Positions 1-64,000 of a stretch of DNA of 64,000 nt are shown in pieces; position 1 is the stretch's first letter, and the number at the start of each line of letters is the position of its first letter. Made by a program: the position numbers and the translations under genes. Source of the stretch: Butyricicoccus faecihominis (GTDB lineage Bacteria; Bacillota; Clostridia; Oscillospirales; Butyricicoccaceae). The notes under the pieces were generated by a model. That model saw only the letters and a list, made by a program, of their open reading frames with translations. It made no database searches and was not told where the DNA came from. Location of the stretch: contig NZ_JANGCE010000003.1 of NCBI RefSeq assembly GCF_024462775.1, forward strand, positions 124,001 to 188,000. The letters are read 5' to 3'.

Positions 1-1
1 G

Positions 2-712
2 GTCCCGGTGATGTGCGCAGGCCTATACGACCTCTATCAGGGGGAGGGCTGCGCGCAGAAGGTGGAGGCCGTGTCGAACGGCGCTACGCCCGTCAGCACC
101 TATATGGAAAAGGGCTTTGCATTCCTCCAAATGCTGATCGACAAGGGGTATATGGACCCGGAGCGGGCGCTAGACACGCTGCCATCCCGGGAAGAAGAGC
201 GGGAATTTTTCGCGGAGAGGAACTGCGCCTTTATTTGCGCCCTCTATCGCGGCAAGGCCTTCCGCGGCTATCCGTTTGAAATCCAAATGACGCCCCTGCC
301 GGTGCTGGAAAGCGGCTCTATCTGCGTTGTGGGCGCCGACCAGAGGCTGGCGGTCAACCCGGGCTCCCAGCATCTGGACGCGGCCGTCGCCATCGTGGAG
401 GCGCTGGGCCGGACGGAAACGCTGGATTCCTTCGCCAACAATCAAGGGAAAATCTCTTCTTCCCGAAATGCCACGGCCCCGGACATTCCCCAGTCGGATT
501 TGCTGATCGCCTGCGTGGCTGAGGGCGGGCAGATTCCCAATCAGGACTTTCGCCTGCATTTTAACGTGTGGGATACCGTGCGGGAGCTGAGCCAGCAGCT
601 CTGTCAGGGGCGGAGCGTGGCGGAAGTGACGGCGGAATACGACGCCATACAGCGGGAGGAGATCTCCAAATATGGGGGCGCCGCCGTGGGGGAAGGTTGG
701 ACAGACGATTGA
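2..712 (+). CDS. Extracellular solute-binding protein, C-terminal part (cut by window edge)
   Basis: The reading frame is open from the first bases and stops at 710-712, so only the last ~236 residues are visible. The fragment looks like the C-terminal lobe of a family 1 (MalE-type) ABC-transporter binding protein: stretches such as AAVAIVEALG and the closing NVWDTVRELSQQL helix are typical, but no single motif is decisive. A hybrid sensor kinase follows after 92 bases on the same strand, and such pairs can form a nutrient-sensing unit; that link is inference. The N-terminus and any lipobox lie outside the window, so the ligand cannot be guessed. Confidence 0.6.
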   Translation, partial: VPVMCAGLYDLYQGEGCAQKVEAVSNGATPVSTYMEKGFAFLQMLIDKGYMDPERALDTLPSREEEREFFAERNCAFICALYRGKAFRGYPFEIQMTPLPVLESGSICVVGADQRLAVNPGSQHLDAAVAIVEALGRTETLDSFANNQGKISSSRNATAPDIPQSDLLIACVAEGGQIPNQDFRLHFNVWDTVRELSQQLCQGRSVAEVTAEYDAIQREEISKYGGAAVGEGWTDD

Positions 713-804
713 TTTTATGGTAACATAATAAGGCCTATCAGCCTGTATCAACGGGTAATGTAACGATAAGCCGGGAGTACCGTCCCGGGAAAGGGGAGCG
801 CAAC

Positions 805-3597
805 ATGAGCAACTTAAGACGGGCAGTCTTGCGGTGCGGGGCCCTGCTGCTGACCCTGACCGTCGCGTTTGTATCCGTCTTTTGTGGCGGCGTCCGGGCG
901 GCAGCGGCGCCGGAACGGATTTTAAAGGTTCCGTTCCCGCAGGTGCCCGGGTTCACGGAAACGGACGAATTCGGCAACCGGCACGGCATCGTGGTGGACT
1001 ATCTTAACGAAATTGCCAATTACACCGGCTGGAAATATGAATATGTGGATATGGACAGCGACTCGGCCCTCTCGGGCTTTATGAACGGGGAATACGACCT
1101 GTTGGGCGGAGCCTACTATCAGCCCGCGCTGGAGCAGTACTTCGCCTACCCGGACTATAACGCGGGTTATACCAAAGCCTTTCTGCTCTCCCGCAGGGAC
1201 GATGAGAGCATACGGGCTTACGACTGGGAGAGCATGGCAGGAAAGACCATCGGCGTCTACGACCGCGCCGAGGAGAATATCCATAGGCTGCAAAGTTTTC
1301 TTACCATCAACCAAATCGATTGCACCATCGTCTACTACAGCGGCGAGCAGATGTCCGAGGAAGGGAACCTGTACCACTATTTGAAGGATGGAGAGGTCGA
1401 CATGCTGCTGGGCAACAGCTCGGACAGCGACGAAGCCTTCCGCCCGGTGGCCGCGTTCGATTCCCAGCCTCATTATATCGTCACGACGCCGGACCGCCCG
1501 GACATTCTGGCCGAGCTCAACATGGCGCTGGAGAAGATTGCCGACGCAAGCCCCAGCTTCGCGCAGGACCGCTACGACGCCAACTTCACAGACAGCGGCA
1601 TCGCCAGTATTTTTTTAAACGAGGAGGAAATGGCATACATTCGCCGGAAGCAGACCGTATCGGTGGCGGTGGTGGACCAGTGGCACCCCTTCTACTGCTT
1701 GGAGTCAGCCAACAACCTCCACAATGGGCTGATCCCGGACGTTCTGGACCGGGTGGCGGCGTACACCGGCCTTACCTTTACTTATGTGACCGCGGATAGC
1801 TATGCCGAGGCCATTGAGCTGGTGCGCCGGGGCGAGGCCGATATGCTCGGCGCCTTTCTGGGTACGACGGATGAGGGCGTGGAGCTGGATATGGCCCTGT
1901 CCAGCACCTATGCCACCCTCAACGACATCGTCGCCCGGAACAAGTCGGTCAGCTTCCCCGCCGAGGGGCTGGTGGGCGCGGTCATGGAGGGGCGGCATAT
2001 CCCCGCCAGCATACGGGCCGCCGAGGAGCGGACCTACCGCAACGTGCCGGATGCCCTTGCGGCCGTAAACCGGGGCGAGGTGGACTTCGTTTACGGCCTC
2101 TCCGCCCGGATCGAGCAGGTCATTCAGGAGCACCACTTTTCCAACGTCGTGCCCAACACCCTCGTCAACAATCGCAACGACATTTGCTTTGCGCTGCCCC
2201 GGCCCACCACGGTGGAGCTACTCACCATTTTAAACAAGGCCGTCAACAGCCTGAGCAGCGAGGACAAGGTCACGCTGGTCAATCAAAACCTGATCTCGGT
2301 GGGGGCAGGCCACCTCTCCGTGGTGGAGCTGGTCTACGCCAACCCCTTTCTTTTCGTGTCCCTATGCGCCGGTATCTTTCTGCTGCTGGGCGTGCTGCTG
2401 CTGGTGGTCGCCCGTTCCCGCATCCGCGCCGCCCGCATGCTGGGCGAGCTGGAGCGGGCGGAGGCCGCCAGCCGGGCCAAGGGAGAGTTCCTCTCCCGCA
2501 TGAGCCACGAGATCCGCACCCCCATGAACGCCATCGTGGGTCTGAGTGAGCTCACCTGCCGGAGAGAGGATGTCTCGGAGGGCGTGCGGGAGAATCTGTT
2601 GAAACTCCGCGCCTCTTCGCACTACTTATTAAGCCTCATCAGCGACATTTTGGATATGAGCCGCATCGACAACGGCATGATGACGGTCTCGAGCGAGCCC
2701 TTCTCTCTGGAACGGCTCCTGACCGATCTGGAGAGCATGATGGCCTCGGAGGCCGGCCGGCGTGAAATCAGCTTTTCGGTGGTGCGGGACCTCACCGACG
2801 ACGCCGTGCTGGGGGACGCCGTGCGTCTCAAGCAAATTCTGACCAATCTGGTTTCCAACGCGTTCAAGTTTACCCCCTCCGGCGGGTGGGTCCGCCTTAC
2901 CGTCACCGAGACGGAACAGGGCGACGGGCGGGCGAGCTACCGTTTTCAGGTGGCGGACAGCGGCGTGGGCATCGCGCCCGAGCATCAGGAGCGAATCTTC
3001 GGCGCCTTTGAGCAGGTGGGCCCCAATCTGGCCAAGAGTCAGGGAACCGGCTTGGGCCTTGCCATCAGCCGAACGCTGGTGGAACTGATGGGCGGAGAAC
3101 TGAAAATTAGGAGTGCGCTGGGTCAGGGCAGCGAGTTTTACTTCACGGTGTCCCTCCCTCTGGGCGGCGAAGCGTCCGCGCCTGAGTCCTCCGGGCAGCC
3201 GCAGTCCCTGAACGGGCTGCGTATCCTGCTGGCCGAGGACAACGACCTGAACGCTGAGATCGCCACCGAGCTGCTGGAGCTTCAGGGCGCCAAGGTGAGC
3301 CGGGCCGAAAACGGGGCGGTGGCCGTTGCCCTCTTCCGGGACAGCGCGCCCGGGGAATTTCAGGCCGTCCTCATGGATATCCAGATGCCGGAGCTGAACG
3401 GTCTGGAAGCCGCGCGGGAAATCCGGGCCATGGACCGGCCGGACGCCGGAAGCCTCCCCATCATCGCCATGACGGCCAACTCCTTTCAGGAGGACGTGGA
3501 CGCGGCCATGAAGGCGGGAATGAACGGCTTCGTGACGAAACCGGTGGACGCCGACTATCTCTATCAGGTGCTGCATCAGGCGGTGAAGCGCCGCTGA
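805..3597 (+). CDS. Hybrid sensor histidine kinase with tandem periplasmic-binding sensor domains
   Basis: A 930-residue protein with a signal/anchor helix (about 10-35), two consecutive PBPb/SBP_bac_3-like sensor domains (about 40-255 and 280-500), a membrane helix (about 513-536), a HisKA domain with phospho-accepting His568 in the motif SRMSHEIRTPMNAI, a HATPase domain with the GTGLGLAIS box, and a receiver domain with phospho-acceptor Asp858 in LMDIQMPELNG. This is a BvgS/EvgS-like layout but without a C-terminal Hpt domain, so the phosphorelay must finish on another protein. No response regulator is adjacent. The start is supported by the Shine-Dalgarno AAAGGGGAG six bases upstream. It probably senses an amino acid or similar small ligand outside the cell. 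Confidence 0.9.
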   Translation: MSNLRRAVLRCGALLLTLTVAFVSVFCGGVRAAAAPERILKVPFPQVPGFTETDEFGNRHGIVVDYLNEIANYTGWKYEYVDMDSDSALSGFMNGEYDLLGGAYYQPALEQYFAYPDYNAGYTKAFLLSRRDDESIRAYDWESMAGKTIGVYDRAEENIHRLQSFLTINQIDCTIVYYSGEQMSEEGNLYHYLKDGEVDMLLGNSSDSDEAFRPVAAFDSQPHYIVTTPDRPDILAELNMALEKIADASPSFAQDRYDANFTDSGIASIFLNEEEMAYIRRKQTVSVAVVDQWHPFYCLESANNLHNGLIPDVLDRVAAYTGLTFTYVTADSYAEAIELVRRGEADMLGAFLGTTDEGVELDMALSSTYATLNDIVARNKSVSFPAEGLVGAVMEGRHIPASIRAAEERTYRNVPDALAAVNRGEVDFVYGLSARIEQVIQEHHFSNVVPNTLVNNRNDICFALPRPTTVELLTILNKAVNSLSSEDKVTLVNQNLISVGAGHLSVVELVYANPFLFVSLCAGIFLLLGVLLLVVARSRIRAARMLGELERAEAASRAKGEFLSRMSHEIRTPMNAIVGLSELTCRREDVSEGVRENLLKLRASSHYLLSLISDILDMSRIDNGMMTVSSEPFSLERLLTDLESMMASEAGRREISFSVVRDLTDDAVLGDAVRLKQILTNLVSNAFKFTPSGGWVRLTVTETEQGDGRASYRFQVADSGVGIAPEHQERIFGAFEQVGPNLAKSQGTGLGLAISRTLVELMGGELKIRSALGQGSEFYFTVSLPLGGEASAPESSGQPQSLNGLRILLAEDNDLNAEIATELLELQGAKVSRAENGAVAVALFRDSAPGEFQAVLMDIQMPELNGLEAAREIRAMDRPDAGSLPIIAMTANSFQEDVDAAMKAGMNGFVTKPVDADYLYQVLHQAVKRR

Positions 3598-3674
3598 GCC
3601 GCCGCGATCCGGTAAGACAATTTAGATGACGCGGGGCCCCACAATGATTGGCGCTTTGGGTTGCTTAGAAAATA

Positions 3675-3718
3675 GGAAAAGCCGCACGTCTTGATTTCTC
3701 AAGACGTGCGGCTTTTCC
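3675..3718. terminator. Bidirectional rho-independent terminator
   Basis: A perfect hairpin: GGAAAAGCCGCACGTCTTG and its complement around a short loop, T-rich on both strands. It ends the sensor-kinase transcript on the plus strand. It also lies immediately beyond the 3' end of the tRNA gene on the minus strand. Confidence 0.9.
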
Positions 3719-3721
3719 TTT

Positions 3722-3797
3722 TGGCACCCCGAAGACGATTCGAACGTCCGACCTACCGCTTAGGAGGCGGTTGCTCTATCCCCTGAGCTACCGGGGC
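3722..3797 (-). tRNA. tRNA-Arg (anticodon CCU)
   Basis: The minus strand folds into a full cloverleaf: acceptor GCCCCGG pairs with TCGGGGT, D stem GCTC/GAGC, anticodon stem ACCGC/GCGGT with loop CTCCTAA (anticodon CCT), T arm GGACG-TTCGAAT-CGTCT, discriminator G and an encoded CCA. It reads AGG codons. A promoter at 3894-3922 (minus) gives about a 90-nt leader. Confidence 0.95.
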
Positions 3798-3893
3798 GTA
3801 TGATTTTTTTTCGCGGCGCGCGAGAATATGGAATGAAAAACTGGTAAGGGACGGCAAAAATCACATACTAGGCTTATGCGGTCCGCGCTTTTT

Positions 3894-3922
3894 ATGATAC
3901 CGCACAACGAAGGAAAAGTCAA
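3894..3922 (-). promoter_or_regulatory. Promoter for tRNA-Arg
   Basis: On the minus strand TTGACT (3917-3922) and TATCAT (3894-3899) are separated by 17 bases. The only gene downstream is the tRNA. Confidence 0.6.
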
Positions 3923-3991
3923 TCGAGAATGAGAATGGAAAATATAAAGCCCGAATATTTATGAATTTCGGCGATTTCCACAAGAATGCCA

Positions 3992-4020
3992 TTGCACCGG
4001 CTCAATAAAAATGGTAGAAT
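3992..4020 (+). promoter_or_regulatory. Promoter for the oxaloacetate decarboxylase operon
   Basis: TTGCAC (3992-3997), a 17-base spacer and TAGAAT (4015-4020) lie 80 bases ahead of the oadA start. The rest of the 3800-4099 interval is AT-rich and shows no gene. Confidence 0.6.
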
Positions 4021-4099
4021 ACAAGTAATTAAAATGGGTCAGTAGGGGGCTTTTCCCACCGAAGGCCTATTTTAGCGGTTAAAAGGAGGGCATCGAAAC

Positions 4100-5482
4100 G
4101 TGAAACAAATGCACATTACGGAAACCGTGCTGCGCGACGCGCAGCAGTCGTTGATCGCTACCCGGATGCCGTTTGCGGATTTTGAAGCTGTGCTGGACGA
4201 GATGGATCAGGCCGGCTATCACTCGGTGGAATGCTGGGGCGGGGCAACGTTCGATTCCTGCCTGCGCTATCTGCACGAGGATCCGTGGGAACGGCTGCGG
4301 AAGATCAAATCGCACATGAAAAACACAAAGCTGCAAATGCTGCTGCGCGGTCAAAATCTGCTCGGTTATCACCATTATTCCGACGATACCGTGCGCCGCT
4401 TCGTGCGAAAAAGCATCGAAAACGGCATGGATATCATTCGCATATTCGACGCGCTGAACGATATGCGCAATATCGAAGTCGCGGTACAGGAATGCATCGC
4501 CGCGGGCGGCCACGCGCAGGGCTGCATCTGCTATACGCTCAGTCCGATCCACAACCTTGATTTGTTCGTCTCGCTCGGTAAGCAGATCGAGGAAATGGGC
4601 TGCCACAGCCTTTGCATCAAGGACATGGCGGGCATCATGAGCCCGAAGGAATGCTTTGAGCTGGTCAGCGCGCTGCGGGAGAATATCAGCCTGCCGATCT
4701 ACGTGCATACGCACGCGACCACGGGCCTTGGCTACATGACCTATCTGAAGGCGGCGGAGGCGGGCGCGGCCGGGATCGACTGCGCGACCTCGTGCTTCTC
4801 GGGCGGCACCAGCCAGCCCGCCACGGAATCGCTTGTCTATACGCTGGCGCAGATGGGCTTCGACTGCGGCGTGGATACCAAGATTCTGAAAAAAGTAAAC
4901 GACTTTTTCATTCCCGTGCAGCAAAGATTCGCGGCGAGCGGCGTGTTCGATCCTTATGTGCTGTCGACCAAGACCGATGCGCTCGTCTACCAGATTCCGG
5001 GCGGCATGCTGTCCAATCTGGTCGCGCAGCTCAAGGCGCAGAACGCGATTGACAAGCTGGACGCGGTGCTGGCGGAAACGCCCCGCGTGCGCGAGGATCT
5101 GGGCTATCCGCCGCTCGTAACGCCGCTTTCCCAGATGGTCGGCGTGCAGGCGACGGTCAACGTATTGCTCGGCGAGCGGTATAAGTCCATCGGCAAGGAA
5201 ATCAAAAGCTATATCCGCGGCGAATACGGTAAAGCGCCCGGCAGCATCGACGCCGCGCTGGCGGAAAAGGTGCTGGGCGGCGAACAGCCGCTCACCACGC
5301 GCTATGCCGATACGTTGGAGCCTGAGTTCGACAAGGCGAAGGAATACCTCGGCGGCCGCGCGGAAAGCGAGGAGGACGTGCTCAGCTACATCGCCTTCCC
5401 GCAGCAGGCCGAGCAGTATTTTGATATTCGCGACGCGGAAAAGCCTTTTGTCGCGCAGTTCACCATCAGGGAGGTAGGGTAA
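4100..5482 (+). CDS. oadA: Oxaloacetate decarboxylase alpha subunit (carboxyltransferase), without biotin domain
   Basis: The protein transfers the carboxyl group of oxaloacetate to carrier-bound biotin in the cytoplasm. The HMG-CoA-lyase-like TIM barrel shows the RDAQQS motif (Asp13), catalytic Lys174 in IKDMAG and metal-binding His203/His205 in VHTHATTG, followed by a PYC_OADA-type C-terminal region. At 460 residues it lacks the C-terminal biotinyl domain of classical OadA (about 590). That domain is supplied by a separate gene in the same operon, which continues after 3 bases with oadG. The start has AAAGGAGGG upstream. The carboxyltransferase half of pyruvate carboxylase is a close relative, but the OadG/OadB neighbours favour a Na+-pumping decarboxylase. 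Confidence 0.92.
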   Translation: MKQMHITETVLRDAQQSLIATRMPFADFEAVLDEMDQAGYHSVECWGGATFDSCLRYLHEDPWERLRKIKSHMKNTKLQMLLRGQNLLGYHHYSDDTVRRFVRKSIENGMDIIRIFDALNDMRNIEVAVQECIAAGGHAQGCICYTLSPIHNLDLFVSLGKQIEEMGCHSLCIKDMAGIMSPKECFELVSALRENISLPIYVHTHATTGLGYMTYLKAAEAGAAGIDCATSCFSGGTSQPATESLVYTLAQMGFDCGVDTKILKKVNDFFIPVQQRFAASGVFDPYVLSTKTDALVYQIPGGMLSNLVAQLKAQNAIDKLDAVLAETPRVREDLGYPPLVTPLSQMVGVQATVNVLLGERYKSIGKEIKSYIRGEYGKAPGSIDAALAEKVLGGEQPLTTRYADTLEPEFDKAKEYLGGRAESEEDVLSYIAFPQQAEQYFDIRDAEKPFVAQFTIREVG

Positions 5483-5485
5483 ACC

Positions 5486-5818
5486 ATGTTGATCGGCAAT
5501 ATGACCACGGAATCGCTGATGATCGCGGTATCCGGTATTGTAATCGTTTTCATCATGCTGGCGGTGCTCTCCATCATCATCGTGGCGATTTCCCGCGCGG
5601 TCGGTTCCATCGCGGGCAGCATGTCCGCCGCGCCGGCAGCCGCGGCGCCCGGCCCCGCGCCCGTTCGCCCGCCCGTGCCCGCGCCCGCCCCGGTGGCGGC
5701 GCCGGTGCAGCTTTCCGGCGTGAACGATTTGACCGCGGCCTGCATCATGGCCATTGTCAGCGACGAGCTCGGCGTGACGCCGGACCAGCTTGTTTTCAAA
5801 TCCATTCGAGCACTGTAA
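5486..5818 (+). CDS. oadG: Oxaloacetate decarboxylase gamma-type small membrane subunit
   Basis: A 110-residue protein with one N-terminal membrane helix (about 12-40), an Ala/Pro-rich flexible linker, and a short soluble C-terminus (LTAACIMAIVSDELGVTPDQLVF). This is the OadG organisation: it anchors the soluble carboxyltransferase to the membrane pump subunit. It sits between oadA and the biotin carrier gene in one transcript. Confidence 0.85.
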   Translation: MLIGNMTTESLMIAVSGIVIVFIMLAVLSIIIVAISRAVGSIAGSMSAAPAAAAPGPAPVRPPVPAPAPVAAPVQLSGVNDLTAACIMAIVSDELGVTPDQLVFKSIRAL

Positions 5819-5833
5819 AAGGGGGTAATCGAC

Positions 5834-6211
5834 ATGAAGTATATCGTAACGCTGAACGGCAAGCAATATGAAGTAGAAGTGGAAAAGGGGCAGGCCACCG
5901 CCGTGCTGAAGGGCGACGCTCCGGCGGCTCCCGCGGCTCCCGCGGCGGCGCCGGCCGCAGCGCCCGCACCGGCGGCTCCGGCGGCAGCGCCCGCCGCAGG
6001 CGGCGAGAGCGTGGCGGCGCCCATGCCCGGCACCATTCTGGACGTGCGCTGCGCTGTCGGCCAGCAGGTCAAGGCGGGCGACGTGCTGTTCATCCTCGAA
6101 GCGATGAAGATGGAAAATGAGATCTGCGCGCCGCATGACGGCGTCGTCTCTTCGGTCAGTGTGCAAAAGGGCGCGGCCGTAGATACCGGCGCTGTTCTGT
6201 GCGCGCTGTAA
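5834..6211 (+). CDS. Biotin carboxyl carrier subunit of the decarboxylase
   Basis: The 125-residue protein has a short N-terminal beta segment, a roughly 30-residue Pro/Ala swinging linker and a C-terminal biotinyl domain carrying EAMKMEN, with Lys92 as the biotin attachment site. It carries CO2 from the alpha subunit to the membrane beta subunit. Separate carriers of this kind occur in glutaconyl- and methylmalonyl-CoA decarboxylases and in split oxaloacetate decarboxylases. The neighbouring OadA fixes the likely substrate as oxaloacetate. Confidence 0.9.
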
Positions 6212-6226
6212 CAGGGGGCGTCGAAT

Positions 6227-7396
6227 ATGGGAGACTTTTCCTTCATCGGTGTGCTCGAAAAAATCATTACCGAATCCGGCTTCGCCGCCATGGTACAGGA
6301 CCCGCGCAGCCTTGTGATGATCCTCATCGCGTGCGTGCTGCTCTATCTCGGCATTGGTAAGAAGTTTGAGCCGCTGCTGCTCGTGCCGATCGCGTTCGGC
6401 ATCCTGCTGGCCAACTTTCCGCTCACCGGCCTTCTGAACGGTCCGGTCGTCGCGGCGGACGGCACCATGACCAGCCCCGGCATGCTGTGGGTGTTCTATC
6501 AGGGCGTGCAGCACGCGATCTATCCGTCCATCATCTTTCTCGGCATCGGCGCGATGACCGACTTTGGCCCGCTGATCGCGCGGCCCTCCTCCATGCTGCT
6601 CGGCGCGGCCGCGCAGTTCGGCATTTTCTCCGCGTTCCTGCTCGCGCTCGCGCTCGGCTTCCCGGAAGCGGTCGCGGCGGCGATCGGCGTAATCGGCGGC
6701 GCGGACGGCCCGACCGCTATCCTGACGGCCTCCAAGCTCGCCCCGGCGTTCCTGCCCGCGATTGCGATTGCCGCTTATTCCTACATGGCGCTGATCCCGC
6801 TGATTCAGCCGCCGCTCATGCGCGCGCTGACGACGCAGAAGGAGCGCGAGATCAAAATGGAGCAGCTCCGTCCGGTATCCAAGGCGGAAAAGATCGTGTT
6901 CCCGGTCGCGGTCACGATTATTGTCGTCGGCCTGATCCCGGAAACCGCGCCGCTGATCGGCATGCTGATGCTGGGCAACCTGTTCCGCGAATGCGGCGTG
7001 GTGGACCGTCTGTCCGATACGGCGCAAAACACGCTGATCAACATCATCACGATCTTCCTCGGCCTGTCTGTCGGCTGTAAGGCGGTCGCGGAGACCTTCC
7101 TGTCTTGGGATACCATCAAGATCATTGTGCTTGGCTTGCTTGCGTTCATGCTGTCCACGGCGGGCGGCCTGATCTTCGGCAAGGTGATGTGCAAGCTGTC
7201 CGGCGGCAAGATCAACCCGCTGATCGGTTCGGCCGGCGTTTCCGCCGTGCCGATGGCCGCGCGCGTCGCGCAGGTAGAGGGCCAGAAGGCCAACCCGGCT
7301 AACTTCCTGCTCATGCACGCCATGGGCCCGAACGTGGCCGGCGTCATCGGCTCCGCTGTCGCCGCGGGCTTTATGATCAAGGTGTTCGGCGGCTGA
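6227..7396 (+). CDS. oadB: Na+-pumping decarboxylase beta subunit
   Basis: A 389-residue polytopic membrane protein of the OadB/GcdB/MmdB family. It decarboxylates carboxybiotin and exports Na+. Hydrophobic segments cover most of the chain, and the signature GGADGPTAI (about 157-165) holds the Asp that corresponds to the Na+-binding aspartate of characterised beta subunits. It is the last gene of the four-gene operon; a terminator follows at 7415-7450. The family does not by itself define the acid that is decarboxylated. Confidence 0.92.
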
Positions 7397-7414
7397 TAAA
7401 AGAAATGAGTAATA

Positions 7415-7450
7415 AAAACGGCTGTGCAGCTTGTGCACGGCCGTTTTTCT
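7415..7450 (+). terminator. Terminator of the oad operon
   Basis: Hairpin AAAACGGCTGTGCA / TGCACGGCCGTTTT with one G-U pair, followed by a T run, 20 bases after oadB. Confidence 0.9.
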
Positions 7451-7478
7451 TGCGCAACGTGTGAAAAAGCGGTATGAT
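7450..7478 (+). promoter_or_regulatory. Promoter for the DUF3795 gene
   Basis: TTGCGC, a 17-base spacer and TATGAT directly follow the oad terminator, 33 bases before the next start codon. Confidence 0.5.
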
Positions 7479-7510
7479 ACTCTAAACGGCGATACAGAAA
7501 GGGGAAGCGT

Positions 7511-7924
7511 ATGAAAATGCCGCAACGGATGGACCCGAGGATGTTCGCGCCCTGTGGGATGAACTGCACGGTCTGCTATAAGCATTGCTACCATAAGAAG
7601 CCTTGCTTGGGCTGCCTGTACAGTGACGAAGGCAAACCGGAGCATTGCAGGGCCTGCAAAATCAAGGACTGCGTCCGCGAAAAGGGCCTTTCGTATTGCT
7701 ATCAGTGCGCGGAATATCCCTGTCAACGAATCAAGAACCTTGAAAAGAGCTATCATAAGCGCTATCATGCCAGCTTGATGCAGAATAGCCGGACGGTGGA
7801 GACGGAAGGGCTGGAGGCGTTTATGCAAAGCCAGCGCCAAGCGTTTACCTGCCCCAAATGCGGCGGCGTGATATCCCTACACGACGATGAATGCAGCGAA
7901 TGCCAGGAGCCAAAGGGTAAATAA
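7511..7924 (+). CDS. DUF3795-type cysteine-rich protein with C-terminal zinc ribbon
   Basis: A 137-residue soluble protein. The first ~80 residues carry the dense Cys pattern of DUF3795 proteins (CGMNCTVC, CLGCLY, CRACKIKDC, CYQCAEYPC). The C-terminus adds a CPKCGG...CSEC rubredoxin-like knuckle. Both parts probably bind metal. Function is unknown in the family. The gene has its own promoter and terminator context and no obvious partner. Confidence 0.75.
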   Translation: MKMPQRMDPRMFAPCGMNCTVCYKHCYHKKPCLGCLYSDEGKPEHCRACKIKDCVREKGLSYCYQCAEYPCQRIKNLEKSYHKRYHASLMQNSRTVETEGLEAFMQSQRQAFTCPKCGGVISLHDDECSECQEPKGK

Positions 7925-7956
7925 TGTACAAAATTGCATAAGTTCGTGCGGTTTTG

Positions 7957-7985
7957 TTGCATGATAAGGCAATTTGCGGTATGAT
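7957..7985 (+). promoter_or_regulatory. Promoter for the DUF4203 membrane protein
   Basis: TTGCAT (7957-7962), 17 bases, TATGAT (7980-7985), 30 bases before the start at 8016. Confidence 0.55.
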
Positions 7986-8015
7986 AGTCCTATCAGAAAT
8001 AGGGGAGGAAGCTTT

Positions 8016-8591
8016 ATGGAACTGGACGGATTATCGGGGATTATGCTCGCGTTCGGTATTATTTTTGCACTGGTCAACTGCTTTCTGGGGTATCGGCTGC
8101 AGCGTGTTTGGATCGCGGCGACCTGCTTTGTGATCGGCTTTATTGTGGGCGGCGTGATTAGCTCGCATTTTGCGCTGCACATGGCGCTGGGCGTACTGCT
8201 CAGCATGGCGATCGGCGTTCTGCTGGTGCTTGTTTCATTTAAACTGTATCTGGCGGGCGTATTCGTGTTTACCAGCGGGCTGACGCTGCTGCTTTGCCGC
8301 ATGCTGATCGAAACGACATGGCTCGGCTGGACGGTGGGCGCGCTGGCCGGCCTGCTGATCGGCATTGCGTCGGTCAAGGCGACGCGGGTGGTCATGATCC
8401 TTGTCAGCGCCGTCAGCGGCGGGCTGAACGCGGGCCAGATGCTGATCTCGCTCATGCCGGGGGCGGCGACAGGGTCGGCGTGGATGCCGCTTCTGGTGGG
8501 CGTTCTGCTGGCCTTATCGGGCGTCGCGTTTCAGTTCGCCACGACGAAAGACCGGCCGCATGTGCCCAAGGTGACGGCGGAAGACAAATAA
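8016..8591 (+). CDS. DUF4203/TMEM198-like membrane protein
   Basis: A 191-residue protein made almost entirely of about seven hydrophobic helices with glycine-rich turns, resembling DUF4203. The start at 8016 is chosen over a longer reading from 7974 because AGGGGAGGAAG lies just upstream of it, and the longer start would overlap the promoter's -10. The hydrophilic tail ends in TTKDRPHVPKVTAEDK. No function is known; a TetR gene follows. Confidence 0.65.
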   Translation: MELDGLSGIMLAFGIIFALVNCFLGYRLQRVWIAATCFVIGFIVGGVISSHFALHMALGVLLSMAIGVLLVLVSFKLYLAGVFVFTSGLTLLLCRMLIETTWLGWTVGALAGLLIGIASVKATRVVMILVSAVSGGLNAGQMLISLMPGAATGSAWMPLLVGVLLALSGVAFQFATTKDRPHVPKVTAEDK

Positions 8592-8663
8592 AACGAAAGC
8601 GCGAGGCGCGTATTCCGGCGGCAGAAACGCCGGAATATTTTTTGCCGAGGAACAGGGGTTCGA

Positions 8664-8691
8664 TTGACATTTGGTCGAAATTTGATATAAT
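8664..8691 (+). promoter_or_regulatory. Strong promoter of the TetR gene with possible operator
   Basis: Consensus TTGACA (8664-8669), a 16-base spacer and TATAAT (8686-8691). The spacer holds a weak dyad ATTT..G..C..AAAT, which would suit autoregulation by the TetR product; that part is inference. Confidence 0.75.
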
Positions 8692-8721
8692 AGATACAGA
8701 AATGAATGGGTGGTCTTTATT

Positions 8722-9300
8722 ATGCAGACGTTGAAGGATGAGCTGCGCCACAAGATTTTGCTGGAATCGCAGCACCTTTTTCTGGAGCGGGGTTATGCGC
8801 GTACATCGCTGCAAATGATTGCGGATAAAGTGAATATCAGCAAAAGCAACATGTACCATTACTTTAAAAGCAAGCAGGATTTGTTCTATGAGCTGACGGA
8901 TAACGCGGCCGACGGCCTGCGCAGCGTGGTGCTGCGCCTGCGAGACAAACGGTTCGATCCCGCGGTCGGCATGCCGGAATATCAGCTGCTGGTGGACGAA
9001 GCGTTTATCCAGCTTTGCCTGAACGAAAAATACGGCCTGCTGCTGATCATGGAGCAGGCGCAGGGCACGCGGTACGAAGGGCTTAAGGCTACGCTCATTG
9101 ACATTCTGGCGGCCAAGACAGAGCCGCTGCTGGCCGACGACGATGACCGCGAGCTGCTCGCAAAGATCATCGTACATAACCTGATCGACGGCCTCATACA
9201 AATTCTGAAAAGCCGCGTCCGGCCGCGCGGGGTGCGGCGCAGCATCACCCTGTTGGTCGATTACCACACGCACGGCATCGGCGCGCTGATGAGAAGATAG
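8722..9300 (+). CDS. TetR/AcrR family transcriptional regulator
   Basis: A 192-residue regulator. Residues 1-50 form the TetR helix-turn-helix (ESQHLFLERGYARTSLQMIADKVNISKSNMYHYFKSKQDLFYEL); the rest is the variable ligand-binding domain. ATG 8722 is preferred to GTG 8710 because GGGTGG lies nine bases before it. The nearest genes (membrane protein upstream, spoIIID downstream) give no clear target. Confidence 0.88.
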   Translation: MQTLKDELRHKILLESQHLFLERGYARTSLQMIADKVNISKSNMYHYFKSKQDLFYELTDNAADGLRSVVLRLRDKRFDPAVGMPEYQLLVDEAFIQLCLNEKYGLLLIMEQAQGTRYEGLKATLIDILAAKTEPLLADDDDRELLAKIIVHNLIDGLIQILKSRVRPRGVRRSITLLVDYHTHGIGALMRR

Positions 9301-9309
9301 CTAAACAGC

Positions 9310-9405
9310 CGGGAAAGCATGTCGAAAAAGTCCTCACGCCGCAGCGTGCATAAAATAGGATTTTGCCGCTTGCGGCAAAATTCATAAAAACCGGGAGCAT
9401 GTATC
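9310..9405 (+). repeat. Structured intergenic repeat R2, copy A, left part (interrupted)
   Basis: Left half of a structured repeat whose second copy lies at 22908-23089. It contains a CGCCGCAGCG block, a hairpin ATTTTGCCGC/GCGGCAAAAT, and the 5' arm of a terminator-like hairpin (AAAAACCGGGAG). It is split at 9405 by a miniature inverted-repeat element and resumes at 9569. It lies just after the TetR gene and may supply its terminator. Confidence 0.7.
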
Positions 9406-9558
9406 CAATGTCATTAAGTTAAGGGTTTGTCATCCTGAGCGGAGCGAAGGATCTCGCGCGAACGCGCGTTCCTTACCGAAAATCGCGCGTTCGCGCGAGA
9501 TTCTTCGTCACTACGTTCCTCAGAATGACAACCGGGAAAGCTTAACTAAATGACATTG
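9406..9558. mobile_element. Miniature inverted-repeat element (MITE), copy 1, with 10-bp target duplication
   Basis: A 153-bp non-coding palindromic element. Its ends are CAATGTCATTAAGTTAAG and the complement of CAATGTCATTTAGTTAAG. An inner pair (TTGTCATYCTGAG and complement) and a long GC-rich stem (TCTCGCGCGAACGCGCG and complement) follow. The flanks are a perfect direct duplication, AGCATGTATC, at 9396-9405 and 9559-9568. Removing the element and one duplication restores a hairpin that matches the uninterrupted sequence at 22980-23020, so this is a real insertion into the loop of a terminator-like hairpin. Confidence 0.9.
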
Positions 9559-9568
9559 AGCATGTATC

Positions 9569-9655
9569 TCGGTTTTTTTACAAACCGACTTCAAGTGTGC
9601 CTGTAAGGCGCGCGCAGAAGCCGGAATACTCGATCGAAATGGGGCTTTGTTTCGA
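9569..9655 (+). repeat. Structured intergenic repeat R2, copy A, right part
   Basis: Continuation of the repeat begun at 9310. It has the 3' arm of the interrupted hairpin followed by seven Ts, then AAGTGTG, GGCGCGCGC and GCCGGAATACTCGATCG blocks shared with 23027-23075, and a final hairpin with TTTCGA..TCGAAA-like arms. Confidence 0.7.
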
Positions 9656-9662
9656 CAGCCTC

Positions 9663-9701
9663 ACAGCCGGGAAAGCAAGCTACGCTTGCTTTCCCGGCTG
9701 T
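9663..9701. terminator. Perfect 18-bp hairpin upstream of spoIIID
   Basis: ACAGCCGGGAAAGCAAGC, loop TAC, and the exact complement, followed by TTCTTTATTT. It acts as a terminator isolating spoIIID from the upstream repeat region. Confidence 0.8.
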
Positions 9702-9782
9702 TCTTTATTTCGCGGGTCTACCCGCCGGACGCCCTGCATACAGTGTTAGTAACGACAGTGCGAAACGGCAGGGGGGACGACG

Positions 9783-10055
9783 GTGAAAGGCTTACCCGAG
9801 GAGCGGGCGATCCAGCTCGCACATTATATGATCGAGCATGAGGCGACCGTGCGGCAAACGGCGGCGCGGTTCGGTATTTCTAAATCAACCGTACATAAGG
9901 ATATTACCACGCGGCTGAAAACGCTGAACCGTGAGCTGTTCGACGGCGTGCAGGCCGTGCTGCGCAAGAATAAAAACGAACGCCACATCCGCGGCGGCAT
10001 GGCGACTCGGGAAAAGTACCGCGTAAAAGCGGCTTCACCGGCAGGCAGGCCATAA
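9783..10055 (+). CDS. spoIIID: Sporulation transcriptional regulator SpoIIID
   Basis: A 90-residue DNA-binding protein with the SpoIIID helix-turn-helix (ERAIQLAHYMIEHEATVRQTAARFGISKSTVHKDITTRLKTLN). It switches mother-cell gene expression between sigma-E and sigma-K stages. Start is GTG 9783 with AGGGGGG upstream. A CATACAGT sequence at 9737-9744 resembles a sigma-E -10 element, but the matching -35 is weak. Its presence, with spmA/B and a cortex enzyme nearby, indicates an endospore-forming lineage. Confidence 0.93.
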   Translation: MKGLPEERAIQLAHYMIEHEATVRQTAARFGISKSTVHKDITTRLKTLNRELFDGVQAVLRKNKNERHIRGGMATREKYRVKAASPAGRP

Positions 10056-10060
10056 AAAGG

Positions 10061-10092
10061 CGGCCGCCCTTCCTTTGGCGGAGGGGCGGCCG
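10061..10092. terminator. Convergent terminator between spoIIID and the AbrB-like gene
   Basis: Stem CGGCCGCCC / GGGCGGCCG lies between two convergent genes. T-richness is modest, so efficiency is uncertain. Confidence 0.6.
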
Positions 10093-10111
10093 TAAATATG
10101 CCGGGGGAATC

Positions 10112-10354
10112 TTACAGGCTGGCGATTTCCTTCATGCAGGCTTTGCAGACGTTCTTGTTCTTGTAATGGATAACGTCCTTCGCGTTGCCGCAGAAGACGC
10201 AGGCGGGCTCGTACTTCTTCAGGATGATCTGGTTGCCGTCCACGTAGATTTCGAGCGCATCCTTTACGTCGATATCCAATGTTCTGCGCAGCTCGATGGG
10301 GAGAACGATTCTTCCGAGTTCATCGACCTTTCTAACAATGCCGGTGGATTTCAT
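10112..10354 (-). CDS. AbrB/SpoVT-family transition regulator with zinc knuckle
   Basis: An 80-residue protein. Residues 1-48 form the swapped-hairpin AbrB/MazE/SpoVT DNA-binding fold (STGIVRKVDELGRIVLPIELRRTL). The C-terminus has Cys52/Cys55 and Cys70/Cys73 arranged as a small zinc-binding unit. ATG 10354 has GGAG at a suitable distance; a GTG three codons earlier is possible. It lies convergent to spoIIID and divergent from spmA. A role in growth-phase or sporulation control is inferred. Confidence 0.85.
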   Translation of the reverse strand: MKSTGIVRKVDELGRIVLPIELRRTLDIDVKDALEIYVDGNQIILKKYEPACVFCGNAKDVIHYKNKNVCKACMKEIASL

Positions 10355-10449
10355 GTGTAACACTCCTTCATTTCTTTGTTGGGTCTTTTCATTTCTATCA
10401 CCAAGCCCTCAAAAGGGACTTGCGTGCGAGGGAAAGGGGGGAAAGCCGG

Positions 10450-11043
10450 GTGCTTTCCGTTGTATGGGTCTGTTTTTTGGTGCTTTCGCTGGTCTGTGGC
10501 GTTGCCACCGGCCGGTTGGACGCGGTAACGGCGGCAGTAAGTACGGGAGCGGCGGAGGCGGTAACGCTTGCCATCAGCATCGCCGGGCTGATGTGCTTTT
10601 GGAGCGGCCTGATGGAGCTGATCAGCGCGTCCGGATTGGCGGAAAAGCTTTCGCGTTTGCTCATGCCGGTGCTTCGCCCTCTGTTCGGCGCGGCGTCGCG
10701 CGATAGAGAGGCGATGGAGGCGGTCAGCGCCAATGTAACGGCCAATTTGCTTGGCTTGTCGAATGCGGCTACCCCGCTGGGGCTTAAGGCGGTGGACCGC
10801 CTGTACACCCTTGAGGGGCGGCGCGGCTCTCCGGACACGGTGCTGACGCTGATCACGCTGAACACCGCTTCGATCCAGCTCATTCCATCCACCGTGGCGG
10901 CGGTGCGCGGCGCCTGCGGCTCCGCGGCGCCGTTTGACATTATGCCGGCGGTATGGGTGGCATCGATTACATCTGTTGCGGCGGTATTGATCAGCGGGCG
11001 GCTGATGCGCCCTTTGTTCCCGGAGAAAAATCGGGGGAAATAG
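10450..11043 (+). CDS. spmA: Spore maturation protein A
   Basis: A 197-residue membrane protein with the conserved SpmA segments (TGAAEAVTLAISIAGLMCFWSGLMELISASGL, NVTANLLGLSNAATPLGLKA). With SpmB it is needed for spore-core dehydration. GTG 10450 follows AAGGGGGG; a longer reading from 10420 is less likely. spmB follows after 129 bases, longer than in many genomes, where the two genes nearly touch. Confidence 0.92.
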   Translation: MLSVVWVCFLVLSLVCGVATGRLDAVTAAVSTGAAEAVTLAISIAGLMCFWSGLMELISASGLAEKLSRLLMPVLRPLFGAASRDREAMEAVSANVTANLLGLSNAATPLGLKAVDRLYTLEGRRGSPDTVLTLITLNTASIQLIPSTVAAVRGACGSAAPFDIMPAVWVASITSVAAVLISGRLMRPLFPEKNRGK

Positions 11044-11172
11044 CGGACCCAATTACATTTTGTATTATTGCACATGGAAAGCGAAAAATTTGTCGAAATG
11101 CAAAACATTTCCTAAAGTATTTCCTAAAAATTGAATAGCTCGTCAAATCAGGAAAGGGTGAAGTGCAAAACC

Positions 11173-11700
11173 ATGCGTTTAATGCAAGCCGGGTTGGTGC
11201 CGCTTATGCTGGCCGCCGTTGGATTATACGCACTGTATAAAGGTGTGGATGTATTCCCAACGTTCCTGCGGGGGGCGAAGAGCGGCTTGCAGACAGCGGT
11301 AAGCATACTGCCCACCATGGTGGGCATGCTTACCGTTGTATACATGCTGCGCGCTTCCGGCGCGATAGACATAGCCGCGGCCGCGCTGGCGCCGGTGCTG
11401 AATCTGTTTGGGATACCGCAGGAGTGCGCGGCGCTGACGCTGCTAAAGCCGATCAGCGGCGGCGGAGGGCTGGCGCTGGGCAGCGAGATTATGCAGCGAT
11501 GCGGACCGGATAGCTACGCCGGCCGCGTCGCGGCGGTGATGCTGGGTTCTTCAGAGACTAGTCTATATACCATCAGCGTATATAGCGGGCACTTGGGGCT
11601 ATCCAAAATGCGTTATATGGTGTTTGCCGCTCTTTGCGCAGACTTGACGGCTTTTGCCGTTTCGGCCGCCATGGTGCGCGTCATGTTTCCGTACAAATGA
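11173..11700 (+). CDS. spmB: Spore maturation protein B
   Basis: A 175-residue membrane protein of the nucleoside-recognition (Gate) family, partner of SpmA. Conserved blocks include GLQTAVSILPTMVGMLTVVYMLRASG and LLKPISGGGGLALGSEI. ATG 11173 has AAGGGTGAAG upstream; GTG 11158 is an alternative. A terminator at 11841-11873 ends the transcript. Confidence 0.9.
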   Translation: MRLMQAGLVPLMLAAVGLYALYKGVDVFPTFLRGAKSGLQTAVSILPTMVGMLTVVYMLRASGAIDIAAAALAPVLNLFGIPQECAALTLLKPISGGGGLALGSEIMQRCGPDSYAGRVAAVMLGSSETSLYTISVYSGHLGLSKMRYMVFAALCADLTAFAVSAAMVRVMFPYK

Positions 11701-11840
11701 CATTATATCTCTTTTTTTCGACAAAATCCATAGAATGACAGGAAGTTTGTCGAAACAAACAAAATAATCTATAATCGCTTGTGCAAATAGTGATAACTTT
11801 TTAGCGCAATGGTAATATATTCACACAAAAATAGGAAGAA

Positions 11841-11873
11841 AAATCCCCGTCAGGAAAAACCTGACGGGGATTT
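11841..11873. terminator. Bidirectional terminator between spmB and hbd
   Basis: AAATCCCCGTCAGG / CCTGACGGGGATTT with an A5 loop, between convergent genes. Confidence 0.9.
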
Positions 11874-11900
11874 GCCGTTGTTGGAAATCGGCCAAGGGGC

Positions 11901-12773
11901 TTACTTGATGATCTCCTTGCCGAACGGGCCGTCGTAATCGAAGAAGCCCTTACCGGTCTTAACGCCCAGCCAGCCCGCGCGCACCATCTTGCGGAGCAGC
12001 GGATGCGGGCGGTACTTGGTGTCGCCGGTCTCGTGATAAATGTTTTCCATAATAGCGAGGTTTACATCGTGGCCAACCAGATCCGCCGTGTGCAGCGGGC
12101 CGGACTTCATGCTCGCGCCAAGCTGCATCGCGATGTCGATATCAGCAGGGCTGGCGATGCCGTCCGCGTAGATGCCGATGGCTTCGTTCATCATCGGGAT
12201 CAGCATGCGGTTTACGACAAAGCCCGGGCCTTCGTCCACGGCGACAGGCGTCTTGCCCAGCGCGGCCATCAGGTCGTATGCAAACTGGAAGGTTTCGTCA
12301 GAGGTTTGGATGGCGCGAACGACCTCGACCAGCTTCATGATCTGTGCCGGGTTGAAGAAGTGGCAGCCGATAAACTTGTCGGCGCGGTGCGGAATGGAAG
12401 CGGCCATCTCGGTGATGGACAGGCCCGAGGTATTGGATGCAAAGATCGTGTGGGGCGGGCAAATGCCGTCCAGCTCCTGCAGCAGGTCGATCTTGAGATC
12501 CATGCGCTCCAGAATAACTTCCATGACGAACTCGGCTTCACAAGCGTCCTTGCGGTTTACCGTGGTGGAAAGGCGGCTCAGGCGCTCAGCCTTGTCGGCC
12601 TCGGTAATCTTTTCTCTGGAAACCAAGAAGGACAGATCCTTGTCGATGATCGAAACGCCGCGATCGAGGAAATCCTGCTTGATGTCGAACAGCTTGACAT
12701 CGTGACCGCCGTTAAGAAATACCTCAGCAATGCGCGCACCCATGTTGCCCGCGCCGAATACACAAATTTTCAT
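11901..12773 (-). CDS. hbd: 3-hydroxybutyryl-CoA dehydrogenase
   Basis: A 290-residue cytoplasmic enzyme reducing acetoacetyl-CoA to 3-hydroxybutyryl-CoA. The N-terminal Rossmann motif FGAGNMGARIA, the catalytic-His segment GCHFFNPAQIMKLVEVV and the C-terminal 3HCDH domain ending in GWLGVKTGKGFFDY are intact. It is the last gene of the minus-strand run thl-crt-hbd. Its start is 66 bases beyond crt. Confidence 0.95.
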   Translation of the reverse strand: MKICVFGAGNMGARIAEVFLNGGHDVKLFDIKQDFLDRGVSIIDKDLSFLVSREKITEADKAERLSRLSTTVNRKDACEAEFVMEVILERMDLKIDLLQELDGICPPHTIFASNTSGLSITEMAASIPHRADKFIGCHFFNPAQIMKLVEVVRAIQTSDETFQFAYDLMAALGKTPVAVDEGPGFVVNRMLIPMMNEAIGIYADGIASPADIDIAMQLGASMKSGPLHTADLVGHDVNLAIMENIYHETGDTKYRPHPLLRKMVRAGWLGVKTGKGFFDYDGPFGKEIIK

Positions 12774-12839
12774 TATGAAAAACCTCTCTTCTCTCTCGTT
12801 GCAGCTCTCTCTTACTGCTTTGATGGATGGCGAAACGGT

Positions 12840-13655
12840 TTACTTGTTCTTGAACTCCTTGGCGGGCTTGTCGCGGTTCTTATCGAGGAACCAAGCCATG
12901 CCGTACTTCTGATCCTCGGTAGCGAAGCACTGGCCGAAGACGTTGCCTTCAAACTTGAGGGCGGAGTTCAGATCGGTCTGCATGCCGACGTTAACGGCTT
13001 CCTTGACCAGAGAAACAGCGATCGGCGCCTGCGCGGCGATCTCTTCCGCCAGCTTGACGGCTTCGTCCAGCAGGTTTTCAAGCGGGTATACGTAATTGAC
13101 AAGGCCCATTGCCAGCGCGTCCTGCGCGGTGTAGTTGCCGCGGGCGGTGTAGAGCATTTCCTTTGCCTTGCCGAGGCCTACGATGCGGGCCAGACGCTGG
13201 GTGCCGCCGCAGCCCGGGGTGATGCCGAGGCCGACTTCGGGCTGGCCGAACGCGGCGTTCTCGGAAGCGAGGCGGATGTCGCAGGCCATGGCGAGCTCGC
13301 AGCCGCCGCCCAGACAAAAGCCGTTGATCGCGGCGATGACCGGACGCTTGAAGTTTTCGATCATCCAGCAAACGCGGTTGGATTCGTTGCCGAAGAACTT
13401 GCCTTCCTCAACGGTCTTGGTGGACATCTCGGCGATGTCCGCGCCGGCCACAAAGGAGTTAACGGTCTTGCCCTTCTTGTTGACGACAGAGGAACCGGTC
13501 AGTACGACGGCATAAACGTCGTCCATCTTCGCGACTTCACCGAACGCCTCTTCGAGCTGCGCGTACATGTCGGTGGAGAGCGCGTTCATAGCCTGCATGT
13601 GCTCGATCTTAACGATCGCTACATGACCCTTTTTTTCGATCACTACATCGGTCAT
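12840..13655 (-). CDS. crt: Crotonase (3-hydroxybutyryl-CoA dehydratase / enoyl-CoA hydratase)
   Basis: A 271-residue enoyl-CoA hydratase/isomerase-family enzyme. Oxyanion-hole segments SFVAGADIAEM and GFCLGGGCELAMACD, and the two catalytic Glu positions (GGGCELA and QPEVGLGITPGCGG), are present. It interconverts 3-hydroxybutyryl-CoA and crotonyl-CoA. ATG 13655 with AGAGGTG upstream is preferred to a GTG four codons earlier. It lies between thiolase and hbd in the butyrate cluster. Confidence 0.95.
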   Translation of the reverse strand: MTDVVIEKKGHVAIVKIEHMQAMNALSTDMYAQLEEAFGEVAKMDDVYAVVLTGSSVVNKKGKTVNSFVAGADIAEMSTKTVEEGKFFGNESNRVCWMIENFKRPVIAAINGFCLGGGCELAMACDIRLASENAAFGQPEVGLGITPGCGGTQRLARIVGLGKAKEMLYTARGNYTAQDALAMGLVNYVYPLENLLDEAVKLAEEIAAQAPIAVSLVKEAVNVGMQTDLNSALKFEGNVFGQCFATEDQKYGMAWFLDKNRDKPAKEFKNK

Positions 13656-13673
13656 TTCCAAATACACCTCTTG

Positions 13674-13709
13674 TTAATTAGTAATTAGGAATTAGTAATT
13701 AGAAATTAC
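13674..13709. repeat. AT-rich TTAATTAGTAATTAG repeat
   Basis: Short reiterated ATTAGTAATTAG/GAATTAG units just upstream of crt. The same sequence occurs on both sides of 28300-28421. The rest of the 13656-13855 gap, including AATAATTACTAATT near 13810, shows no gene. Confidence 0.6.
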
Positions 13710-13855
13710 GAACGCCTAATCATTTACGATATGGATATGTTTGATACCAGAAACGAATGGGGGCGGAGCGCTGATTTGAACCGGCACTCCGCATGGTTTG
13801 CCTCCAATAATTACTAATTTGCAGACAGTTTTCCCATTTCGTTATTCCAAAAGAA

Positions 13856-15046
13856 TTACTTGCAGAGCTCGTCGCGCTCGACGATGATGGCTTCGCCCAT
13901 GCCGCCGCCGATGCACATGGTGGCAAGGCCGATGGTCAGGTCGCGCTTGATCATTTCGTAGATCAGCGTGGTGGTGATGCGGCAGCCAGCAGCGCCGATC
14001 GGGTGGCCCAGCGCGATCGCGCCGCCGTTTACGTTGACCTTCTCCATGTCAAAGCCCAGCTCGCGGTTAACAGCGGCAGCCTGCGCGGCAAACGCTTCGT
14101 TGGACTCGATCAGGTCGAGGTCGGCAACGGTCAGACCTGCGCGGGACAGCGCCTGACGGGTGGACTCGATCGGGCCGATGCCCATGATGGACGGATCGCA
14201 GCCGACGGAGCCGAACGAACGCACCTTAGCCAGCGGCTTCAGGCCGTTTGCCTTGACGTAATCCTCGGAAGCGATGATCATCGCGGCGCCAGCGTCGTTG
14301 ATGCCGGAGGCGTTGCCCGCGGTAACCGTGCCGCCGTCCTTCTTGAAGGCGGGGCGCAGCTTGGCAAGACCCTCGAGCGTGGTCTGCGGACGGCAGTGCT
14401 CGTCAGTGTCGAATACGATCTCGGCCTTCTTCTGCTTGACGGTGATCGGAACGATCTCGTCCTTGAAGCGGCCGGTCTCGATGGCCTTAGCGGCCTTCAT
14501 CTGGGATTCGTAGCCGATCTGATCCTGCATCTCGCGGGTGATGCCGTACTTCTCAGCAACGTTTTCCGCGGTCACGCCCATGTGGTACTGGTTGAATACG
14601 TCGAACACGCCGTCGTAAACCATCATGTCCACGAACTTGACGTCGTTCATACGAGCGCCCCAGCGCATGTTGCGGGAAATGTACGGCGCGCCGGACATGG
14701 ACTCGCAGCCGCCGACCAGCATCAGCTGATTTTCGCCGGAACGGATGACCTGAGAACCCAGCGAGATCGCGCGCATGGAGGATGCGCAGACCTTGTTCAG
14801 CGTCATAGCCGGGGTGGTGAGGGGCAGGCCCGCGCCGACCATAACCTGACGGGCTACGTTCTGGCCCACGCCGCCCTGCAGCACCTGACCGAACAGAACT
14901 TCGTTGATCGCGGCCTTGTCTACGCCGGCGCGCTCGATAGCGGCATTAGCGGCGGCAACACCGAGCTGAGCGGCGGGTACGTCGCGCAGAGCGCCGCCAT
15001 AGGTGCCAATCGCGGTACGGGCAGCAGAACAGATGTAAACGTTCAT
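13856..15046 (-). CDS. thl: Acetyl-CoA acetyltransferase (thiolase)
   Basis: A 396-residue thiolase condensing two acetyl-CoA to acetoacetyl-CoA. The active-site Cys87 (NKVCASSMRAI), the GGAIALGHPIGAAGCR histidine block and the C-terminal CIGGGMGEA cysteine are all present. ATG 15046 is preceded by AAAAGGAG. A promoter lies at 15134-15161. crt and hbd follow in the same direction, forming the acetyl-CoA arm to crotonyl-CoA. Confidence 0.96.
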   Translation of the reverse strand: MNVYICSAARTAIGTYGGALRDVPAAQLGVAAANAAIERAGVDKAAINEVLFGQVLQGGVGQNVARQVMVGAGLPLTTPAMTLNKVCASSMRAISLGSQVIRSGENQLMLVGGCESMSGAPYISRNMRWGARMNDVKFVDMMVYDGVFDVFNQYHMGVTAENVAEKYGITREMQDQIGYESQMKAAKAIETGRFKDEIVPITVKQKKAEIVFDTDEHCRPQTTLEGLAKLRPAFKKDGGTVTAGNASGINDAGAAMIIASEDYVKANGLKPLAKVRSFGSVGCDPSIMGIGPIESTRQALSRAGLTVADLDLIESNEAFAAQAAAVNRELGFDMEKVNVNGGAIALGHPIGAAGCRITTTLIYEMIKRDLTIGLATMCIGGGMGEAIIVERDELCK

Positions 15047-15133
15047 TGATGGTTTCTCCTTTTCTTCTCTCATACGGGCGCCGGAGGGTGACCGGCGCGT
15101 TTTAAACATATGGAAATGGGTCACATCGTTAAT

Positions 15134-15161
15134 ATTTTATCAAATTATTTTCAATTTGCAA
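15134..15161 (-). promoter_or_regulatory. Promoter for thl-crt-hbd
   Basis: On the minus strand TTGCAA (15156-15161), 16 bases and TAAAAT (15134-15139) occur in a markedly AT-rich gap between the CoA-transferase and thiolase genes. Confidence 0.6.
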
Positions 15162-15251
15162 GGGGTTTTGAAAAAGTATGTGAAAAGATTAACAACATAC
15201 CCATAACCTTCACAGAATAGATGCAAGATAGGCCAGCAATACGAGCGGCTT

Positions 15252-16808
15252 TTACTCGTGCTTCAAGCCCATCAGCTCATCCTTGAAGATGCGCTCGTCC
15301 ATGGTCTTCAGATCGTCGGCGATCTTGGGGACGAACTCCATCTGGTCGAGGATCTGGGTTTTCAGATCGATGCCGGGCGCGATTTCTACCAGCGTGACGC
15401 CTTCATGGCGCAGCTCGAACACGCAGCGCTCGGTGATGTACAGAACGGGCTGGTGCACCTTGTTGGCGTAATCGCCGGAGAAGGTGATGTGCTCGACCGA
15501 ATTAACAAACTTCTTCTTCGCGCCCTCCTGCGTGATGACGAGCTTGCCGTCGACACAGTCGGTCTTGAGGCCCTTGGCCGTGAAGGTACCGCAGTAAACG
15601 ACCTTCTTGGCGTTTTGGGTGATATCGATGAAGCCGCCGGCGCCGGCCAGACGGGTGCCAAACTTGGAAACGTTCAGGTCGCCGTTGGGCGCGGTCTCCG
15701 CAAGGCCGAGGAACGCAACGTCAAGGCCGCCGCCCTGATAGAAGTCGAACTGTACGTTGTGCGGGATGATGCACATCGCGTTCGCCGCGGCGCCGAACTG
15801 GGTGCCGCCGTAGGGAACGCCCGCGATGGAGCCAGCCTCCACGGTCAGCGTCATGTTATCGGAAATGCCTTCTTCCGCGGCGACGTTGGCGATCTTTTCA
15901 GGCGCGCCGGTGCCGAGGTTGACGATCGCGTCCTTGGGCAGCTCCATGGCGGCGCGGCGGGCGATGATCTTCTTCGCGTCCATCGGGATGGGCGGAATCG
16001 CGTCCACGGGGATGCGGAACTCGCCGGTCAGCGCGCCGTCATACGGCATGCCGAGGCACTGCATGTTCTCTTCGTCCGAACCGACGACGACGGAATCGAC
16101 GTAGATGCCGGGAATCGCCACGAGCTTGGGATCGAGCGTGCCGCCCTGCACGATCTTTTCGACCTGCACGATGACCTTGCCGCCCGAGTTCTTGCACGCC
16201 TGCGCCATCGCGGTGACGTCCAGCGGGCCGATCTCTCTATGTACGGTGCAGTTGCCGTATTCGTCGCAGTAGGAGCCGCGCAGGAACACGACGTTGATCG
16301 GGAAGCCCTTGTACAGCAGGCGCTCCTCGCCCTCGATGTTGACGATCTTGACGAGGTCCTCGGTGGTGCAGTCGTTGAGCTTGCCGCCGCCGTTGCGGGG
16401 ATCGGCAAAGGTGTACAGGCCGACGTGGGTGATGGTGCCGATGTTGTGGGCGGCGATATCGCGGTACATGTGCGAGATAACGCCCTGCGGCAGGTTGTAG
16501 GCTTCGATCTTGTTCGCAAGCGCCAGATCGCCCAGCTTGGGCGCGCGGTCCCAGTGGCCGCCGATGACGCGCTTTACCATGCCCTCATGGCCGTAGTGGT
16601 CGCCGCCGGTGCCGTCGCGGTGGCCCTGACCGGCCGCAAAGAACAGGGTCAGGTTGCTGGGGTGTCCGGTCTCCAAAAAGCGCTTTTCCAGCGCGCCGGA
16701 GAGGGCCTCCGGGCAGGCGCAGCTTACAAAGCCGCCGGTGGCGATGGTATCGCCGTCCTGTACCTTCAGGGCGGCTTCCTCCGCTGTGATGATGCTTACT
16801 TTCTTCAT
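15252..16808 (-). CDS. Acyl-CoA:acetate/3-ketoacid CoA-transferase (fused alpha-beta)
   Basis: A 518-residue class I CoA-transferase with both halves fused, as in propionate CoA-transferase. The catalytic Glu324 sits in TLTVEAGSIAGVPYGG, and the N-terminal GGFVSCACPEAL segment is typical. In this operon, after 4-hydroxybutyryl-CoA dehydratase, it probably activates 4-hydroxybutyrate or moves CoA between short acids; the exact pair cannot be read from sequence. AGGAGG lies nine bases from ATG 16808. An ATG at 16817 overlaps the previous stop (ATGA) and could be used by coupling. Confidence 0.88.
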   Translation of the reverse strand: MKKVSIITAEEAALKVQDGDTIATGGFVSCACPEALSGALEKRFLETGHPSNLTLFFAAGQGHRDGTGGDHYGHEGMVKRVIGGHWDRAPKLGDLALANKIEAYNLPQGVISHMYRDIAAHNIGTITHVGLYTFADPRNGGGKLNDCTTEDLVKIVNIEGEERLLYKGFPINVVFLRGSYCDEYGNCTVHREIGPLDVTAMAQACKNSGGKVIVQVEKIVQGGTLDPKLVAIPGIYVDSVVVGSDEENMQCLGMPYDGALTGEFRIPVDAIPPIPMDAKKIIARRAAMELPKDAIVNLGTGAPEKIANVAAEEGISDNMTLTVEAGSIAGVPYGGTQFGAAANAMCIIPHNVQFDFYQGGGLDVAFLGLAETAPNGDLNVSKFGTRLAGAGGFIDITQNAKKVVYCGTFTAKGLKTDCVDGKLVITQEGAKKKFVNSVEHITFSGDYANKVHQPVLYITERCVFELRHEGVTLVEIAPGIDLKTQILDQMEFVPKIADDLKTMDERIFKDELMGLKHE

Positions 16809-16813
16809 CTTTA

Positions 16814-17098
16814 TCATCCTCCTCTTTTGTCAGACGGAATCTGCTTTATTTGTTCTATGACAGCCGGGACGTCGGCCGCGTTTTCGATGAGCAAACGCCG
16901 GTCGGCGTCTATTTCCTCATAGCGGTATTCGCAGCCGGTGCAGCCCCGGATGATCAGCAGTACGTCGTAATGTACGCCGTCCCTCGGCAGTTCAAAGACG
17001 GCGGCTTGAGATAGGGAGGTGCGCACGGCGTCATAGGCCTTGCCGCGGTCATACCGCGGGTTGCAGCCGCCGCAGAATTTTACGGTGCAGCGCAGCAT
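16814..17098 (-). CDS. Small conserved CGGCN-motif protein of the 4-hydroxybutyrate operon
   Basis: A 94-residue protein with an N-terminal FCGGCNPRYDR motif and a second RGCTGCEYRY cysteine pair. No established function is known to me. It overlaps the start region of the CoA-transferase (TGA/ATG overlap) and follows the dehydratase, so translational coupling is likely. The four cysteines could bind a metal or cluster, or undergo thiol chemistry. An accessory role for the iron-sulfur dehydratase or the CoA-transferase is speculation from position only. Confidence 0.7.
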   Translation of the reverse strand: MLRCTVKFCGGCNPRYDRGKAYDAVRTSLSQAAVFELPRDGVHYDVLLIIRGCTGCEYRYEEIDADRRLLIENAADVPAVIEQIKQIPSDKRGG

Positions 17099-17190
17099 GG
17101 CGCCAATTTCCCCCTTTTACAGTGGTTTCAGTATGGAAAACAGCCGGTTCGCCGCCTTCCACACCGCCCCCGCTGTCGTGTAACTGCAAA

Positions 17191-17227
17191 CATAGGCACC
17201 CACAGAAGAGCTCCATGAGTGCCTATG
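17191..17227 (-). terminator. Hairpin after the dehydratase gene
   Basis: CATAGGCAC / GTGCCTATG arms with further pairing inside, reading into TTT on the minus strand, 40 bases after the dehydratase stop. A second hairpin, AGGGCCGT/ACGGCCCT, is at 17232-17256. Together they may attenuate or stabilise mRNA ends inside the cluster. Confidence 0.55.
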
Positions 17228-17265
17228 GGGTAGGGCCGTGTTCATCAGACGGCCCTGCAGGAAGA

Positions 17266-18711
17266 TCAGTCGATACGAGCGATCTTCTTCGCCAGTTCCT
17301 TCTTCATTTCGAGGTTGGACTGACGGGCAATCATGATGCGCTGTGCCTGCGGCGAGCCGGCGCCGTGCATGGACTCGGGCAGGTAACCGACAGCGGCGGT
17401 GCCCATGGTCATGTTTTCGATCAGGCGCAGTACGCGCATGCGGTCCTCGGTCGGAACGGAGGCGACGCCGCGGCAATACTTATCGATGTAGTCATGCAGC
17501 TTGGGGTTGCGGTAGTCCGCCTCGGAGGGCAGGGTAACCATCAGGCCGCCCGCCAAATCCTGCGCCAGACGCGCGATCTCGTACGGGAAACGGGTGACGT
17601 TCTGCTTGCACACGTTGGCCAGCAGCAGATCGATCAGGTAGTTGCCGGACTTGGTCTTGGTGCCCTGAGAAGAGCACGCGATACCGCAGCAGTACAGGGT
17701 CTCGTTCAGGTGGGTCATTTCGATCAGCTTATCCTTGACGTGGCTGGCCTTGGCGGAACCCGCCATGTCGCCCGCCAGCGCGGTCGCGCCGATCAGCACG
17801 TCGCCCACGCCGACCTTGCAGCCGCCGTAGGACTGACGGTGGTAGCCCGCGAAGCGCTCGACGATCATGCCGGCGAACTTGATCTCGCCGTTGAGGAAGA
17901 TGCGATCGTTCGGTACGAATACGTGGTCGAAGATAACGAGCACTTCGTGGCCGCCGTATACCTTGTTGCCCACGTCGATGTCGTTATACTCCTCGATCTT
18001 GCGGGTGTCGCAGGACTGGCGGCCGTAGATCAGCGTGATGCCGTCGGAATCGGTCGGAACAGCAAAGGAGATCGCGTAGTCCTCGTCGCCCTCGCGCATG
18101 GCGATGGTGGGCATAACGAGCACTTCGTGGGAGTTGATGTAACCGGTCTGGTGCGCCTTTGCGCCGGTGACGTACACGCCGTCGGCGGTGCGCTCTACCA
18201 CGTGCAGGAACAGGTCGGGATCGGCCTGCTGCGAGGGGGACAGGCTGCGGTCGCCCTTGACGTCGGTCATCGCGCCGTCAACGCCCAGATCCTCGTCCTG
18301 TACGCGGGTCAGGAACTTCACAAAATTCTCATGGTACTTGGTGCCGCAGGCCTCATCGATCTCGAAGGTGGAGGAGTAAACGGCGTTCATGGCGTCCATG
18401 CCCACGCAGCGCTGGAAGCAGGCCGCGGTCTTCTGACCGAGCAGGCGCTGCATCTTCACCTTTTTAACCAGATCGTCGGTGGACTGGTGCATGTGGGTGA
18501 AGCGGTTGATCTTGTGGCCGGTCAGGTGGCTGGTGGCGGTCATCAGATCTTCGTACTGCGGGTCCTCGGCCAGCTCATAGGTGGCGGCAAAGGAATTGAG
18601 CGAGGGACGCATGATCGGGTTCTCGGTCGGGTTCTCAACCTTTTCGCCAAAAACGTACAGGTTAAAGTTGAGCTTCTTCAGAGACTCGATATACTGGTCT
18701 TTCGTCATCAT
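17266..18711 (-). CDS. abfD: 4-hydroxybutyryl-CoA dehydratase / vinylacetyl-CoA isomerase
   Basis: A 481-residue flavo-iron-sulfur enzyme converting 4-hydroxybutyryl-CoA to crotonyl-CoA. The [4Fe-4S] ligands known from Clostridium aminobutyricum (Cys99, Cys103, His292, Cys299) are conserved here as Cys98, Cys102 (CFQRCVGMDAM), His291 and Cys298 (HRQSYGGCK), with unchanged spacing. It is the signature gene of the 4-aminobutyrate/succinate route to butyrate. It lies downstream of 4-hydroxybutyrate dehydrogenase and upstream of the CGGCN protein and a CoA-transferase. Confidence 0.97.
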   Translation of the reverse strand: MMTKDQYIESLKKLNFNLYVFGEKVENPTENPIMRPSLNSFAATYELAEDPQYEDLMTATSHLTGHKINRFTHMHQSTDDLVKKVKMQRLLGQKTAACFQRCVGMDAMNAVYSSTFEIDEACGTKYHENFVKFLTRVQDEDLGVDGAMTDVKGDRSLSPSQQADPDLFLHVVERTADGVYVTGAKAHQTGYINSHEVLVMPTIAMREGDEDYAISFAVPTDSDGITLIYGRQSCDTRKIEEYNDIDVGNKVYGGHEVLVIFDHVFVPNDRIFLNGEIKFAGMIVERFAGYHRQSYGGCKVGVGDVLIGATALAGDMAGSAKASHVKDKLIEMTHLNETLYCCGIACSSQGTKTKSGNYLIDLLLANVCKQNVTRFPYEIARLAQDLAGGLMVTLPSEADYRNPKLHDYIDKYCRGVASVPTEDRMRVLRLIENMTMGTAAVGYLPESMHGAGSPQAQRIMIARQSNLEMKKELAKKIARID

Positions 18712-18805
18712 AATATATCAATATCCTTTCTCTTTTCGTTCCGCGCCGCTTGGCGCGGAAATCCGGAGGAACAAATATAATGCGCCGTTAGGCCTTGTTT
18801 AAAAG

Positions 18806-18834
18806 ATAGGGGGCATTTTTTGGATGCCCCCTAT
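18806..18834 (-). terminator. Hairpin between 4-hydroxybutyrate dehydrogenase and the dehydratase
   Basis: ATAGGGGGCAT / ATGCCCCCTAT followed on the minus strand by CTTTT, eight bases after the dehydrogenase stop. It would reduce read-through into abfD, giving different expression levels within one cluster. Confidence 0.75.
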
Positions 18835-18841
18835 GCGTTTT

Positions 18842-20023
18842 TTAGAAGCACTCGCGGTAAACGCGCTCCATCAGCTCCTTGGTCATCGGGACGTAGGAGT
18901 TGGTGATCAGGCGCTGCTGGTTGATCATGACGGATTCCGGGAAATCCTTGATGTCGGATTCCTTGAAGCCGTACTCATGCAGCGGCTTGAGCGGCAGAAC
19001 CTTCTCAAGCAGAGCGTTCAGGGTCGGGATAGCGTCCTTGGCGTCGCAGCCCAGAATGCGGCCGACCAGCTTCTTGAAGTTCATCAGTTCGCCTTCCGGC
19101 TTGATCTCGTCGTAGATTTCGAGGATCTTGCCGAACAGGGCGTAGTTGGATTCGCCGTGCGGTACGTGGTAGGTGCCGCCGAGCGGGAAGGACATGCCGT
19201 GCACGGTGGCGCAGCCGGCCTTCAGGAACGCAACGCCGGCGTACAGCGAAGCGGTAACATACTCGTCAAGGTAGTCGAGGCGGGCGTCGGGGCCCTTTTC
19301 GCCGATCTGGCGGAAGCCTTCGAGGATCATCTCCATGGCCTTGACGGAGAACACTTCGCTCGTCATGGTCTTGCGCGAGGGCGACAGGTAGGACTCGGTC
19401 GCGTGGATCAGCGCGTCGATCGCGGAGGAAGCGAAGGGCTTGTAGGGCAGGGTCTTGAGCAGGTCGGGAATCAGGCAGACCTTGTTCGGGATGATATCGT
19501 CGGATACGAGGCCGAGCTTGGTCTCGCCGCCGGTCAGCACGCCGTCCTTCTCGTCCTTGACGATCGCAACGGAAATGTTGGTGACTTCGGAGCCCGTGCC
19601 GCAGGTGGTCGGGATGGCGATAACTTCCTTCTCGTGCTCAACCGGGAAGCGCTTGAAGTACAGGTTATGTACGGAATCCGGGCGCTTGCAGCCGAGCAGC
19701 TTGCAAAGGTCCATGATGGCGCCGCCGCCGATGGCGATAACGCGGTCGTAGGACTCGTAGGGGATCGCCTCGTACATGGTCTCGATCATTGCCTCGGAAG
19801 GCTCGCCGACACCGAACTTCTCCTGGAACACATAGGTGCAGGAAAGGTTGTACTGCTCCATAAAGGGCTTATAGATAAACTCGTTGGTCAGGACGACGTC
19901 CCGCTCGCCGAGAGCGAACTCCTGAGCGAACTCACCAAAATTGGCGAACTTGTAAATGGTCGGGGCGATGATGATCTCTCTCTTGTCCTTCATCAGGGAT
20001 GCGCTGAAAGAATCCATAGCCAT
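18842..20023 (-). CDS. 4hbD: 4-hydroxybutyrate dehydrogenase (iron-containing alcohol dehydrogenase)
   Basis: A 393-residue group III Fe-alcohol dehydrogenase interconverting succinate semialdehyde and 4-hydroxybutyrate. The nucleotide-binding GGGAIMDLCK, the TTCGTGSEVTN segment and metal ligands in DALIHATESYLS and HGMSFPLGGTYHVPHGESNY are present. ATG 20023 is chosen because GGAG lies nine bases ahead; in-frame ATGs at 20032 and 20038 lack a site. Neighbouring abfD supports the assignment over a generic alcohol dehydrogenase. Confidence 0.92.
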   Translation of the reverse strand: MAMDSFSASLMKDKREIIIAPTIYKFANFGEFAQEFALGERDVVLTNEFIYKPFMEQYNLSCTYVFQEKFGVGEPSEAMIETMYEAIPYESYDRVIAIGGGAIMDLCKLLGCKRPDSVHNLYFKRFPVEHEKEVIAIPTTCGTGSEVTNISVAIVKDEKDGVLTGGETKLGLVSDDIIPNKVCLIPDLLKTLPYKPFASSAIDALIHATESYLSPSRKTMTSEVFSVKAMEMILEGFRQIGEKGPDARLDYLDEYVTASLYAGVAFLKAGCATVHGMSFPLGGTYHVPHGESNYALFGKILEIYDEIKPEGELMNFKKLVGRILGCDAKDAIPTLNALLEKVLPLKPLHEYGFKESDIKDFPESVMINQQRLITNSYVPMTKELMERVYRECF

Positions 20024-20117
20024 GTTGAACATCTCCATTCATTTAGAATAATTTTTTTTATAAAAGGCCGTGCGGCTTTTTATTTCGTTTTCACGGGGGG
20101 TTTCCCCTTGCGCTCTT

Positions 20118-20146
20118 ATTGTATCAAAGATGTGCCAAGACTTCAA
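20118..20146 (-). promoter_or_regulatory. Promoter for the 4-hydroxybutyrate genes
   Basis: On the minus strand TTGAAG (20141-20146), 17 bases and TACAAT (20118-20123), about 95 bases upstream of the dehydrogenase start. Confidence 0.55.
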
Positions 20147-20203
20147 CAGGATTGAACAAAAAAGTCACCAAAATTTAACCACGGTTCACTGTACAATTAG
20201 TCA

Positions 20204-20223
20204 ATGAAAGGTCATACTTTCAT
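20204..20223. promoter_or_regulatory. Palindrome upstream of the butyrate cluster
   Basis: ATGAAAG-GTCATA-CTTTCAT is a perfect 7-bp inverted repeat between the 4-hydroxybutyrate promoter and the ABC transporter genes. It could be a regulator-binding site; nothing identifies the protein. Confidence 0.35.
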
Positions 20224-20314
20224 GCCCGCGTGACTATTCTATCGCATTTTTTGGGATTTGTAAACCGCCGCTTCGGTAAATGTGCCGAAAAGTTTTTAGC
20301 GATATTTCCGATGT

Positions 20315-21103
20315 TTAGCTGTTTTGCGAATACCGTGACAGAAAAGCGCGGGTTCGTTCGTTCTGTGTATTGCCAAAAACGTCCTCCGGCCGGCCCTCCT
20401 CCACGATCAGGCCCTCGTCCATAAACACCACGTGGTCGGCCACGTCGCGCGCAAATTCCATTTCGTGGGTCACGATGATCATGGTGGTATGCTGATCGGA
20501 GAGCTCGCGGATTACGCGCAGCACCTCGCCGGTCAACTCGGGGTCGAGGGCGGAGGTCGGCTCGTCAAAACAGAGGATGTCCGGGCTCAGGGCGAGCGCG
20601 CGGGCGATCGCCACGCGCTGCTGCTGGCCGCCGGATAGCTGATGCGGGTAGTGCGACATGCGGCCCGACAGGCTCATCTGATCGAGCAAACGAATGGCGT
20701 TTTGCTCAATTTCCGCATGGATTTCCTTTTTGTTTTGCTTATAATCGGGGCGCTCCTGCGCGAGCAGCAGACTGGCCAGCATCACGTTTTCCAGCGCCGT
20801 GTACTGCGGAAACAGGTTGAAGGACTGGAACACCATGCCGAAATGCAAACGTTTTTTGCGAATCGCGGCGTCCGATTGGCCCGCGGGGTCGTTCGCGTCA
20901 AACAGCGTTTCGCCGTTTACGATGATCCGGCCCGCGTCCGGCGTTTCCAGAAAGTTCAGGCAGCGCAAAAGCGTCGTCTTGCCCGAGCCGCTCGATCCGA
21001 TGATCGCGAGGGCCTGTCCGCGTTCAAGAGAAAAGCTGATATCCTTTAATACATCGGTCGAGCCAAAGCTTTTGTTGATATTTTTTATTTCTAAAATAGG
21101 CAT
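20315..21103 (-). CDS. Polar amino-acid ABC transporter ATP-binding protein
   Basis: A 262-residue GlnQ/HisP-type ATPase: Walker A GSSGSGKTT, Q-loop, signature LSGGQQQR, Walker B DILCFDEPTSALDP and the H-loop VTHEM are all intact. It energises uptake together with the permease (12 bases upstream) and the binding lipoprotein at 21965. The substrate cannot be fixed from sequence. Confidence 0.93.
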   Translation of the reverse strand: MPILEIKNINKSFGSTDVLKDISFSLERGQALAIIGSSGSGKTTLLRCLNFLETPDAGRIIVNGETLFDANDPAGQSDAAIRKKRLHFGMVFQSFNLFPQYTALENVMLASLLLAQERPDYKQNKKEIHAEIEQNAIRLLDQMSLSGRMSHYPHQLSGGQQQRVAIARALALSPDILCFDEPTSALDPELTGEVLRVIRELSDQHTTMIIVTHEMEFARDVADHVVFMDEGLIVEEGRPEDVFGNTQNERTRAFLSRYSQNS

Positions 21104-21115
21104 ATGGGCCCTCCC

Positions 21116-21802
21116 TTAGCGGAAATAATCGAGTTTTTTCTCCAACCGGCTGAGCAGCACGGTGAGCACGCCGTTAAAGATCAAATAGTATACCGCGGTG
21201 AAGAATAACGGCCATATCGCGCCCGAAATGCCCTGCGAGCCCTTCATAAAGGCCTGTCCGGCCCAGATGATCTCTTGCAGCGCGATGATGCGGGCGAGCG
21301 AGGTGTCCTTGACCAGCGTGATGATCTCGTTGGACATGGGCGGCACGATGCGCTTGATCATTTGCAGCAGCGTGATGCGGAAAAAGATCTGGCTTCTGGT
21401 CATGCCGAGCACCAGCCCGGCCTCCTGCTGGCCCTTGGGCACGCCCTGAATGCCGCCGCGGTAGATTTCGGAAAAATAACAGGCGTAATTGATGATGAAA
21501 GCCACGGAGGAGGCGAAGAAACGGCCGCCCTCGCCGCCGCCCCAGATCGGGTTTTTCAGCACCAGACCGGGGAAGTAATAAATAATCAGCAGCTGAATCA
21601 TCAGGGGCGTGCCGCGGATGATCCACACGAAAACCTTTGTGAGGTAGCGCAGCGGGCGGAAGCCCGACATGGAGCCGAAGGAGATGATGAGACCCAGCGG
21701 GATCGCGCCGAGCAGCGTGATGAAAAACAGCTTGAGCGTTTGCAAAAAACCGATATTCAGCGAATGGATCACGATGGGCAGTTGATCGAGAATCGTTTGC
21801 AT
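21116..21802 (-). CDS. Polar amino-acid ABC transporter permease
   Basis: A 228-residue HisM/GlnP-type permease with about five membrane helices and the EAA loop (YRGGIQGVPKGQQEAGLVLGMT). It has one permease gene only, so the channel is likely a homodimer. It lies between the binding protein and the ATPase genes. Confidence 0.93.
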   Translation of the reverse strand: MQTILDQLPIVIHSLNIGFLQTLKLFFITLLGAIPLGLIISFGSMSGFRPLRYLTKVFVWIIRGTPLMIQLLIIYYFPGLVLKNPIWGGGEGGRFFASSVAFIINYACYFSEIYRGGIQGVPKGQQEAGLVLGMTRSQIFFRITLLQMIKRIVPPMSNEIITLVKDTSLARIIALQEIIWAGQAFMKGSQGISGAIWPLFFTAVYYLIFNGVLTVLLSRLEKKLDYFR

Positions 21803-21842
21803 GGGTTCCTCCTGTCTAGTCGTATTTTTGCGGGACGTGGAA

Positions 21843-21879
21843 AAAGGGCGCGTTGCAAAATCAGTTGCAGCGCGCCTTT
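21843..21879 (-). terminator. Hairpin between binding-protein and permease genes
   Basis: GCGCGTTGCAA / TTGCAGCGCGC arms with a bulge, followed by a short T/A-rich tail. This intercistronic hairpin probably lowers read-through so the binding protein is made in excess. Confidence 0.45.
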
Positions 21880-21964
21880 GCTCGTAATTGTCATCGAGAG
21901 CGATGCAAAGCCCGCGCGCGGACGCGCGGCCTCTGTTGCAACGCTTTCTGTAGTCGATCCGTCT

Positions 21965-22807
21965 TTACTGCTCGATGAGCATCGCCTGTACGCTGTAAGT
22001 CTCGGCGGTTTTCTGGATGCTGCCGTCCGCGTAGCTGGCGGCGAAGAAATCGTTCAGCGCGGCGGCAAGGTCGCTGCCCTTGCGGAAGCCCACGCCGTAC
22101 TCTTCGCTGTTCAGGCCCACGGTATAAGTAAGGTTGGCATAGCTCGTGCCTTCGCCCACCATCGCGGCGGCCATCAGGGAGTCGATCACGGCGGCGTCCG
22201 AGGTGCCGGCGGCAACCTCCATCAGCGCGTCGGCCTGCGCGGTAACGGGCGTGTAGTTGTAGCCCAGCGCGCTTACCTCGGCCTCGCCTGCGGAACCGGA
22301 TTCCACTGCAAAGTTCAGATCCTTGCAGCTTTCCACGGTCTGGTACTGATCGGCCTTATCCGCGGGAACAACCACAACCTGCGCGTTGTTGCAGTAGGGC
22401 TTGGAGCATTCCATGCTGCTGGTGACTTCGTCCGTCAGCGTCATGCCGTTCCAGACACAGTCGATGGTCTTGCCTTCCAGCTCCATGATCTTATTGTCCC
22501 AGTTGATCTCGCTGAACTCTACCTTAACGCCAAGGCTCTCGGCAAAGGCGGTCGCCATGTCGGCGTCAAAACCGATCCAGTTGCCGCTGTCGTCCTTGTA
22601 GTCCATGGGCTCAAAGTCGGTGATGCCGACAACGAGCGTGCCCTTGTCTTTAATGTAAGCGAGATCGCTGTCGGCCGCGGTAGTGTCTTCCGGCTGGCCC
22701 GCGTCCTGCGCAGTGGCGTCCTCGGCGGGCTTGGAGCCGCAGCCGGCGAGCAGGGTCGCGCACATCGTGCCCGCGAGCAGCAGGCTCAGAAATTTCTTGG
22801 TCTTCAT
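21965..22807 (-). CDS. Amino-acid ABC transporter substrate-binding lipoprotein
   Basis: A 280-residue SBP_bac_3 protein with a signal peptide and lipobox LLAGC (Cys about 22), an acidic linker, and the conserved LVVGITDFEPMDYKDDSGNWIGFDADMATAFAESLGV opening of the binding fold. It captures an amino acid outside the membrane. Promoter at 22848-22875. Confidence 0.93.
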   Translation of the reverse strand: MKTKKFLSLLLAGTMCATLLAGCGSKPAEDATAQDAGQPEDTTAADSDLAYIKDKGTLVVGITDFEPMDYKDDSGNWIGFDADMATAFAESLGVKVEFSEINWDNKIMELEGKTIDCVWNGMTLTDEVTSSMECSKPYCNNAQVVVVPADKADQYQTVESCKDLNFAVESGSAGEAEVSALGYNYTPVTAQADALMEVAAGTSDAAVIDSLMAAAMVGEGTSYANLTYTVGLNSEEYGVGFRKGSDLAAALNDFFAASYADGSIQKTAETYSVQAMLIEQ

Positions 22808-22847
22808 AAAGTCCTCCTATTGATGTTTTCCGTTAACGTCATTTATC

Positions 22848-22875
22848 ATTGTACCACTTTACCGGAGAAAATCAA
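22848..22875 (-). promoter_or_regulatory. Promoter of the amino-acid ABC operon
   Basis: On the minus strand TTGATT (22870-22875), 16 bases, TACAAT (22848-22853). The -35 lies inside the first copy of a 44-bp direct repeat. Confidence 0.6.
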
Positions 22876-22907
22876 GCCTTTTCTGCATTTTGACGCTTTT
22901 ATGCGTC
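22864..22907 (+). repeat. 44-bp direct repeat, copy 1
   Basis: Identical to 23090-23133. The unit starts GGAGAAAATCAAGCC and ends TTTTATGCGTC. The two copies bracket the R2 repeat copy B. Confidence 0.9.
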
Positions 22908-23089
22908 CGGCTCAAGAATCCCCGCGCCGCAGCGCGCGATCAAATGGAAAATTGAAGCGAAGCTTTAATTTGACAAAAAAGCGGGAGCGTGTATCTCGCT
23001 TTTTTAACAAACCGGCGGAGAAGTGTGTCCCAAAGGGCGCGCGCCGGAGCCGGAATGCTCGATCGCAAGCGTGGTTGCGATCGAAGGCT
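22908..23089 (+). repeat. Structured intergenic repeat R2, copy B (uninterrupted)
   Basis: Shares ordered blocks with 9310-9655: CGCCGCAGCG, a variable hairpin (here AAATTGAAGC/GCTTTAATTT), the terminator-like AGCGGGAGCGTGTATCTCGCT with A6 and T6 flanks, AAACCG, GGCGCGCGC, GCCGGAATGCTCGATCG, and a last hairpin (GATCGCAA/TTGCGATC). Arms differ between copies but pairing is kept. No protein is encoded. It lies between divergent ABC-transporter and CoA-transferase promoters. Confidence 0.75.
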
Positions 23090-23133
23090 GGAGAAAATCA
23101 AGCCTTTTCTGCATTTTGACGCTTTTATGCGTC
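23090..23133 (+). repeat. 44-bp direct repeat, copy 2
   Basis: Perfect match to 22864-22907. It ends 18 bases before the -35 of the CoA-transferase promoter. Confidence 0.9.
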
Positions 23134-23151
23134 TGTCCGCAAGATATCCGC

Positions 23152-23180
23152 TTGACCGTGCAGGGGGGAGCGAGTATAAT
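23152..23180 (+). promoter_or_regulatory. Promoter of the butyryl-CoA transferase gene
   Basis: TTGACC (23152-23157), 17 bases, TATAAT (23175-23180), 47 bases before the start codon. Confidence 0.75.
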
Positions 23181-23226
23181 AAGTAGCACATGGATTGTTA
23201 AATAAAAAACGAGGAGGCTTTTTTGC

Positions 23227-24570
23227 ATGGACTATAAGCAAATGTACCAGAACAAACTGACCACAGCGGCCGAGGCCGCGCGGGTCGTCAAGTCGGGCGA
23301 CTGGGTCGATTACGGCTGGTGCACGGGCACGCCGGTAGCGCTGGACAAGGCGCTGGCCGCGCGTATGGACGAACTGAGCGATATCAATTTTCACGGCGGA
23401 ATTTTAATGTGGCAGCCCGAGGTGTTCAAGATCCCGCACGTTGAGGATAAGATCACGTGGAACTCTTGGCACATGGGCGGCATCGAGCGCAAGGCCTGCA
23501 CGGCGGGCTTCGGCTACTATGCCGCGCTGCGCTATTCCGAGCTGCCGCGCTGGTACCGTGAAAACGTGCGGCATAACGATGTGGTCATGATCCAAGTCGC
23601 CCCGATGGACGATCACGGCTATTTCAGCTTTGGCCCGAACGCCTCCCATTTAAAGGCCGTATGCGAAATATCCGATACCGTCATCGTCGAGGTCAACCGG
23701 AACATGCCGCGCTGCTTGGGCGGCTTTGAGGAAGCGGTGCACATCACGGATGTCGATATGATCGTCGAGGGCGAAAACCCGCCGATCGCCGAAATGGGCG
23801 CGGGCGGCGCGCCGACCGACGTCGACCGCAAGGTGGCCGAGCTGATTGTGGAGGAAATCCCGAACGGCGCGTGCTTGCAGCTGGGTATCGGCGGCATGCC
23901 GAATACCGTCGGTTCGATGATCGCCGAATCCGATCTTAAGGATCTGGGCGTACATACCGAGATGTATGTGGACGCGTTTGTGGATATCGCGAAGGCGGGC
24001 AAGATCAACGGCTCGCAAAAGTCGATCGACAAGGGCCGTCAGGTGTTCGCCTTCGGCGCGGGCACCAAGAAGCTTTACGACTATGTCAATAACAATCCCC
24101 AGTGCATGGCGGCGCCGGTGTCCTATACCAACGATTCGCGCGTCATTTCGCAGATCGATAACTTTATTTCCATCAACAACGCGGTGGACGTCGACCTGTT
24201 CGGTCAGGTCAACGCGGAGACCGCGGGCGTCAAGCAGATCTCCGGCGCGGGCGGCCAGCTCGATTTTGTGCTGGGCGCGTACCTGTCCGAGGGCGGCAAG
24301 AGCTTTATTTGCTGTTCCTCTACCTTTCAGCAAAAGGACGGCTCGCTTGCCAGCCGTATCCGCCCGACGCTGGCGGACGGCTCGGTCGTCACGGACGCGC
24401 GCCCCTGCGTGCACTGGTTCGTCACCGAGTACGGCAAGGTCAATTTAAAGGGCCTGTCCTCTTGGCAGCGCGCCGAAGCGCTCATTTCGGTCGCGCACCC
24501 GGATTTCCGCGAGCAGCTCATTCAGGACGCGGAAAAAATGCGCATCTGGAAGCGTTCCAATAAGCGGTAA
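23227..24570 (+). CDS. but: Butyryl-CoA:acetate (or 4-hydroxybutyrate) CoA-transferase
   Basis: A 447-residue acetyl-CoA hydrolase/transferase-family enzyme. Glu245 in [13 protein letters not shown] matches the catalytic glutamate of the But/Cat2/AbfT group, and the C-terminal [20 protein letters not shown] glycine-rich CoA-binding segment is present. Length and motif layout fit butyryl-CoA:acetate CoA-transferase, the last step of butyrate formation in gut bacteria; 4-hydroxybutyrate CoA-transferase is very close. It is transcribed alone, opposite to the butyrate cluster, with AGGAGG before ATG. Confidence 0.88.
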
Positions 24571-24587
24571 ACTAATTTGATACGGAA

Positions 24588-24621
24588 GGAGCTGCGACGA
24601 AACGAGTTTCGTCGCAGCTCC
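24588..24621 (+). terminator. Terminator-like hairpin after the CoA-transferase
   Basis: GGAGCTGCGACGAAA / TTTCGTCGCAGCTCC around CGAG; the following T run is weak. Almost the same hairpin recurs at 25127-25162. Confidence 0.7.
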
Positions 24622-24629
24622 GGTGTTTT

Positions 24630-24693
24630 GGAGGCTCACTATGCTCGCAATATCATGCGCGGCAGTAGCCGCGAGAGAAACTTTGCGCCGCCC
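24630..24693 (+). repeat. Mosaic intergenic repeat R4, module 1
   Basis: GGAGGCTC..GCTCGC.ATAT.ATGCGCGGC.GTAGCCGCG and GCGCCGCCC blocks match 49910-49972 in the same orientation. No open gene is convincing in the 24571-24905 gap. Confidence 0.65.
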
Positions 24694-24747
24694 TTTTGTG
24701 ATACAACCCATTTGCCATGGTACCGTACCGGGGGCCAAGGGACTGAC

Positions 24748-24841
24748 GTGGACGGGCGCTCCGCTCGGCCGAACCGGCCTGTTTCACGCGCCCACGTTTG
24801 CTGGCGCTTCGTTTTCGGCGGGCTGGGTCAGCCCGCCCTAC
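24748..24841 (+). repeat. Mosaic intergenic repeat R4, module 2
   Basis: About 94 bases (GTGGACGGG, CTCCGCTCGGCCGAACCGGC, GCGCCCAC, GGCGGGCTG.GTCAGCCCGC) match the reverse complement of 50009-50104 closely. A short piece (TGGCGCTTCGTTTTCGGC) also occurs at 25184-25201. Confidence 0.65.
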
Positions 24842-24905
24842 CCGATAGGCGGGCGGCTCGCCTTTCAGTGTATAATTTGTAGCATGTAGATGGAGGATTA
24901 CACAA

Positions 24906-25118
24906 ATGGGTATGGCAAAGAAAATCAGAACGGTGCTGTTGGAGCGGGATATGACGATTAAGGAGCTTGCCACAAGGATTGGGACGAATGGAAACAACCT
25001 GAGCAATAAGCTGGCACGTGATAATTTTTCTGAAAAAGAGCTTCGCGAGATCGCGGCAGCGTTAGACTGTGATTATGATGGGATTTTTACGCTGAAAGAT
25101 AGCGGAAAGACGATATAA
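24906..25118 (+). CDS. Small XRE-type helix-turn-helix protein
   Basis: A 70-residue protein that is essentially one Cro/C1 helix-turn-helix (KKIRTVLLERDMTIKELATRIGTNGNNLSNKLARDNFSEKELREIAAALDC). GGAGG lies nine bases before ATG 24906. It is bracketed by two nearly identical hairpins and by repeats. Orphan regulators of this size are common in Clostridia; the target is unknown. Confidence 0.8.
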   Translation: MGMAKKIRTVLLERDMTIKELATRIGTNGNNLSNKLARDNFSEKELREIAAALDCDYDGIFTLKDSGKTI

Positions 25119-25126
25119 AGCGATGC

Positions 25127-25162
25127 GGGGGCTGCGACGAAACGAGTTTCGGCGCAGCCCCC
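25127..25162 (+). terminator. Hairpin after the XRE gene
   Basis: GGGGGCTGCG / CGCAGCCCCC with CGAAACGAGTTTCG inside; it shares its core with 24588-24621. No long T run follows. Confidence 0.6.
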
Positions 25163-25324
25163 TTATGAATTCCTCCTCTTTTCTTGGCGCTTCGTTTTCG
25201 GCAAGCCGCGCGGCCTTTTACACAATACTGGCATTACGAAAAATGCACGAACTGACGTTTTACAAGGGGCCAAATGCGCGCTAGAATGGAGACAGTAAAA
25301 AAACACGAAAAGAGGGTGATTGGT

Positions 25325-25876
25325 GTGCAATCCCAAAAGACAAAGCTCCTCGTGCAGGCGGCGCTGCTCGCGGCGCTTACCACGGTGGCCACCATGGTGA
25401 TCCGTATCCCGACGCCGACGCTGGGCTACATCCATCTGGGCGACGGCATGGTGCTGCTGTGCGGCATCCTGCTCGGCCCCGGTGTGGGCGCGGCTGCCGC
25501 AGGCATCGGTTCCATGCTGGCCGATCTGTTTTCCGGCTATATGGCTTGGGTGCCGGGCACGCTTGCCATCAAGGCGGCCACCGCCTTTGTGGGCGGCCTG
25601 CTGTACCATCGTGTGGCACGGCGCGCGGCCCATACGCCGGTGCGCACGGTGCTCGCCGGTATCCCGGCGGAGGTGCTGATGGTGTTCGGCTACTTTGTGT
25701 ACGAGATCGGCCTGTCCGTCGTTTCCGGGAGCGGCTTTGCCGCGGCGGCGACGGCGTCGGCAGCGGGTATCCCGTTCAATCTGGTGCAGGGCGCGGCGGG
25801 CGTGATTCTATCCGCGGTACTGCTGCCCGTGCTTTCCCACGCCAGCGGCGACATGGCCGAAAGGATCAAAACCTGA
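25325..25876 (+). CDS. ECF transporter S component
   Basis: A 183-residue integral membrane protein with about six helices, matching the small-vitamin-type S components (ALLAALTTVATMVIRIPTPTLGYIHLGDGMVLLCGILLGPGVGAAAAGIGSMLADLFSGY). It binds a vitamin-like substrate and docks to a shared EcfA/A'/T module encoded elsewhere. GTG 25325 follows GAGGGTG. No riboswitch is recognisable upstream, so the substrate is open. Confidence 0.82.
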   Translation: MQSQKTKLLVQAALLAALTTVATMVIRIPTPTLGYIHLGDGMVLLCGILLGPGVGAAAAGIGSMLADLFSGYMAWVPGTLAIKAATAFVGGLLYHRVARRAAHTPVRTVLAGIPAEVLMVFGYFVYEIGLSVVSGSGFAAAATASAAGIPFNLVQGAAGVILSAVLLPVLSHASGDMAERIKT

Positions 25877-25891
25877 GCGCATCACATAACC

Positions 25892-25937
25892 AAAAGAGCC
25901 GGTACGCAGGAATTTCACCTGCGTACCGGCTCTTTTT
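25892..25937. terminator. Bidirectional terminator
   Basis: AAAAGAGCCGGTACGCAGG and its complement around AATTTCA, with A/T tracts on both sides, between convergent genes. Confidence 0.92.
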
Positions 25938-27235
25938 CAGCTAAAGCTTAAATAGATTTGCGGGTCTACCTTCTCATCGTCCACGATGGTTTCAAAGTGT
26001 ACGTGGGGGCCGGTCGAGTTGCCGGTGTTGCCGGACAGGGCGATCCGGTCGCCCTTGGCCACCACGTCGCCCACGCTGACAAGCAGCTCGGAGTTGTGGC
26101 CGTACAGCGTTTTCATGCCGTTGCCGTGGTCAAGAATGATATAGTTGCCGTAGCCGTCGCCCGAGCATTCCGCGAGGATAACCTTGCCGTTGTCCGCCGC
26201 GTAAACGGGCGAGCCTTCGGGGGTGGCAAGGTCCACGCCCGAATGCAGGCGGCCCCAGCGCCATTTGAAGGCGGAGGTGAAGGTATAGCTGGTCAGCGGG
26301 TAATCGAGCGTGCCCGTGCCGATGCCGACGTTCTTGGTGCCCACCTCGACGATCTCGTTCGTCGCTTGACTCAGTACGGTGCGTTCCAGTATGGTGCGGC
26401 CGTGCTCCTGACCGTCCACCGTGGTGATCTCGGCGGTGACGACGGCTTCGCCCTCGTGGCCGGGTTGCAGGGTCGCCTGATAGGTCTGGTCGCGTTCATC
26501 GTTTTCGCGGGTGATGGTCTCGTAGGGGATTTGCTCGGTATAGGTGACGTTTCGCGTCGCGGTCACGTCCAGCCGGGGGGAGAGGTACTCGTACAGCTCG
26601 CCGAAGTCCGAGGTGTATTCCACCGGCGCGATCACGTTTTGCACATGCACGGCCTGCATGAACTGCGCGCCGTCGTCCGAAGCGGTGGTGTACTTGGCCT
26701 TGATGCGGTCAAGCAGCGTCTGCGCGTCCTCCGCCGTGCGGCATACGCCCGCCTGCTCGCCGTCCACGGTAATGACGGCCAGCGTGTCCAGATCGGGCGT
26801 GGCCTCCACCAGCGCGGACTTGAGGCCGTCGGATGTAAGGAAACGGCTTTCCGGCGCGCGGGTTTCGGTGCAGTTGATCGAAATAGGAAGGGTGTAGCCG
26901 TCGCCCGCGAGTATCTTCGCGTCCGATTCGATCTCGGCAACGACGGCGGTGAGCTCGTCCGCATTTTCAACCACGCCGAGCGGGCGGCCGTCCACGGAGA
27001 CCATCGCGCCCGAGCGGGTCAGCATCGCGCCCGGCAGTAAAAAGAACGGCAGGAAAGCGCAGATCGCGCAGGCCGAGCGGCGGCGGCGCAGCGCGCCGAG
27101 CAGGCCGCCGATCCGCCGCCATACCCGCAGGCTGCAAATTCGGTCGATCAGCGCGTCCAGCAGCAGCACGGCGCGCATCATCACATACAGCAGGCCGGAA
27201 AGCAGGCCGCCTAAAATAGAAAACAGATTTCGCAT
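25937..27235 (-). CDS. M23 family metallopeptidase with G5 domain
   Basis: A 432-residue envelope protein: N-terminal basic region with one or two membrane segments, a LysM-like/DUF middle region, a G5 domain (about 245-320, YTEQIPYETITRENDERDQTYQATLQPGHEGEAVVT) and a C-terminal LytM/M23 domain with zinc motifs HSGVDLA and HVHFE. It probably cleaves peptidoglycan cross-bridges. The start is uncertain: AGGAGG lies 44 bases before ATG 27235, with a GAAGAGC/GCTCTTC hairpin in between; an in-frame TTG at 27298 would give 453 residues. Confidence 0.85.
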   Translation of the reverse strand: MRNLFSILGGLLSGLLYVMMRAVLLLDALIDRICSLRVWRRIGGLLGALRRRRSACAICAFLPFFLLPGAMLTRSGAMVSVDGRPLGVVENADELTAVVAEIESDAKILAGDGYTLPISINCTETRAPESRFLTSDGLKSALVEATPDLDTLAVITVDGEQAGVCRTAEDAQTLLDRIKAKYTTASDDGAQFMQAVHVQNVIAPVEYTSDFGELYEYLSPRLDVTATRNVTYTEQIPYETITRENDERDQTYQATLQPGHEGEAVVTAEITTVDGQEHGRTILERTVLSQATNEIVEVGTKNVGIGTGTLDYPLTSYTFTSAFKWRWGRLHSGVDLATPEGSPVYAADNGKVILAECSGDGYGNYIILDHGNGMKTLYGHNSELLVSVGDVVAKGDRIALSGNTGNSTGPHVHFETIVDDEKVDPQIYLSFS

Positions 27236-27379
27236 GTTCGTTCGCACAGAAGAGCCGCTTGGGAAACGCTCTTCCGTGTTCCTCCTTTCAGTATCCAATG
27301 TTACAAATTGGTAACAATGGATAGGATAGGAGATTTACGGAGCGAAGTCATACGAAATCTGTCGAGCAGATCACGTTTT

Positions 27380-28282
27380 TTATTTTTCTGGTTTCTTGCC
27401 GGTAAAATCGGTGGGGAAAAAGCGCGGATCGAGCGGTTTATTCTGATAATATCTGCTGAGTACCGCGCGCTGGAGCGAAACGGCGAGCGGAACAGCAGCG
27501 TCGAACAGGTCAAAGAAGGATTCCGTGCGTTCGACGCCGTTCGACAGCCACGGGCGGTGCTCCATGTTCGCGCAGTCCGCCGCGCCCGGTTCGTTCGGCC
27601 GGATCAGCGAGGAGGCGAGCCCCGCCTTGCCGCACATGCGTTCAAGCGCCTGCAGGTGGCCGCGCGCGTGGCTGCCGCTGTGCGCCAAGTGGAGCACGCG
27701 GCGCATATCGTGCAGCGAGCGGTAGACGGCGGCGGGCGACAGGCGCGCGCCGTAGGCGGTTTTGCAAGCGTTCGCCAGTACGCGGGAAAACACGGTGCAT
27801 TCGGCGGCGTTCGGGTCAAGCAGGCGGTACGCCTCAAATCCGGCCGGTTCGCACGAGATATATTCGGAGATCATGGTGGCGTCCAGATCGGACCAGACCA
27901 GACCCAGCCGCGCGGCGGCGGAGTAGCCCGGCATGTAAAGATGCAGCCGGTCGGCCGAGGCTTCGATCAGCGCGTGCGTCACGCGGTCGAGCGCGTAGTG
28001 CGTGCAGAAGCCGAACACATAGGACAGCGCCGCGATATCGTGCTGCTGCTGCGCGGCGGCGCACAGCGCTTCAAACAGGGCGGCGGGCGGTTCGTCGTGG
28101 ATGCGGCGCGCCAGCGCGGAGATCGGGCCGGGGAACGGCGCGTGATAATAATATAGCGGATCGGGGCCCTGCGCGCCCCAGCGATAGGCGGCGGGATAAA
28201 GCGCGGCCGTGTGCGCGGCCGCGTCCCCGGTCACACGCTGCACGGTCGTGGCGAATATATGATGGGTGACATAGTAGGGCAT
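27380..28282 (-). CDS. Zinc-dependent phospholipase C family protein
   Basis: A 300-residue protein matching the Zn_dep_PLPC domain: N-terminal THHIFA, YRWGAQGPDPLYYY, FGFCTHYALDRVTHALI and HLAHSGSH supply the expected Trp/His/Asp metal ligands. No signal peptide is evident, so it may be cytoplasmic, as are many clostridial members. AAGGTGG precedes ATG 28282. Confidence 0.8.
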   Translation of the reverse strand: MPYYVTHHIFATTVQRVTGDAAAHTAALYPAAYRWGAQGPDPLYYYHAPFPGPISALARRIHDEPPAALFEALCAAAQQQHDIAALSYVFGFCTHYALDRVTHALIEASADRLHLYMPGYSAAARLGLVWSDLDATMISEYISCEPAGFEAYRLLDPNAAECTVFSRVLANACKTAYGARLSPAAVYRSLHDMRRVLHLAHSGSHARGHLQALERMCGKAGLASSLIRPNEPGAADCANMEHRPWLSNGVERTESFFDLFDAAVPLAVSLQRAVLSRYYQNKPLDPRFFPTDFTGKKPEK

Positions 28283-28299
28283 AACACAACCACCTTGTT

Positions 28300-28421
28300 T
28301 TAATTAGTAGTTAGTAATTAGCAATTAGTAATTAATAATTATGGGGGAAAGGGCCTGTTTAAAATATCGCGCGTTGCGCGACACCACAATTACTAACTAC
28401 TAATTCCTAATTTCTAATTAA
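28300..28421. repeat. AT-rich inverted repeat flanking a small GC hairpin
   Basis: ATTAGTAGTTAGTAATTAG units (28300-28340) and their complement (28386-28421) face each other around a GC-rich centre. The units match 13674-13709. Located between divergent phospholipase and ychF genes. Confidence 0.6.
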
Positions 28422-28442
28422 CCATAAGTATACGCCAAATCG

Positions 28443-28471
28443 TTGCAAAAAGCCAGAAAAAGCAGTATACT
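28443..28471 (+). promoter_or_regulatory. Promoter of ychF
   Basis: TTGCAA (28443-28448), 17 bases, TATACT (28466-28471). Confidence 0.65.
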
Positions 28472-28533
28472 ATTTTCAGCCAAAAAAACAGGGGGATCGG
28501 TTCCTCCTGAACAGACGCAGGAGGAAAACAGAT

Positions 28534-29637
28534 ATGAAACTCGGCATCGTCGGTCTGCCCAATGTGGGCAAGTCAACGCTGTTCAACGCGATTACCCAAG
28601 CGGGCGCGGAAAGCGCCAATTACCCGTTTTGCACCATCGATCCCAACGTCGGCATGGTCGCCGTGCCGGACGAACGGCTCGCCAAGCTGACCGAGCTGTA
28701 CCACGCGAAAAAGACCACCCCGGCGGTGGTGGAATTTGTCGATATCGCGGGCCTTGTGCGCGGCGCGTCCAAGGGCGAGGGTCTGGGCAACAAGTTCCTC
28801 AGCCATATCCGCGAGGTAGACGCGATCGTTCATGTGGTGCGCTGCTTTGAAAATGAAAATATCGTGCATGTGGAAGGCTCTGTCGATCCCGCGCGCGATA
28901 TCGAAACGATCAATCTGGAATTGGTGCTTGCCGATATCGAGCATTTGGAGCGCCGCTTGGACCGCACGCGCAAGGCCGCCAAGGCGGATAAAAAGCTGCA
29001 AAAGGACGTGGACGTCCTCGAACAGATCAAGGCCCATCTGGAAGAGGGCAAGACCGCGCGCACCTTCCCCGGCTTTGAGGACGACGAGGACGTGCGGCGC
29101 GTCATGGACGAAAGCGACCTGCTTTCCTCCAAAAAGGTGATCTACGCCGCCAATATGGACGAGGCCGGCTTTACCGGCGACAAGACCGAAAACGAGCGCC
29201 TTGCCGCCGTGCAGCAGATCGCCGCGGGCGAGGGCGCGATGGTTTTGCCCATTTGCGCCAAGCTGGAAGAGGATATCGCCTCCATGGACGAGGAGGAAAA
29301 GGATATGTTCCTTTCCGAGCTCGGCCTGCACGAATCCGGTTTGGACCGTCTGATCAAGGTCTGCTACGATCTGCTCGGCCTGATGAGCTACCTGACCGCC
29401 GGCGAGCCCGAGGTGCGCGCGTGGACGATCAATAAGGGAACCAAGGCCCCGCAGGCGGCGGGCAAGATACACACCGATTTCGAGCGCGGCTTTATCCGCG
29501 CCGAGGTCATCAGCTATGACGATCTGATCGCGCTCGGCTCGCTCGCCGCGGCCCGCGAAAAGGGCCTTGTCCGTTCCGAGGGCAAGGAATACGTCATGCA
29601 GGACGGCGACGTCGTGCTGTTCCGTTTCAACGTTTAA
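28534..29637 (+). CDS. ychF: Redox-regulated ATPase YchF
   Basis: A 367-residue Obg-family P-loop protein. G1 is GLPNVGKSTLFNAIT, G3 is DIAGLVRGASKGEGLGNKFL, and the C-terminal TGS domain ends in GKEYVMQDGDVVLFRFNV. Family members prefer ATP and bind ribosomes. It is single-gene with its own promoter and a terminator at 29715. Confidence 0.96.
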   Translation: MKLGIVGLPNVGKSTLFNAITQAGAESANYPFCTIDPNVGMVAVPDERLAKLTELYHAKKTTPAVVEFVDIAGLVRGASKGEGLGNKFLSHIREVDAIVHVVRCFENENIVHVEGSVDPARDIETINLELVLADIEHLERRLDRTRKAAKADKKLQKDVDVLEQIKAHLEEGKTARTFPGFEDDEDVRRVMDESDLLSSKKVIYAANMDEAGFTGDKTENERLAAVQQIAAGEGAMVLPICAKLEEDIASMDEEEKDMFLSELGLHESGLDRLIKVCYDLLGLMSYLTAGEPEVRAWTINKGTKAPQAAGKIHTDFERGFIRAEVISYDDLIALGSLAAAREKGLVRSEGKEYVMQDGDVVLFRFNV

Positions 29638-29714
29638 ATCGCACCCAAAGCGCCTGCTGCAAAGTGAAAGGATAGGCTTGGTTTCTGTCATTCCAAACGA
29701 GTGGAAGAATGACG

Positions 29715-29751
29715 GCCTGCTGTTCTTTTCTTGTGCAGCAGGCTCTTTTTT
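29715..29751 (+). terminator. Terminator of ychF
   Basis: GCCTGCTG / CAGCAGGC with a T-rich loop, followed by CTTTTTT. Confidence 0.85.
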
Positions 29752-29828
29752 ATGCTTTATGACAAGCGCAATCGGTGGCAGCGGGGCATATGGCCGCATA
29801 GAATAGCAGTGTGAAAGGTGGTATTTCT

Positions 29829-31109
29829 ATGGTCATTCATGTTGTCAGGCCGGGGGACTCGCTCTACCGCATTGCGCAAGCGTATGGCGTATCGGTGCAG
29901 TACCTCGCCCAACAGAACGAACTGCGCGATCCCAACCGGCTGACCCCGGGGCAGACGATCGTCGTGCCGCAGCCGGCGGAAACATACGTGGTCAAGCGCG
30001 GAGACACGCTTGGCGATATCGCGGCCAAACACGGCACGAGCGTTATTTCGCTTTGGCAGAACAATCCGCAGCTTGGCGGCACCGACCGCATCTATCCCGG
30101 GCAGACGCTCACCATATCGTTCAAGGAACCGAAGCTGGGCACGCTCGCGGTCAACGGCTATGCCTATCCCAATATCGACCAGCGCATCCTGCGGCGCACG
30201 CTGCCGTATCTGACTTACTTATCGGTTTTCTCCTATGGGTTTGACGCTTCGGGCCGTATCATCCCGCAAAACGCCGAGCTGCTCACCAAAATGGCAAAGC
30301 AGTACGGCGTAAAGCCGCTGCTGGTGCTCACAACGCTGGGGGAGGACGGCCAGTTTTCCGGCGAGCGGGCGCACGCCCTGCTGCGCGATCCCAGAGCGCG
30401 CGGCGTGCTGCTGGAAAGTTTGGATCAGGTTTTGGCCAATCAGGGCTTTGCCGGTGTGGATATCGATTTTGAGTATATCCCGCCCGAGGACGACGAAGTA
30501 TACGCCTCGTTTGTAAACGAAGTGCGGACGCGGCTCGCCCCGCAGGGCATGACGGTCATGGTGGCCCTCGCCCCCAAAACCTCGGCCGAACAGCGCGGCC
30601 TGCTGTACGAAGCGCACGATTACCGCGCCCTTGGCGCATCGGCGGACGATGTGCTTTTGATGACCTATGAATGGGGCTATGCGTTGTCCGCGCCCATGGC
30701 GGTCGCGCCGATTGATAAGGTGGCGCAGGTGGTGTCGTTCGCCACGTCGGTCGTGCCGCCGGATAAAATTTTTATGGGCATTCCGAACTACGGCTATGAT
30801 TGGACGCTGCCATACGTACAGGGGCGGTCGCGCGCGCGCAGCCTTGGCAATGTGCAGGCGACCGAGCAGGCGATCCAAGTCGGCGCGCCCATTCAGTATG
30901 ATGAAACGGCGCAGTCGCCGCACTATAACTATTGGCGCGAACGGGCCGAGCACGAGGTCTGGTTCGAGGACGCGCGTTCCATCCGCGCCAAGCTGGCGCT
31001 CGCGGGCGAGTTCCGGCTGAGGGGTGTAAGCATTTGGAACATCATGCGGTATTTCCCGCAGCTTTGGCTGGTGCTGAACGAGTTATACAACATCGAAAAG
31101 CTGGATTAA
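29829..31109 (+). CDS. LysM-GH18 spore cortex-lytic type enzyme (YaaH/SleL-like)
   Basis: A 426-residue protein: two LysM repeats (about 1-46, HVVRPGDSLYRIAQAYGVSVQYLAQQN; and 50-95, YVVKRGDTLGDIAAKHGTSVISLWQNN), then a glycoside hydrolase 18 barrel with the DxDxE active site in FAGVDIDFEYIPPEDD. This is the layout of SleL/YaaH, N-acetylglucosaminidases of spore cortex. ATG 29829 has AAAGGTGG upstream. No signal peptide, as usual for mother-cell spore-coat proteins. Confidence 0.9.
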   Translation: MVIHVVRPGDSLYRIAQAYGVSVQYLAQQNELRDPNRLTPGQTIVVPQPAETYVVKRGDTLGDIAAKHGTSVISLWQNNPQLGGTDRIYPGQTLTISFKEPKLGTLAVNGYAYPNIDQRILRRTLPYLTYLSVFSYGFDASGRIIPQNAELLTKMAKQYGVKPLLVLTTLGEDGQFSGERAHALLRDPRARGVLLESLDQVLANQGFAGVDIDFEYIPPEDDEVYASFVNEVRTRLAPQGMTVMVALAPKTSAEQRGLLYEAHDYRALGASADDVLLMTYEWGYALSAPMAVAPIDKVAQVVSFATSVVPPDKIFMGIPNYGYDWTLPYVQGRSRARSLGNVQATEQAIQVGAPIQYDETAQSPHYNYWRERAEHEVWFEDARSIRAKLALAGEFRLRGVSIWNIMRYFPQLWLVLNELYNIEKLD

Positions 31110-31117
31110 ATATGGGG

Positions 31118-31153
31118 AAACCGGCCGGAATATTCCTGTTCCGGCCGGTTTTT
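31118..31153 (+). terminator. Terminator after the GH18 gene
   Basis: AAACCGGCCGGAA / TTCCGGCCGGTTT followed by Ts. Confidence 0.9.
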
Positions 31154-31186
31154 GGCGTGTGTTGGGCGAATGGGTGGGTATTTCCA

Positions 31187-31216
31187 TTGCAAAACGGTTA
31201 CAAAGTGCACTATACT
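31187..31216 (+). promoter_or_regulatory. Promoter of the CAP-domain gene
   Basis: TTGCAA (31187-31192), 18 bases, TATACT (31211-31216). Confidence 0.5.
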
Positions 31217-31278
31217 TTGGGTCATGGAGCAAAGGCATCCAGCAGTGCTCCGCAGAAACAACCAAGGAGGTATCTACC

Positions 31279-32121
31279 ATGAAGATGAAGAAGATGATCC
31301 CGCTCGCGCTCGCGCTCACCGTTGTCGCGACCAGCTCGGCGGGCGCGGCATACCGCCCGATTACGGTGCGGCCGAACGGACAGCACAGTCAGGTGATCAC
31401 CAATCTGAAAAATAAGACGCTGCAGGAGTTCTGCGAGAAGTACGGCTTCTCTTTCTGCGGTAGCCAGTGGAACTGCCCGGTGGTTAAGCCGGAGCAGAAG
31501 CCGGACGTAAAACCGGACGAGACCCCGGACGTGAAGCCGGAGGAAAAGCCGGACGAGACCCCGGACGTGAAGCCCGAGGAAAAGCCCGACCAGACCCCGG
31601 ACGTGAAGCCCGAGGAAAAGCCCGACCAGACGCCGGACGTGAAGCCGGAGGAAAAGCCGGACGAGACGCCGGACGTGAAGCCCGAGGAGAAGCCCGACCA
31701 GACGCCGGACGTGAAGCCCGAGGAGAAGCCGGACGGCGGCCAGACGCAGGGCAACTACGCCGCCGAGGTCGTACGCCTCGTGAATGCGGAACGCGCCAAG
31801 CAGGGCCTCTCGGCGCTGAAGGTATCCACCACCGTGCAGTCTGCGGCGCAGGTCCGCGCGAAGGAGATCAAGCAGTCGTTCTCGCACACGCGGCCGAACG
31901 GTTCTTCCTGCTTTACCGCGCTGACGGAGGCGGGCGTTTCCTATCGCGGCGCCGGTGAGAACATTGCATACGGCCAGTCCACGCCGGCGGCGGTCATGAA
32001 CGCTTGGATGAATTCCGAGGGTCACCGCGCCAACATTATGAACGGCAGCTTTACGACGATCGGCGTAGGCTACACGGTCATTAACGGCACGCCGTACTGG
32101 ACGCAGATGTTTACATCCTAA
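31279..32121 (+). CDS. Secreted CAP/SCP-domain protein with Pro/Lys/Glu repeat linker
   Basis: A 280-residue protein with a signal peptide (about 1-24), a short Cys-containing segment, a repetitive linker (about 73-153) of 12-residue units VKPEEKPD(E/Q)TPD, and a C-terminal YkwD-like CAP domain (LVNAERAKQGLSALKVS, AGENIAYGQ, MNSEGHRANIMNGSFTTIGVGY). The linker probably spans the wall and exposes the CAP domain. GGAGG precedes ATG 31279. Family function in Clostridia is poorly known; some are spore-coat proteins. Confidence 0.88.
   Translation: MKMKKMIPLALALTVVATSSAGAAYRPITVRPNGQHSQVITNLKNKTLQEFCEKYGFSFCGSQWNCPVVKPEQKPDVKPDETPDVKPEEKPDETPDVKPEEKPDQTPDVKPEEKPDQTPDVKPEEKPDETPDVKPEEKPDQTPDVKPEEKPDGGQTQGNYAAEVVRLVNAERAKQGLSALKVSTTVQSAAQVRAKEIKQSFSHTRPNGSSCFTALTEAGVSYRGAGENIAYGQSTPAAVMNAWMNSEGHRANIMNGSFTTIGVGYTVINGTPYWTQMFTS
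31497..31737 (+). repeat. In-frame 36-bp tandem repeats in the CAP gene
   Basis: About six units encode VKPEEKPD(E/Q)TPD, with synonymous drift (AAGCCGGAG/AAGCCCGAG) between copies. Such arrays change length by slippage. Confidence 0.85.
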
Positions 32122-32136
32122 AAGAATACCGATGCT

Positions 32137-32178
32137 AAAATGGGGGAACGCTGCAGCTTTTGCAGCGTCCCCCATTTT
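32137..32178 (+). terminator. Terminator after the CAP gene
   Basis: AAAATGGGGGAACGCTGCA, its near complement and a T tail; it also separates the convergent DUF4179 gene. Confidence 0.9.
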
Positions 32179-32214
32179 GTTTCTACACCGGCCTTTAAAA
32201 GAGAGGAAGGCGGG

Positions 32215-33252
32215 TTAGGCGGTAAGCGGGTACTCGGTATCGTTCAGCACGACGGACTGTACGTTTTCCAGTTCAAAGGTCTTGGCAAGCACATAGGTGC
32301 CGACGTCGTAGCCTTCGCCGGCCGAGCCGCTGCCTTGACCAAGAACGTACAGCGTGCGGTCTATGCTGTTTTGTTGGTCCTGAATGACTAGCTCCGTACC
32401 GTCCTTCATATGGATCGCGATATAGTCAAGCTCGTCTACCACGCAGTTCATCTCCGGGTCGCCCACGCGCAAGCCGATTTGCGACAGGGTGACGAGCCCG
32501 TCGGCGCTCTGGTAATACGGCAGGGGCGTAAATGCGGGCAGTGTGACGGTTAGAAGCGGCGAAAGCCGCGTCATGCCGTCGTCGTCGACCGTGTACTTGC
32601 CTTGCTCGCCGACCTCAAGCCGCAGCGCGCCGTCGGACGCGGTATAATTGCCCACGGGAATAAACGCGCCTTCTATATAATAGTCGTTTGGCGTGGAGCG
32701 CGCTTCATTTAAATAGAACTTACCGGCGCACCAGTCGGATTGACCGAACCAGACGTCAAATGTCAGCTGGCCGTCCTCGTTCGCCATGCATTCGGCCAGA
32801 TCACTCCAAACGATGTTGTCTCCCTTATACTGTTCTAAAGTACCGGTGGTGGAGAACGGCATCACGCCGTCCTTCTTTTTGTTTTCAAGGTGCAGGCTGA
32901 CCACGCCCGTGCCCGCGCTTTCGTCAAACAGCACGGATTCGACGGAGACGCGGTATGCGTCGTTTTCGTCCACAAGCGCGCCCGGCGCGGGGGTGATGGT
33001 ATGCCCGTTCAGCAGTTGCTCGTCCGCGCCCTGAAAGAGCAGAGAAAAATGCCGCTGTATTTGCTGCGGCAGGTCGCTGGCCGCGAACGCGGTTCCGCCA
33101 ATACAGAGGACGGCCGCAGCGCCGACGGCGATCAGCGTGCGAAACGGTCTGCGCCGCGCGCGCTGCGGCTGTGCGGGCAAGTCTTGCAGGGTCTGCCGCA
33201 CGCGGCGGTCAAAATCCTCGGTCATTTGGGGCAGGTCGGTATGGTTCATCAT
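32215..33252 (-). CDS. DUF4179 membrane protein, likely anti-sigma factor
   Basis: A 345-residue protein: short cytoplasmic N-terminus with an anti-sigma-like segment (about 1-35), one membrane helix (about 40-60) and an extracytoplasmic beta-rich DUF4179 region. Its start overlaps the stop of the upstream ECF sigma gene (ATGA), the usual sign of a sigma/anti-sigma pair. The function is inferred from this pairing. Confidence 0.78.
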   Translation of the reverse strand: MMNHTDLPQMTEDFDRRVRQTLQDLPAQPQRARRRPFRTLIAVGAAAVLCIGGTAFAASDLPQQIQRHFSLLFQGADEQLLNGHTITPAPGALVDENDAYRVSVESVLFDESAGTGVVSLHLENKKKDGVMPFSTTGTLEQYKGDNIVWSDLAECMANEDGQLTFDVWFGQSDWCAGKFYLNEARSTPNDYYIEGAFIPVGNYTASDGALRLEVGEQGKYTVDDDGMTRLSPLLTVTLPAFTPLPYYQSADGLVTLSQIGLRVGDPEMNCVVDELDYIAIHMKDGTELVIQDQQNSIDRTLYVLGQGSGSAGEGYDVGTYVLAKTFELENVQSVVLNDTEYPLTA

Positions 33253-33731
33253 GCAAAGCACGCTCCTTCCAAGCTTTCACGCAGCAGCTTCCGCGCGGCG
33301 GACAGTCTGCTTTTTATCGTCCCTTCGGGCAGGTCGAGCAGGCGCGCGATCTCGCGCGTTTTAAAGCCCTCCCAATAGTACAGCACCACGGGCAGACGGT
33401 ATTTTTCCTCCAATGCGCCAAGCGCGGCGTACAGGTCGCTGTGATCGTCCGGCGCGGGGGCGGGTATGGCGGCGGCGAGCGCGGGTTCATACGGCGCTAG
33501 GCGCTGCCGCCGGCGCAAAATCGCCGTGCATTCGTTGATTAAAATGCGCGTCAGCCACGTTTTAAAGTATCGGGCGCTCCGCAGCGACGGCAGCTGCTCC
33601 CACGCGCGCAGGATCGCCTGCTGCGCCGCGTCGGCGCAGTCCGCCTCGCTTTGCAGCATGGCCTTGGCCACGCGGTAAAGCGTCGGTTCGGCTTCCAGCA
33701 CCGCGTCGGTAAATGCGGTTTTGTCCATCAT
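33249..33731 (-). CDS. ECF-type RNA polymerase sigma factor
   Basis: A 160-residue sigma-70 family protein: region 2 (LYRVAKAMLQSEADCADAAQQAILRAWEQLPSLRSARYFKTWLTRILINEC) and region 4 (GALEEKYRLPVVLYYWEGFKTREIARLLDLPEGTIKSRLSAARKLL) with little between. AAGGA lies ten bases before ATG 33731; an ATG follows one codon later. It is coupled to the DUF4179 gene. Confidence 0.92.
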   Translation of the reverse strand: MMDKTAFTDAVLEAEPTLYRVAKAMLQSEADCADAAQQAILRAWEQLPSLRSARYFKTWLTRILINECTAILRRRQRLAPYEPALAAAIPAPAPDDHSDLYAALGALEEKYRLPVVLYYWEGFKTREIARLLDLPEGTIKSRLSAARKLLRESLEGACFA

Positions 33732-33846
33732 GGGCGTTTCGTCCTTTCTGAAAGCTTTAGGCGGCCGCCAAAACTTTGCTTTCATGGATTAGATGGAATA
33801 GCGTTGCTTTTGGTTCAGTGTAAAACAAAAAAATCCCTCTGTCGAG

Positions 33847-34010
33847 CAATGCCATTCAGTTAAAGTATTTCCATATGTCTGTCATCCTGAGCGAAGCGAA
33901 GGATCTCGCGCGAACGCGCGATCCTTACCGAAAATCGCGCGTTCGCGCGAGATTCTTCGGACTGTTGGCCTCAGAATGACAATACTAGGAAGCTTAGCTG
34001 AATGATATTG
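33847..34010. mobile_element. Miniature inverted-repeat element (MITE), copy 2, inside the cysK terminator
   Basis: A 164-bp relative of the element at 9406. Ends are CAATGCCATTCAGTTAAAG and the complement of CAATATCATTCAGCTAAG; the inner GTCATCCTGAG and long TCTCGCGCGAACGCGCG stem are shared. It is flanked by a perfect 10-bp duplication CTCTGTCGAG (33837-33846, 34011-34020). Without the element the flanks form AAATCCCTC-TGTC-GAGGGATTT plus a T run: the cysK terminator on the minus strand. Confidence 0.9.
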
Positions 34011-34055
34011 CTCTGTCGAGGGATTTTTTTATGTTAGGAGAGAAAAGAAAATGGT

Positions 34056-34988
34056 TTACTCGGTTACGAGCGGGGTGGAGAGGTAGCGGTCGCCGGTGTC
34101 GGGCAGCAGGGCGACGATGGTCTTGCCCGCGTTCTCCGGGCGCTTCGACAGCTCGACGGCGGCGTGCAGCGCCGCGCCGGAGGAAATGCCGACAAACAGG
34201 CCTTCGCTGTGGGTAAAGGCGCGTGCGGCCGCAAAGGCTTCCTCGCCCTTGACGCGCACGACCTCGTCGTAAATCTTGGTATCCAGCACGTCCGGTACAA
34301 AGCCCGCGCCGATGCCTTGAATCTTATGCGGGCCGCCGCGGCCCTCGGTCAGCACGGGGGATTCGTCCGGCTCGACCGCGATAATCTGAACGTTCGGGTT
34401 CTTCTCCTTTAAATAGGAGCCGACGCCCGTAATCGTGCCGCCGGTGCCGATACCCGCGACAAAGATATCGATCTTGCCGCCAGTCTGCTCCCAGATCTCC
34501 GGGCCGGTGGTCGCGCGGTGCGCGGCCGGGTTTGCCGGGTTGACGAACTGGCCGGGGATAAAGCTGTTCGGGGTCTCCTTCGCCAGCTCCTCGGCCTTGG
34601 CGATCGCGCCGGTCATGCCCTTGGAGCCCTCGGTCAGCACCAGCTCCGCGCCGTAGGCCTTGAGCATGTTGCGGCGCTCCACACTCATGGTTTCGGGCAT
34701 GGTGAGGATGATCTTGTAGCCGCGCGCGGCCGCTACCGCCGCAAGGCCAATACCGGTGTTGCCGCTCGTCGGCTCGATGATGGTCGCGCCGGGCTTTAAA
34801 GCGCCGCTCGCTTCGGCCTGATCGATCATGGCGTTTGCAATGCGATCCTTAACCGAACCCGCCGGGTTAAAATATTCGAGCTTCGCGAGAATTTCGGCCT
34901 TTGCGCCGAGCTTTTGGGCCATTTTATCCGCCGCGTAAAGCGGGGTGTTGCCGATCAGTTCGGCAAAGCTTCTTTTGATATCAGACAT
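34056..34988 (-). CDS. cysK: Cysteine synthase A (O-acetylserine sulfhydrylase)
   Basis: A 310-residue PLP enzyme forming cysteine from O-acetylserine and sulfide. PLP lysine is Lys47 in NPAGSVKDR; the phosphate loop [12 protein letters not shown] and [10 protein letters not shown] are conserved. Promoter and palindrome at 35020-35073 indicate regulation; its terminator has been split by a MITE insertion. Confidence 0.95.
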
Positions 34989-35019
34989 GAGGTAGTACCG
35001 CCTTTCTTGAATTCACCTA

Positions 35020-35042
35020 ATTCATATATGTTTAATATGAAT
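35020..35042. promoter_or_regulatory. Palindromic operator at the cysK start site
   Basis: ATTCATAT-ATGTTTA-ATATGAAT, a perfect 8-bp inverted repeat, lies just downstream of the cysK -10. Rrf2-type cysteine regulators bind AT-rich dyads of this sort; the actual protein is not known. Confidence 0.55.
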
Positions 35043-35044
35043 TA

Positions 35045-35073
35045 AGCATACAACCCTTTCCCGGATTTGTCAA
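35045..35073 (-). promoter_or_regulatory. Promoter of cysK
   Basis: On the minus strand TTGACA (35068-35073), 17 bases, TATGCT (35045-35050). Confidence 0.75.
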
Positions 35074-35190
35074 GGGGGAATTTTGAAAAATCGAAAAAGC
35101 CCGCGCGGCAGAGCTGCACAGGCGCGGACGATACGCAACATGCACCCGAGAAAAGACGCAAATAAAATTTGACAAAGCAGCAGAATAGTA

Positions 35191-35219
35191 TTGACATTCG
35201 ACGTCGGACTTACTAAAAT
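35191..35219 (+). promoter_or_regulatory. Promoter of the small AT-rich two-gene unit
   Basis: TTGACA (35191-35196), 17 bases, TAAAAT (35214-35219). The spacer contains the palindrome CGACGTCG, a possible operator. Confidence 0.65.
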
Positions 35220-35243
35220 AAAAAGAAAGTGAGACAAGGTCGC

Positions 35244-35429
35244 ATGTCGGACGTAAGAACAGTGTATACAACTTCGGAGGTTGCGGAAATTCTCGATATT
35301 ACGCCGAGCTACCTTTTAAGGCTGGCGCAATCGATGGAGTTAACACCGGCTGAGTTTCGGAGCGCAGGGAAGAGAAATTATCTTTTCAGCAAAGAAGCCG
35401 TGGAGAAATTGAAGAACAGAAATAAATAG
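35244..35429 (+). CDS. Small MerR/excisionase-like DNA-binding protein
   Basis: A 61-residue protein with a winged-helix excisionase/MerR-like pattern (YTTSEVAEILDITPSYLLRLAQSMELTPAEFRSAGKRNYLFSKEAVEKLK). AAGG precedes ATG 35244. Base composition is more AT-rich than its neighbours. It is followed after 15 bases by another small gene, so the pair is probably one transcript and may be an acquired unit. Confidence 0.7.
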   Translation: MSDVRTVYTTSEVAEILDITPSYLLRLAQSMELTPAEFRSAGKRNYLFSKEAVEKLKNRNK

Positions 35430-35444
35430 GGAAGGTGCGCGGGA

Positions 35445-35690
35445 ATGGATAACGGGCTATTTCATATGTTGCAGCATGGCCAAGCGGGTGAGGTTGATGC
35501 AAAAGGCGATGAACACATCGAGAGCACGGTTGATGCGTTGCGTCAAACGTTGGATCAAAACCAAAGAAAACTTTTGCTCCAAATCATTGATGAAAAGGAT
35601 TTATTCAATGAGGTCACTGCACAAAACTATTATGAATCCGGCTTTCGCGCGGCTACAAAATTAATGATCGAATGCCTATATTTGAAATGA
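35445..35690 (+). CDS. Small uncharacterised protein (DUF6809-like)
   Basis: An 81-residue acidic helical protein. The C-terminal pattern ESGFRAATKLMIECLYLK and the preceding LRQTLDQNQRKLLLQIIDEKDLFNEV resemble small clostridial DUF6809 proteins, but this match is from memory and weak. AAGGTG precedes ATG 35445. Co-transcribed with the DNA-binding gene upstream. Confidence 0.55.
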   Translation: MDNGLFHMLQHGQAGEVDAKGDEHIESTVDALRQTLDQNQRKLLLQIIDEKDLFNEVTAQNYYESGFRAATKLMIECLYLK

Positions 35691-35782
35691 GCGTACCACA
35701 AAAAAGAAAAATGATAAACCAATCATACCTGTGGGTCATGTGCAGGAAACATAAAACGGGTGACCTGCGGTTGTCTCAGGGC

Positions 35783-35824
35783 GTCAAAGAACCCCTCGCG
35801 CCGCGGCGCGAGGGGTTCTTTGAC
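35783..35824. terminator. Long perfect terminator hairpin
   Basis: GTCAAAGAACCCCTCGCGCC and its exact complement around a minimal loop, separating the small gene pair from the convergent GH3 gene. Confidence 0.85.
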
Positions 35825-35856
35825 ACGCGGTCCCATGACTTGTGGAGAAAACTTCT

Positions 35857-37005
35857 TTATGCTTCGATCAGCCCCAAATCCATTTTCCAGCGGATGACGC
35901 GCAGGGCGGCGGCGCGAATCTGCGACTGGTCCAGCTCGCCCGAAGAGAGGGCGGCCAGCACCGCGTCATACTGCGTGACAAAATCCGAGGAAATGAGCAT
36001 ATCGTTGCCCGCTTTGACGGCGAGAACAGCGGCGTCCGCGCCGTCCGTATATTCTGTGATCGCATCCATGATCAGGTCGTCGGTCATAGCGACGCCGTCA
36101 AACGCAAGCTCGCGTCTGAGCAGCTCATGCACGGCGGGGGAGAGGGAGGCGGGCAGGTTGGGGTCAACGTTGGTGATGACGTTGTGGCAGACCAGCACCG
36201 CGCCCGCGCCCGCCTGAATGCCGCTTGCAAACGGCACGAAATCGCCGTCGCGGAACCCGGCGAGCGGGCGCTCGTCAATCGCGATACCGGTGTGCGTATC
36301 GATATTGGAGCCGTAGCCGGGGAAGTGCTTGAGCACCGCGCCCATGTTATCCGCCCGCATTTGGCGCACAACGGTTTTGACATAATCCCCAGTCTCGGTG
36401 GCCGCCTGCCCAAAGGAGCGGGCGTTGATGAAATCGCCGGGATCGGTCGAAACGTCGCACACGGGCGCGAGGTTTACGTTGACGCCGATCGAGGAAAGCA
36501 GCGCGTCCTTTTCCTTGGTGTCGCTGGTGATCAGCTCCATGCCGCCCTCGCGGTAGAGCGCCTGCGGCGACAGGAACTTGCCCGCGCGGAAATTGGGGTT
36601 CGAGCTGACGCGGACCACCGTGCCGCCTTCCTCGTCCACGCCGATCAGCATGGGCGTTTTCACGGCGGCCTGATAGCTTGCGATGGTCTCCGTCACCGAA
36701 GCGGGCGTTTGCCCTTCAAAATCGCGGCCAAACAGGATATAGCCGCCGATGTTGTATTGCCCCGCGAGCGCGGCGGCTTCGGTTTCCGGGCAGCGCGCAA
36801 AGAACATCTGCGCGACCTGCTCCTCGGCGGACAGGCTGTCCACATAGGTTTCCGCCGGGTCGGCCGGCGGTTCGGGGGCGGGCGGGATATCGGTGGTTTG
36901 CTGGTTTTCCGCCTGCGGGGGCGTATCCTCTCCGGTCGCGGCGGGCTTGCCGCAGGCGCCGAGACAAACCAGCGCCAGCGCAAGGCAAAGCAGTCTTTTC
37001 TTCAT
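35857..37005 (-). CDS. Glycoside hydrolase family 3 lipoprotein (NagZ-like)
   Basis: A 382-residue exported protein with lipobox LGAC (Cys about 18), an acidic Pro-rich linker and a GH3 barrel. Key segments: GVDEEGGTVVRV, KHFPGYGSNIDTHTG (substrate-binding and general-acid loop) and FDGVAMTDDLIMDAI with the nucleophile Asp. It is likely a beta-N-acetylglucosaminidase acting on wall fragments. GGAGG lies upstream of ATG 37005. Confidence 0.88.
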   Translation of the reverse strand: MKKRLLCLALALVCLGACGKPAATGEDTPPQAENQQTTDIPPAPEPPADPAETYVDSLSAEEQVAQMFFARCPETEAAALAGQYNIGGYILFGRDFEGQTPASVTETIASYQAAVKTPMLIGVDEEGGTVVRVSSNPNFRAGKFLSPQALYREGGMELITSDTKEKDALLSSIGVNVNLAPVCDVSTDPGDFINARSFGQAATETGDYVKTVVRQMRADNMGAVLKHFPGYGSNIDTHTGIAIDERPLAGFRDGDFVPFASGIQAGAGAVLVCHNVITNVDPNLPASLSPAVHELLRRELAFDGVAMTDDLIMDAITEYTDGADAAVLAVKAGNDMLISSDFVTQYDAVLAALSSGELDQSQIRAAALRVIRWKMDLGLIEA

Positions 37006-37035
37006 ATGGATTCTTCCTCCTAAAACAGTATTTTT

Positions 37036-37064
37036 ATTATACACGGTGTGCGCCGCCATTGCAA
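37036..37064 (-). promoter_or_regulatory. Promoter of the GH3 gene
   Basis: On the minus strand TTGCAA (37059-37064), 17 bases, TATAAT (37036-37041). Confidence 0.7.
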
Positions 37065-37114
37065 AGCCTATCACATATATGGTAAGATAGGGGACGAATA
37101 GGGGGAGAGGGACC

Positions 37115-38032
37115 TTGGAAACGATAGGCCGGTTTGCGCCCAGCCCGAGCGGGCGCATGCATCTGGGCAATGTGCTGTGCGCGCTGCTCGCGTGGCTGTC
37201 GGCGCGCAGGCAGGGCGGCGCGTATCTGCTTCGCATCGAGGATCTGGACACCATGCGCTGCCCGCGCAGCTTTGCGGAGCTGATTCTAGACGATCTGCGC
37301 TGGCTCGGTCTGGACACGGATGGCGAGGTGCTTTACCAATCCGAACGCACGGCAATCTATGAAGAATACGAAGCGATCCTGCGCGAAAAAGGGCTGCTGT
37401 ACCCGTGTTTTTGCTCGCGCGCCGCGCTGCACGCGGCGTCCGCGCCCCATCTTTCCGATGGCCGCGTGGTGTACGCGGGCACCTGCCGTGCACTGACCGG
37501 GGCCGAGGCGGCGGAAAAACGGAAAACCCGCGCGCCCGCGACCCGCGTGCGCGTGCCCCATGAAACGATCTCGTTTACGGACGGCGTATACGGCCCCTAC
37601 CGGGAAGCGCTGGCCGAGGAATGCGGCGATTTTATCATTCGCCGGTCGGACGGCGTGTTTGCCTACCAGCTTGCCGTTACCGTGGACGACGCACTGTCCG
37701 GCGTGACCGAGGTGGTGCGCGGAAGCGACCTGATCTCCTCCACACCGCGCCAGATCTGGCTGCACCGGCTGTTCGGCTTTGCGCCGCCCGCGTTTGTGCA
37801 TATCCCGCTGCTGTGCGATCGGGACGGACGGCGGCTGTCCAAGCGGGATGAGGATCTCGACCTCGGCCTGCTGCGGCGGCGCTACAGGCCCGAGCAGGTG
37901 GTGGGCTGGCTGGCTTTTGCCGCCGGGCTGACCGATTCGCCGGAGCCGGTCGCGGCGCGCGAATTGATCGGCGATTTTTCATGGGAGCGCGTGCCGCGGC
38001 ACGAACTGCGCTTGCCCGATTTGATAGGCTGA
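37115..38032 (+). CDS. gluQ: Glutamyl-Q tRNA(Asp) synthetase
   Basis: A 305-residue truncated glutamyl-tRNA synthetase paralogue. The ATP motif PSPSGRMHLGN and KMSKS-like RRLSKRDED are present, as are Cys residues in PCFCSR and GTCR for the zinc site; the anticodon-binding domain is missing. It glutamylates queuosine on tRNA-Asp. The probable start is TTG 37115 after GGGGGAGAGGG. Confidence 0.88.
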   Translation: METIGRFAPSPSGRMHLGNVLCALLAWLSARRQGGAYLLRIEDLDTMRCPRSFAELILDDLRWLGLDTDGEVLYQSERTAIYEEYEAILREKGLLYPCFCSRAALHAASAPHLSDGRVVYAGTCRALTGAEAAEKRKTRAPATRVRVPHETISFTDGVYGPYREALAEECGDFIIRRSDGVFAYQLAVTVDDALSGVTEVVRGSDLISSTPRQIWLHRLFGFAPPAFVHIPLLCDRDGRRLSKRDEDLDLGLLRRRYRPEQVVGWLAFAAGLTDSPEPVAARELIGDFSWERVPRHELRLPDLIG

Positions 38033-38042
38033 ATGAAAGACC

Positions 38043-38211
38043 GGTGCGCTGCAAAATAAAAGAATGCTCCAAGCCCTTGTCATTCTGAGGAGCGAAGCGA
38101 CGAAGAATCTCGCGCGAACGCGCGGATTTTACGTGAATTCCGCGCGTTCGCGCGAGATTCTTCACTTCGTTCAGAATGACATATGGAAAATCTTTTATTT
38201 TGCAGCGCACC
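38043..38211. mobile_element. MITE-like palindromic element, copy 3 (terminator-associated subtype)
   Basis: Core TTGTCATTCTGAGG...GAATGACA with the TCTCGCGCGAACGCGCG stem matches the elements at 9406 and 33847, but the ends differ: GGTGCGCTGCAAAATAAAAG and complement. A T8 run follows immediately, so the whole 169-bp palindrome also forms the terminator of gluQ. No direct target duplication could be seen. Confidence 0.8.
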
Positions 38212-38302
38212 GATTTTTTTTCCCAAAAAGAAGCGAAGAGGGTCTGTGCAAACACACAATTCTGTGCTATACTAGAAAAAACGGAGCAAAGCGGGTGAGA
38301 CC

Positions 38303-39355
38303 ATGGGGAAGAGACCGACGATCCTAATGGTTGCCGAGCGCGCGGGCGTATCGCGCGGCACGGTGGATCGGGTGATTAACGGCCGCGCTTATGTGCGCGG
38401 CGACGTGCGGGAACGGGTGATGCAGGCCATGCGGGAGGTCGGCTATGTGCCGCTGCGCATGGATAAGGCGCAGGCGCTTGGCATGGTGCCCGCGGCAAGA
38501 CCGCTGACGCTGGGCGTGCTGCTGCCCGATTGGAGCGGCCACTTTTTAAAAGAGGTGACCATGGGCATCGAGGAAGCGCGCCGCCTGCTCGCGGATTTCG
38601 GCGTGCGCATTCTGGTGGACCAGTGCGAGACCGAAATACCGGACGAATGCTTGGAAAAGCTCGACAAGCTGCTCGCCGCGGGCGCGGAGGGCGTGGCCCT
38701 GTGCACCAAGGACCACCCGGCTATCCGCGCGCGAATCGACGAGCTGGCCGAACGCGGCGTGCCGGTCGTCACCTTCAATTCCGACGTGCCGATCAGCCGC
38801 CGGGTGTGCTTTGTCGGGCAGGATGTGCCGCGCAGCGGCAGAGTCGCGGGCGAATTGATGAGCAAATGCGTGCCGCCCGGCAGCCGGGTGCTGGCCGCCG
38901 TGGGCAATTTGGAGTTTGACGGACACAAGCAGCGGCTGATGGGCTTTTTGGACCAGATGGAAGAGCGCGGCTTTGCCCGTGAACAGATCGAGGTTGTGCA
39001 GACCTATAATGATTTTGCCATGAGCTATGAGCGCGTGCGCGGCGCGCTGCGCCGCCTGCCCGATATCGCGGGCGTTTACATGGCCAACCATTCGGTAACC
39101 GGCTGCGCCGAAGCCATCCGGGAGGAAGGGCGGCAGGGGCAGATTCGCGTGGTCAGCCACGATGTGACGGGCGGTTCGCGCCGCCTGCTGCGCGACGGCG
39201 CGCTGGATTTTGTCATCGCGCAGGATCTGCGGCGGCAGGGCTACCGCCCGCTGACGCTTTTGTACGACCTGCTGCGCCGCGAGGAACAGCCGGGCGAGCT
39301 GAGCGAATCGCCGAGCCTGCGCATCGTATGCTCGCAGAATCTGGATGATAATTGA
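38303..39355 (+). CDS. LacI-family transcriptional regulator
   Basis: A 350-residue regulator. The N-terminal helix-turn-helix (TILMVAERAGVSRGTVDRVINGRAYV) is followed by a periplasmic-binding-protein-like effector domain of the Peripla_BP_4 class (LTLGVLLPDWSGHFLKEVTMGIEEA). It lies next to the inositol-like operon at 39930 and probably controls it or the related transcripts. A -10 TATACT at 38268-38273 precedes it. Confidence 0.88.
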   Translation: MGKRPTILMVAERAGVSRGTVDRVINGRAYVRGDVRERVMQAMREVGYVPLRMDKAQALGMVPAARPLTLGVLLPDWSGHFLKEVTMGIEEARRLLADFGVRILVDQCETEIPDECLEKLDKLLAAGAEGVALCTKDHPAIRARIDELAERGVPVVTFNSDVPISRRVCFVGQDVPRSGRVAGELMSKCVPPGSRVLAAVGNLEFDGHKQRLMGFLDQMEERGFAREQIEVVQTYNDFAMSYERVRGALRRLPDIAGVYMANHSVTGCAEAIREEGRQGQIRVVSHDVTGGSRRLLRDGALDFVIAQDLRRQGYRPLTLLYDLLRREEQPGELSESPSLRIVCSQNLDDN

Positions 39356-39474
39356 CCGGCCTTTTCTGTGCTTTTTCCTGTGAAAAGCACAGAAAAAAGC
39401 ACAGGCGGCCGCGCCGCCCGGACGGAAAAAAATTTAAAAGCGCCGCGCGCGGAACGAAAAAACATATCGCGCGT

Positions 39475-39512
39475 AAAACCGTCGGAATATCGTCGATATT
39501 CGGCGGTTTTTG
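39475..39512 (+). terminator. Terminator of the LacI gene
   Basis: AAAACCGTCGGAATATC / GATATTCGGCGGTTTT plus T, with a GTC loop. A second, weaker CTGTGCTTTT/AAAAGCACAG hairpin is at about 39366-39391. Confidence 0.85.
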
Positions 39513-39578
39513 TCATATAATCGACGCTATTGCACAATCAGCCAAAAAAGTGGCCGCCGGTTTGTGCGAAATAAAGTA

Positions 39579-39607
39579 TTGACAAATCGTGTGTGCGAAA
39601 ATATAAT
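39579..39607 (+). promoter_or_regulatory. Consensus promoter of the hairpin-array leader
   Basis: TTGACA (39579-39584), 17 bases, TATAAT (39602-39607): perfect sigma-A consensus. The sequence TGTGCGAAA occurs at 39563-39571 and again at 39593-39601, bracketing the -35; these could be operator half-sites. Predicted transcription start is about 39614, giving a leader of about 315 nt. Confidence 0.8.
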
Positions 39608-39624
39608 AAAGATGCAAAAGCACA

Positions 39625-39818
39625 GAAGGGCGAATGACCGAGCATTCGTCTTTCAAGGGAACGGATGAACGCGCGCTTTCGCCCACCGCCGACAGGGAAT
39701 GACCGAGCATTTCCGAACCGGCGCGCGGCGCGGGCAAGCGGAGATCCGCCGGTTCGGAAGAACGGATGACCGAGCATCCGCACGGACGAAGGGCAGGTTT
39801 GACCGAGCAAACCGGCCC
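39625..39818 (+). ncRNA. Leader RNA with four hairpins sharing the loop TGACCGAGCA
   Basis: Four stem-loops in the untranslated leader carry the same eight-base loop GACCGAGC closed by T-A. Stems: GAAGGGCGAAT (39625-39654), GGGAAT (39695-39714), CGGAT (39763-39780), and GGGC-A-GGTTT (39791-39818), each paired to its own complement. Stem sequences differ while loop and closing pair are invariant, which points to selection on an RNA fold. A degenerate fifth site (GAACGGATGAACGCGC) lies at 39658-39674. Known RNA families with this loop are not familiar to me. Confidence 0.75.
39713..39757 (+). other. Long hairpin inside the leader
   Basis: CCGAACCGGCG pairs with CGCCGGTTCGG, with an inner GCGGAGATCCGC, between the second and third GACCGAGC hairpins. 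It is the strongest single fold in the leader and separates the array into two halves. Confidence 0.6.
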
Positions 39819-39929
39819 CCCATCCGGCAGGTGCTCGTGCATTTTCCCTTTATGGAGGAAAACCAATCACCCGGCGATCGCCGCGGCCCAAAGCCGCCCG
39901 GTCCCAACGTCAAAAAGGAGGAAGAACAT

Positions 39930-40715
39930 ATGAAACTCATGCGTTCGGCTTGCATCGAACCGATGTACTCTGAAATCCCCTTCCTTGATCGTTTTCAGGC
40001 GGCCAAGGACGACGGCTTTGAATTTGTTGAGTTTTGGAGCTGGACCGACAAGGACCTTGACGCGGTCAAGGCCGCGGCTGAAAAGGCGCAGATCGGCATT
40101 TCCGGCTTCAACGGCGACGCGGATTTTTCGCTGATCGACCCCACCCATAAGGAAAAGTACTTAGAATTTTTGAAGCAGTCGGTAGCGGCGGCCAAGAAGA
40201 TCGGCGCGCTGTCCGTTACCATCCACTCCAACGCGCTGGGCGATGGCGGCGTGGTCGTCAACCACTACACCGAACTGTCCGACACCGTCAAGATCTGCTC
40301 CATGTACGACATGCTGCTCGAGTGCGCGAAGATCGCGGAGGAAAGCGGCGTCGCCATGAACCTTGAGCCGCTGAACATCACGACCGACCACGTGGGCAAC
40401 TTCCTCGCGCACACCCAGATGGCCGCCGAGATGACCCGCCTGATCGGCTCCCCCAAGCTGAAGGTGCTGTACGATGTGTACCACATGCAGCTCAACGAAG
40501 GCTCGATCTGCGACACGATCGTAAAGAACGTCGACCAGCTCGGCCACATCCACGTGGCCGACGCGCCGGGCCGCCACGAGCCGGGCACGGGCGAGATCAA
40601 CTACCACAAGGTGTTCGAGTGCCTTGAAAACGCGGGCTACACCGGCAGAGTCGGCTTTGAGCTGTTCCCGCTGACCGATACCAAGACCGCCGCGAAGGCG
40701 ATCATGTCTTACTAA
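39930..40715 (+). CDS. TIM-barrel sugar isomerase/epimerase (hydroxypyruvate isomerase-like)
   Basis: A 261-residue AP-endonuclease-2-fold protein similar to hydroxypyruvate isomerases. Metal ligands are seen in MNLEPLN (Glu), VLYDVYHMQ (Asp/His), HIHVADAPGRHEPGTGEI and VGFELFP (Glu). It probably isomerises a keto-sugar or inosose intermediate. AAAAAGGAGG lies six bases before ATG 39930; an in-frame ATG at 39852 also has no better site. iolG-like gene follows after 63 bases. Confidence 0.85.
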   Translation: MKLMRSACIEPMYSEIPFLDRFQAAKDDGFEFVEFWSWTDKDLDAVKAAAEKAQIGISGFNGDADFSLIDPTHKEKYLEFLKQSVAAAKKIGALSVTIHSNALGDGGVVVNHYTELSDTVKICSMYDMLLECAKIAEESGVAMNLEPLNITTDHVGNFLAHTQMAAEMTRLIGSPKLKVLYDVYHMQLNEGSICDTIVKNVDQLGHIHVADAPGRHEPGTGEINYHKVFECLENAGYTGRVGFELFPLTDTKTAAKAIMSY

Positions 40716-40778
40716 TGCTACTGTCCCGGACAGTTGTAATTTAGACGAACCCATAGAAGAAGAAAGAAGGAAAATGAA

Positions 40779-41789
40779 ATGAAAGTAGGTATTATCGGTG
40801 CCGGCCGTATCGGCAAGGTGCACGCGAAGAACATATCGATGTTCGTACCTGAGATGGAGATCAAGACGATCGCCGACCCGTTCATGAACGAGGAGACCGA
40901 AAAGTTCGCGAAGCAGTGCGGTATTCCGAATACCACCAAGGACGCGAACGACATCCTGAACGACCCCGAGATCGAAGCCGTTCTCATCTGCTCCTCGACC
41001 GACACGCACTCCAAGTACATCATCGAGGCCGCCCACGCGAAGAAGCACATCTTCTGCGAAAAGCCGGTCGATTATGATCTGAACAAGGTGCACGAGGCGA
41101 TTAACGCCGCGAACGAAGCGGGCGTAAAGCTGCAGATCGGTTTCTGCCGCCGCTTTGACCACAACCACCGCGCCGTGTACGACATGGTACGCGAAGGCAA
41201 GGTAGGCAAGGTCAACATCATCAAGATCTCCTCCCGTGATCCCGAGCCGCCCCCGGTATCCTACGTGAAGGTTTCCGGCGGTATCTTCTATGACATGATG
41301 ATCCATGACTTCGACATGGCGCGCTTTCTGGCGGGCAGCGAGGTCACCGAGGTCAGCGCCATCGGTTCCGTGCTGGTCGATCCCGGCATCGGCGAGGCCG
41401 GCGACGTGGATACCGCGCTCGTCACCCTGAAATTTGAGAACGGCGCCATCGGCGTGATCGACAACAGCCGCAAGGCCGTTTACGGTTACGACCAGCGCGT
41501 CGAGGTGTTCGGCTCCGAGGGCTGCGCCCAGAACGAGAACGACACCCCCAACACCGCTGTTCTGTCCACCGCGGACGGCGCGGTACACGGCGTGGCCTAC
41601 AAGGTCATGTGGGATCGCTACACCGGCGCGTTCGTCGCCGAGATGCAAGCGTTTGCCGACGCGATCGCAAACAACAAGGAGACCCCGGTTACCGGCATCG
41701 ACGGCCTGTACCCGGTGCTGATGGCAGCCGCCGCGACCAAGTCGCTGCATGAGGGCCGCCCGGTCAAGATCTCCGAAGTGGAAGTGTAA
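40779..41789 (+). CDS. iolG: Gfo/Idh/MocA oxidoreductase, inositol 2-dehydrogenase-like
   Basis: A 336-residue NAD-dependent dehydrogenase. Rossmann motif GIIGAGRIGKVHAKN, the EKP motif (FCEKPVDYDL) and the catalytic DxxxH-type segment GGIFYDMMIHDFDMARFL are typical of IolG. It likely oxidises myo-inositol or a similar polyol. It shares the hairpin-array leader with the preceding isomerase and ends at a terminator. Confidence 0.86.
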   Translation: MKVGIIGAGRIGKVHAKNISMFVPEMEIKTIADPFMNEETEKFAKQCGIPNTTKDANDILNDPEIEAVLICSSTDTHSKYIIEAAHAKKHIFCEKPVDYDLNKVHEAINAANEAGVKLQIGFCRRFDHNHRAVYDMVREGKVGKVNIIKISSRDPEPPPVSYVKVSGGIFYDMMIHDFDMARFLAGSEVTEVSAIGSVLVDPGIGEAGDVDTALVTLKFENGAIGVIDNSRKAVYGYDQRVEVFGSEGCAQNENDTPNTAVLSTADGAVHGVAYKVMWDRYTGAFVAEMQAFADAIANNKETPVTGIDGLYPVLMAAAATKSLHEGRPVKISEVEV

Positions 41790-41828
41790 TTCCTAAAGCT
41801 ACTCTCAATCTTTCTCTCCTTAATAAAG

Positions 41829-41866
41829 AGCGCCCCGATCGTGGATACAGCCACGGTCGGGGCGCT
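41829..41866. terminator. Bidirectional terminator
   Basis: AGCGCCCCGATCGTGG / CCACGGTCGGGGCGCT with T-rich flanks, between the iolG-like gene and the convergent M56 gene. Confidence 0.88.
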
Positions 41867-41869
41867 TCT

Positions 41870-43519
41870 TTATGGGTCGCGCGTTTCGGTAAATTCCACG
41901 CCCGTGTAACCGGTCAGCGAAATTTGCAGGCGGTTCGCGGCGGCGCCGTTGCGGTAGGTAAAGCCGGTTTCGGTTTTGGTAAAATAATCTGGATATTCCA
42001 GCATGTCGTACCGGGTGTATTCCTCTTCCGCCGCAGTGAGCGCAATATCGCTGTTTTGGAATCCGTTCGGGGAGGAAATCTGAATGCCGGAATCGGCGGC
42101 GGTGACAAGGATATTGTCCGCCGCGTTTTCGGCTAGGTCGTAGCGGAAGTCGCCGTAGAGCACGTTTACGTTCAGCTCCCGCTGGGCGCCGGGCACATGC
42201 AGCTGGACAAAGTCCGTCTCGCCCATCTTGGCGACCTTGCCGGATACGGACACGGCCCACCGGCCGTCGCGCTCGGTCATGCGCACGTCGTAATAAGCGC
42301 TGTCGTAGCTTGCGGTGATCTCGTTTTCGGCGGCGGGCAGCAGCTCCACGCCGCCGCTGTAAATGTCCAGATCGATCGGGGGGCTTTGCGCGCCGTCCGG
42401 CAGGAGACCGCTGCCGGTCTGCATACCGGCGACGGCCGAACCGCCGGGCGCGGGGGTGGTTTTTCCGGCGGGCGCCGCCGCGTACGCGCCGATCGCCGTC
42501 GCGCCGACGCCCAGCGCCAGCGTGATCGCGAGCGCCAGCGCGCCCGCCGCCTTGGAGGGTTTACGATAGTTCATAATCGCTTCCAACCTTTCTTTTAAAA
42601 GCGCGCCGCTTTCGCCCAGCGTGACGGAGGAAAGCGAATCCCGATAGCCGCCGCCCGCGCCGACAGCGTGAAGCAGCGTGTCGCCGTAGGCGCGCCGGTT
42701 ATCGCCGTCCAGCGAGCGGACGACCGCCTCGTCGCAGGCAAGCTCGCACGCGCGGTCTATTTCCCGGGCCATGACGTGGACGAGCGGATTGAACCAGTGC
42801 AGGCACAGCGTGAGCTGCACCAGCCATTTATAGAACAGATCGCGCCGCCGGTAGTGCGTCAGCTCGTGCAGCACGGTATAGGAAAAATCCGCTTCCGACA
42901 GCGCGGCGGTGGGCAGCACGATGCAGGGCCGGAAAAAACCGATCAGCAGCGGCGAGGAGATCAGGCTGTTCACGCATAGCTCCACGGGTCTTTTCACGCC
43001 CGCCCGCTCGCCGAGCAGCGCCAGCCTATCCAGCAGCGCGGGATCGGCTACCGCCGTGTTACCCGCCTTCAAATAGCGCGCAAAGCTCTGATAAATGGTG
43101 ACCTTGCGAAGAAGCAAAAGCAGCGCGCCCGCCAGCCAGACCGGCCAAAGGTATGGCGTGATCAGCCTGACCGCCCACAAGGCCCGCCGGAGAACGGCGG
43201 GGAACGGCGCGGCGGCCCGCGCGCCGCCGCTGTCCGAAACGGCGGGGGCTTCCGGCCGCGGCGCGGGCGTTTGGCTGAGGGAAGGGGAAGGGGCCGTTTG
43301 CACGACCGGCAGTCGGCCGCTTTGCTGAAACAGCGTATCCATGGGGCTGCCCTTTGCGCCAAAGGGCAGAAGCAGGCGCAAAATGACCGCCAGCCAGATA
43401 TAATACTGCCACCGCTTGCCGGCCCGGCCCCGGATCAAGGGTTTTATAAGAAGAAGGAGCAGGATCAGCACCGAGCCGGCGAGCGAAAGCGATAGAACGG
43501 TTTTAAGTATCTCGTTCAT
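41870..43519 (-). CDS. BlaR1/MecR1-like M56 metallopeptidase with DUF4097-like sensor tail
   Basis: A 549-residue membrane protein: several N-terminal helices, an M56 zinc-protease loop (TVLHELTHYRRRDLFYKW, HEXXH), a further helix near 325-350, and an extracytoplasmic C-terminus. The tail is not a penicillin-binding domain; it looks like the beta-rich DUF4097/adhesin-type fold. It presumably senses an envelope signal and cleaves the BlaI partner. ATG 43519 overlaps the end of blaI. Confidence 0.83.
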   Translation of the reverse strand: MNEILKTVLSLSLAGSVLILLLLLIKPLIRGRAGKRWQYYIWLAVILRLLLPFGAKGSPMDTLFQQSGRLPVVQTAPSPSLSQTPAPRPEAPAVSDSGGARAAAPFPAVLRRALWAVRLITPYLWPVWLAGALLLLLRKVTIYQSFARYLKAGNTAVADPALLDRLALLGERAGVKRPVELCVNSLISSPLLIGFFRPCIVLPTAALSEADFSYTVLHELTHYRRRDLFYKWLVQLTLCLHWFNPLVHVMAREIDRACELACDEAVVRSLDGDNRRAYGDTLLHAVGAGGGYRDSLSSVTLGESGALLKERLEAIMNYRKPSKAAGALALAITLALGVGATAIGAYAAAPAGKTTPAPGGSAVAGMQTGSGLLPDGAQSPPIDLDIYSGGVELLPAAENEITASYDSAYYDVRMTERDGRWAVSVSGKVAKMGETDFVQLHVPGAQRELNVNVLYGDFRYDLAENAADNILVTAADSGIQISSPNGFQNSDIALTAAEEEYTRYDMLEYPDYFTKTETGFTYRNGAAANRLQISLTGYTGVEFTETRDP

Positions 43520-43895
43520 GGCCGTCACCGCTCCCTTCCCAGAACCGTTTCAGCTCCTCGTAATCCTTTGGGGTGAGCATTTCTTTTTGAATCAGCGTGG
43601 AGATCAGGCCCTTGGCGTTGCCCTCGTACAGCTTATCGAGCAGGTCCTTGGTCTGCGCCGCCTGATAATCCGTTTCGGTCACCACCGCGGTGTATTCGTT
43701 GCGCCGCCCGATCTTATTGGTTTGCAAAAGCCCCTTGTCGACTAGGCGGGACAGCAGGGTGATGACCGTGTTTTTCTGCCAGCGGTTGCCCGCCGCGGCA
43801 AGCTGCTCCATGATGCGGGCGTAAAGCGCCTTGCCGCCCTCCGCCCAGATGATCTTCATGAGCGCAAGCTCGGAATCCGATACCTGTACAGCCAT
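43503..43895 (-). CDS. BlaI/MecI/CopY family repressor
   Basis: A 130-residue winged-helix repressor: SDSELALMKIIWAEGGKALYARIMEQLAAAGNRWQKNTVITLLSRLVDKGLLQTNKIGRRNEYTAVVTE. It dimerises through the C-terminus, where the M56 partner would cut. It is the first gene of a two-gene operon with two direct operator-like repeats in its promoter. Confidence 0.92.
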   Translation of the reverse strand: MAVQVSDSELALMKIIWAEGGKALYARIMEQLAAAGNRWQKNTVITLLSRLVDKGLLQTNKIGRRNEYTAVVTETDYQAAQTKDLLDKLYEGNAKGLISTLIQKEMLTPKDYEELKRFWEGSGDGHERDT

Positions 43896-43911
43896 GCTTC
43901 TCTACCTCCTA

Positions 43912-43966
43912 AGATAACGGTTTGTAGTCCTAACCCTAAGATAACACTTTGTAGGCCAAATGTCAA
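43912..43966 (-). promoter_or_regulatory. Promoter and repeated operator of the BlaI/M56 operon
   Basis: On the minus strand TTGACA (43961-43966), 17 bases, TATCTT (43938-43943). The plus-strand unit TAAGATAAC..TTTGTAG occurs twice (about 43915-43932 and 43937-43954), one over the -10 and one just downstream. This fits autorepression by the BlaI product. Confidence 0.7.
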
Positions 43967-43984
43967 CCCAAACAATCTTGGGGC

Positions 43985-44002
43985 CAATGGCATTTAGTTA
44001 AG
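43985..44002. repeat. Solitary MITE end
   Basis: CAATGGCATTTAGTTAAG matches the terminal inverted repeat of the element at 9406 with one mismatch, but no partner end or core is nearby. It is probably a deletion relic. Confidence 0.55.
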
Positions 44003-44092
44003 AAAAGCTGACTCCTATGCGACATAGCGCCGCCCTTTGGGCCTCCCCGTGACGAGGGCATAGGCGTAAACTGAAGCAGCGTATGCATTTAG

Positions 44093-44160
44093 CGCTCTTT
44101 GGGCTTCCCCCGACGAGGGGAAGCTGGCACGGCGAAGCCGTGACTGATGGGGGGCGTAAG
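44093..44160 (-). repeat. Intergenic repeat R3, copy 1
   Basis: The reverse strand reads CTTACGCCCCCCAT, a CACGGCTTCGCCGTG hairpin and AGCTTCCCCTCG, matching copies at 44207 and 50310. A fragment (TTTGGGCCTCCCCGTGACGA) also lies at 44036-44066. Confidence 0.65.
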
Positions 44161-44206
44161 AACCATTGGCATTGATGTGCGTGGCTGCCTTAAAGTGCGC
44201 CATTCG

Positions 44207-44330
44207 TTACGCCCCCCATTCGTCACGCGCCTACGGCGCGCGCCACCGCTCGCATATAAATGCCACACCGTGGCAAATAAAGGAGCGAGGGCTACGGCCT
44301 CCCCTCGTGGGGGGAAGGCCAAAAAGCGCT
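44207..44330 (+). repeat. Intergenic repeat R3, copy 2, with an inserted hairpin
   Basis: TTACGCCCCCCATTCGTCAC, GCGCCTACGGCGC and CCCCTCGTGGGGGGAAGGCC match 50310-50382. Relative to that copy, about 53 extra bases (GCTCGC...TGCCACACCGTGGCA...GGAGCGAG) are inserted as a hairpin. The surrounding 43896-44560 interval holds no credible gene. Confidence 0.65.
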
Positions 44331-44598
44331 CTGTGCGCGCCGTCTCGAAGGGACGTAACACTTACTAAGAAACCATGTCTCTTCGTTCGGCTGTACCAGC
44401 CTGTTTGATGCTCTCACTTATCCCGGTGCTTCGCTCTCGGCGCGCCGAGGGCGTCGCGCCCTACATTTTCTGTGCTTGCGTTACCTTTTTCTCTTGCCTG
44501 ACCTTATCCGCGGTATTTTGTTGACCGGCGCGTTTTTATATACTTTGCCCAATCGTTGGGGGGGCGCGTTGTACAAGCCGTCGAACCCGTTTTGACAG

Positions 44599-44731
44599 AA
44601 AGTAATTTATGTATAGAATAAGAGCATTCGTTGAAATGACAATGCACGAAAAAGGCCGTATAATACAGTCAAACAGAAGAACACGGGGAGAAATAAGAAC
44701 AAAACCGGCCGGTAGTTCGCCGCGTTCTTTG
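44599..44731 (+). promoter_or_regulatory. Duplicated promoter/leader, copy 1 (upstream of the second dehydrogenase)
   Basis: Matches 48698-48830 over about 130 bases. Shared parts: AAAGTAATTTATGTATAG, GAAATGACAA (-35 ATGACA 44636-44641), GTATAATACAGTCAA (-10 44659-44664, spacer 17), GAACAAAACCGGCCGGT, and outer arms GAACACGG/CCGCGTTC that could pair in RNA. A second possible promoter, TTGACA-16-TAGAAT (44592-44619), exists only in this copy. Confidence 0.85.
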
Positions 44732-44775
44732 TGAAAATTAAAATTATCATATAACATTTTTGGGAGGAAATCGTC

Positions 44776-45903
44776 ATGAAGGAAATCAGAATCGGTTTGG
44801 TAGGCTCCGGATGGATGGGCAAGGCGCACTCCTCGGCCCTCAAGGACGCGGAAATGCTGTTCGGCCCGGAATACGGCGTGGCTTCGTACGAGATCGTGGC
44901 GGACAACAACGAAGCGGCGGCGAAGGCCGCGCAGGAAAAGATCGGCTTTCGCCGCATGAGCACCGATTGGCGCGATGTGGTGACCGATCCGAACGTCGAT
45001 CTGGTCGACATCGCCACCCCGAATGCGTTCCATTACGACGTGGCCAAGGCCGCGCTGGAAAACGGCAAGAACGTTTACTGCGAAAAGCCGCTCAGCCTGT
45101 CCGCGTCGCAGTCGGCCGAGCTGGCAAAGCTTGCAAAGGAAAAGGGCGTGATCAACTACGTCGGTTACAACAATGTGATGAACCCGGCGAACGCTTACGT
45201 CAAGGACTTGATCGAATCCGGCGCGCTGGGCAAGATCATGCGCTTCGTCGGCTCGTACGATCAGGATCAGCTGCTCGATGAGAGCCTGCCCCTCGTATGG
45301 CGGCATAAGAAGGCGCTGGCGGGCGCGGGCGCGCTGGGCGACCTCGGCTGCCACCTGATGAGCATTTCGCAGTACTTAATGGGCGATGTGAAGAACGTGA
45401 ACGCGCTGGCCTCCACCGTGTTCCCGAAGCGCCCGGTCGCGCCCGGCTCCACGGAAATGGGCGACGTGGAAAACGAGGATATCATGCAGTTCATGGCGGA
45501 GTACGCGAACGGCGCGATCGGCCAGATCTCCTGCTCGCGCGTGGCCACCGGCCGCAAGAACTACCTGTGCTACGAAATTCAGGGCACCAAGGGCACGGTG
45601 CGCTACGATTTGGAGCGCATGGGCGAGGTGCAGGTTTACTTCCAAGGCGATAATGAGCGCGACCGCGGCTTCCGCACGGTGCTGCTCAACCCGCTGATGA
45701 AGGGCTACAACGCCTTCCAGCCCGCGGGCGGCATCTCCATCGCGTATAACGATATGAAGATTCTGGAGGTTCACGAGCTGTTCTCCGCGATCACCAAGGG
45801 CGCGCCCTATGTTTGCGATTTTGAGTTCGGCTATAAGATCGACCGCACCGTTGACGCTGTTCTGGCATCCGCCGAAAAGCGCCAGTGGGTCGAAGTAAAG
45901 TAA
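44776..45903 (+). CDS. Gfo/Idh/MocA family oxidoreductase (second copy)
   Basis: A 375-residue NAD(P)-dependent dehydrogenase: GLVGSGWMGKAHSSAL, YCEKPLSLSASQ and GALGDLGCHLMSISQYLMG. It is clearly distinct from the 40779 protein and longer. It probably handles a different inositol isomer or polyol. First gene of a transcript starting from the duplicated promoter; the next gene begins 14 bases later. Confidence 0.86.
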   Translation: MKEIRIGLVGSGWMGKAHSSALKDAEMLFGPEYGVASYEIVADNNEAAAKAAQEKIGFRRMSTDWRDVVTDPNVDLVDIATPNAFHYDVAKAALENGKNVYCEKPLSLSASQSAELAKLAKEKGVINYVGYNNVMNPANAYVKDLIESGALGKIMRFVGSYDQDQLLDESLPLVWRHKKALAGAGALGDLGCHLMSISQYLMGDVKNVNALASTVFPKRPVAPGSTEMGDVENEDIMQFMAEYANGAIGQISCSRVATGRKNYLCYEIQGTKGTVRYDLERMGEVQVYFQGDNERDRGFRTVLLNPLMKGYNAFQPAGGISIAYNDMKILEVHELFSAITKGAPYVCDFEFGYKIDRTVDAVLASAEKRQWVEVK

Positions 45904-45917
45904 GGGAGGATATCATT

Positions 45918-46796
45918 ATGTCTATTAAAGTAGGTATCGCGCCCGATTCTTGGGGCGTATGGTTCCCGCAGCACGAAAAGCAGACCCCGTGGCAGCGCTG
46001 CATGGATGAAATGCGGCAGGCGGGCTACGACGGCGTCGAGCTTGGCCCTTGGGGCTATTTCCCGAACACCAACCCCGAACTGAAGGACGCGCTGGCCGCG
46101 CGCAGCCTTTCGCTGGTCGCGGGCACGGTCGGCGGCGACTTCTTAGACGACGCCTCGATCGACGCGATGTGCGAGACCATTGACGATATCGCGGGCCTGC
46201 TCGCGGATTTCCCGGAGGCGCGGTATATCGTGCTGCTGCCCGCCATGTACACCGATTTGGAGACCGGCGCGCCCGTGTGCGACCCCAACCTGACCGACGC
46301 GCAGTGGCAAACCTATTGCAAAAACGTGCAGCGCGCGGCCAACCGCGTCGCCACCCACGGCCTGATCGGCGCGTTCCACCCGCATGTGGACTGCCATGTC
46401 CAGACCGAGGCGCAGATCGAGCGCCTGCTTCGCGATACCAATGTGATGCTGTGCTTCGATACCGGCCACCATGTCTACGGCGGCGGCGAGCCGGTATCGT
46501 TCTACTTAAAGCACGCGGACCGCATCCCCTATATCCATATCAAGGACTGCGACCTTGCGGTAAAGGCCAAGATGGACGCGGAAAAGTGGTCGTTCGCCAA
46601 GGCTGTCACCGAGGATATCATGGTGGAGCCGGGCAAGGGCAGCATCGACTTTGCGGGGCTGCACGACGCGCTCGTCGAAAAGGGCTATGACGGCTGGGTC
46701 GTCGTCGAACAGGACCTGTTCCCGGTCAAATCCTTTGACGTACCGCTGCCGATCGCGCGCCAAGGCCGTGAAAACCTGAAAAACGCCGGTTTCTAA
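45918..46796 (+). CDS. IolE-like TIM-barrel dehydratase/isomerase
   Basis: A 292-residue AP-endonuclease-2-fold protein. The opening KVGIAPDSWGVWFPQHEKQTPWQRCMDEMRQAGYDGVELGPWGYFP, the AFHPHVDCHV and FDTGHHVYGG metal segments, and GWVVVEQDLFP closely follow inosose dehydratase (IolE). Likely reaction: dehydration of scyllo-inosose or a related keto-inositol. GGAGG precedes ATG 45918. Confidence 0.86.
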   Translation: MSIKVGIAPDSWGVWFPQHEKQTPWQRCMDEMRQAGYDGVELGPWGYFPNTNPELKDALAARSLSLVAGTVGGDFLDDASIDAMCETIDDIAGLLADFPEARYIVLLPAMYTDLETGAPVCDPNLTDAQWQTYCKNVQRAANRVATHGLIGAFHPHVDCHVQTEAQIERLLRDTNVMLCFDTGHHVYGGGEPVSFYLKHADRIPYIHIKDCDLAVKAKMDAEKWSFAKAVTEDIMVEPGKGSIDFAGLHDALVEKGYDGWVVVEQDLFPVKSFDVPLPIARQGRENLKNAGF

Positions 46797-46852
46797 GCCG
46801 CCCGCGCTTGCTAAACACCGCCTGATTCTCATTTCTTCTCTTTCCGTACAGC

Positions 46853-46902
46853 GCCCCGCATCCCTTAGCCGCTCAAGCGACGAGAGATGCGGGGCGGCTT
46901 TA
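46853..46902 (+). terminator. Terminator after the IolE-like gene
   Basis: GCCCCGCATC / GATGCGGGGC with an inner GCCGCTC/GAG-type fold, then GGCTTTAT. Weak T tract, so the symporter downstream may receive read-through. Confidence 0.65.
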
Positions 46903-46967
46903 TCAGATGGACTGAGAAACTGTTACATTTATGCAAGATACCGTAAGATAAAAGAAGGGGGAAAGCT

Positions 46968-48569
46968 ATGTTTGCACTGATCACCTTTGTCGGGTTCACC
47001 GCGCTGGTCGCGCTGATCTCGTGGCTCAAAACCAGAGGGGACAACGTATCCACCAAGGAGGGCTACTTCCTCGCGGGGCGCGGGCTGTCGGGCGTCGTCA
47101 TCTGCGGCTCGCTGATGATGACCAACCTATCCGCCGAGCAGCTCGTCGGCCGGAACGGACAGGGCTACGCCGCCGGTATGACGGCCATGGGCTGGGAAGC
47201 GATCTGCCCGATCGCGCTGACGCTGATGGCGCTGTTCTTTTTGCCGCGCTACCTAAAGCTCGGCGTTACGACCATACCGGAATTTTTGGAAACACGCTAC
47301 GACCGTAAAACCCGCGTTTTGGTCTCGTTCATTTTTCTGGTGGCCTATATCGTCACCATGCTGCCGCTGGTGCTGTATTCCGGCTCGGTGGTGATGGAGC
47401 AGATATTCGGCGTGTCCGAGCTGCTTGGAACCGACCGCTTTGTCGGCATCACGCTGATGTGCGTGGCCCTCGGCGTGATCGGCGGCATTTACGCCATTTT
47501 CGGCGGCCTCAAGGCGGTCGCCGTGTCGGATTCGCTGAACGGCGTCATCTTTATCGCGGGCGCGGCGCTGCTGGTGCCCATCCTCGCGTTCGTCGCGCTG
47601 GGCGACGGCAGCTTGCTCGAGGGCGTGCGCGCCTTTGCCTTCCATACGCCCAAGGGTCACTTAAATTCCATCAGCCCGGTGGACGCGCTGCCGCCGTACA
47701 TCCCGTGGCCGATGATGCTGATCGGCTGCACGATCAACCACGTTTCCTACTACTGCACCAACCAGTCGATCATGCAGCGCGTGCTCGGCGCGAAAAGCTT
47801 GGCCGAGGCGCAAAAGGGGTCGCTCTTGTCCGGTATTTTGCTGGTGTTCTGCCCGCTGTTTTTGGTGGTGCCGGGCATCATCGCGTTCGTCATGTCAGGC
47901 GGCGGCCTGCCCTCGTTCGATCAGGCGTATCCGTGGCTGCTGCTGCAAATTTTGCCCAAACCGCTGGTCGGCTTCTTCGCCGCCGTCATGTTCGGCGCGA
48001 TTTTATCGTCCTTTAACTCGGTGCTCAACAGCTCGATGACGATGTTCACGCTCGACGTGCTGCCGGTGTTTTCGGGGAAAAAGCGCGATGATTTGCAGCT
48101 CATCCGGCTGGCCAAGCGTTTCGGCATCATCCTGTGCCTGCTTTCCATCGCCATCGCGCCGTTTTTGATGTATCTGCCCGCCGGTATCTCCACCTTTCTC
48201 AACCAAATGTGGGGCTATTACGGCGTGCCGGTGCTCGCCGTCGCCGTGATGGGTATGCTGAACCGGCGCGTGCCCAATATCGCGCCCAAGGTCACCATCG
48301 CCGTGCATATCGTTTGCTATGGGCTGATGATGCGGCTGCTGCCGAACGTGCATTTCCTGTACTTTGAGACCGCGAGCTTTGTGATCGACATTGTGCTGCT
48401 GGCGCTGTTCGCGAAATTTTATCCGCGCCCGGCGGCTTATGAGCTGCGCACGGATCAAAGCGCCATCGATATGACCCCGTGGAAATATCGCTACCCGGTC
48501 ATTGCCGTGACCTTCGCCGTCATGGCCGGTATGTACGCGCTGTTTTCGCCCATCGGTCTCGCCCGTTAG
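46968..48569 (+). CDS. Sodium:solute symporter (SSS family)
   Basis: A 533-residue membrane protein with about 14 helices. Family marks: GRGLSGVVICGSLMMTNLSAEQLVGRNGQGYAAG near the N-terminus and GAILSSFNSVLNSSMTMFTLDV near helix 8-9. It resembles the sugar/inositol SglT branch, consistent with import of the polyol degraded by neighbouring enzymes. GGGGGAAAG precedes ATG 46968. Confidence 0.9.
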   Translation: MFALITFVGFTALVALISWLKTRGDNVSTKEGYFLAGRGLSGVVICGSLMMTNLSAEQLVGRNGQGYAAGMTAMGWEAICPIALTLMALFFLPRYLKLGVTTIPEFLETRYDRKTRVLVSFIFLVAYIVTMLPLVLYSGSVVMEQIFGVSELLGTDRFVGITLMCVALGVIGGIYAIFGGLKAVAVSDSLNGVIFIAGAALLVPILAFVALGDGSLLEGVRAFAFHTPKGHLNSISPVDALPPYIPWPMMLIGCTINHVSYYCTNQSIMQRVLGAKSLAEAQKGSLLSGILLVFCPLFLVVPGIIAFVMSGGGLPSFDQAYPWLLLQILPKPLVGFFAAVMFGAILSSFNSVLNSSMTMFTLDVLPVFSGKKRDDLQLIRLAKRFGIILCLLSIAIAPFLMYLPAGISTFLNQMWGYYGVPVLAVAVMGMLNRRVPNIAPKVTIAVHIVCYGLMMRLLPNVHFLYFETASFVIDIVLLALFAKFYPRPAAYELRTDQSAIDMTPWKYRYPVIAVTFAVMAGMYALFSPIGLAR

Positions 48570-48578
48570 GGGCGCGCG

Positions 48579-48619
48579 AAAAACCGCCTTTGCCCGCCGG
48601 GCGAAGCGCGGTTTTTTTT
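48579..48619 (+). terminator. Terminator of the symporter gene
   Basis: AAAACCGC / GCGGTTTT arms with inner GCCCGCCGGGC and a T8 run. Confidence 0.9.
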
Positions 48620-48697
48620 GTGCTACCAAGCGCTTTGGGAACTTTGAACAAGCGGTGAAACGCTTTGTTGTACATGTCGCATAAGCGGGAGAAACAC

Positions 48698-48830
48698 AAA
48701 GTAATTTATGTATAGAATAGGGGCGCTGAATGAAATGACAACCACGCTCCGGGGCGGTATAATACAGTCAATCAGAGGAACAAGGGGCGAATGGAGAACA
48801 AAACCGGCCGGTTTTGCGCCGTGTTCCGCG
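48698..48830 (+). promoter_or_regulatory. Duplicated promoter/leader, copy 2 (upstream of the binding protein)
   Basis: Paralogous to 44599-44731. -35 ATGACA (48735-48740), 17 bases, -10 TATAAT (48758-48763). The AAAACCGGCCGGTTTT palindrome is perfect here, and outer arms GGAACAAGG/CCGTGTTCC differ from copy 1 yet can still mostly pair. A TTGTACA match about 30 bases upstream extends the homology. The rest of the 48570-48877 gap contains no gene. Confidence 0.85.
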
Positions 48831-48877
48831 AGAGGAAGAAAGATGATCCCGTGAGATTTTAAGGAGGAAAAAAGCAC

Positions 48878-49852
48878 ATGAAAAAAAGAACATTATCCGC
48901 GCTGCTCGCGGCGGCGATGGCATTCTCCCTTTCGGCCTGCGGCGACCAGCCCGATCAGGCGGACCCCGCGGCGGACGGCGCGGCGGAGGGCAAGACGACC
49001 GTCGGCTTTGTGGTAAAGGCGCTGGACGATCCGTATTGGATGCTGATGAAGGCGGGCGCGGAGGACAAGGCGGCCGAGCTTGGCGTGGAAGTGAAATTCA
49101 TCGCCCCCAATTCGGAAAGCGACGTGCAGGGGCAGGTAACCAGCATTGAAAACCTGATCGGCAACGGCATCAACGCGCTGTGCTGCGCGCCGTCCTCGCC
49201 GGACGCGGTGCTCCCCGTGTTTGAGCGCGCCGACAAGGCGGGCATTCCCGTGCTGGCCGTGGACACGGATACGACCTTCGCGGGCAAAAAGACGTTCATC
49301 GGCACCGGCAACGAATCGGCCGCCAAGCTGGGCGGCGCGTACGTCGCGGAGCAGCTGGGCGAGGGCAAGAACGCGGTCATCATCCGCGGCCGCTTGGGCG
49401 ATACCACGCACGACGAGCGCGAAGCGGGCTACCGCGCCGCGCTGGAAGAAGCGGGCTGGACGATCATCGAGGTAAAGGCGGCCGATTCGGACGCGGAAAA
49501 GGCGATGAACATCACGCAGGACATCATCCAGCGCTATGACAATATCGACGCGATTCTGGCCACGGCGGATCATATGGCGCAGGGCGCGCAGCGCGCGATC
49601 GAGGCCGCCGGGAGCGACATCGCGGTGCTGGGCTTCAACGGTTCGGCTTCGGCTGTCGAGCTGGTGCTGCAAGGCAAAATGCTGGGCAGCGTCGCGCAGG
49701 CCCCGTATGAAATGGGCGCTTCGGGCGTGGAAAACGCGGTAAAGGCCGCGAAGGGCGAAACGCTGGAAACGCGCATCGAGACCGGCGCGGAGGTCATCAC
49801 CGCGGAAAACGGGCAGGCCTATCTGGACGAAATCAGCGAACTGAGCAAGTAA
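48878..49852 (+). CDS. Sugar/inositol-type substrate-binding lipoprotein (orphan)
   Basis: A 324-residue Peripla_BP_4 (ribose/inositol-like) binding protein with lipobox LSAC (Cys21), then VGFVVKALDDPYWMLMKAGAEDKAAELG, RGRLGDTTHDEREAGYRAAL and LGFNGSASAVELVLQGK. No ATPase or permease gene is adjacent, so it must share a transporter encoded elsewhere or act in sensing. Its promoter is the duplicate of the one before the second dehydrogenase, tying it to the same regulon. Confidence 0.9.
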   Translation: MKKRTLSALLAAAMAFSLSACGDQPDQADPAADGAAEGKTTVGFVVKALDDPYWMLMKAGAEDKAAELGVEVKFIAPNSESDVQGQVTSIENLIGNGINALCCAPSSPDAVLPVFERADKAGIPVLAVDTDTTFAGKKTFIGTGNESAAKLGGAYVAEQLGEGKNAVIIRGRLGDTTHDEREAGYRAALEEAGWTIIEVKAADSDAEKAMNITQDIIQRYDNIDAILATADHMAQGAQRAIEAAGSDIAVLGFNGSASAVELVLQGKMLGSVAQAPYEMGASGVENAVKAAKGETLETRIETGAEVITAENGQAYLDEISELSK

Positions 49853-49861
49853 ATAATGCAG

Positions 49862-49897
49862 AAGCGGCGTTCCCAGCCGATGGGGAACGCCGCTTTT
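49862..49897 (+). terminator. Terminator of the binding-protein gene
   Basis: AAGCGGCGTTCCC / GGGGAACGCCGCTT then TTT. Confidence 0.88.
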
Positions 49898-49909
49898 GCT
49901 CGTTGGAGG

Positions 49910-49972
49910 GGAGGCTCGCTTCGCTCGCGATATGATGCGCGGCGGTAGCCGCGGAGGTACGTCGCGCCGCCC
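49910..49972 (+). repeat. Mosaic repeat R4, module 1, second copy
   Basis: Same orientation as 24630-24693 with identical GGAGGCTC, ATGCGCGGC and GTAGCCGCG blocks. Confidence 0.65.
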
Positions 49973-50008
49973 GGCGCTGTCGTAAATGAGCGATCACGCA
50001 CCGAGGCA

Positions 50009-50104
50009 GTAGGGCGGGCTGACCGCAGCCCGCCGAGCGCGAAGCACCCGGGTGTGTGGGCGCGCAAAACAGGCCGGTTCGGCCGAGCGGAGTAACCCGT
50101 CCAC
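50009..50104 (-). repeat. Mosaic repeat R4, module 2, second copy (inverted)
   Basis: The minus strand matches 24748-24841 closely (GTGGACGGG, CTCCGCTCGGCCGAACCGGC, GGCGGGCTG). Thus module order is kept relative to 49910 but this module is flipped. No gene is supportable between 49900 and 50455. Confidence 0.65.
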
Positions 50105-50309
50105 TGAATCCCTAGGCACCCGAAATTGCACGCCGCAACTTATACGCAAAACAACAGGGCGGCAAACGCTGTCCAAGTCAGGGGCAAGGGAAAGCGTGGA
50201 AGTCAAGAGGGCGAGGAAACCGTTAGGTGTCCTCTCCCTTTTGCCCCTGCGCCGGGCGGCGCACTATGAATAGCGAAGCGCTGGGCCACGCACATCATGA
50301 ACGCACGCC

Positions 50310-50382
50310 CTTACGCCCCCCATTCGTCACGCGCCTACGGCGCGCGCCACCTTCCCCTCGTGGGGGGAAGGCCAGAAAACGG
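50310..50382 (+). repeat. Intergenic repeat R3, copy 3 (without inserted hairpin)
   Basis: TTACGCCCCCCATTCGTCAC through TGGGGGGAAGGCC, contiguous, giving the uninterrupted form of 44207-44330. A further fragment is at 50418-50443. Confidence 0.65.
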
Positions 50383-50455
50383 TCTTTGCCCCCGCGCATT
50401 GCTTAAGTTGACGCATATGCCCTCGTCGGGGGAAGCCCAAATCATGCACACCGCG

Positions 50456-51289
50456 TTAAAACTGCACCCGCCGAAATTCGGAGGGCGTCATGCCGTTGCT
50501 TTTGCGGAAGGCGCGGGCAAAGTGCGAAGCGCTGTTAAAGCCGCATTGCTCCGCGATCTGCTCGATGGAAAGCGGCTGCGCCACCAAAAGCTGCTTGGCC
50601 TGTTTCAGGCGGTAGGATAGCAGGTATTCGTGCGGCGTGCAGCCCGCGTACTTGCGGAAGCAGCGGATAAAGTGCGAGGTGCTCAGGCGGCACAGGGCCG
50701 AAAGCTCGCTCAGCTCCACCGGCTCCGCAAAGTGTTCGTCGATATGGCGGATGGCGGGGTAAAGCAGCGCCGACATGGCGACGGCGTGCTCCTCCGGCGC
50801 GGCGAGCTTGCTCAATATGCGGTGCAGGTTCAGCGAGATCTGGTGCTCGTCCGTCGGGGTGGACTGGGCGGCGGCGATCACGGTCTCGAAGCTCTGGCGC
50901 AGCGCGGGGATGCGCTCGCCGGAAAAGACGATGCCGCTCTGCTCGATCAGGTAGCGGGTGTAGGGCGCGCTCGCGTTCCCGTAAAAGTGCAGCCAAAGAA
51001 ATTCCGCCCCCTCCGAGCAGTAGTAGCGGTGCGGGCGGCGGCAGTCCAGCAGTACGATCTCGCCCGCGGAGGCGGCGTCGCGCCGCCCTTCGGCCTCCAA
51101 ATGGAGCGAGCCGCCGCACATATACACCAGCAGGAACAGCTCAAGGTGCTCGCGCGCGATGTTGTACCCGTCGGTGCAGTAAAAGTGGCCGAACTGCGGG
51201 CAATAGTACAACGCGCTTTTGGCAAAGTCCGATGGAATGGAAAAATCCATAAAGGAGGTTCCCAGCACGCCGGTATCGACGATTTTCAA
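50456..51289 (-). CDS. AraC-family transcriptional regulator
   Basis: A 277-residue protein: N-terminal cupin-like ligand pocket (about 25-120) and a C-terminal double helix-turn-helix (ELSALCRLSTSHFIRCFRKYAGCTPHEYLLSYRLKQAKQLL; IEQIAEQCGFNSASHFARAFRKSNGMTPSEFRR). It lies beside the inositol-like transcripts and is a candidate activator of the duplicated promoters; this is positional inference. Confidence 0.9.
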   Translation of the reverse strand: MKIVDTGVLGTSFMDFSIPSDFAKSALYYCPQFGHFYCTDGYNIAREHLELFLLVYMCGGSLHLEAEGRRDAASAGEIVLLDCRRPHRYYCSEGAEFLWLHFYGNASAPYTRYLIEQSGIVFSGERIPALRQSFETVIAAAQSTPTDEHQISLNLHRILSKLAAPEEHAVAMSALLYPAIRHIDEHFAEPVELSELSALCRLSTSHFIRCFRKYAGCTPHEYLLSYRLKQAKQLLVAQPLSIEQIAEQCGFNSASHFARAFRKSNGMTPSEFRRVQF

Positions 51290-51368
51290 AGCGTATCCCT
51301 TCTTTCGGCGGCAATTATGGATAGCTTTATTATACGGGCTTTGCGCGGCGCGCGCAAGCGGTTTTCCG

Positions 51369-51866
51369 TTAAACGAACTGCGTTTTCAGGCAGCCGATCG
51401 CGGCGGCATAATCCGGGTGGTCGGCCACCTCGGGCACATACTCCGCGTAAGCGATTTGGCCCGATTGGTTGACGATAAAGACCGCGCGGGTCAGCAGGCC
51501 CAGCTCCTCCAGCCGGGTGCCGGTGGCGCGGCCAAAGCTATGGTCCTTATAATCGGACAGCACGCGCACGTTTTTCACGCCCGCCGCGCCGCACCAGCGC
51601 GCGGCGGCAAAGGGCAGGTCCATGCTCACCGCGAAAACCGAAACGCCGGGCAGCGCGGCGGCCTCCTCGTTAAAGCGGCGCACCTCCGCGTCGCACACGT
51701 CGGTATCGAGCGAGGGAACGGTCAGAAAAACGCGCACGCCCGCAAGCGCGGCGCCGCGCACGGTGGCGAGCGACGAATCGGTCAGCGCAAAATCGGGCAT
51801 GGCGTCGCCCACGCGAAGCGGCTTGCCGGTAAGCGCGACGGGTTTTCCCTTGAATGTGATATCCAT
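51369..51866 (-). CDS. tpx: Thiol peroxidase
   Basis: A 165-residue atypical 2-Cys peroxiredoxin. Thr55/Cys58 in TVPSLDTDVCDAE is the peroxidatic site and Cys92 the resolving cysteine, with the same 34-residue spacing as Escherichia coli Tpx (61/95). It reduces peroxides using thioredoxin in the cytoplasm. Confidence 0.94.
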   Translation of the reverse strand: MDITFKGKPVALTGKPLRVGDAMPDFALTDSSLATVRGAALAGVRVFLTVPSLDTDVCDAEVRRFNEEAAALPGVSVFAVSMDLPFAAARWCGAAGVKNVRVLSDYKDHSFGRATGTRLEELGLLTRAVFIVNQSGQIAYAEYVPEVADHPDYAAAIGCLKTQFV

Positions 51867-51948
51867 GGCGGATCATCTCCTTACTTTTTTAAAAGTATGT
51901 CCAGTTCGGCGTAAATTTGTGCGCGCGCAAATATTTGTTTTTTCCCTA

Positions 51949-51977
51949 TTGACAACGGGCCATCATAGGAATATTAT
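51949..51977 (+). promoter_or_regulatory. Promoter of the SPFH/RHH unit
   Basis: TTGACA (51949-51954), 17 bases, TATTAT (51972-51977). Confidence 0.8.
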
Positions 51978-51981
51978 AGTG

Positions 51982-51996
51982 ATATCAAAATGATAT
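51982..51996. promoter_or_regulatory. Palindromic operator at the SPFH start site
   Basis: ATATCA-AAA-TGATAT is a perfect dyad just after the -10. The regulator is not known; the small RHH protein encoded downstream is one candidate. Confidence 0.55.
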
Positions 51997-52015
51997 TAGA
52001 AACGAGGGATAAACA

Positions 52016-53053
52016 ATGGTACAACATGATGGGCGGTACGAGGAAAAGCTCCTGAAAGCGCCGAACGGTCTTGCCGTGCTGTTTCTCAATATTTTGCTGA
52101 TGATCGTTACGGTCGGCGGCATGGTATGGGGCGGTTTTTTGGTCGGCGGCGGGTCGAAGGGTCTGGTCGCGTGGGGCGTTGTGCTTCTGGTGGTATGCAT
52201 TCTGTACTGGTGCCTGCCGTGCTGGCTGATCTTCGCGGGCGTGAAGGTTTTAAAGCCGAACGAAGCGCTGGTGCTCACCCTGTTCGGCAAGTACATCGGC
52301 ACGCTCAAGGGCGAAGGCATCTTCTTTGTCAATCCGTTCTGCTCGGCGGTCAACCCGGCGGCGGAATCCGCTTTGGCCGCGGCGGCGGAGGAAGTAGCGG
52401 AGGCGGCCTCGCGCGGCGGCAAAACCACCACGACCGGCAAGCTCGGCACGAGCGCGCAGCGCGGCAAGCGCCTGTCGCTCAAGACCATGACGCTCAATAA
52501 CGATAAGCAGAAGATCAACGATCTGCTCGGCAACCCGATCATCATCGGCATTGCGGTCATTTGGCGCATCGAGGACACGGCCAAGGCGGTGTTCGCGGTG
52601 GATAATTACCGCGAGTTCCTTTCCATTCAGTGCGACGCGGCGCTGCGCAACACCGTGCGCCTGTATCCGTACGACGTTTCCGAATCGGGCGATGAAAAGA
52701 GCCTGCGCGGTTCGGCGCAGGAGATCGCCGCCGTGCTGGCCGAGGAAATTCAAAAGCGCGTGGACTGCGCGGGCCTGCGCATCGAGGAAGCGCGCATCAC
52801 CACCTTGGCTTACGCGCCCGAGATCGCCGCCGCCATGCTGCAGCGCCAGCAGGCGAGCGCCGTGATTGACGCGCGCAAGATGATCGTCGAGGGCGCGGTC
52901 GGCATGGTCGAAATGGCGCTGGGCCAGCTTTCCGAAAAAGAGGTTTGCGAGCTGGACGACGAACGCCGCGCGCAAATGGTATCCAACCTGATGGTGGTGC
53001 TGTGCGCCAATAAGGAAGCCCAGCCTATTGTCAATTCGGGCAGTATCTATTAA
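52016..53053 (+). CDS. SPFH/band-7 domain membrane protein
   Basis: A 345-residue protein: two N-terminal membrane helices (about 20-45 and 48-72), an SPFH domain starting [34 protein letters not shown] with a ~25-residue Ala/Gly-rich insertion, and a C-terminal helical region. It is a stomatin/flotillin relative likely forming membrane assemblies. The last residues are followed after 36 bases by a small DNA-binding protein gene. Confidence 0.85.
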
Positions 53054-53089
53054 AATAGAAGCAGGTTTTAAAGAAAGGGGTGGAACGCC

Positions 53090-53263
53090 GTGGCGGACAA
53101 GGAAAAAGCAAAAAAACAGGTGCCGCTGCGGCTTTCCGCCTCGCTGTACGACGAGATCGCCCGTTGGGCCGAGGATGAGTTCCGCTCGGTCAACGGGCAG
53201 ATCGAATTTCTGCTGACGGAGGCCGTGCGCCGCCGCAAAAAGGGCAAGCAGCAGGACGAATGA
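53090..53263 (+). CDS. Arc-type ribbon-helix-helix protein
   Basis: A 57-residue protein too short for most gene callers. GTG 53090 follows AAAGGGG. Sequence [43 protein letters not shown] has the Arc/MetJ pattern: beta strand VPLRLS, then two helices. It is encoded right after the SPFH gene, likely in one transcript, and may autoregulate it or serve as an SPFH-associated adaptor. Confidence 0.75.
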
Positions 53264-53331
53264 AGGCGGGCGCGGCGCGGGGCCCGGCGGCGGCGCGAGG
53301 GACCCGCTGCAAAAAAATATCAAATTTGCGC

Positions 53332-53360
53332 TTGACAAATTATCACGCCGGGCATATACT
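53332..53360 (+). promoter_or_regulatory. Promoter of the trp operon
   Basis: TTGACA (53332-53337), 17 bases, TATACT (53355-53360). Confidence 0.85.
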
Positions 53361-53367
53361 GTGAAAC

Positions 53368-53672
53368 AGAACAAAGCAAAACCGCAGAGCAGGAGTAAGT
53401 AAGAACGAAACCGCGCGTTTCAGAGAGCCGCCCGTTTGGTGCGAGGGCAGCCGTGAAGGACGTTCCGAATGGACCTGTGAGGGCAGCCCCAAACCCGTTG
53501 TTTCTTCGGGGAGTAGGCGCTGACGGGGTTCCCGCCGTTACCATGGGAGGGCGCGTGTCGGCGCGTCTGTAGAGCGGGCGTTTTTTATAACGTCAATTTG
53601 GGTGGTACCGCAGAAGTTTCGGCTTTTGTCCCATGATGCAATTTTGCACCATGAGGACGAAGGCTTTTTTTT
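53368..53672 (+). ncRNA. Tryptophan T-box riboswitch
   Basis: The leader contains the T-box GGGTGGTACCGC (53600-53611) for the antiterminator, a stem I with an AGTA-containing segment near 53512, and a specifier-loop UGG (53470-53472, context GAATGGACC) matching tRNA-Trp. A terminator hairpin GCTTTTGTCC / GGACGAAGGC with T8 spans 53622-53672. Uncharged tRNA-Trp would turn on trpEGDCFBA. Confidence 0.95.
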
Positions 53673-53697
53673 ATTGCCATTTTTGGAGGGATAACGC

Positions 53698-55158
53698 ATG
53701 ATAACGCCAAACGCAGACGCGATTTTAGCGCTGGCAAAGGAGTATACGACCATTCCGGTCTCGCGCGAGGTTTACGCCGACGTTGCGACGCCGATCGCCC
53801 TTTTGCGGCGGCTGCAACAAAAATCAAACCGGTTTTTCCTGCTTGAAAGCGTGGAGGGCGGCGAAAAATGGGCGCGTTACTCCTTTCTGGGCTACGACCC
53901 GGTGCTGCGCGCCCGTTGCAAAAGCGGCGTGGTCACGCTGGAAGGCGCGCAAAACCGCACGGTGGAGACGGATAAACCGCTGGATGTGCTGCGCGAAACG
54001 CTGGATCAGTACCGTTCGCCCCGGATCGAGGGCCTGCCCCCGTTCACGGGCGGCTTCGTCGGCTACTTCGCCTACGCGATGATCGGCTACGCCGAACCGA
54101 CGCTTACGGTGGGGCGCGGCGATTGGGACGATTTCGATCTGCTGCTGTTCGACAAGGTGATCGCGTACGACCATTTGAAGCAGAAGATCGTGCTGATCGC
54201 CAACATGAAGACCGACAACGTGCTGGAAAACTACGGCAAGGCCTGCGCCGAGCTGGAAAGCATGGCCGCGCTGGTGGGCGACCAAACGCCGCTGCCCGCG
54301 GCGCGCGCGGCGGAAAAGCCGCGGTTCACCTGCAACCTAACCGAGGAAGCGTACGGGGAGATCGTAAACCGGACGCGCGAGCATATCTTTGACGGCGACA
54401 TTTTTCAGGCCGTGCAGTCGCGGCAATTCACGGCCCCGTACGCGGGCAGCCTGCTTTCCGCCTACCGCGTGCTGCGCACGACCAACCCTTCGCCCTATAT
54501 GGTGTTCCTTTCGATCGATGGGGATGAGATCATGTGCTCCTCGCCCGAAACGCTGGTGCGCTTGCAGGACGGACGGCTGACGACCTTCCCCGTGGCGGGC
54601 TCCCGCCCGCGCGGCGCGACGGAAGCCGAGGACAAGGCGCTCGAAGCCGAGCTGCTTCGCGATGAAAAGGAGCTTTCCGAGCACAACATGCTGGTCGATC
54701 TGGGGCGGAACGATCTGGGCCGCGTATCAAAGGTCGGCACGGTCGATGTGACCGAGTACATGATGGTGCACCGTTACTCCAAGATCATGCACATCTGCTC
54801 GCAGGTGGAGGGCGACATCCGCGCGGACCGCGACGCGCTTTCGGCCATCGAGGCGGTGCTGCCCGCGGGCACGCTGTCCGGCGCGCCCAAGATCCGGGCG
54901 TGCGAGATCATTGAGGAATTGGAGCCCGTGCCGCGCGGCGTGTACGGCGGCGCGCTGGGCTATCTGGATTTCACGGGCAATATGGATACCTGCATCGCCA
55001 TTCGCATGGCGGCCAAAAAGAACGGCACGGTTACGGTGCAGGCGGGCGGCGGCATCGTCGCGGATTCCGTGCCCGCAAGCGAATATCAGGAAAGCGCGAA
55101 CAAGGCGCGCGCGGTGATGGACGCGCTGGAGCGCGCATCGGAGGTGGACGACGGATGA
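53698..55158 (+). CDS. trpE: Anthranilate synthase component I
   Basis: A 486-residue chorismate-using enzyme. N-terminal regulatory part with the LLESVEGGEKWARYSFLG tryptophan-binding segment; catalytic domain with QAVQSRQF, PSPYMVFL, CSSPETLVRL, PVAGSRPRG and AGTLSGAPKIRA. First gene of the T-box-controlled operon; overlaps trpG by four bases. Confidence 0.97.
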   Translation: MITPNADAILALAKEYTTIPVSREVYADVATPIALLRRLQQKSNRFFLLESVEGGEKWARYSFLGYDPVLRARCKSGVVTLEGAQNRTVETDKPLDVLRETLDQYRSPRIEGLPPFTGGFVGYFAYAMIGYAEPTLTVGRGDWDDFDLLLFDKVIAYDHLKQKIVLIANMKTDNVLENYGKACAELESMAALVGDQTPLPAARAAEKPRFTCNLTEEAYGEIVNRTREHIFDGDIFQAVQSRQFTAPYAGSLLSAYRVLRTTNPSPYMVFLSIDGDEIMCSSPETLVRLQDGRLTTFPVAGSRPRGATEAEDKALEAELLRDEKELSEHNMLVDLGRNDLGRVSKVGTVDVTEYMMVHRYSKIMHICSQVEGDIRADRDALSAIEAVLPAGTLSGAPKIRACEIIEELEPVPRGVYGGALGYLDFTGNMDTCIAIRMAAKKNGTVTVQAGGGIVADSVPASEYQESANKARAVMDALERASEVDDG

Positions 55159-55742
55159 TACTGCTGATCGATAATTACGATTCCTTTTCCTATAACCTGT
55201 ACCAGCAGGCGGCGGCGATTAAGCCGGATATCCGCGTGGTGCGAAACGACGCGGTGACGGAGGAGGAGATCGAGGAGATGAACCCCTCGCACATTCTGCT
55301 TTCGCCCGGCCCGGGCTACCCGAAGGACGCGGGCGTGTGCGAGCGGGTGGTGCAAAAGCTTGGCGGCCGCATCCCGATCTTGGGCGTGTGCCTTGGCCAT
55401 CAGGCCATTTGCGAAGTGTTCGGCGCGGAGATTGTGCACGCGAAGCAGCTGATGCACGGCAAAAAAAGCACGATCGAGGTCGACGCGGCGGACCCGCTTT
55501 TCCACGGCCTGCCGCGCGGGCTCGAGGTGGCGCGCTATCACTCGCTGGTGGCAAAGCCGGAAAGCATGCCGGAAGTCCTTACCGTTTTGGCGCGCGATGC
55601 GAACGGCGAGATCATGGCCGTTCGTCACCGCGAACAGCCGGTTTACGGCGTGCAGTTTCACCCGGAATCGATTTTGACGCCGTTAGGCGATACGATTATG
55701 AGAAACTTTCTTACCATGTCAGTTGAGGAGGCAATACAGTGA
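55155..55742 (+). CDS. trpG: Anthranilate synthase component II (glutamine amidotransferase)
   Basis: A 195-residue class I amidotransferase supplying ammonia to TrpE. Catalytic triad Cys79 (GVCLGHQAI), His169 and Glu171 (GVQFHPESIL). ATGA overlap with trpE. It is separate from trpD, unlike in enterics. Confidence 0.97.
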   Translation: MILLIDNYDSFSYNLYQQAAAIKPDIRVVRNDAVTEEEIEEMNPSHILLSPGPGYPKDAGVCERVVQKLGGRIPILGVCLGHQAICEVFGAEIVHAKQLMHGKKSTIEVDAADPLFHGLPRGLEVARYHSLVAKPESMPEVLTVLARDANGEIMAVRHREQPVYGVQFHPESILTPLGDTIMRNFLTMSVEEAIQ

Positions 55743-56758
55743 TGATGCAGCAAGCGATACACGAGGCCATCAACGGCCACGATCTGGATTATGCGACGGC
55801 CCGCGCGGCCATGGAACAAATGATGGAGGGCACCGCCACCGAAATCGAGATGGCGACCCTGCTGACCGCCCTGCGCATGAAGGGCGAAACGATCACCGAG
55901 ATCACGGCCTGCGCCGAGGTCATGCGAGAAAAGGGCGCGCACATCGAGCCGAAGGGCGCGGTGATGGATATCGTCGGCACCGGCGGGGACGAGGTCGGCT
56001 CGTTCAATATCTCGACCACGGCGGCCTTTGTCGCGGCGGCGGGCGGCGTGCCAATCGCCAAGCACGGCAACCGCTCGGTTTCGTCCAAGTCGGGCGCGGC
56101 GGACGTGCTGGAAACGCTGGGCGTGGCGCTCGATCTCAGCCCGGCGCAGAACGAGCGGGTGCTCGCGGAGACCGGCATCTGCTTTCTGTTCGCGCAGGGC
56201 TACCACAAATCGATGAAAAACGTCGCCCCGGTGCGCAAGGGCATGCGCGAGCGCACGCTCTTCAACGTGCTCGGACCGCTGTCCAACCCGGCGCGCGCGA
56301 CCATGCAGCTGCTCGGCGTGTACGATGAAAAGCTTGTATTGCCGATGGCGCAGGTGCTTTCCAATCTGGGCGTGACGCGCGGCATGGTCGTATGCGGCGG
56401 CGGTATGGACGAGGCGAGCCTTTTGGGCGAGAACCACGTGTGCGAAATTCGCTTCGGCAAGCTTTCGCCGTATTCGTTCCGGCCCGGCGATCTGGGCCTT
56501 CAAAACTGCACGGTGGACGATCTGCGCGGCGGCCTGCCCGCGGAAAACGCGGTTATCACGCGAAACGTTCTTTCCGGCAAGGAGCGGGGCGCCAAGCGGG
56601 AGGAAATATTGCTCAACGCGGGCATCGCCCTGTACCTCGGCATCGACGGCTACGAGCTGACCGACGGGATCGCGCGGGCCGCCGAGCTGATTGACAGCGG
56701 CAAGGCGTACCAAAAGCTCGAACAATTCATTCGGGCGACGCAGGAGGTGTCCGCGTGA
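55742..56758 (+). CDS. trpD: Anthranilate phosphoribosyltransferase
   Basis: A 338-residue enzyme joining anthranilate to PRPP. Conserved DIVGTGGDEVGSFNISTTAAFVAAAGGVPIAKHGNRSVSSKSGAADVLE. AGGAGG at 55726-55731 serves ATG 55742 (overlapping the trpG TGA) or GTG 55739. Overlaps trpC. Confidence 0.97.
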   Translation: MMQQAIHEAINGHDLDYATARAAMEQMMEGTATEIEMATLLTALRMKGETITEITACAEVMREKGAHIEPKGAVMDIVGTGGDEVGSFNISTTAAFVAAAGGVPIAKHGNRSVSSKSGAADVLETLGVALDLSPAQNERVLAETGICFLFAQGYHKSMKNVAPVRKGMRERTLFNVLGPLSNPARATMQLLGVYDEKLVLPMAQVLSNLGVTRGMVVCGGGMDEASLLGENHVCEIRFGKLSPYSFRPGDLGLQNCTVDDLRGGLPAENAVITRNVLSGKERGAKREEILLNAGIALYLGIDGYELTDGIARAAELIDSGKAYQKLEQFIRATQEVSA

Positions 56759-57537
56759 TCTTAGACGAACTGGCGCGCCACGCGCAGGAGCGCGTGGCCG
56801 AAGCGAAGAAAGCGGTATCTCTTGCGGAGATCATGGCCAAAGCGAAGGCCCTGCCGAAGGGTGATTTCCGCTTTGAAAAGGCGCTTGCCGGGAAGAACGC
56901 TTCCTTTATCTGCGAGGTCAAGAAGGCCTCGCCCTCTAAGGGCGTGATCGACGAGCAGTTCGACTATCTGGCCACCGCCATGCTGTACGAGGACGCGGGC
57001 GCGGACTGCGTTTCCGTGCTGACCGAGCCCAAATGGTTTTTGGGCTCGAACGATATTTTCCGCGCGATCCGCTTGGCGGTCGACCTGCCGCTGCTGCGCA
57101 AGGATTTTACGGTCGATGAATACCAGATCTACGAAGCCAAGTGCATGGGCGCGGACGCGGTGCTGCTCATTTGCGCGCTGCTAGATACCGAAACGCTGCG
57201 GCGCTATCTCGCCGTGTGCGACGGACTGGGCCTTTCCGCGCTGGTCGAAGCGCACGACGAGGGGGAGCTATCCTCCGCCGTGCGGGCGGGCGCGCGGGTG
57301 ATCGGCGTGAACAACCGCAATTTAAAGGATTTTTCGGTCGACCTGACCAACGCGGCCCGGCTGCGCGGCATGGCCCCGGCGGGCACGGTGTTCGTGGCGG
57401 AAAGCGGCGTGGCCTCGCCCGAGGACGCGGCGGCGCTGCGCCGGGCCGGGGCGGACGCGCTGCTCGTGGGCGAATACCTGATGCGCGCGCTCGATAAGGA
57501 GGGCGCGCTGAAAGGCCTGAAAGAGGCGGTGCGATGA
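56755..57537 (+). CDS. trpC: Indole-3-glycerol-phosphate synthase
   Basis: A 260-residue TIM barrel. Catalytic segments FICEVKKASPSKG, LLRKDFTVDEYQIYEA, VEAHDEGEL, VIGVNNRNLKDFSVD and FVAESGV are in order. GTG start overlaps the trpD stop. Confidence 0.97.
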   Translation: MILDELARHAQERVAEAKKAVSLAEIMAKAKALPKGDFRFEKALAGKNASFICEVKKASPSKGVIDEQFDYLATAMLYEDAGADCVSVLTEPKWFLGSNDIFRAIRLAVDLPLLRKDFTVDEYQIYEAKCMGADAVLLICALLDTETLRRYLAVCDGLGLSALVEAHDEGELSSAVRAGARVIGVNNRNLKDFSVDLTNAARLRGMAPAGTVFVAESGVASPEDAAALRRAGADALLVGEYLMRALDKEGALKGLKEAVR

Positions 57538-58145
57538 AGCTGAAATTCTGCGGCCTGACGCGCGAGGCCGATATTGAGGCGGCGAACGAGACCGGGCCGG
57601 ATTATATCGGCTTTGTGTTCGCGGAAAGCCGCCGCCGCGTGTCCGATTTGGACGCGGCGCGTTTAAAAGCGCGGCTGGACCCGGCGATAAAGGCGGTGGG
57701 CGTGTTTGTAAACGACACGCCGGAACACATTGCCGCGCTCGCGGGCGAGGGGATCATAGCGCTTGCCCAGCTGCACGGCGACGAGGACGCGCGCGTGATC
57801 GAGCGCCTGCGCCGTTTGACCGACGTGCCGCTCATCAAGGCGGTGCGCGTGAAAACGCGCGCGGATATCGAAAGGGCGCTTGCGCTGCCGGTCGATTACC
57901 TGCTGCTCGATACTTATGTGGGCCACGCCTACGGGGGCAGCGGCAAAGCGTTCGATTGGTCGCTGATCGGCGATATCCCGAAGCCCTATTTTCTCGCGGG
58001 CGGGCTGCGGCCGGAGAATTTGGAACAGGCGCTGCGAACGGGCGCGTACGCGCTCGACCTATCGAGCGGCATTGAAACAAACGGCGTGAAGGACCCCGCG
58101 AAAATGCGCGCCGTCGCGGAACGAGTAAGGAGAGTAAGACCATGA
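57534..58145 (+). CDS. trpF: Phosphoribosylanthranilate isomerase
   Basis: A 203-residue TIM barrel with [15 protein letters not shown] (catalytic Cys), [31 protein letters not shown] (catalytic Asp) and [15 protein letters not shown] overlaps on both sides. Confidence 0.96.
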
Positions 58146-59326
58146 GTAAAGGACGCTTCGGCGTGCACGGCGGACAGTATATCCCCGAAACGCTGATGAA
58201 CGCGGTCATCGAGCTGGAACAGGCGTATGACCGTTATAAAAACGACCCGGACTTTAACCGGGAGCTGACAGATCTTTTGAACAACTACGCGGGCCGCCCC
58301 TCGCGCCTGTATTACGCCGCGCATATGACGGAAAAGCTCGGCGGCGCGAAGATATATTTAAAGCGCGAGGATTTGAACCACACGGGCGCGCACAAGATCA
58401 ACAACGTGCTGGGGCAGGTGCTGCTCGCTAAAAAGATGGGCAAGACCCGCGTGATCGCGGAGACCGGCGCGGGCCAGCACGGCGTGGCCACCGCCACCGC
58501 CGCCGCGCTGATGGGGCTGGAGTGCGAGGTGTTCATGGGCCGCGAGGACACCGAGCGGCAGGCGCTGAACGTGTACCGTATGCGGCTGCTGGGAGCCGCG
58601 GTGCACCCGGTGGACGCGGGAACGGCCACCTTAAAGGACGCGGTGTCCGAAACCATGCGCGAGTGGACCTCGCGCATCGAGGATACGCATTATGTGCTCG
58701 GCTCCTGCATGGGGCCGCACCCCTTTCCGACCACTGTCCGCGATTTTCAGGCCGTTATCTCCAAGGAAATCCGCGAGCAGTGCATGGAGCGGGAAGGCCG
58801 CCTGCCGGACGCGGTGCTGGCCTGCGTGGGCGGCGGCTCGAACGCGATCGGCGCGTTTTATCACTTTATCGGGGATAAGAACGTGCGCCTGATCGGCTGC
58901 GAAGCGGCCGGACGCGGGGTGAGCACCGCCGAGACCGCCGCGACCATCGCGACCGGGCGGCTCGGCATTTTCCACGGCATGAAAAGCTATTTCTGTCAGG
59001 ACGGGTACGGCCAGATCGCGCCGGTCTACTCCATTTCGGCGGGGCTGGACTATCCGGGCATTGGCCCGGAGCACGCGCATTTGCACGATACCGGCCGCGC
59101 TGAGTACGTCGCCGTGACGGACGACGAAGCGGTTGACGCGTTCGAGTACCTGTCCCGCACGGAGGGCGTCATACCGGCCATCGAATCGGCGCACGCGGTC
59201 GCGCACGCGATGAAGCTCGCGCCCACGATGGGCCGCGAACAAATCATTGTTATCAACCTGTCCGGCCGCGGCGACAAGGACGTGGCCGCGATCGCGCGGT
59301 ATCGCGGGGAGGATCTGCATGAGTAA
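58142..59326 (+). CDS. trpB: Tryptophan synthase beta chain
   Basis: A 394-residue PLP enzyme. Lys85 in [13 protein letters not shown] is the Schiff-base lysine; [13 protein letters not shown] and the phosphate-binding [12 protein letters not shown] loop are conserved. TrpB1-type length. It condenses indole with serine in complex with TrpA. Confidence 0.97.
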
Positions 59327-60098
59327 CATAAAAGCCGCCTTTGCAAACGGCAAGGCGTTCATTCCCTTTGTCACCTGCGGCGATCCGTCGCTTGAAACGA
59401 CCGAGCGGCTCGTATACGCCATGGCGGAGGCGGGGGCCGATCTGATCGAGCTGGGCATCCCGTTTTCCGATCCCACGGCGGAAGGCCCGGTCATTCAGGC
59501 GGCGAACGTGCGGGCGCTCGCGCGCGGCGCGACGACGGATAAGATTTTCGACATGGCGCGCCGCATCCGTCAAAAGATAGAAACGCCGATGGTGTTCATG
59601 ACCTATGCGAACGTTGTTTTCTCCTATGGCGCGGAGCGGTTCATCCGCACCGCCGCCGAGATCGGCATGGACGGCCTGATCCTGCCCGACCTGCCCTTTG
59701 AGGAAAAGGAGGAGTTTAGCCCGCTGTGCAAGAGATATGGCCTTGATCTGGTCTCGCTGATCGCGCCGACCTCGCGCGAGCGCGCGCGCCGCATCGCAAG
59801 AGAGGCCGACGGCTTTGTCTACTGCGTTTCCTCGTTGGGCGTGACCGGCGAGCGCGCGGCCATCACGACCGACATCGGCGCGATGGTGCGGCTGGTCAAG
59901 GAGGAAAAGGACATTCCCTGCGCGGTCGGCTTTGGCATTTCCACCCCGGCGCAGGCAAAAAAAATGGCCGCCCAGTCGGACGGCGCGATCGTCGGCTCGG
60001 CGATCGTGAAGCTGTGCGCGCGGTACGGGGCGGACTGTGTGGAACCCGTCGCGCGGTATGTGCGCGAAATGAAGGCCGCCGTCCGCGAGGCGAACTGA
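59319..60098 (+). CDS. trpA: Tryptophan synthase alpha chain
   Basis: A 259-residue TIM barrel. Glu44 (ELGIPFS) matches catalytic Glu49 of Salmonella TrpA. The second catalytic position (Asp60, ADGP) is Glu55 here (AEGP), a substitution I recall as common in Firmicutes. It overlaps trpB by eight bases; the annotated start is the ATG after GGGGAGG. Confidence 0.95.
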
Positions 60099-60099
60099 G

Positions 60100-60429
60100 A
60101 TGGAACAGAAATTTGTGACCCCGCCGAACCACTTCGGCTTCCACGCGGCGCGCCTGTTCGGCGAGCAGGGGCTGCTGCTGGACGGCTCGGTCGCCTATAT
60201 CGAGCCGGGCGGCGGCGGGCCGGAGCCCGCGCATACCCACGAAACCGATCATTTGTTTTATGTGATCGAGGGCGAACTGGCCGTGCGGTGCGGCGGCGAA
60301 ACGATCACGATCCGCGCGGGCGAAGCGCGCCGCGTGCCGGGCGCCGTGCCGCACGCGACCCAGAACCCGGGCGCGCAGATCGCCAAGGTGCTCGGCCTGA
60401 CCGTCGCCCCGGCGCGCGGGGATGCGTAG
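60100..60429 (+). CDS. Small cupin protein at the end of the trp operon
   Basis: A 109-residue single-domain cupin: PAHTHETDHLFYVIEGELAVRCGGETITIRAGEARRVPGAVPHATQN, with His/Glu metal ligands. It starts one base after trpA, so it belongs to the same transcript. The substrate is unknown; cupins of this type bind a metal and a small carboxylate or sense metabolites. Confidence 0.85.
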   Translation: MEQKFVTPPNHFGFHAARLFGEQGLLLDGSVAYIEPGGGGPEPAHTHETDHLFYVIEGELAVRCGGETITIRAGEARRVPGAVPHATQNPGAQIAKVLGLTVAPARGDA

Positions 60430-60547
60430 GACAAATGCGATAGGCGCGGCCGCGGGTGTAGGGCCGCGTGACCTCACGCGGCCGCGCGCGAAGCCGCCGT
60501 TCACAGCATTTCAGACATCCGGTATTGCGTCCCCGCGCATAGTAAAA

Positions 60548-60581
60548 AAACACAGGAGCGGCGCGCGCCGCTCCTGTGTTT
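60548..60581. terminator. Bidirectional terminator
   Basis: AAACACAGGAGCGGCGC and exact complement, flanked by A/T, between the trp operon and the convergent AIM24 gene. Confidence 0.9.
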
Positions 60582-60607
60582 GATGGAAGGGTCAATAGGG
60601 CGCGGCG

Positions 60608-61285
60608 TTAGCCGTTGCCCGTCGGGATGAACGGGCGGATGGCGGCGGCCACGCCGGAGATCGGCATGGTTTGCAGCCAGACCTTGCCCGGGCCGGTCAG
60701 CACGGTGTTGAACAGCCCTTCGCCGCCGAGCAGCTTGTTTTTCAGGCCCGGCACCTGCTGGATATCGATCGACACGCCGTTTTCAAAGCCCGCCACGTTG
60801 CCGGTGTCCACCACGAGCTGCTGGCCGGCGGCCAGCTCATATTCGACCAGCTCGCCGTCGATCTCGGCAAAGGCCGTGCCCGAGCCGGAAAGGCGCTGCA
60901 TGATGAAGCCTTCGCCGCCGAAGAAGCCCGCGCCCATCTTTTTATTGAAATGGATGGAAAGCTCCACGCTGGTTTCGGAAGCGAGAAAGGCGTTTTTCTG
61001 CAAGATCATATCGTGACCGGGCGTGATGGTAAGCGGCAGGATCTTGCCGGGAAAGCTGGAACCGAACGCGATCATGCCCGCGCCTTTCGCGGTGTATATG
61101 TTCTGGAACATGCTTTCACCCGAAAACGCCTTGGAAAACATTTTGCCAAGGCCGCCGCCTCGGGTCTCCATCGCCATGTTGGGGGTCATCCAGACCATCG
61201 AGCCTTTCTCGGTGATCATCTGCTCGCCGTCCGCCAGCTGGCAGACCACGACCGGGAACACGCCGCCTTTGATTTCGTAATTCAT
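60608..61285 (-). CDS. AIM24/TIGR00266 family protein
   Basis: A 225-residue all-beta protein with tandem TRAP-like repeats: EKGSMVWMTPNMAMETRGGGLGKMFSKAFSGESMFQNIYTA and FFGGEGFIMQRLSGSGTAFAEIDGELVEYELAAGQQLVVDTGNVAGFE. Family members are soluble or membrane-peripheral with no firm function. GGAGG precedes ATG 61285. Confidence 0.88.
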   Translation of the reverse strand: MNYEIKGGVFPVVVCQLADGEQMITEKGSMVWMTPNMAMETRGGGLGKMFSKAFSGESMFQNIYTAKGAGMIAFGSSFPGKILPLTITPGHDMILQKNAFLASETSVELSIHFNKKMGAGFFGGEGFIMQRLSGSGTAFAEIDGELVEYELAAGQQLVVDTGNVAGFENGVSIDIQQVPGLKNKLLGGEGLFNTVLTGPGKVWLQTMPISGVAAAIRPFIPTGNG

Positions 61286-61434
61286 ACATTGCCTCCTTCT
61301 CGTTTGGCCGATCATAGCTTTGCTGTGGCTTTATCATACGCGAGCCGCCGCGCGAAGTCAAGTAGGGGAACCGGACTTGTATTGATACCGTCTAATATGG
61401 TAGAATAGAATAACAGGAGAGGAGGCGTTTTCTT

Positions 61435-61983
61435 ATGAAAAAACGTACTTGGATCATCGTGCTTGCTGTTATCGTGGCCGTCGCGGCTTGCGTGGGCATA
61501 TACTTTGCCGTCCGCGGGGACGGACAGCCGCAGCCGCCGGATCAGCCGGGGCCGGGCACGGTCGAGCCGCAGCCGGGGCAGAACGACAAGCCGGGCAAAA
61601 CCGTTTCGGTCGTCGTTTACGTGCCGGATGAACAGTCCGAGGTGCTCACGCCGGTCGGCGCGGAAGCGGCGGACGATTCCGATCAGGCGCTGGTGGACGC
61701 GCTGGTGTCCGTGGGCGGCCTGCCCGAGGGCTGCGAAGCGCTTGGCAGCGAGACCGTCAAGGAGGGCGGCGCGACGACGCTGAAGCTCGATATGAACGCG
61801 GTGTACGGCAACGCGGTGCGCTCTTCCGGCACGGCGGGCGAGACCATGCTGGTCTACGCGCTGGTCAACTCGTTCATTCAGGCGCGCGGGGTGGATAATG
61901 TGCTGCTCACCGTCGAGGGCGAGGCGCTGCAAAGCGGGCACGAGGTGTACGATTATCCGCTGGAAATGGATCACACATCGTAA
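61435..61983 (+). CDS. GerMN-domain membrane-anchored protein
   Basis: A 182-residue protein with an N-terminal membrane anchor (about 6-26), a Pro/Gln/Gly linker and a C-terminal GerMN domain (VDALVSVGGLPEGCEALGSETVKEGGATTLKLDMNAVYG, then LVYALVNSFIQARGVDNVLLTVEGE). GerMN proteins act in sporulation, germination or envelope processes. GGAGAGGAGG precedes ATG. Confidence 0.85.
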   Translation: MKKRTWIIVLAVIVAVAACVGIYFAVRGDGQPQPPDQPGPGTVEPQPGQNDKPGKTVSVVVYVPDEQSEVLTPVGAEAADDSDQALVDALVSVGGLPEGCEALGSETVKEGGATTLKLDMNAVYGNAVRSSGTAGETMLVYALVNSFIQARGVDNVLLTVEGEALQSGHEVYDYPLEMDHTS

Positions 61984-61991
61984 CCAAAAAC

Positions 61992-62165
61992 AAAAGGCCT
62001 GTTGCGTAATAAAGAATACTCAAATATTTGTCATTCTGAGGAGCAAAGCGACGAAGAATCTCGCGCGAACGCGCGATTTCTCACGCATATTCCGCGCGTT
62101 CGCGTGAGATTCTTCACTTCGTTCAGAATGACAACCGAGTATTTTTATTACGCAACAGGCCTTTT
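61992..62165. mobile_element. MITE-like palindromic element, copy 4 (terminator-associated subtype)
   Basis: About 174 bp with core TTGTCATTCTGAGGAGCAAA and the TCTCGCGCGAACGCGCG stem. Outer arms AAAAGGCCTGTTGCGTAATA and complement give terminators for both convergent genes (T6 on the plus side), and the right arm abuts the tfoX-like stop codon. Inner TGC..AATAAA..AATACTC is shared with 38043. No direct duplication was found. Confidence 0.8.
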
Positions 62166-62423
62166 TTACAATTTGTGCGCCTGATAAAAGGCGCGGAGGT
62201 CCTTCATGGTCTCGGGCGGCAGGTCGGCCTTCTTAACGCCGCGGATCGCGCCTTCCAGCCCCAGCAGGCGGTTGATGCACGCGGAAGCGTCCCGCTGCTG
62301 TAAGCGCAGCCACGCTTCCTTCGCGCCCAGCTCGGCCAGCGTGGCGTAATCGGGAACGCCCGCCTCGATCAGCTGCTGTTCGGTATCCTTGCCGATATTC
62401 GGCAGCTTTGACAGTTCACCCAT
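62166..62423 (-). CDS. TfoX/Sxy C-terminal domain protein
   Basis: An 85-residue protein consisting only of the TfoX C-terminal helix-hairpin-helix domain (LSKLPNIGKDTEQQLIEAGVPDYATLAELGAKEAWLRLQQRDASACINRLLGLEGAIRG). The N-terminal TfoX domain is absent. It overlaps the thiE stop by eight bases. A role in competence is not established for such short forms. Confidence 0.88.
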   Translation of the reverse strand: MGELSKLPNIGKDTEQQLIEAGVPDYATLAELGAKEAWLRLQQRDASACINRLLGLEGAIRGVKKADLPPETMKDLRAFYQAHKL

Positions 62424-63060
62424 GCATATCCTCCTTTCGCATACGCAGCACGCCGCCGCGCAATGTTTCGGCGGCCAGACGCGGGTCCTCGGCCTTCATG
62501 ACGGCGGAAACAACCGCCACGCCCGCGATCGGGCTGTTTGCGAGCACGCCCATGTTGTCCGCCGTCAGCCCGCCGATCGCAATGACCGGAATGGGCACGG
62601 CGCGGCAAATGGCGTTCAGCGTTTCCACGGGCGTGATCTTGGTGGTCACGTGCGTCGTCGTCGGGTAGACCGCGCCGGTGCCTAGGTAATCCGCGCCCTG
62701 CGCGTAGGCGGAAACCGCGGCTTCTATGGTTTTCGCCGTCGCGCCGACGATCTTGTCCGGCCCGAGCAGCCGCCGCACCGCCTCAACCGGCAGATCCTCC
62801 GCGCCGACATGCACGCCCGCCGCGTCGCAGGCAAGGGCGACGTCGGCCCGGTCGTCGATAATCAGGGGAACGCCGTACCGGTCGGTCACGGCCTTGACGC
62901 GCTCGGCAAGCGCCAGATAGGCGCGGCCGCCCGCGTCCTTTTCGCGCAGCTGCACGAGCGTTGCGCCGCCCGCAAGGGCTTCGTCCACCGTGGCGAGCAG
63001 CGAATCCGCCGTATGGTAGGTGCTGTCGGTGATCAGGTACAGGGTGGGGTCGAATTGCAT
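62416..63060 (-). CDS. thiE: Thiamine-phosphate synthase
   Basis: A 214-residue TIM barrel joining the pyrimidine and thiazole moieties of thiamine. Conserved TLVQLREKDAGGR, LIIDDRADVALACDAAGVHVGAEDLP, GTGAVYPTTTHVTTK and AIGGLTADNM. ATG 63060 has AAAGGGA upstream; ATG 63081 overlapping the nitrilase stop is an alternative. No TPP riboswitch is visible nearby. Confidence 0.94.
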   Translation of the reverse strand: MQFDPTLYLITDSTYHTADSLLATVDEALAGGATLVQLREKDAGGRAYLALAERVKAVTDRYGVPLIIDDRADVALACDAAGVHVGAEDLPVEAVRRLLGPDKIVGATAKTIEAAVSAYAQGADYLGTGAVYPTTTHVTTKITPVETLNAICRAVPIPVIAIGGLTADNMGVLANSPIAGVAVVSAVMKAEDPRLAAETLRGGVLRMRKEDMHG

Positions 63061-63077
63061 AACGAGGTCCCTTTCTT

Positions 63078-63800
63078 TCATAGCGTTATGGTGAGTAGGG
63101 CTTCGCCCTCTGTCAGCGCGCCGAGCGGTTCGCCGCTGGGCGCGAACGCCGCGGTGCAGCCGGTGAACAGGCCGCGCGCAAATTGGTCCACGCCCAGCGT
63201 GGGCAGCCCGGTTTCGATCGCGCGGGCGGCGAGCAGCGTGCGCCATTGCAAAGCCTTGTGCGCGCCCGCCATCCAGCCGGCGGGCACGTAGAGCAGCTCC
63301 GCACCGCGCGCCTTCTGCTCCGCCGCGAGGGCGGGGAAGCGCAATTCGTAGCAGGTGAGTACGCCCAGCCTGCCGGGCGGCGTTTCGATCGGCTCGAACG
63401 GCTGCCCGCCCGCGCGCAGCGCGGCGGATTCGGGCTGCGGGCCTCGGTCGAACAGCTTTTGCTTGCGGTAGGCCCCGCGCCGCTTGCCGGTGTCGTCCAA
63501 AACCACCGCCGTGTTATAGGGCGCGCCGCCGTCCGGCGCGTCCTCGAACAGGCCGCAGGCGAGCCATAGGCCGTTTGCCCGGCACAGGCGGGAAAGCGCC
63601 GCGGCAAAGGGGCCGTCCAGCGGCTCCGCCGCTTGCTGAAATAGAGAACGCTGGTTCACTTTTGCATAAAACATGCTGTATTCCGGCAAAAACAGCATGG
63701 ATGCGCCGTTTTTCGCGGCCTCTTCCGCGAAAGCCGAAATGCGGCGAAGGTTCAGCGCTTTATCCGGCAAGGCGCCGAATTGGGCGAGCGAAACCTTCAT
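63078..63800 (-). CDS. Carbon-nitrogen hydrolase (nitrilase/omega-amidase family)
   Basis: A 240-residue member with the full triad Glu40 (FLPEYSMF), Lys113 (YRKQKLFD) and Cys150 (LTCYELRFP). It hydrolyses a small amide, possibly deaminated glutathione or omega-amides. Its stop overlaps the thiE start region, and the YbaK gene ends one base before its start, so the four genes form an operon. Confidence 0.9.
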   Translation of the reverse strand: MKVSLAQFGALPDKALNLRRISAFAEEAAKNGASMLFLPEYSMFYAKVNQRSLFQQAAEPLDGPFAAALSRLCRANGLWLACGLFEDAPDGGAPYNTAVVLDDTGKRRGAYRKQKLFDRGPQPESAALRAGGQPFEPIETPPGRLGVLTCYELRFPALAAEQKARGAELLYVPAGWMAGAHKALQWRTLLAARAIETGLPTLGVDQFARGLFTGCTAAFAPSGEPLGALTEGEALLTITL

Positions 63801-63801
63801 C

Positions 63802-64000
63802 TTACTGCCAGCCCTTGCACACGTCGATCCACCCGGCGCTGGCCGAGAAGGTCTCTAACTCACCGATGGACAGCTCGATGGCCGAGTTGGCGGAGCCGCA
63901 CGCGGGGAATACGGTATCGAACCGGCGGAGCGACTCGTCGAGGTAAACGGCCACGCCGTCGTTCACGCCGAAGGGGCACACGCCGCCTACGCCGTGGCCA
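63802..64000 (-). CDS. YbaK/EbsC-family aminoacyl-tRNA deacylase, C-terminal part (cut by window edge)
   Basis: The minus strand is open from the window end to TAA at 63802-63804, giving about 65 residues: GGVCPFGVNDGVAVYLDESL and the PACGSANSAIELSIGEL block are hallmarks of YbaK/ProX editing domains, and the end reads WIDVCKGWQ. It probably hydrolyses mischarged tRNA. The N-terminal part lies beyond the window. Confidence 0.85.
   Translation of the reverse strand, partial: GHGVGGVCPFGVNDGVAVYLDESLRRFDTVFPACGSANSAIELSIGELETFSASAGWIDVCKGWQ

Follow-up and report, generated by a model that had tools for sequence, protein, structure and literature searches.

Four hairpins with one hexaloop and differing stems in the leader of a predicted isomerase-dehydrogenase operon of Butyricicoccus faecihominis

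Introduction

The closest described systems are the target RNAs of ANTAR proteins, which in the excerpted text of three reports combine short stems with hexaloops carrying A at position 1 and G at position 4 (PMC3369931, PMC8934654, PMC8164766). In the available part of the report on the EutV-RNA structure, one hexaloop is proposed as the minimal site, G4 makes the sole base-specific contact, and contacts to the closing pair are backbone-only and independent of sequence (PMC8934654). Extracts from two further studies give a C-G closing pair for NasR by SELEX (PMC7496416) and, for an EutV target, a disruption of induction by a closing-pair change giving UG...CA (PMC3369931). Linkers within ANTAR hairpin pairs are put, in the excerpted accounts, at 5-12 nt in eut and 2-25 nt in an actinobacterial set, and the second hairpin is said there to overlap an intrinsic terminator in about 30% of the 2012 hits. 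The same loop motif may also be displayed several times over, as in the EutX-type sponge RNA, where, as far as the available text describes it, several hairpins show one loop motif on variable stems (PMC8934654).

The window analyzed here (a stretch of 64,000 nucleotides, to which all coordinates refer unless a contig or locus is named) contains an operon leader with four hairpins that share one loop. The array is real and unusual, it is unmatched in Rfam, and among the genomes searched it is seen in one species.

Results

Promoter, leader and operon

A preliminary description, made from the DNA letters, had placed the leader between a perfect consensus promoter and an "inositol-like operon". 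The promoter agrees with the consensus in full, and the operon label, given a TIM-barrel protein followed by a Gfo/Idh/MocA dehydrogenase, is a fair one, although not proven. The first gene is hydroxypyruvate-isomerase-like, as judged by plasmid matches. Transcription would start at about 39614, giving a leader of about 316 nt when counted from this putative start site.

38303-39355, plus strand: LacI-family regulator gene upstream of the leader (Pfam LacI and Peripla_BP_4, above cut-off)
39579-39607, plus strand: promoter TTGACA-17-TATAAT, sigma-70 consensus at 12 of 12 bases, 17-nt spacer
39916-39921, plus strand: ribosome-binding site AGGAGG of the first gene, read from the sequence, eight bases 5' of the gene start
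39930-40715, plus strand: first gene, TIM-barrel sugar isomerase-like (Pfam AP_endonuc_2)
40779-41789, plus strand: second gene, Gfo/Idh/MocA dehydrogenase (Pfam profile search)

A direct repeat, TGTGCGAAA, lies around the -35 to -10 region at 39563-39571 and 39592-39600, 29 bases apart, and is a possible operator. Elsewhere in the window, a T-box leader scores above the gathering score at 53376-53636.

Four hairpins, one hexaloop

The 10-mer TGACCGAGCA is present in exact copies at 39635, 39700, 39767 and 39800 (spacing 65, 67 and 33), within the following hairpins:

39625-39654, plus strand: hairpin 1, 12 pairs, hexaloop ACCGAG at 39637-39642
39695-39714, plus strand: hairpin 2, 7 pairs, hexaloop at 39702-39707
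39763-39780, plus strand: hairpin 3, 6 pairs, hexaloop at 39769-39774; mutually exclusive with a helix 39771-39778/39830-39837
39796-39813, plus strand: hairpin 4, 6 pairs, hexaloop at 39802-39807; outer helix 39791-39794/39815-39818

The uninterrupted stems, counted from the loop outward with the inner G-C and U-A included, measure 12, 7, 6 and 6 pairs, and the linkers between successive hairpins 40, 48 and 15 nt (the last is 10 nt if the outer helix of hairpin 4 is counted). This confirms, at these coordinates, the earlier claim of four hairpins with one loop and unlike stems in the leader. The loop itself is constant as drawn before, with a change of size: it is a hexaloop (ACCGAG) rather than an octaloop, because the outer G and C of the loop as first drawn pair with each other and are followed by U-A. 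The element common to all four hairpins, on differing stems, is thus U-G[ACCGAG]C-A. A degenerate fifth site proposed at 39666 (TGAACGCGCG) has three mismatches to the motif and can form two pairs, and it is not supported.

The genome holds 43 exact copies of the 10-mer, of which the 39 outside the array all have stems of 2 to 5 pairs, compared with 6 to 12 for the four array copies. With the 10-mers fixed and the flanks generated from a Markov model of leader sequence, the joint probability of stems at least as long as those observed is about 6e-11. The array is the only cluster in the window of at least three hairpins with an identical loop and different stems, and such clusters arose in simulation at a mean of 0.1 per strand (10 simulated sequences). 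The fold of the leader has a z-score of -4.79, none of 100 shuffles being equally stable. The stems were also compared in a covariation table of five rows, namely the four hairpins and hairpin 1 of another genome of the same species; since the rows were picked for forming hairpins, the statistic describes rather than tests. In these chosen rows 30 of 30 stem cells are paired, with two-sided changes in 5 cells; the covariation score was reached by none of 500 shuffles, and the observed three pairs with two-sided changes were matched by 28 of 500.

Distribution in the species and its relatives

One other genome of the same species keeps all four loops. It differs at five leader positions, three of which (39627, 39647 and 39649) fall in hairpin 1 and each keep a standard pair, while the change at 39715 breaks one pair of an alternative 14-bp helix (see below) and that at 39761 falls in a linker; loops and closing pairs are unchanged between the two genomes. 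Of 87 family genomes, two have the exact pattern of two copies 30-60 nt apart, and both belong to this species; of 391 sampled genomes of the class, only the window's own has it. The pattern was not found in the remaining 85 genomes of the family and 390 of the class. At the level of the genus, 2 of 25 genomes carry the array.

An orthologue of the first gene is present in 39 of the 87 family genomes, counting this species. No ACCGAG hairpin was found upstream of the orthologous gene at any of 28 loci from other species of the family (six of them, L054, L058, L068, L069, L074 and L075, are truncated at contig ends and were scanned over their whole length). The preliminary description had named loop-less leaders in close relatives as evidence against its reading, and these 28 loci go part of the way in that direction: they indicate that the array is restricted to the species rather than widespread. 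A model built from the array hairpins (R1) matches each same-species genome four times. Among 394 sampled genomes of the order it matched 48 at E <= 0.05 (20 first-look candidates were scored in each), and none of the 394 apart from these two had more than three matches. No second ACCGAG hairpin was present in the 28 loci read among the R1 matches outside the species; several of these matches contain ATGACCGAGCAT and may be coding.

Within the own genome, R1 found nothing further at E <0.5 (150 of 1029 first-look candidates scored), and none of 12 other places with paired TGANNGNNCA has hairpins of at least 6 pairs at both copies. A scan of genome contigs for two exact copies 14-44 nt apart returned at least 118 stretches. 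Among the 80 examined, a locus of an actinobacterial MAG (L104) has two copies with at least 5 pairs, and was rejected as a plain direct repeat on account of its identical flanks; no other locus among the 80 has two such copies. All 14 stretches from viral contigs lack two hairpins of at least 6 pairs, and the 20 listed of 89 plasmid matches begin only at query base 862, inside the gene. No Rfam 15 covariance model matched the leader at gathering score (the best weak match, at E = 0.1, is far below cut-off), and no report of the array was found in the open-licence PMC literature.

Among the genomes searched, the array is a species-level feature, which counts against an old, widespread RNA family. 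Of the earlier proposal that an RNA-binding protein or a small RNA recognizes several copies of the motif, one part is well supported: that something recognizes the constant loop on variable stems.

Likeness to ANTAR target RNAs

The preliminary description knew of no named family with this loop. The hexaloop reading qualifies this by bringing out the ANTAR signature: the terminal loops are hexanucleotides in all four hairpins, as in ANTAR target RNA, and A1 and G4 are present in 4 of 4 (ACCGAG). For a single loop type, A1 and G4 together have a chance of 1 in 16, which weakens the likeness. The closing pair is G-C in 4 of 4, and not the C-G of the NasR SELEX and of EutV.

Four ANTAR proteins of the genome score over the cut-off, all encoded on contigs other than that of the window, and there is no ANTAR gene within the window. 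The same-species genome with the array has three ANTAR proteins; as it lacks a counterpart of one of the four and still carries the array, that one is not required. Three ANTAR genes are each directly followed by a HisKA_2 kinase, in loci that, by gene names given from sequence, we take to be sugar-transport-like, and the fourth lies in what is presumably a glutamate-synthase/glutamine-synthetase-like operon. The kinases (HisKA_2, HATPase_c; L043 6039-7925, L044 7474-9312 and L046 8016-9875, minus strand), each after a receiver-ANTAR gene, have N-termini matching ABC_tran, the ABC-transporter ATPase (2 of 3 over the Pfam cut-off). In an alignment of one ANTAR protein with EutV, a lysine stands at the position of K143, and the residues at R168, M172 and R175 differ (numbering worked out by hand).

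Pairs of A1/G4 hexaloops within about 10 kb of the ANTAR genes are few and weak. The leaders beside two ANTAR-kinase loci contain no A1/G4 hexaloop with a good stem, and Rfam gives one weak, unrelated match there. A motif, AAAAGTGNATAGA, has two sites in the genome (C4:5906-5918 and C11:52369-52381, both minus strand; L253, L254), each in a leader just downstream of an ANTAR-kinase pair, and is a possible site of those systems.

Three nitrogen leaders of the own genome, on contig C53, share a different hexaloop, cggac[AAAGGC]gtccg, acagc[AAAGGC]gctgt and tacac[AAAGGC]gtgta, each closed by C-G. They serve as a positive control, and precede genes that we take to be a glt-like operon, a glutamine synthetase gene and an ammonium transporter gene. 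In locus L045 (C53:22500-42400), beside the operon with an ANTAR gene, they lie at:

15490-15507, minus strand: nitrogen hexaloop
15707-15724, plus strand: nitrogen hexaloop
17941-17958, plus strand: nitrogen hexaloop

Each overlaps the 5' arm of an apparent intrinsic terminator (only the first was folded). A model of the three hairpins (R2) matches at E <= 0.05 in 22 of 25 genus genomes, with about one chance match expected overall; a match on C16 was rejected as lying inside an ORF. In 29 further loci of the genus we counted 43 AAAGGC hairpins of at least 5 pairs, with a limited set of stems, and for 11 of the 43 a run of five T lies within 130 nt by a crude test, so that the terminator reading, as judged from sequence, applies to the three own-genome leaders only. 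In one locus (L286 1388-1540, genome G002) a transporter-like gene is preceded by a pair of AAAGGC hairpins on unlike stems, 107 nt from one another, with a U-run after the second; this is another case of a single leader that presents one loop on two stems. The hexaloop attenuators of the genus thus keep the whole loop constant on differing stems, as the array does.

A leader with several binding sites for an ANTAR-type regulator is, in our judgment, the most likely reading, held at somewhat below an even chance. The A1/G4 hexaloop in all four hairpins, the ANTAR proteins in the genome, the shared grammar of the nitrogen leaders and the constancy of the loop here, set against 39 copies elsewhere of which none forms such a hairpin, support it; the G-C closing pair, the lack of a terminator, of an ANTAR gene in the window and of conservation in relatives argue against it, as do the ANTAR-kinase leaders without a similar hexaloop and the chance level of A1/G4. 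The reversed closing pair, the four copies and the missing terminator misfit the described ANTAR pattern, and together with the absence of an adjacent candidate gene they would suit a non-ANTAR RNA-binding protein that binds several copies in cis, as CsrA and TRAP do on other RNAs. The defining feature of a CsrA target is GGA in the loop; ACCGAG lacks it, and the usual CsrA site is thereby excluded. A non-ANTAR protein we regard as unlikely, though a serious contender: no other candidate protein was found, and the hexaloop, A1 and G4 would have to be coincidence.

Competing helices and the remaining alternatives

The leader contains two elements that compete with the hairpins:

39710-39723/39747-39760, plus strand: 14-bp inverted repeat overlapping the 3' arm of hairpin 2
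39830-39837, plus strand: GGTGCTCG, able to form 8-9 pairs, G-U included, with the loop and 3' arm of hairpins 1-3

GGTGCTCG pairs over 8 bp with CGAGCATC (39771-39778) of hairpin 3, and in the minimum-energy fold this helix replaces the hairpin. The predicted pair probability is 0.0 for hairpin 3 and 0.98 to 1.0 for hairpins 1, 2 and 4; forcing hairpin 3 is predicted to cost 5.7 kcal/mol. The complement of the loop noted previously, TGCTCG, is indeed present (39832-39837, inside GGTGCTCG), and since the minimum-energy fold uses the helix containing it, it is more likely an arm of this alternative 8-bp helix, which excludes hairpin 3, than part of the pseudoknot then proposed. Neither the 14-bp repeat nor the 39771-39778/39830-39837 helix is followed by a U-run, and no terminator-like site was found on the plus strand within the leader. 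A hairpin-binding factor could switch hairpin 3, but the predicted fold already leaves the ribosome site of the first gene almost unpaired, with three weak pairs, and points to no output step.

The same helix bears on the proposal that recognition is by RNA, the loops pairing with a CUCGGU-containing small RNA or competing for GGTGCTCG in the leader. The 8-9 bases that GGTGCTCG can pair with hairpins 1-3, and its pairing with the hairpin 3 sequence in the predicted fold, favor it. A complement of six bases within about 120 nt is nevertheless expected by chance in roughly 3% of cases (a rough estimate), and the GGTGCTCG partner is unchanged in the same-species genome, hence offers no compensatory change; we consider pairing of this kind improbable. 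The genome search with the 10-mer covered both strands, and pairing may need fewer than 10 bases.

It is quite improbable that the repeat acts at the level of translation, with ATGACCGAGCAT (Met-Thr-Glu-His) in hairpins 1-3 starting short leader peptides. Three of the four copies have an ATG, and a predicted open frame of 55 codons (39766-39933) runs from that of hairpin 3 to the gene start, where it meets the first gene in an ATGA overlap; hairpin 4, however, has TTG, the copies stand in different frames, and the stems pair in all rows, which a coding repeat would not require. Least probable of all is a chance or decaying, functionless relic of a local repeat, which would fit an occurrence in one species (2 of 87 family genomes) but not differing stems that pair throughout (in rows chosen as hairpins), loops intact in both genomes against five other differing positions (a weak point with only five differences), or a place between a 12/12 promoter and a gene.

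Discussion

Returning to the ANTAR-type reading, we propose that the leader RNA acts in cis and offers four equivalent U-G[ACCGAG]C-A sites to a single RNA-binding regulator, which would most likely be a protein of the ANTAR type that reads A1 and G4. Once bound, it would keep the hairpins, hairpin 3 in particular, from giving way to the 39771-39778/39830-39837 helix and to the 14-bp repeat over hairpin 2, and the stabilized hairpins would alter elongation or translation of the isomerase-dehydrogenase operon, the several sites serving cooperative or graded binding. The sequence itself shows the hairpins, their constant loop, stems that differ and yet all pair, the promoter and gene on either side, and ANTAR proteins elsewhere in the genome; which protein binds, in what direction and at what step it controls the operon, and the cooperative or graded role of the sites are what we infer. 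We suggest, tentatively and with more doubt than belief, a leader type in which four identical loops are read cooperatively by a single regulator of new specificity, U-G[ACCGAG]C-A, this being either a terminator-free ANTAR class or a protein for which RNA binding is not yet known.

Should an ANTAR protein bind the loops, the leader would stand among ANTAR leaders as one that has four separate hexaloops, closes them with reversed pairs and lacks a terminator, and it would test both the specificity determinants of ANTAR beyond A1 and G4 and the proposal of a single-hexaloop minimal site, as the available text of PMC8934654 presents it. If none does, the leader would be a sign of a hitherto undescribed regulator that reads loops. 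In both cases, a single RNA provides one loop on four naturally varying stems.

Among known systems, CsrB-type sponge RNAs likewise carry several hairpins with one loop motif on variable stems; unlike these and the EutX-type sponges, the array is an operon leader, has no terminator before the gene and has a loop without GGA. The nitrogen attenuators of the same genome resemble it in their constant A1/G4 hexaloop, differing stems and position behind a promoter, and differ from it in having one site per leader, overlap with a terminator and C-G closing; they are kept across the genus (22 of 25 by R2 matches), whereas the array is present in 2 of 25. ANTAR target RNAs (EutV, NasR, AmiR) share with it the short stems, the A1/G4 hexaloops and the position between promoter and gene. 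The array has four hairpins instead of one pair, linkers of 40, 48 and 15 nt, a G-C closing pair, no overlapping terminator and no adjacent ANTAR gene. As two reported ANTAR features, the C:G closing pair and the terminator overlap, are lacking, we do not claim membership among the ANTAR RNAs; judged by analogy, the leader may well work like an ANTAR-bound leader without being filed as one.
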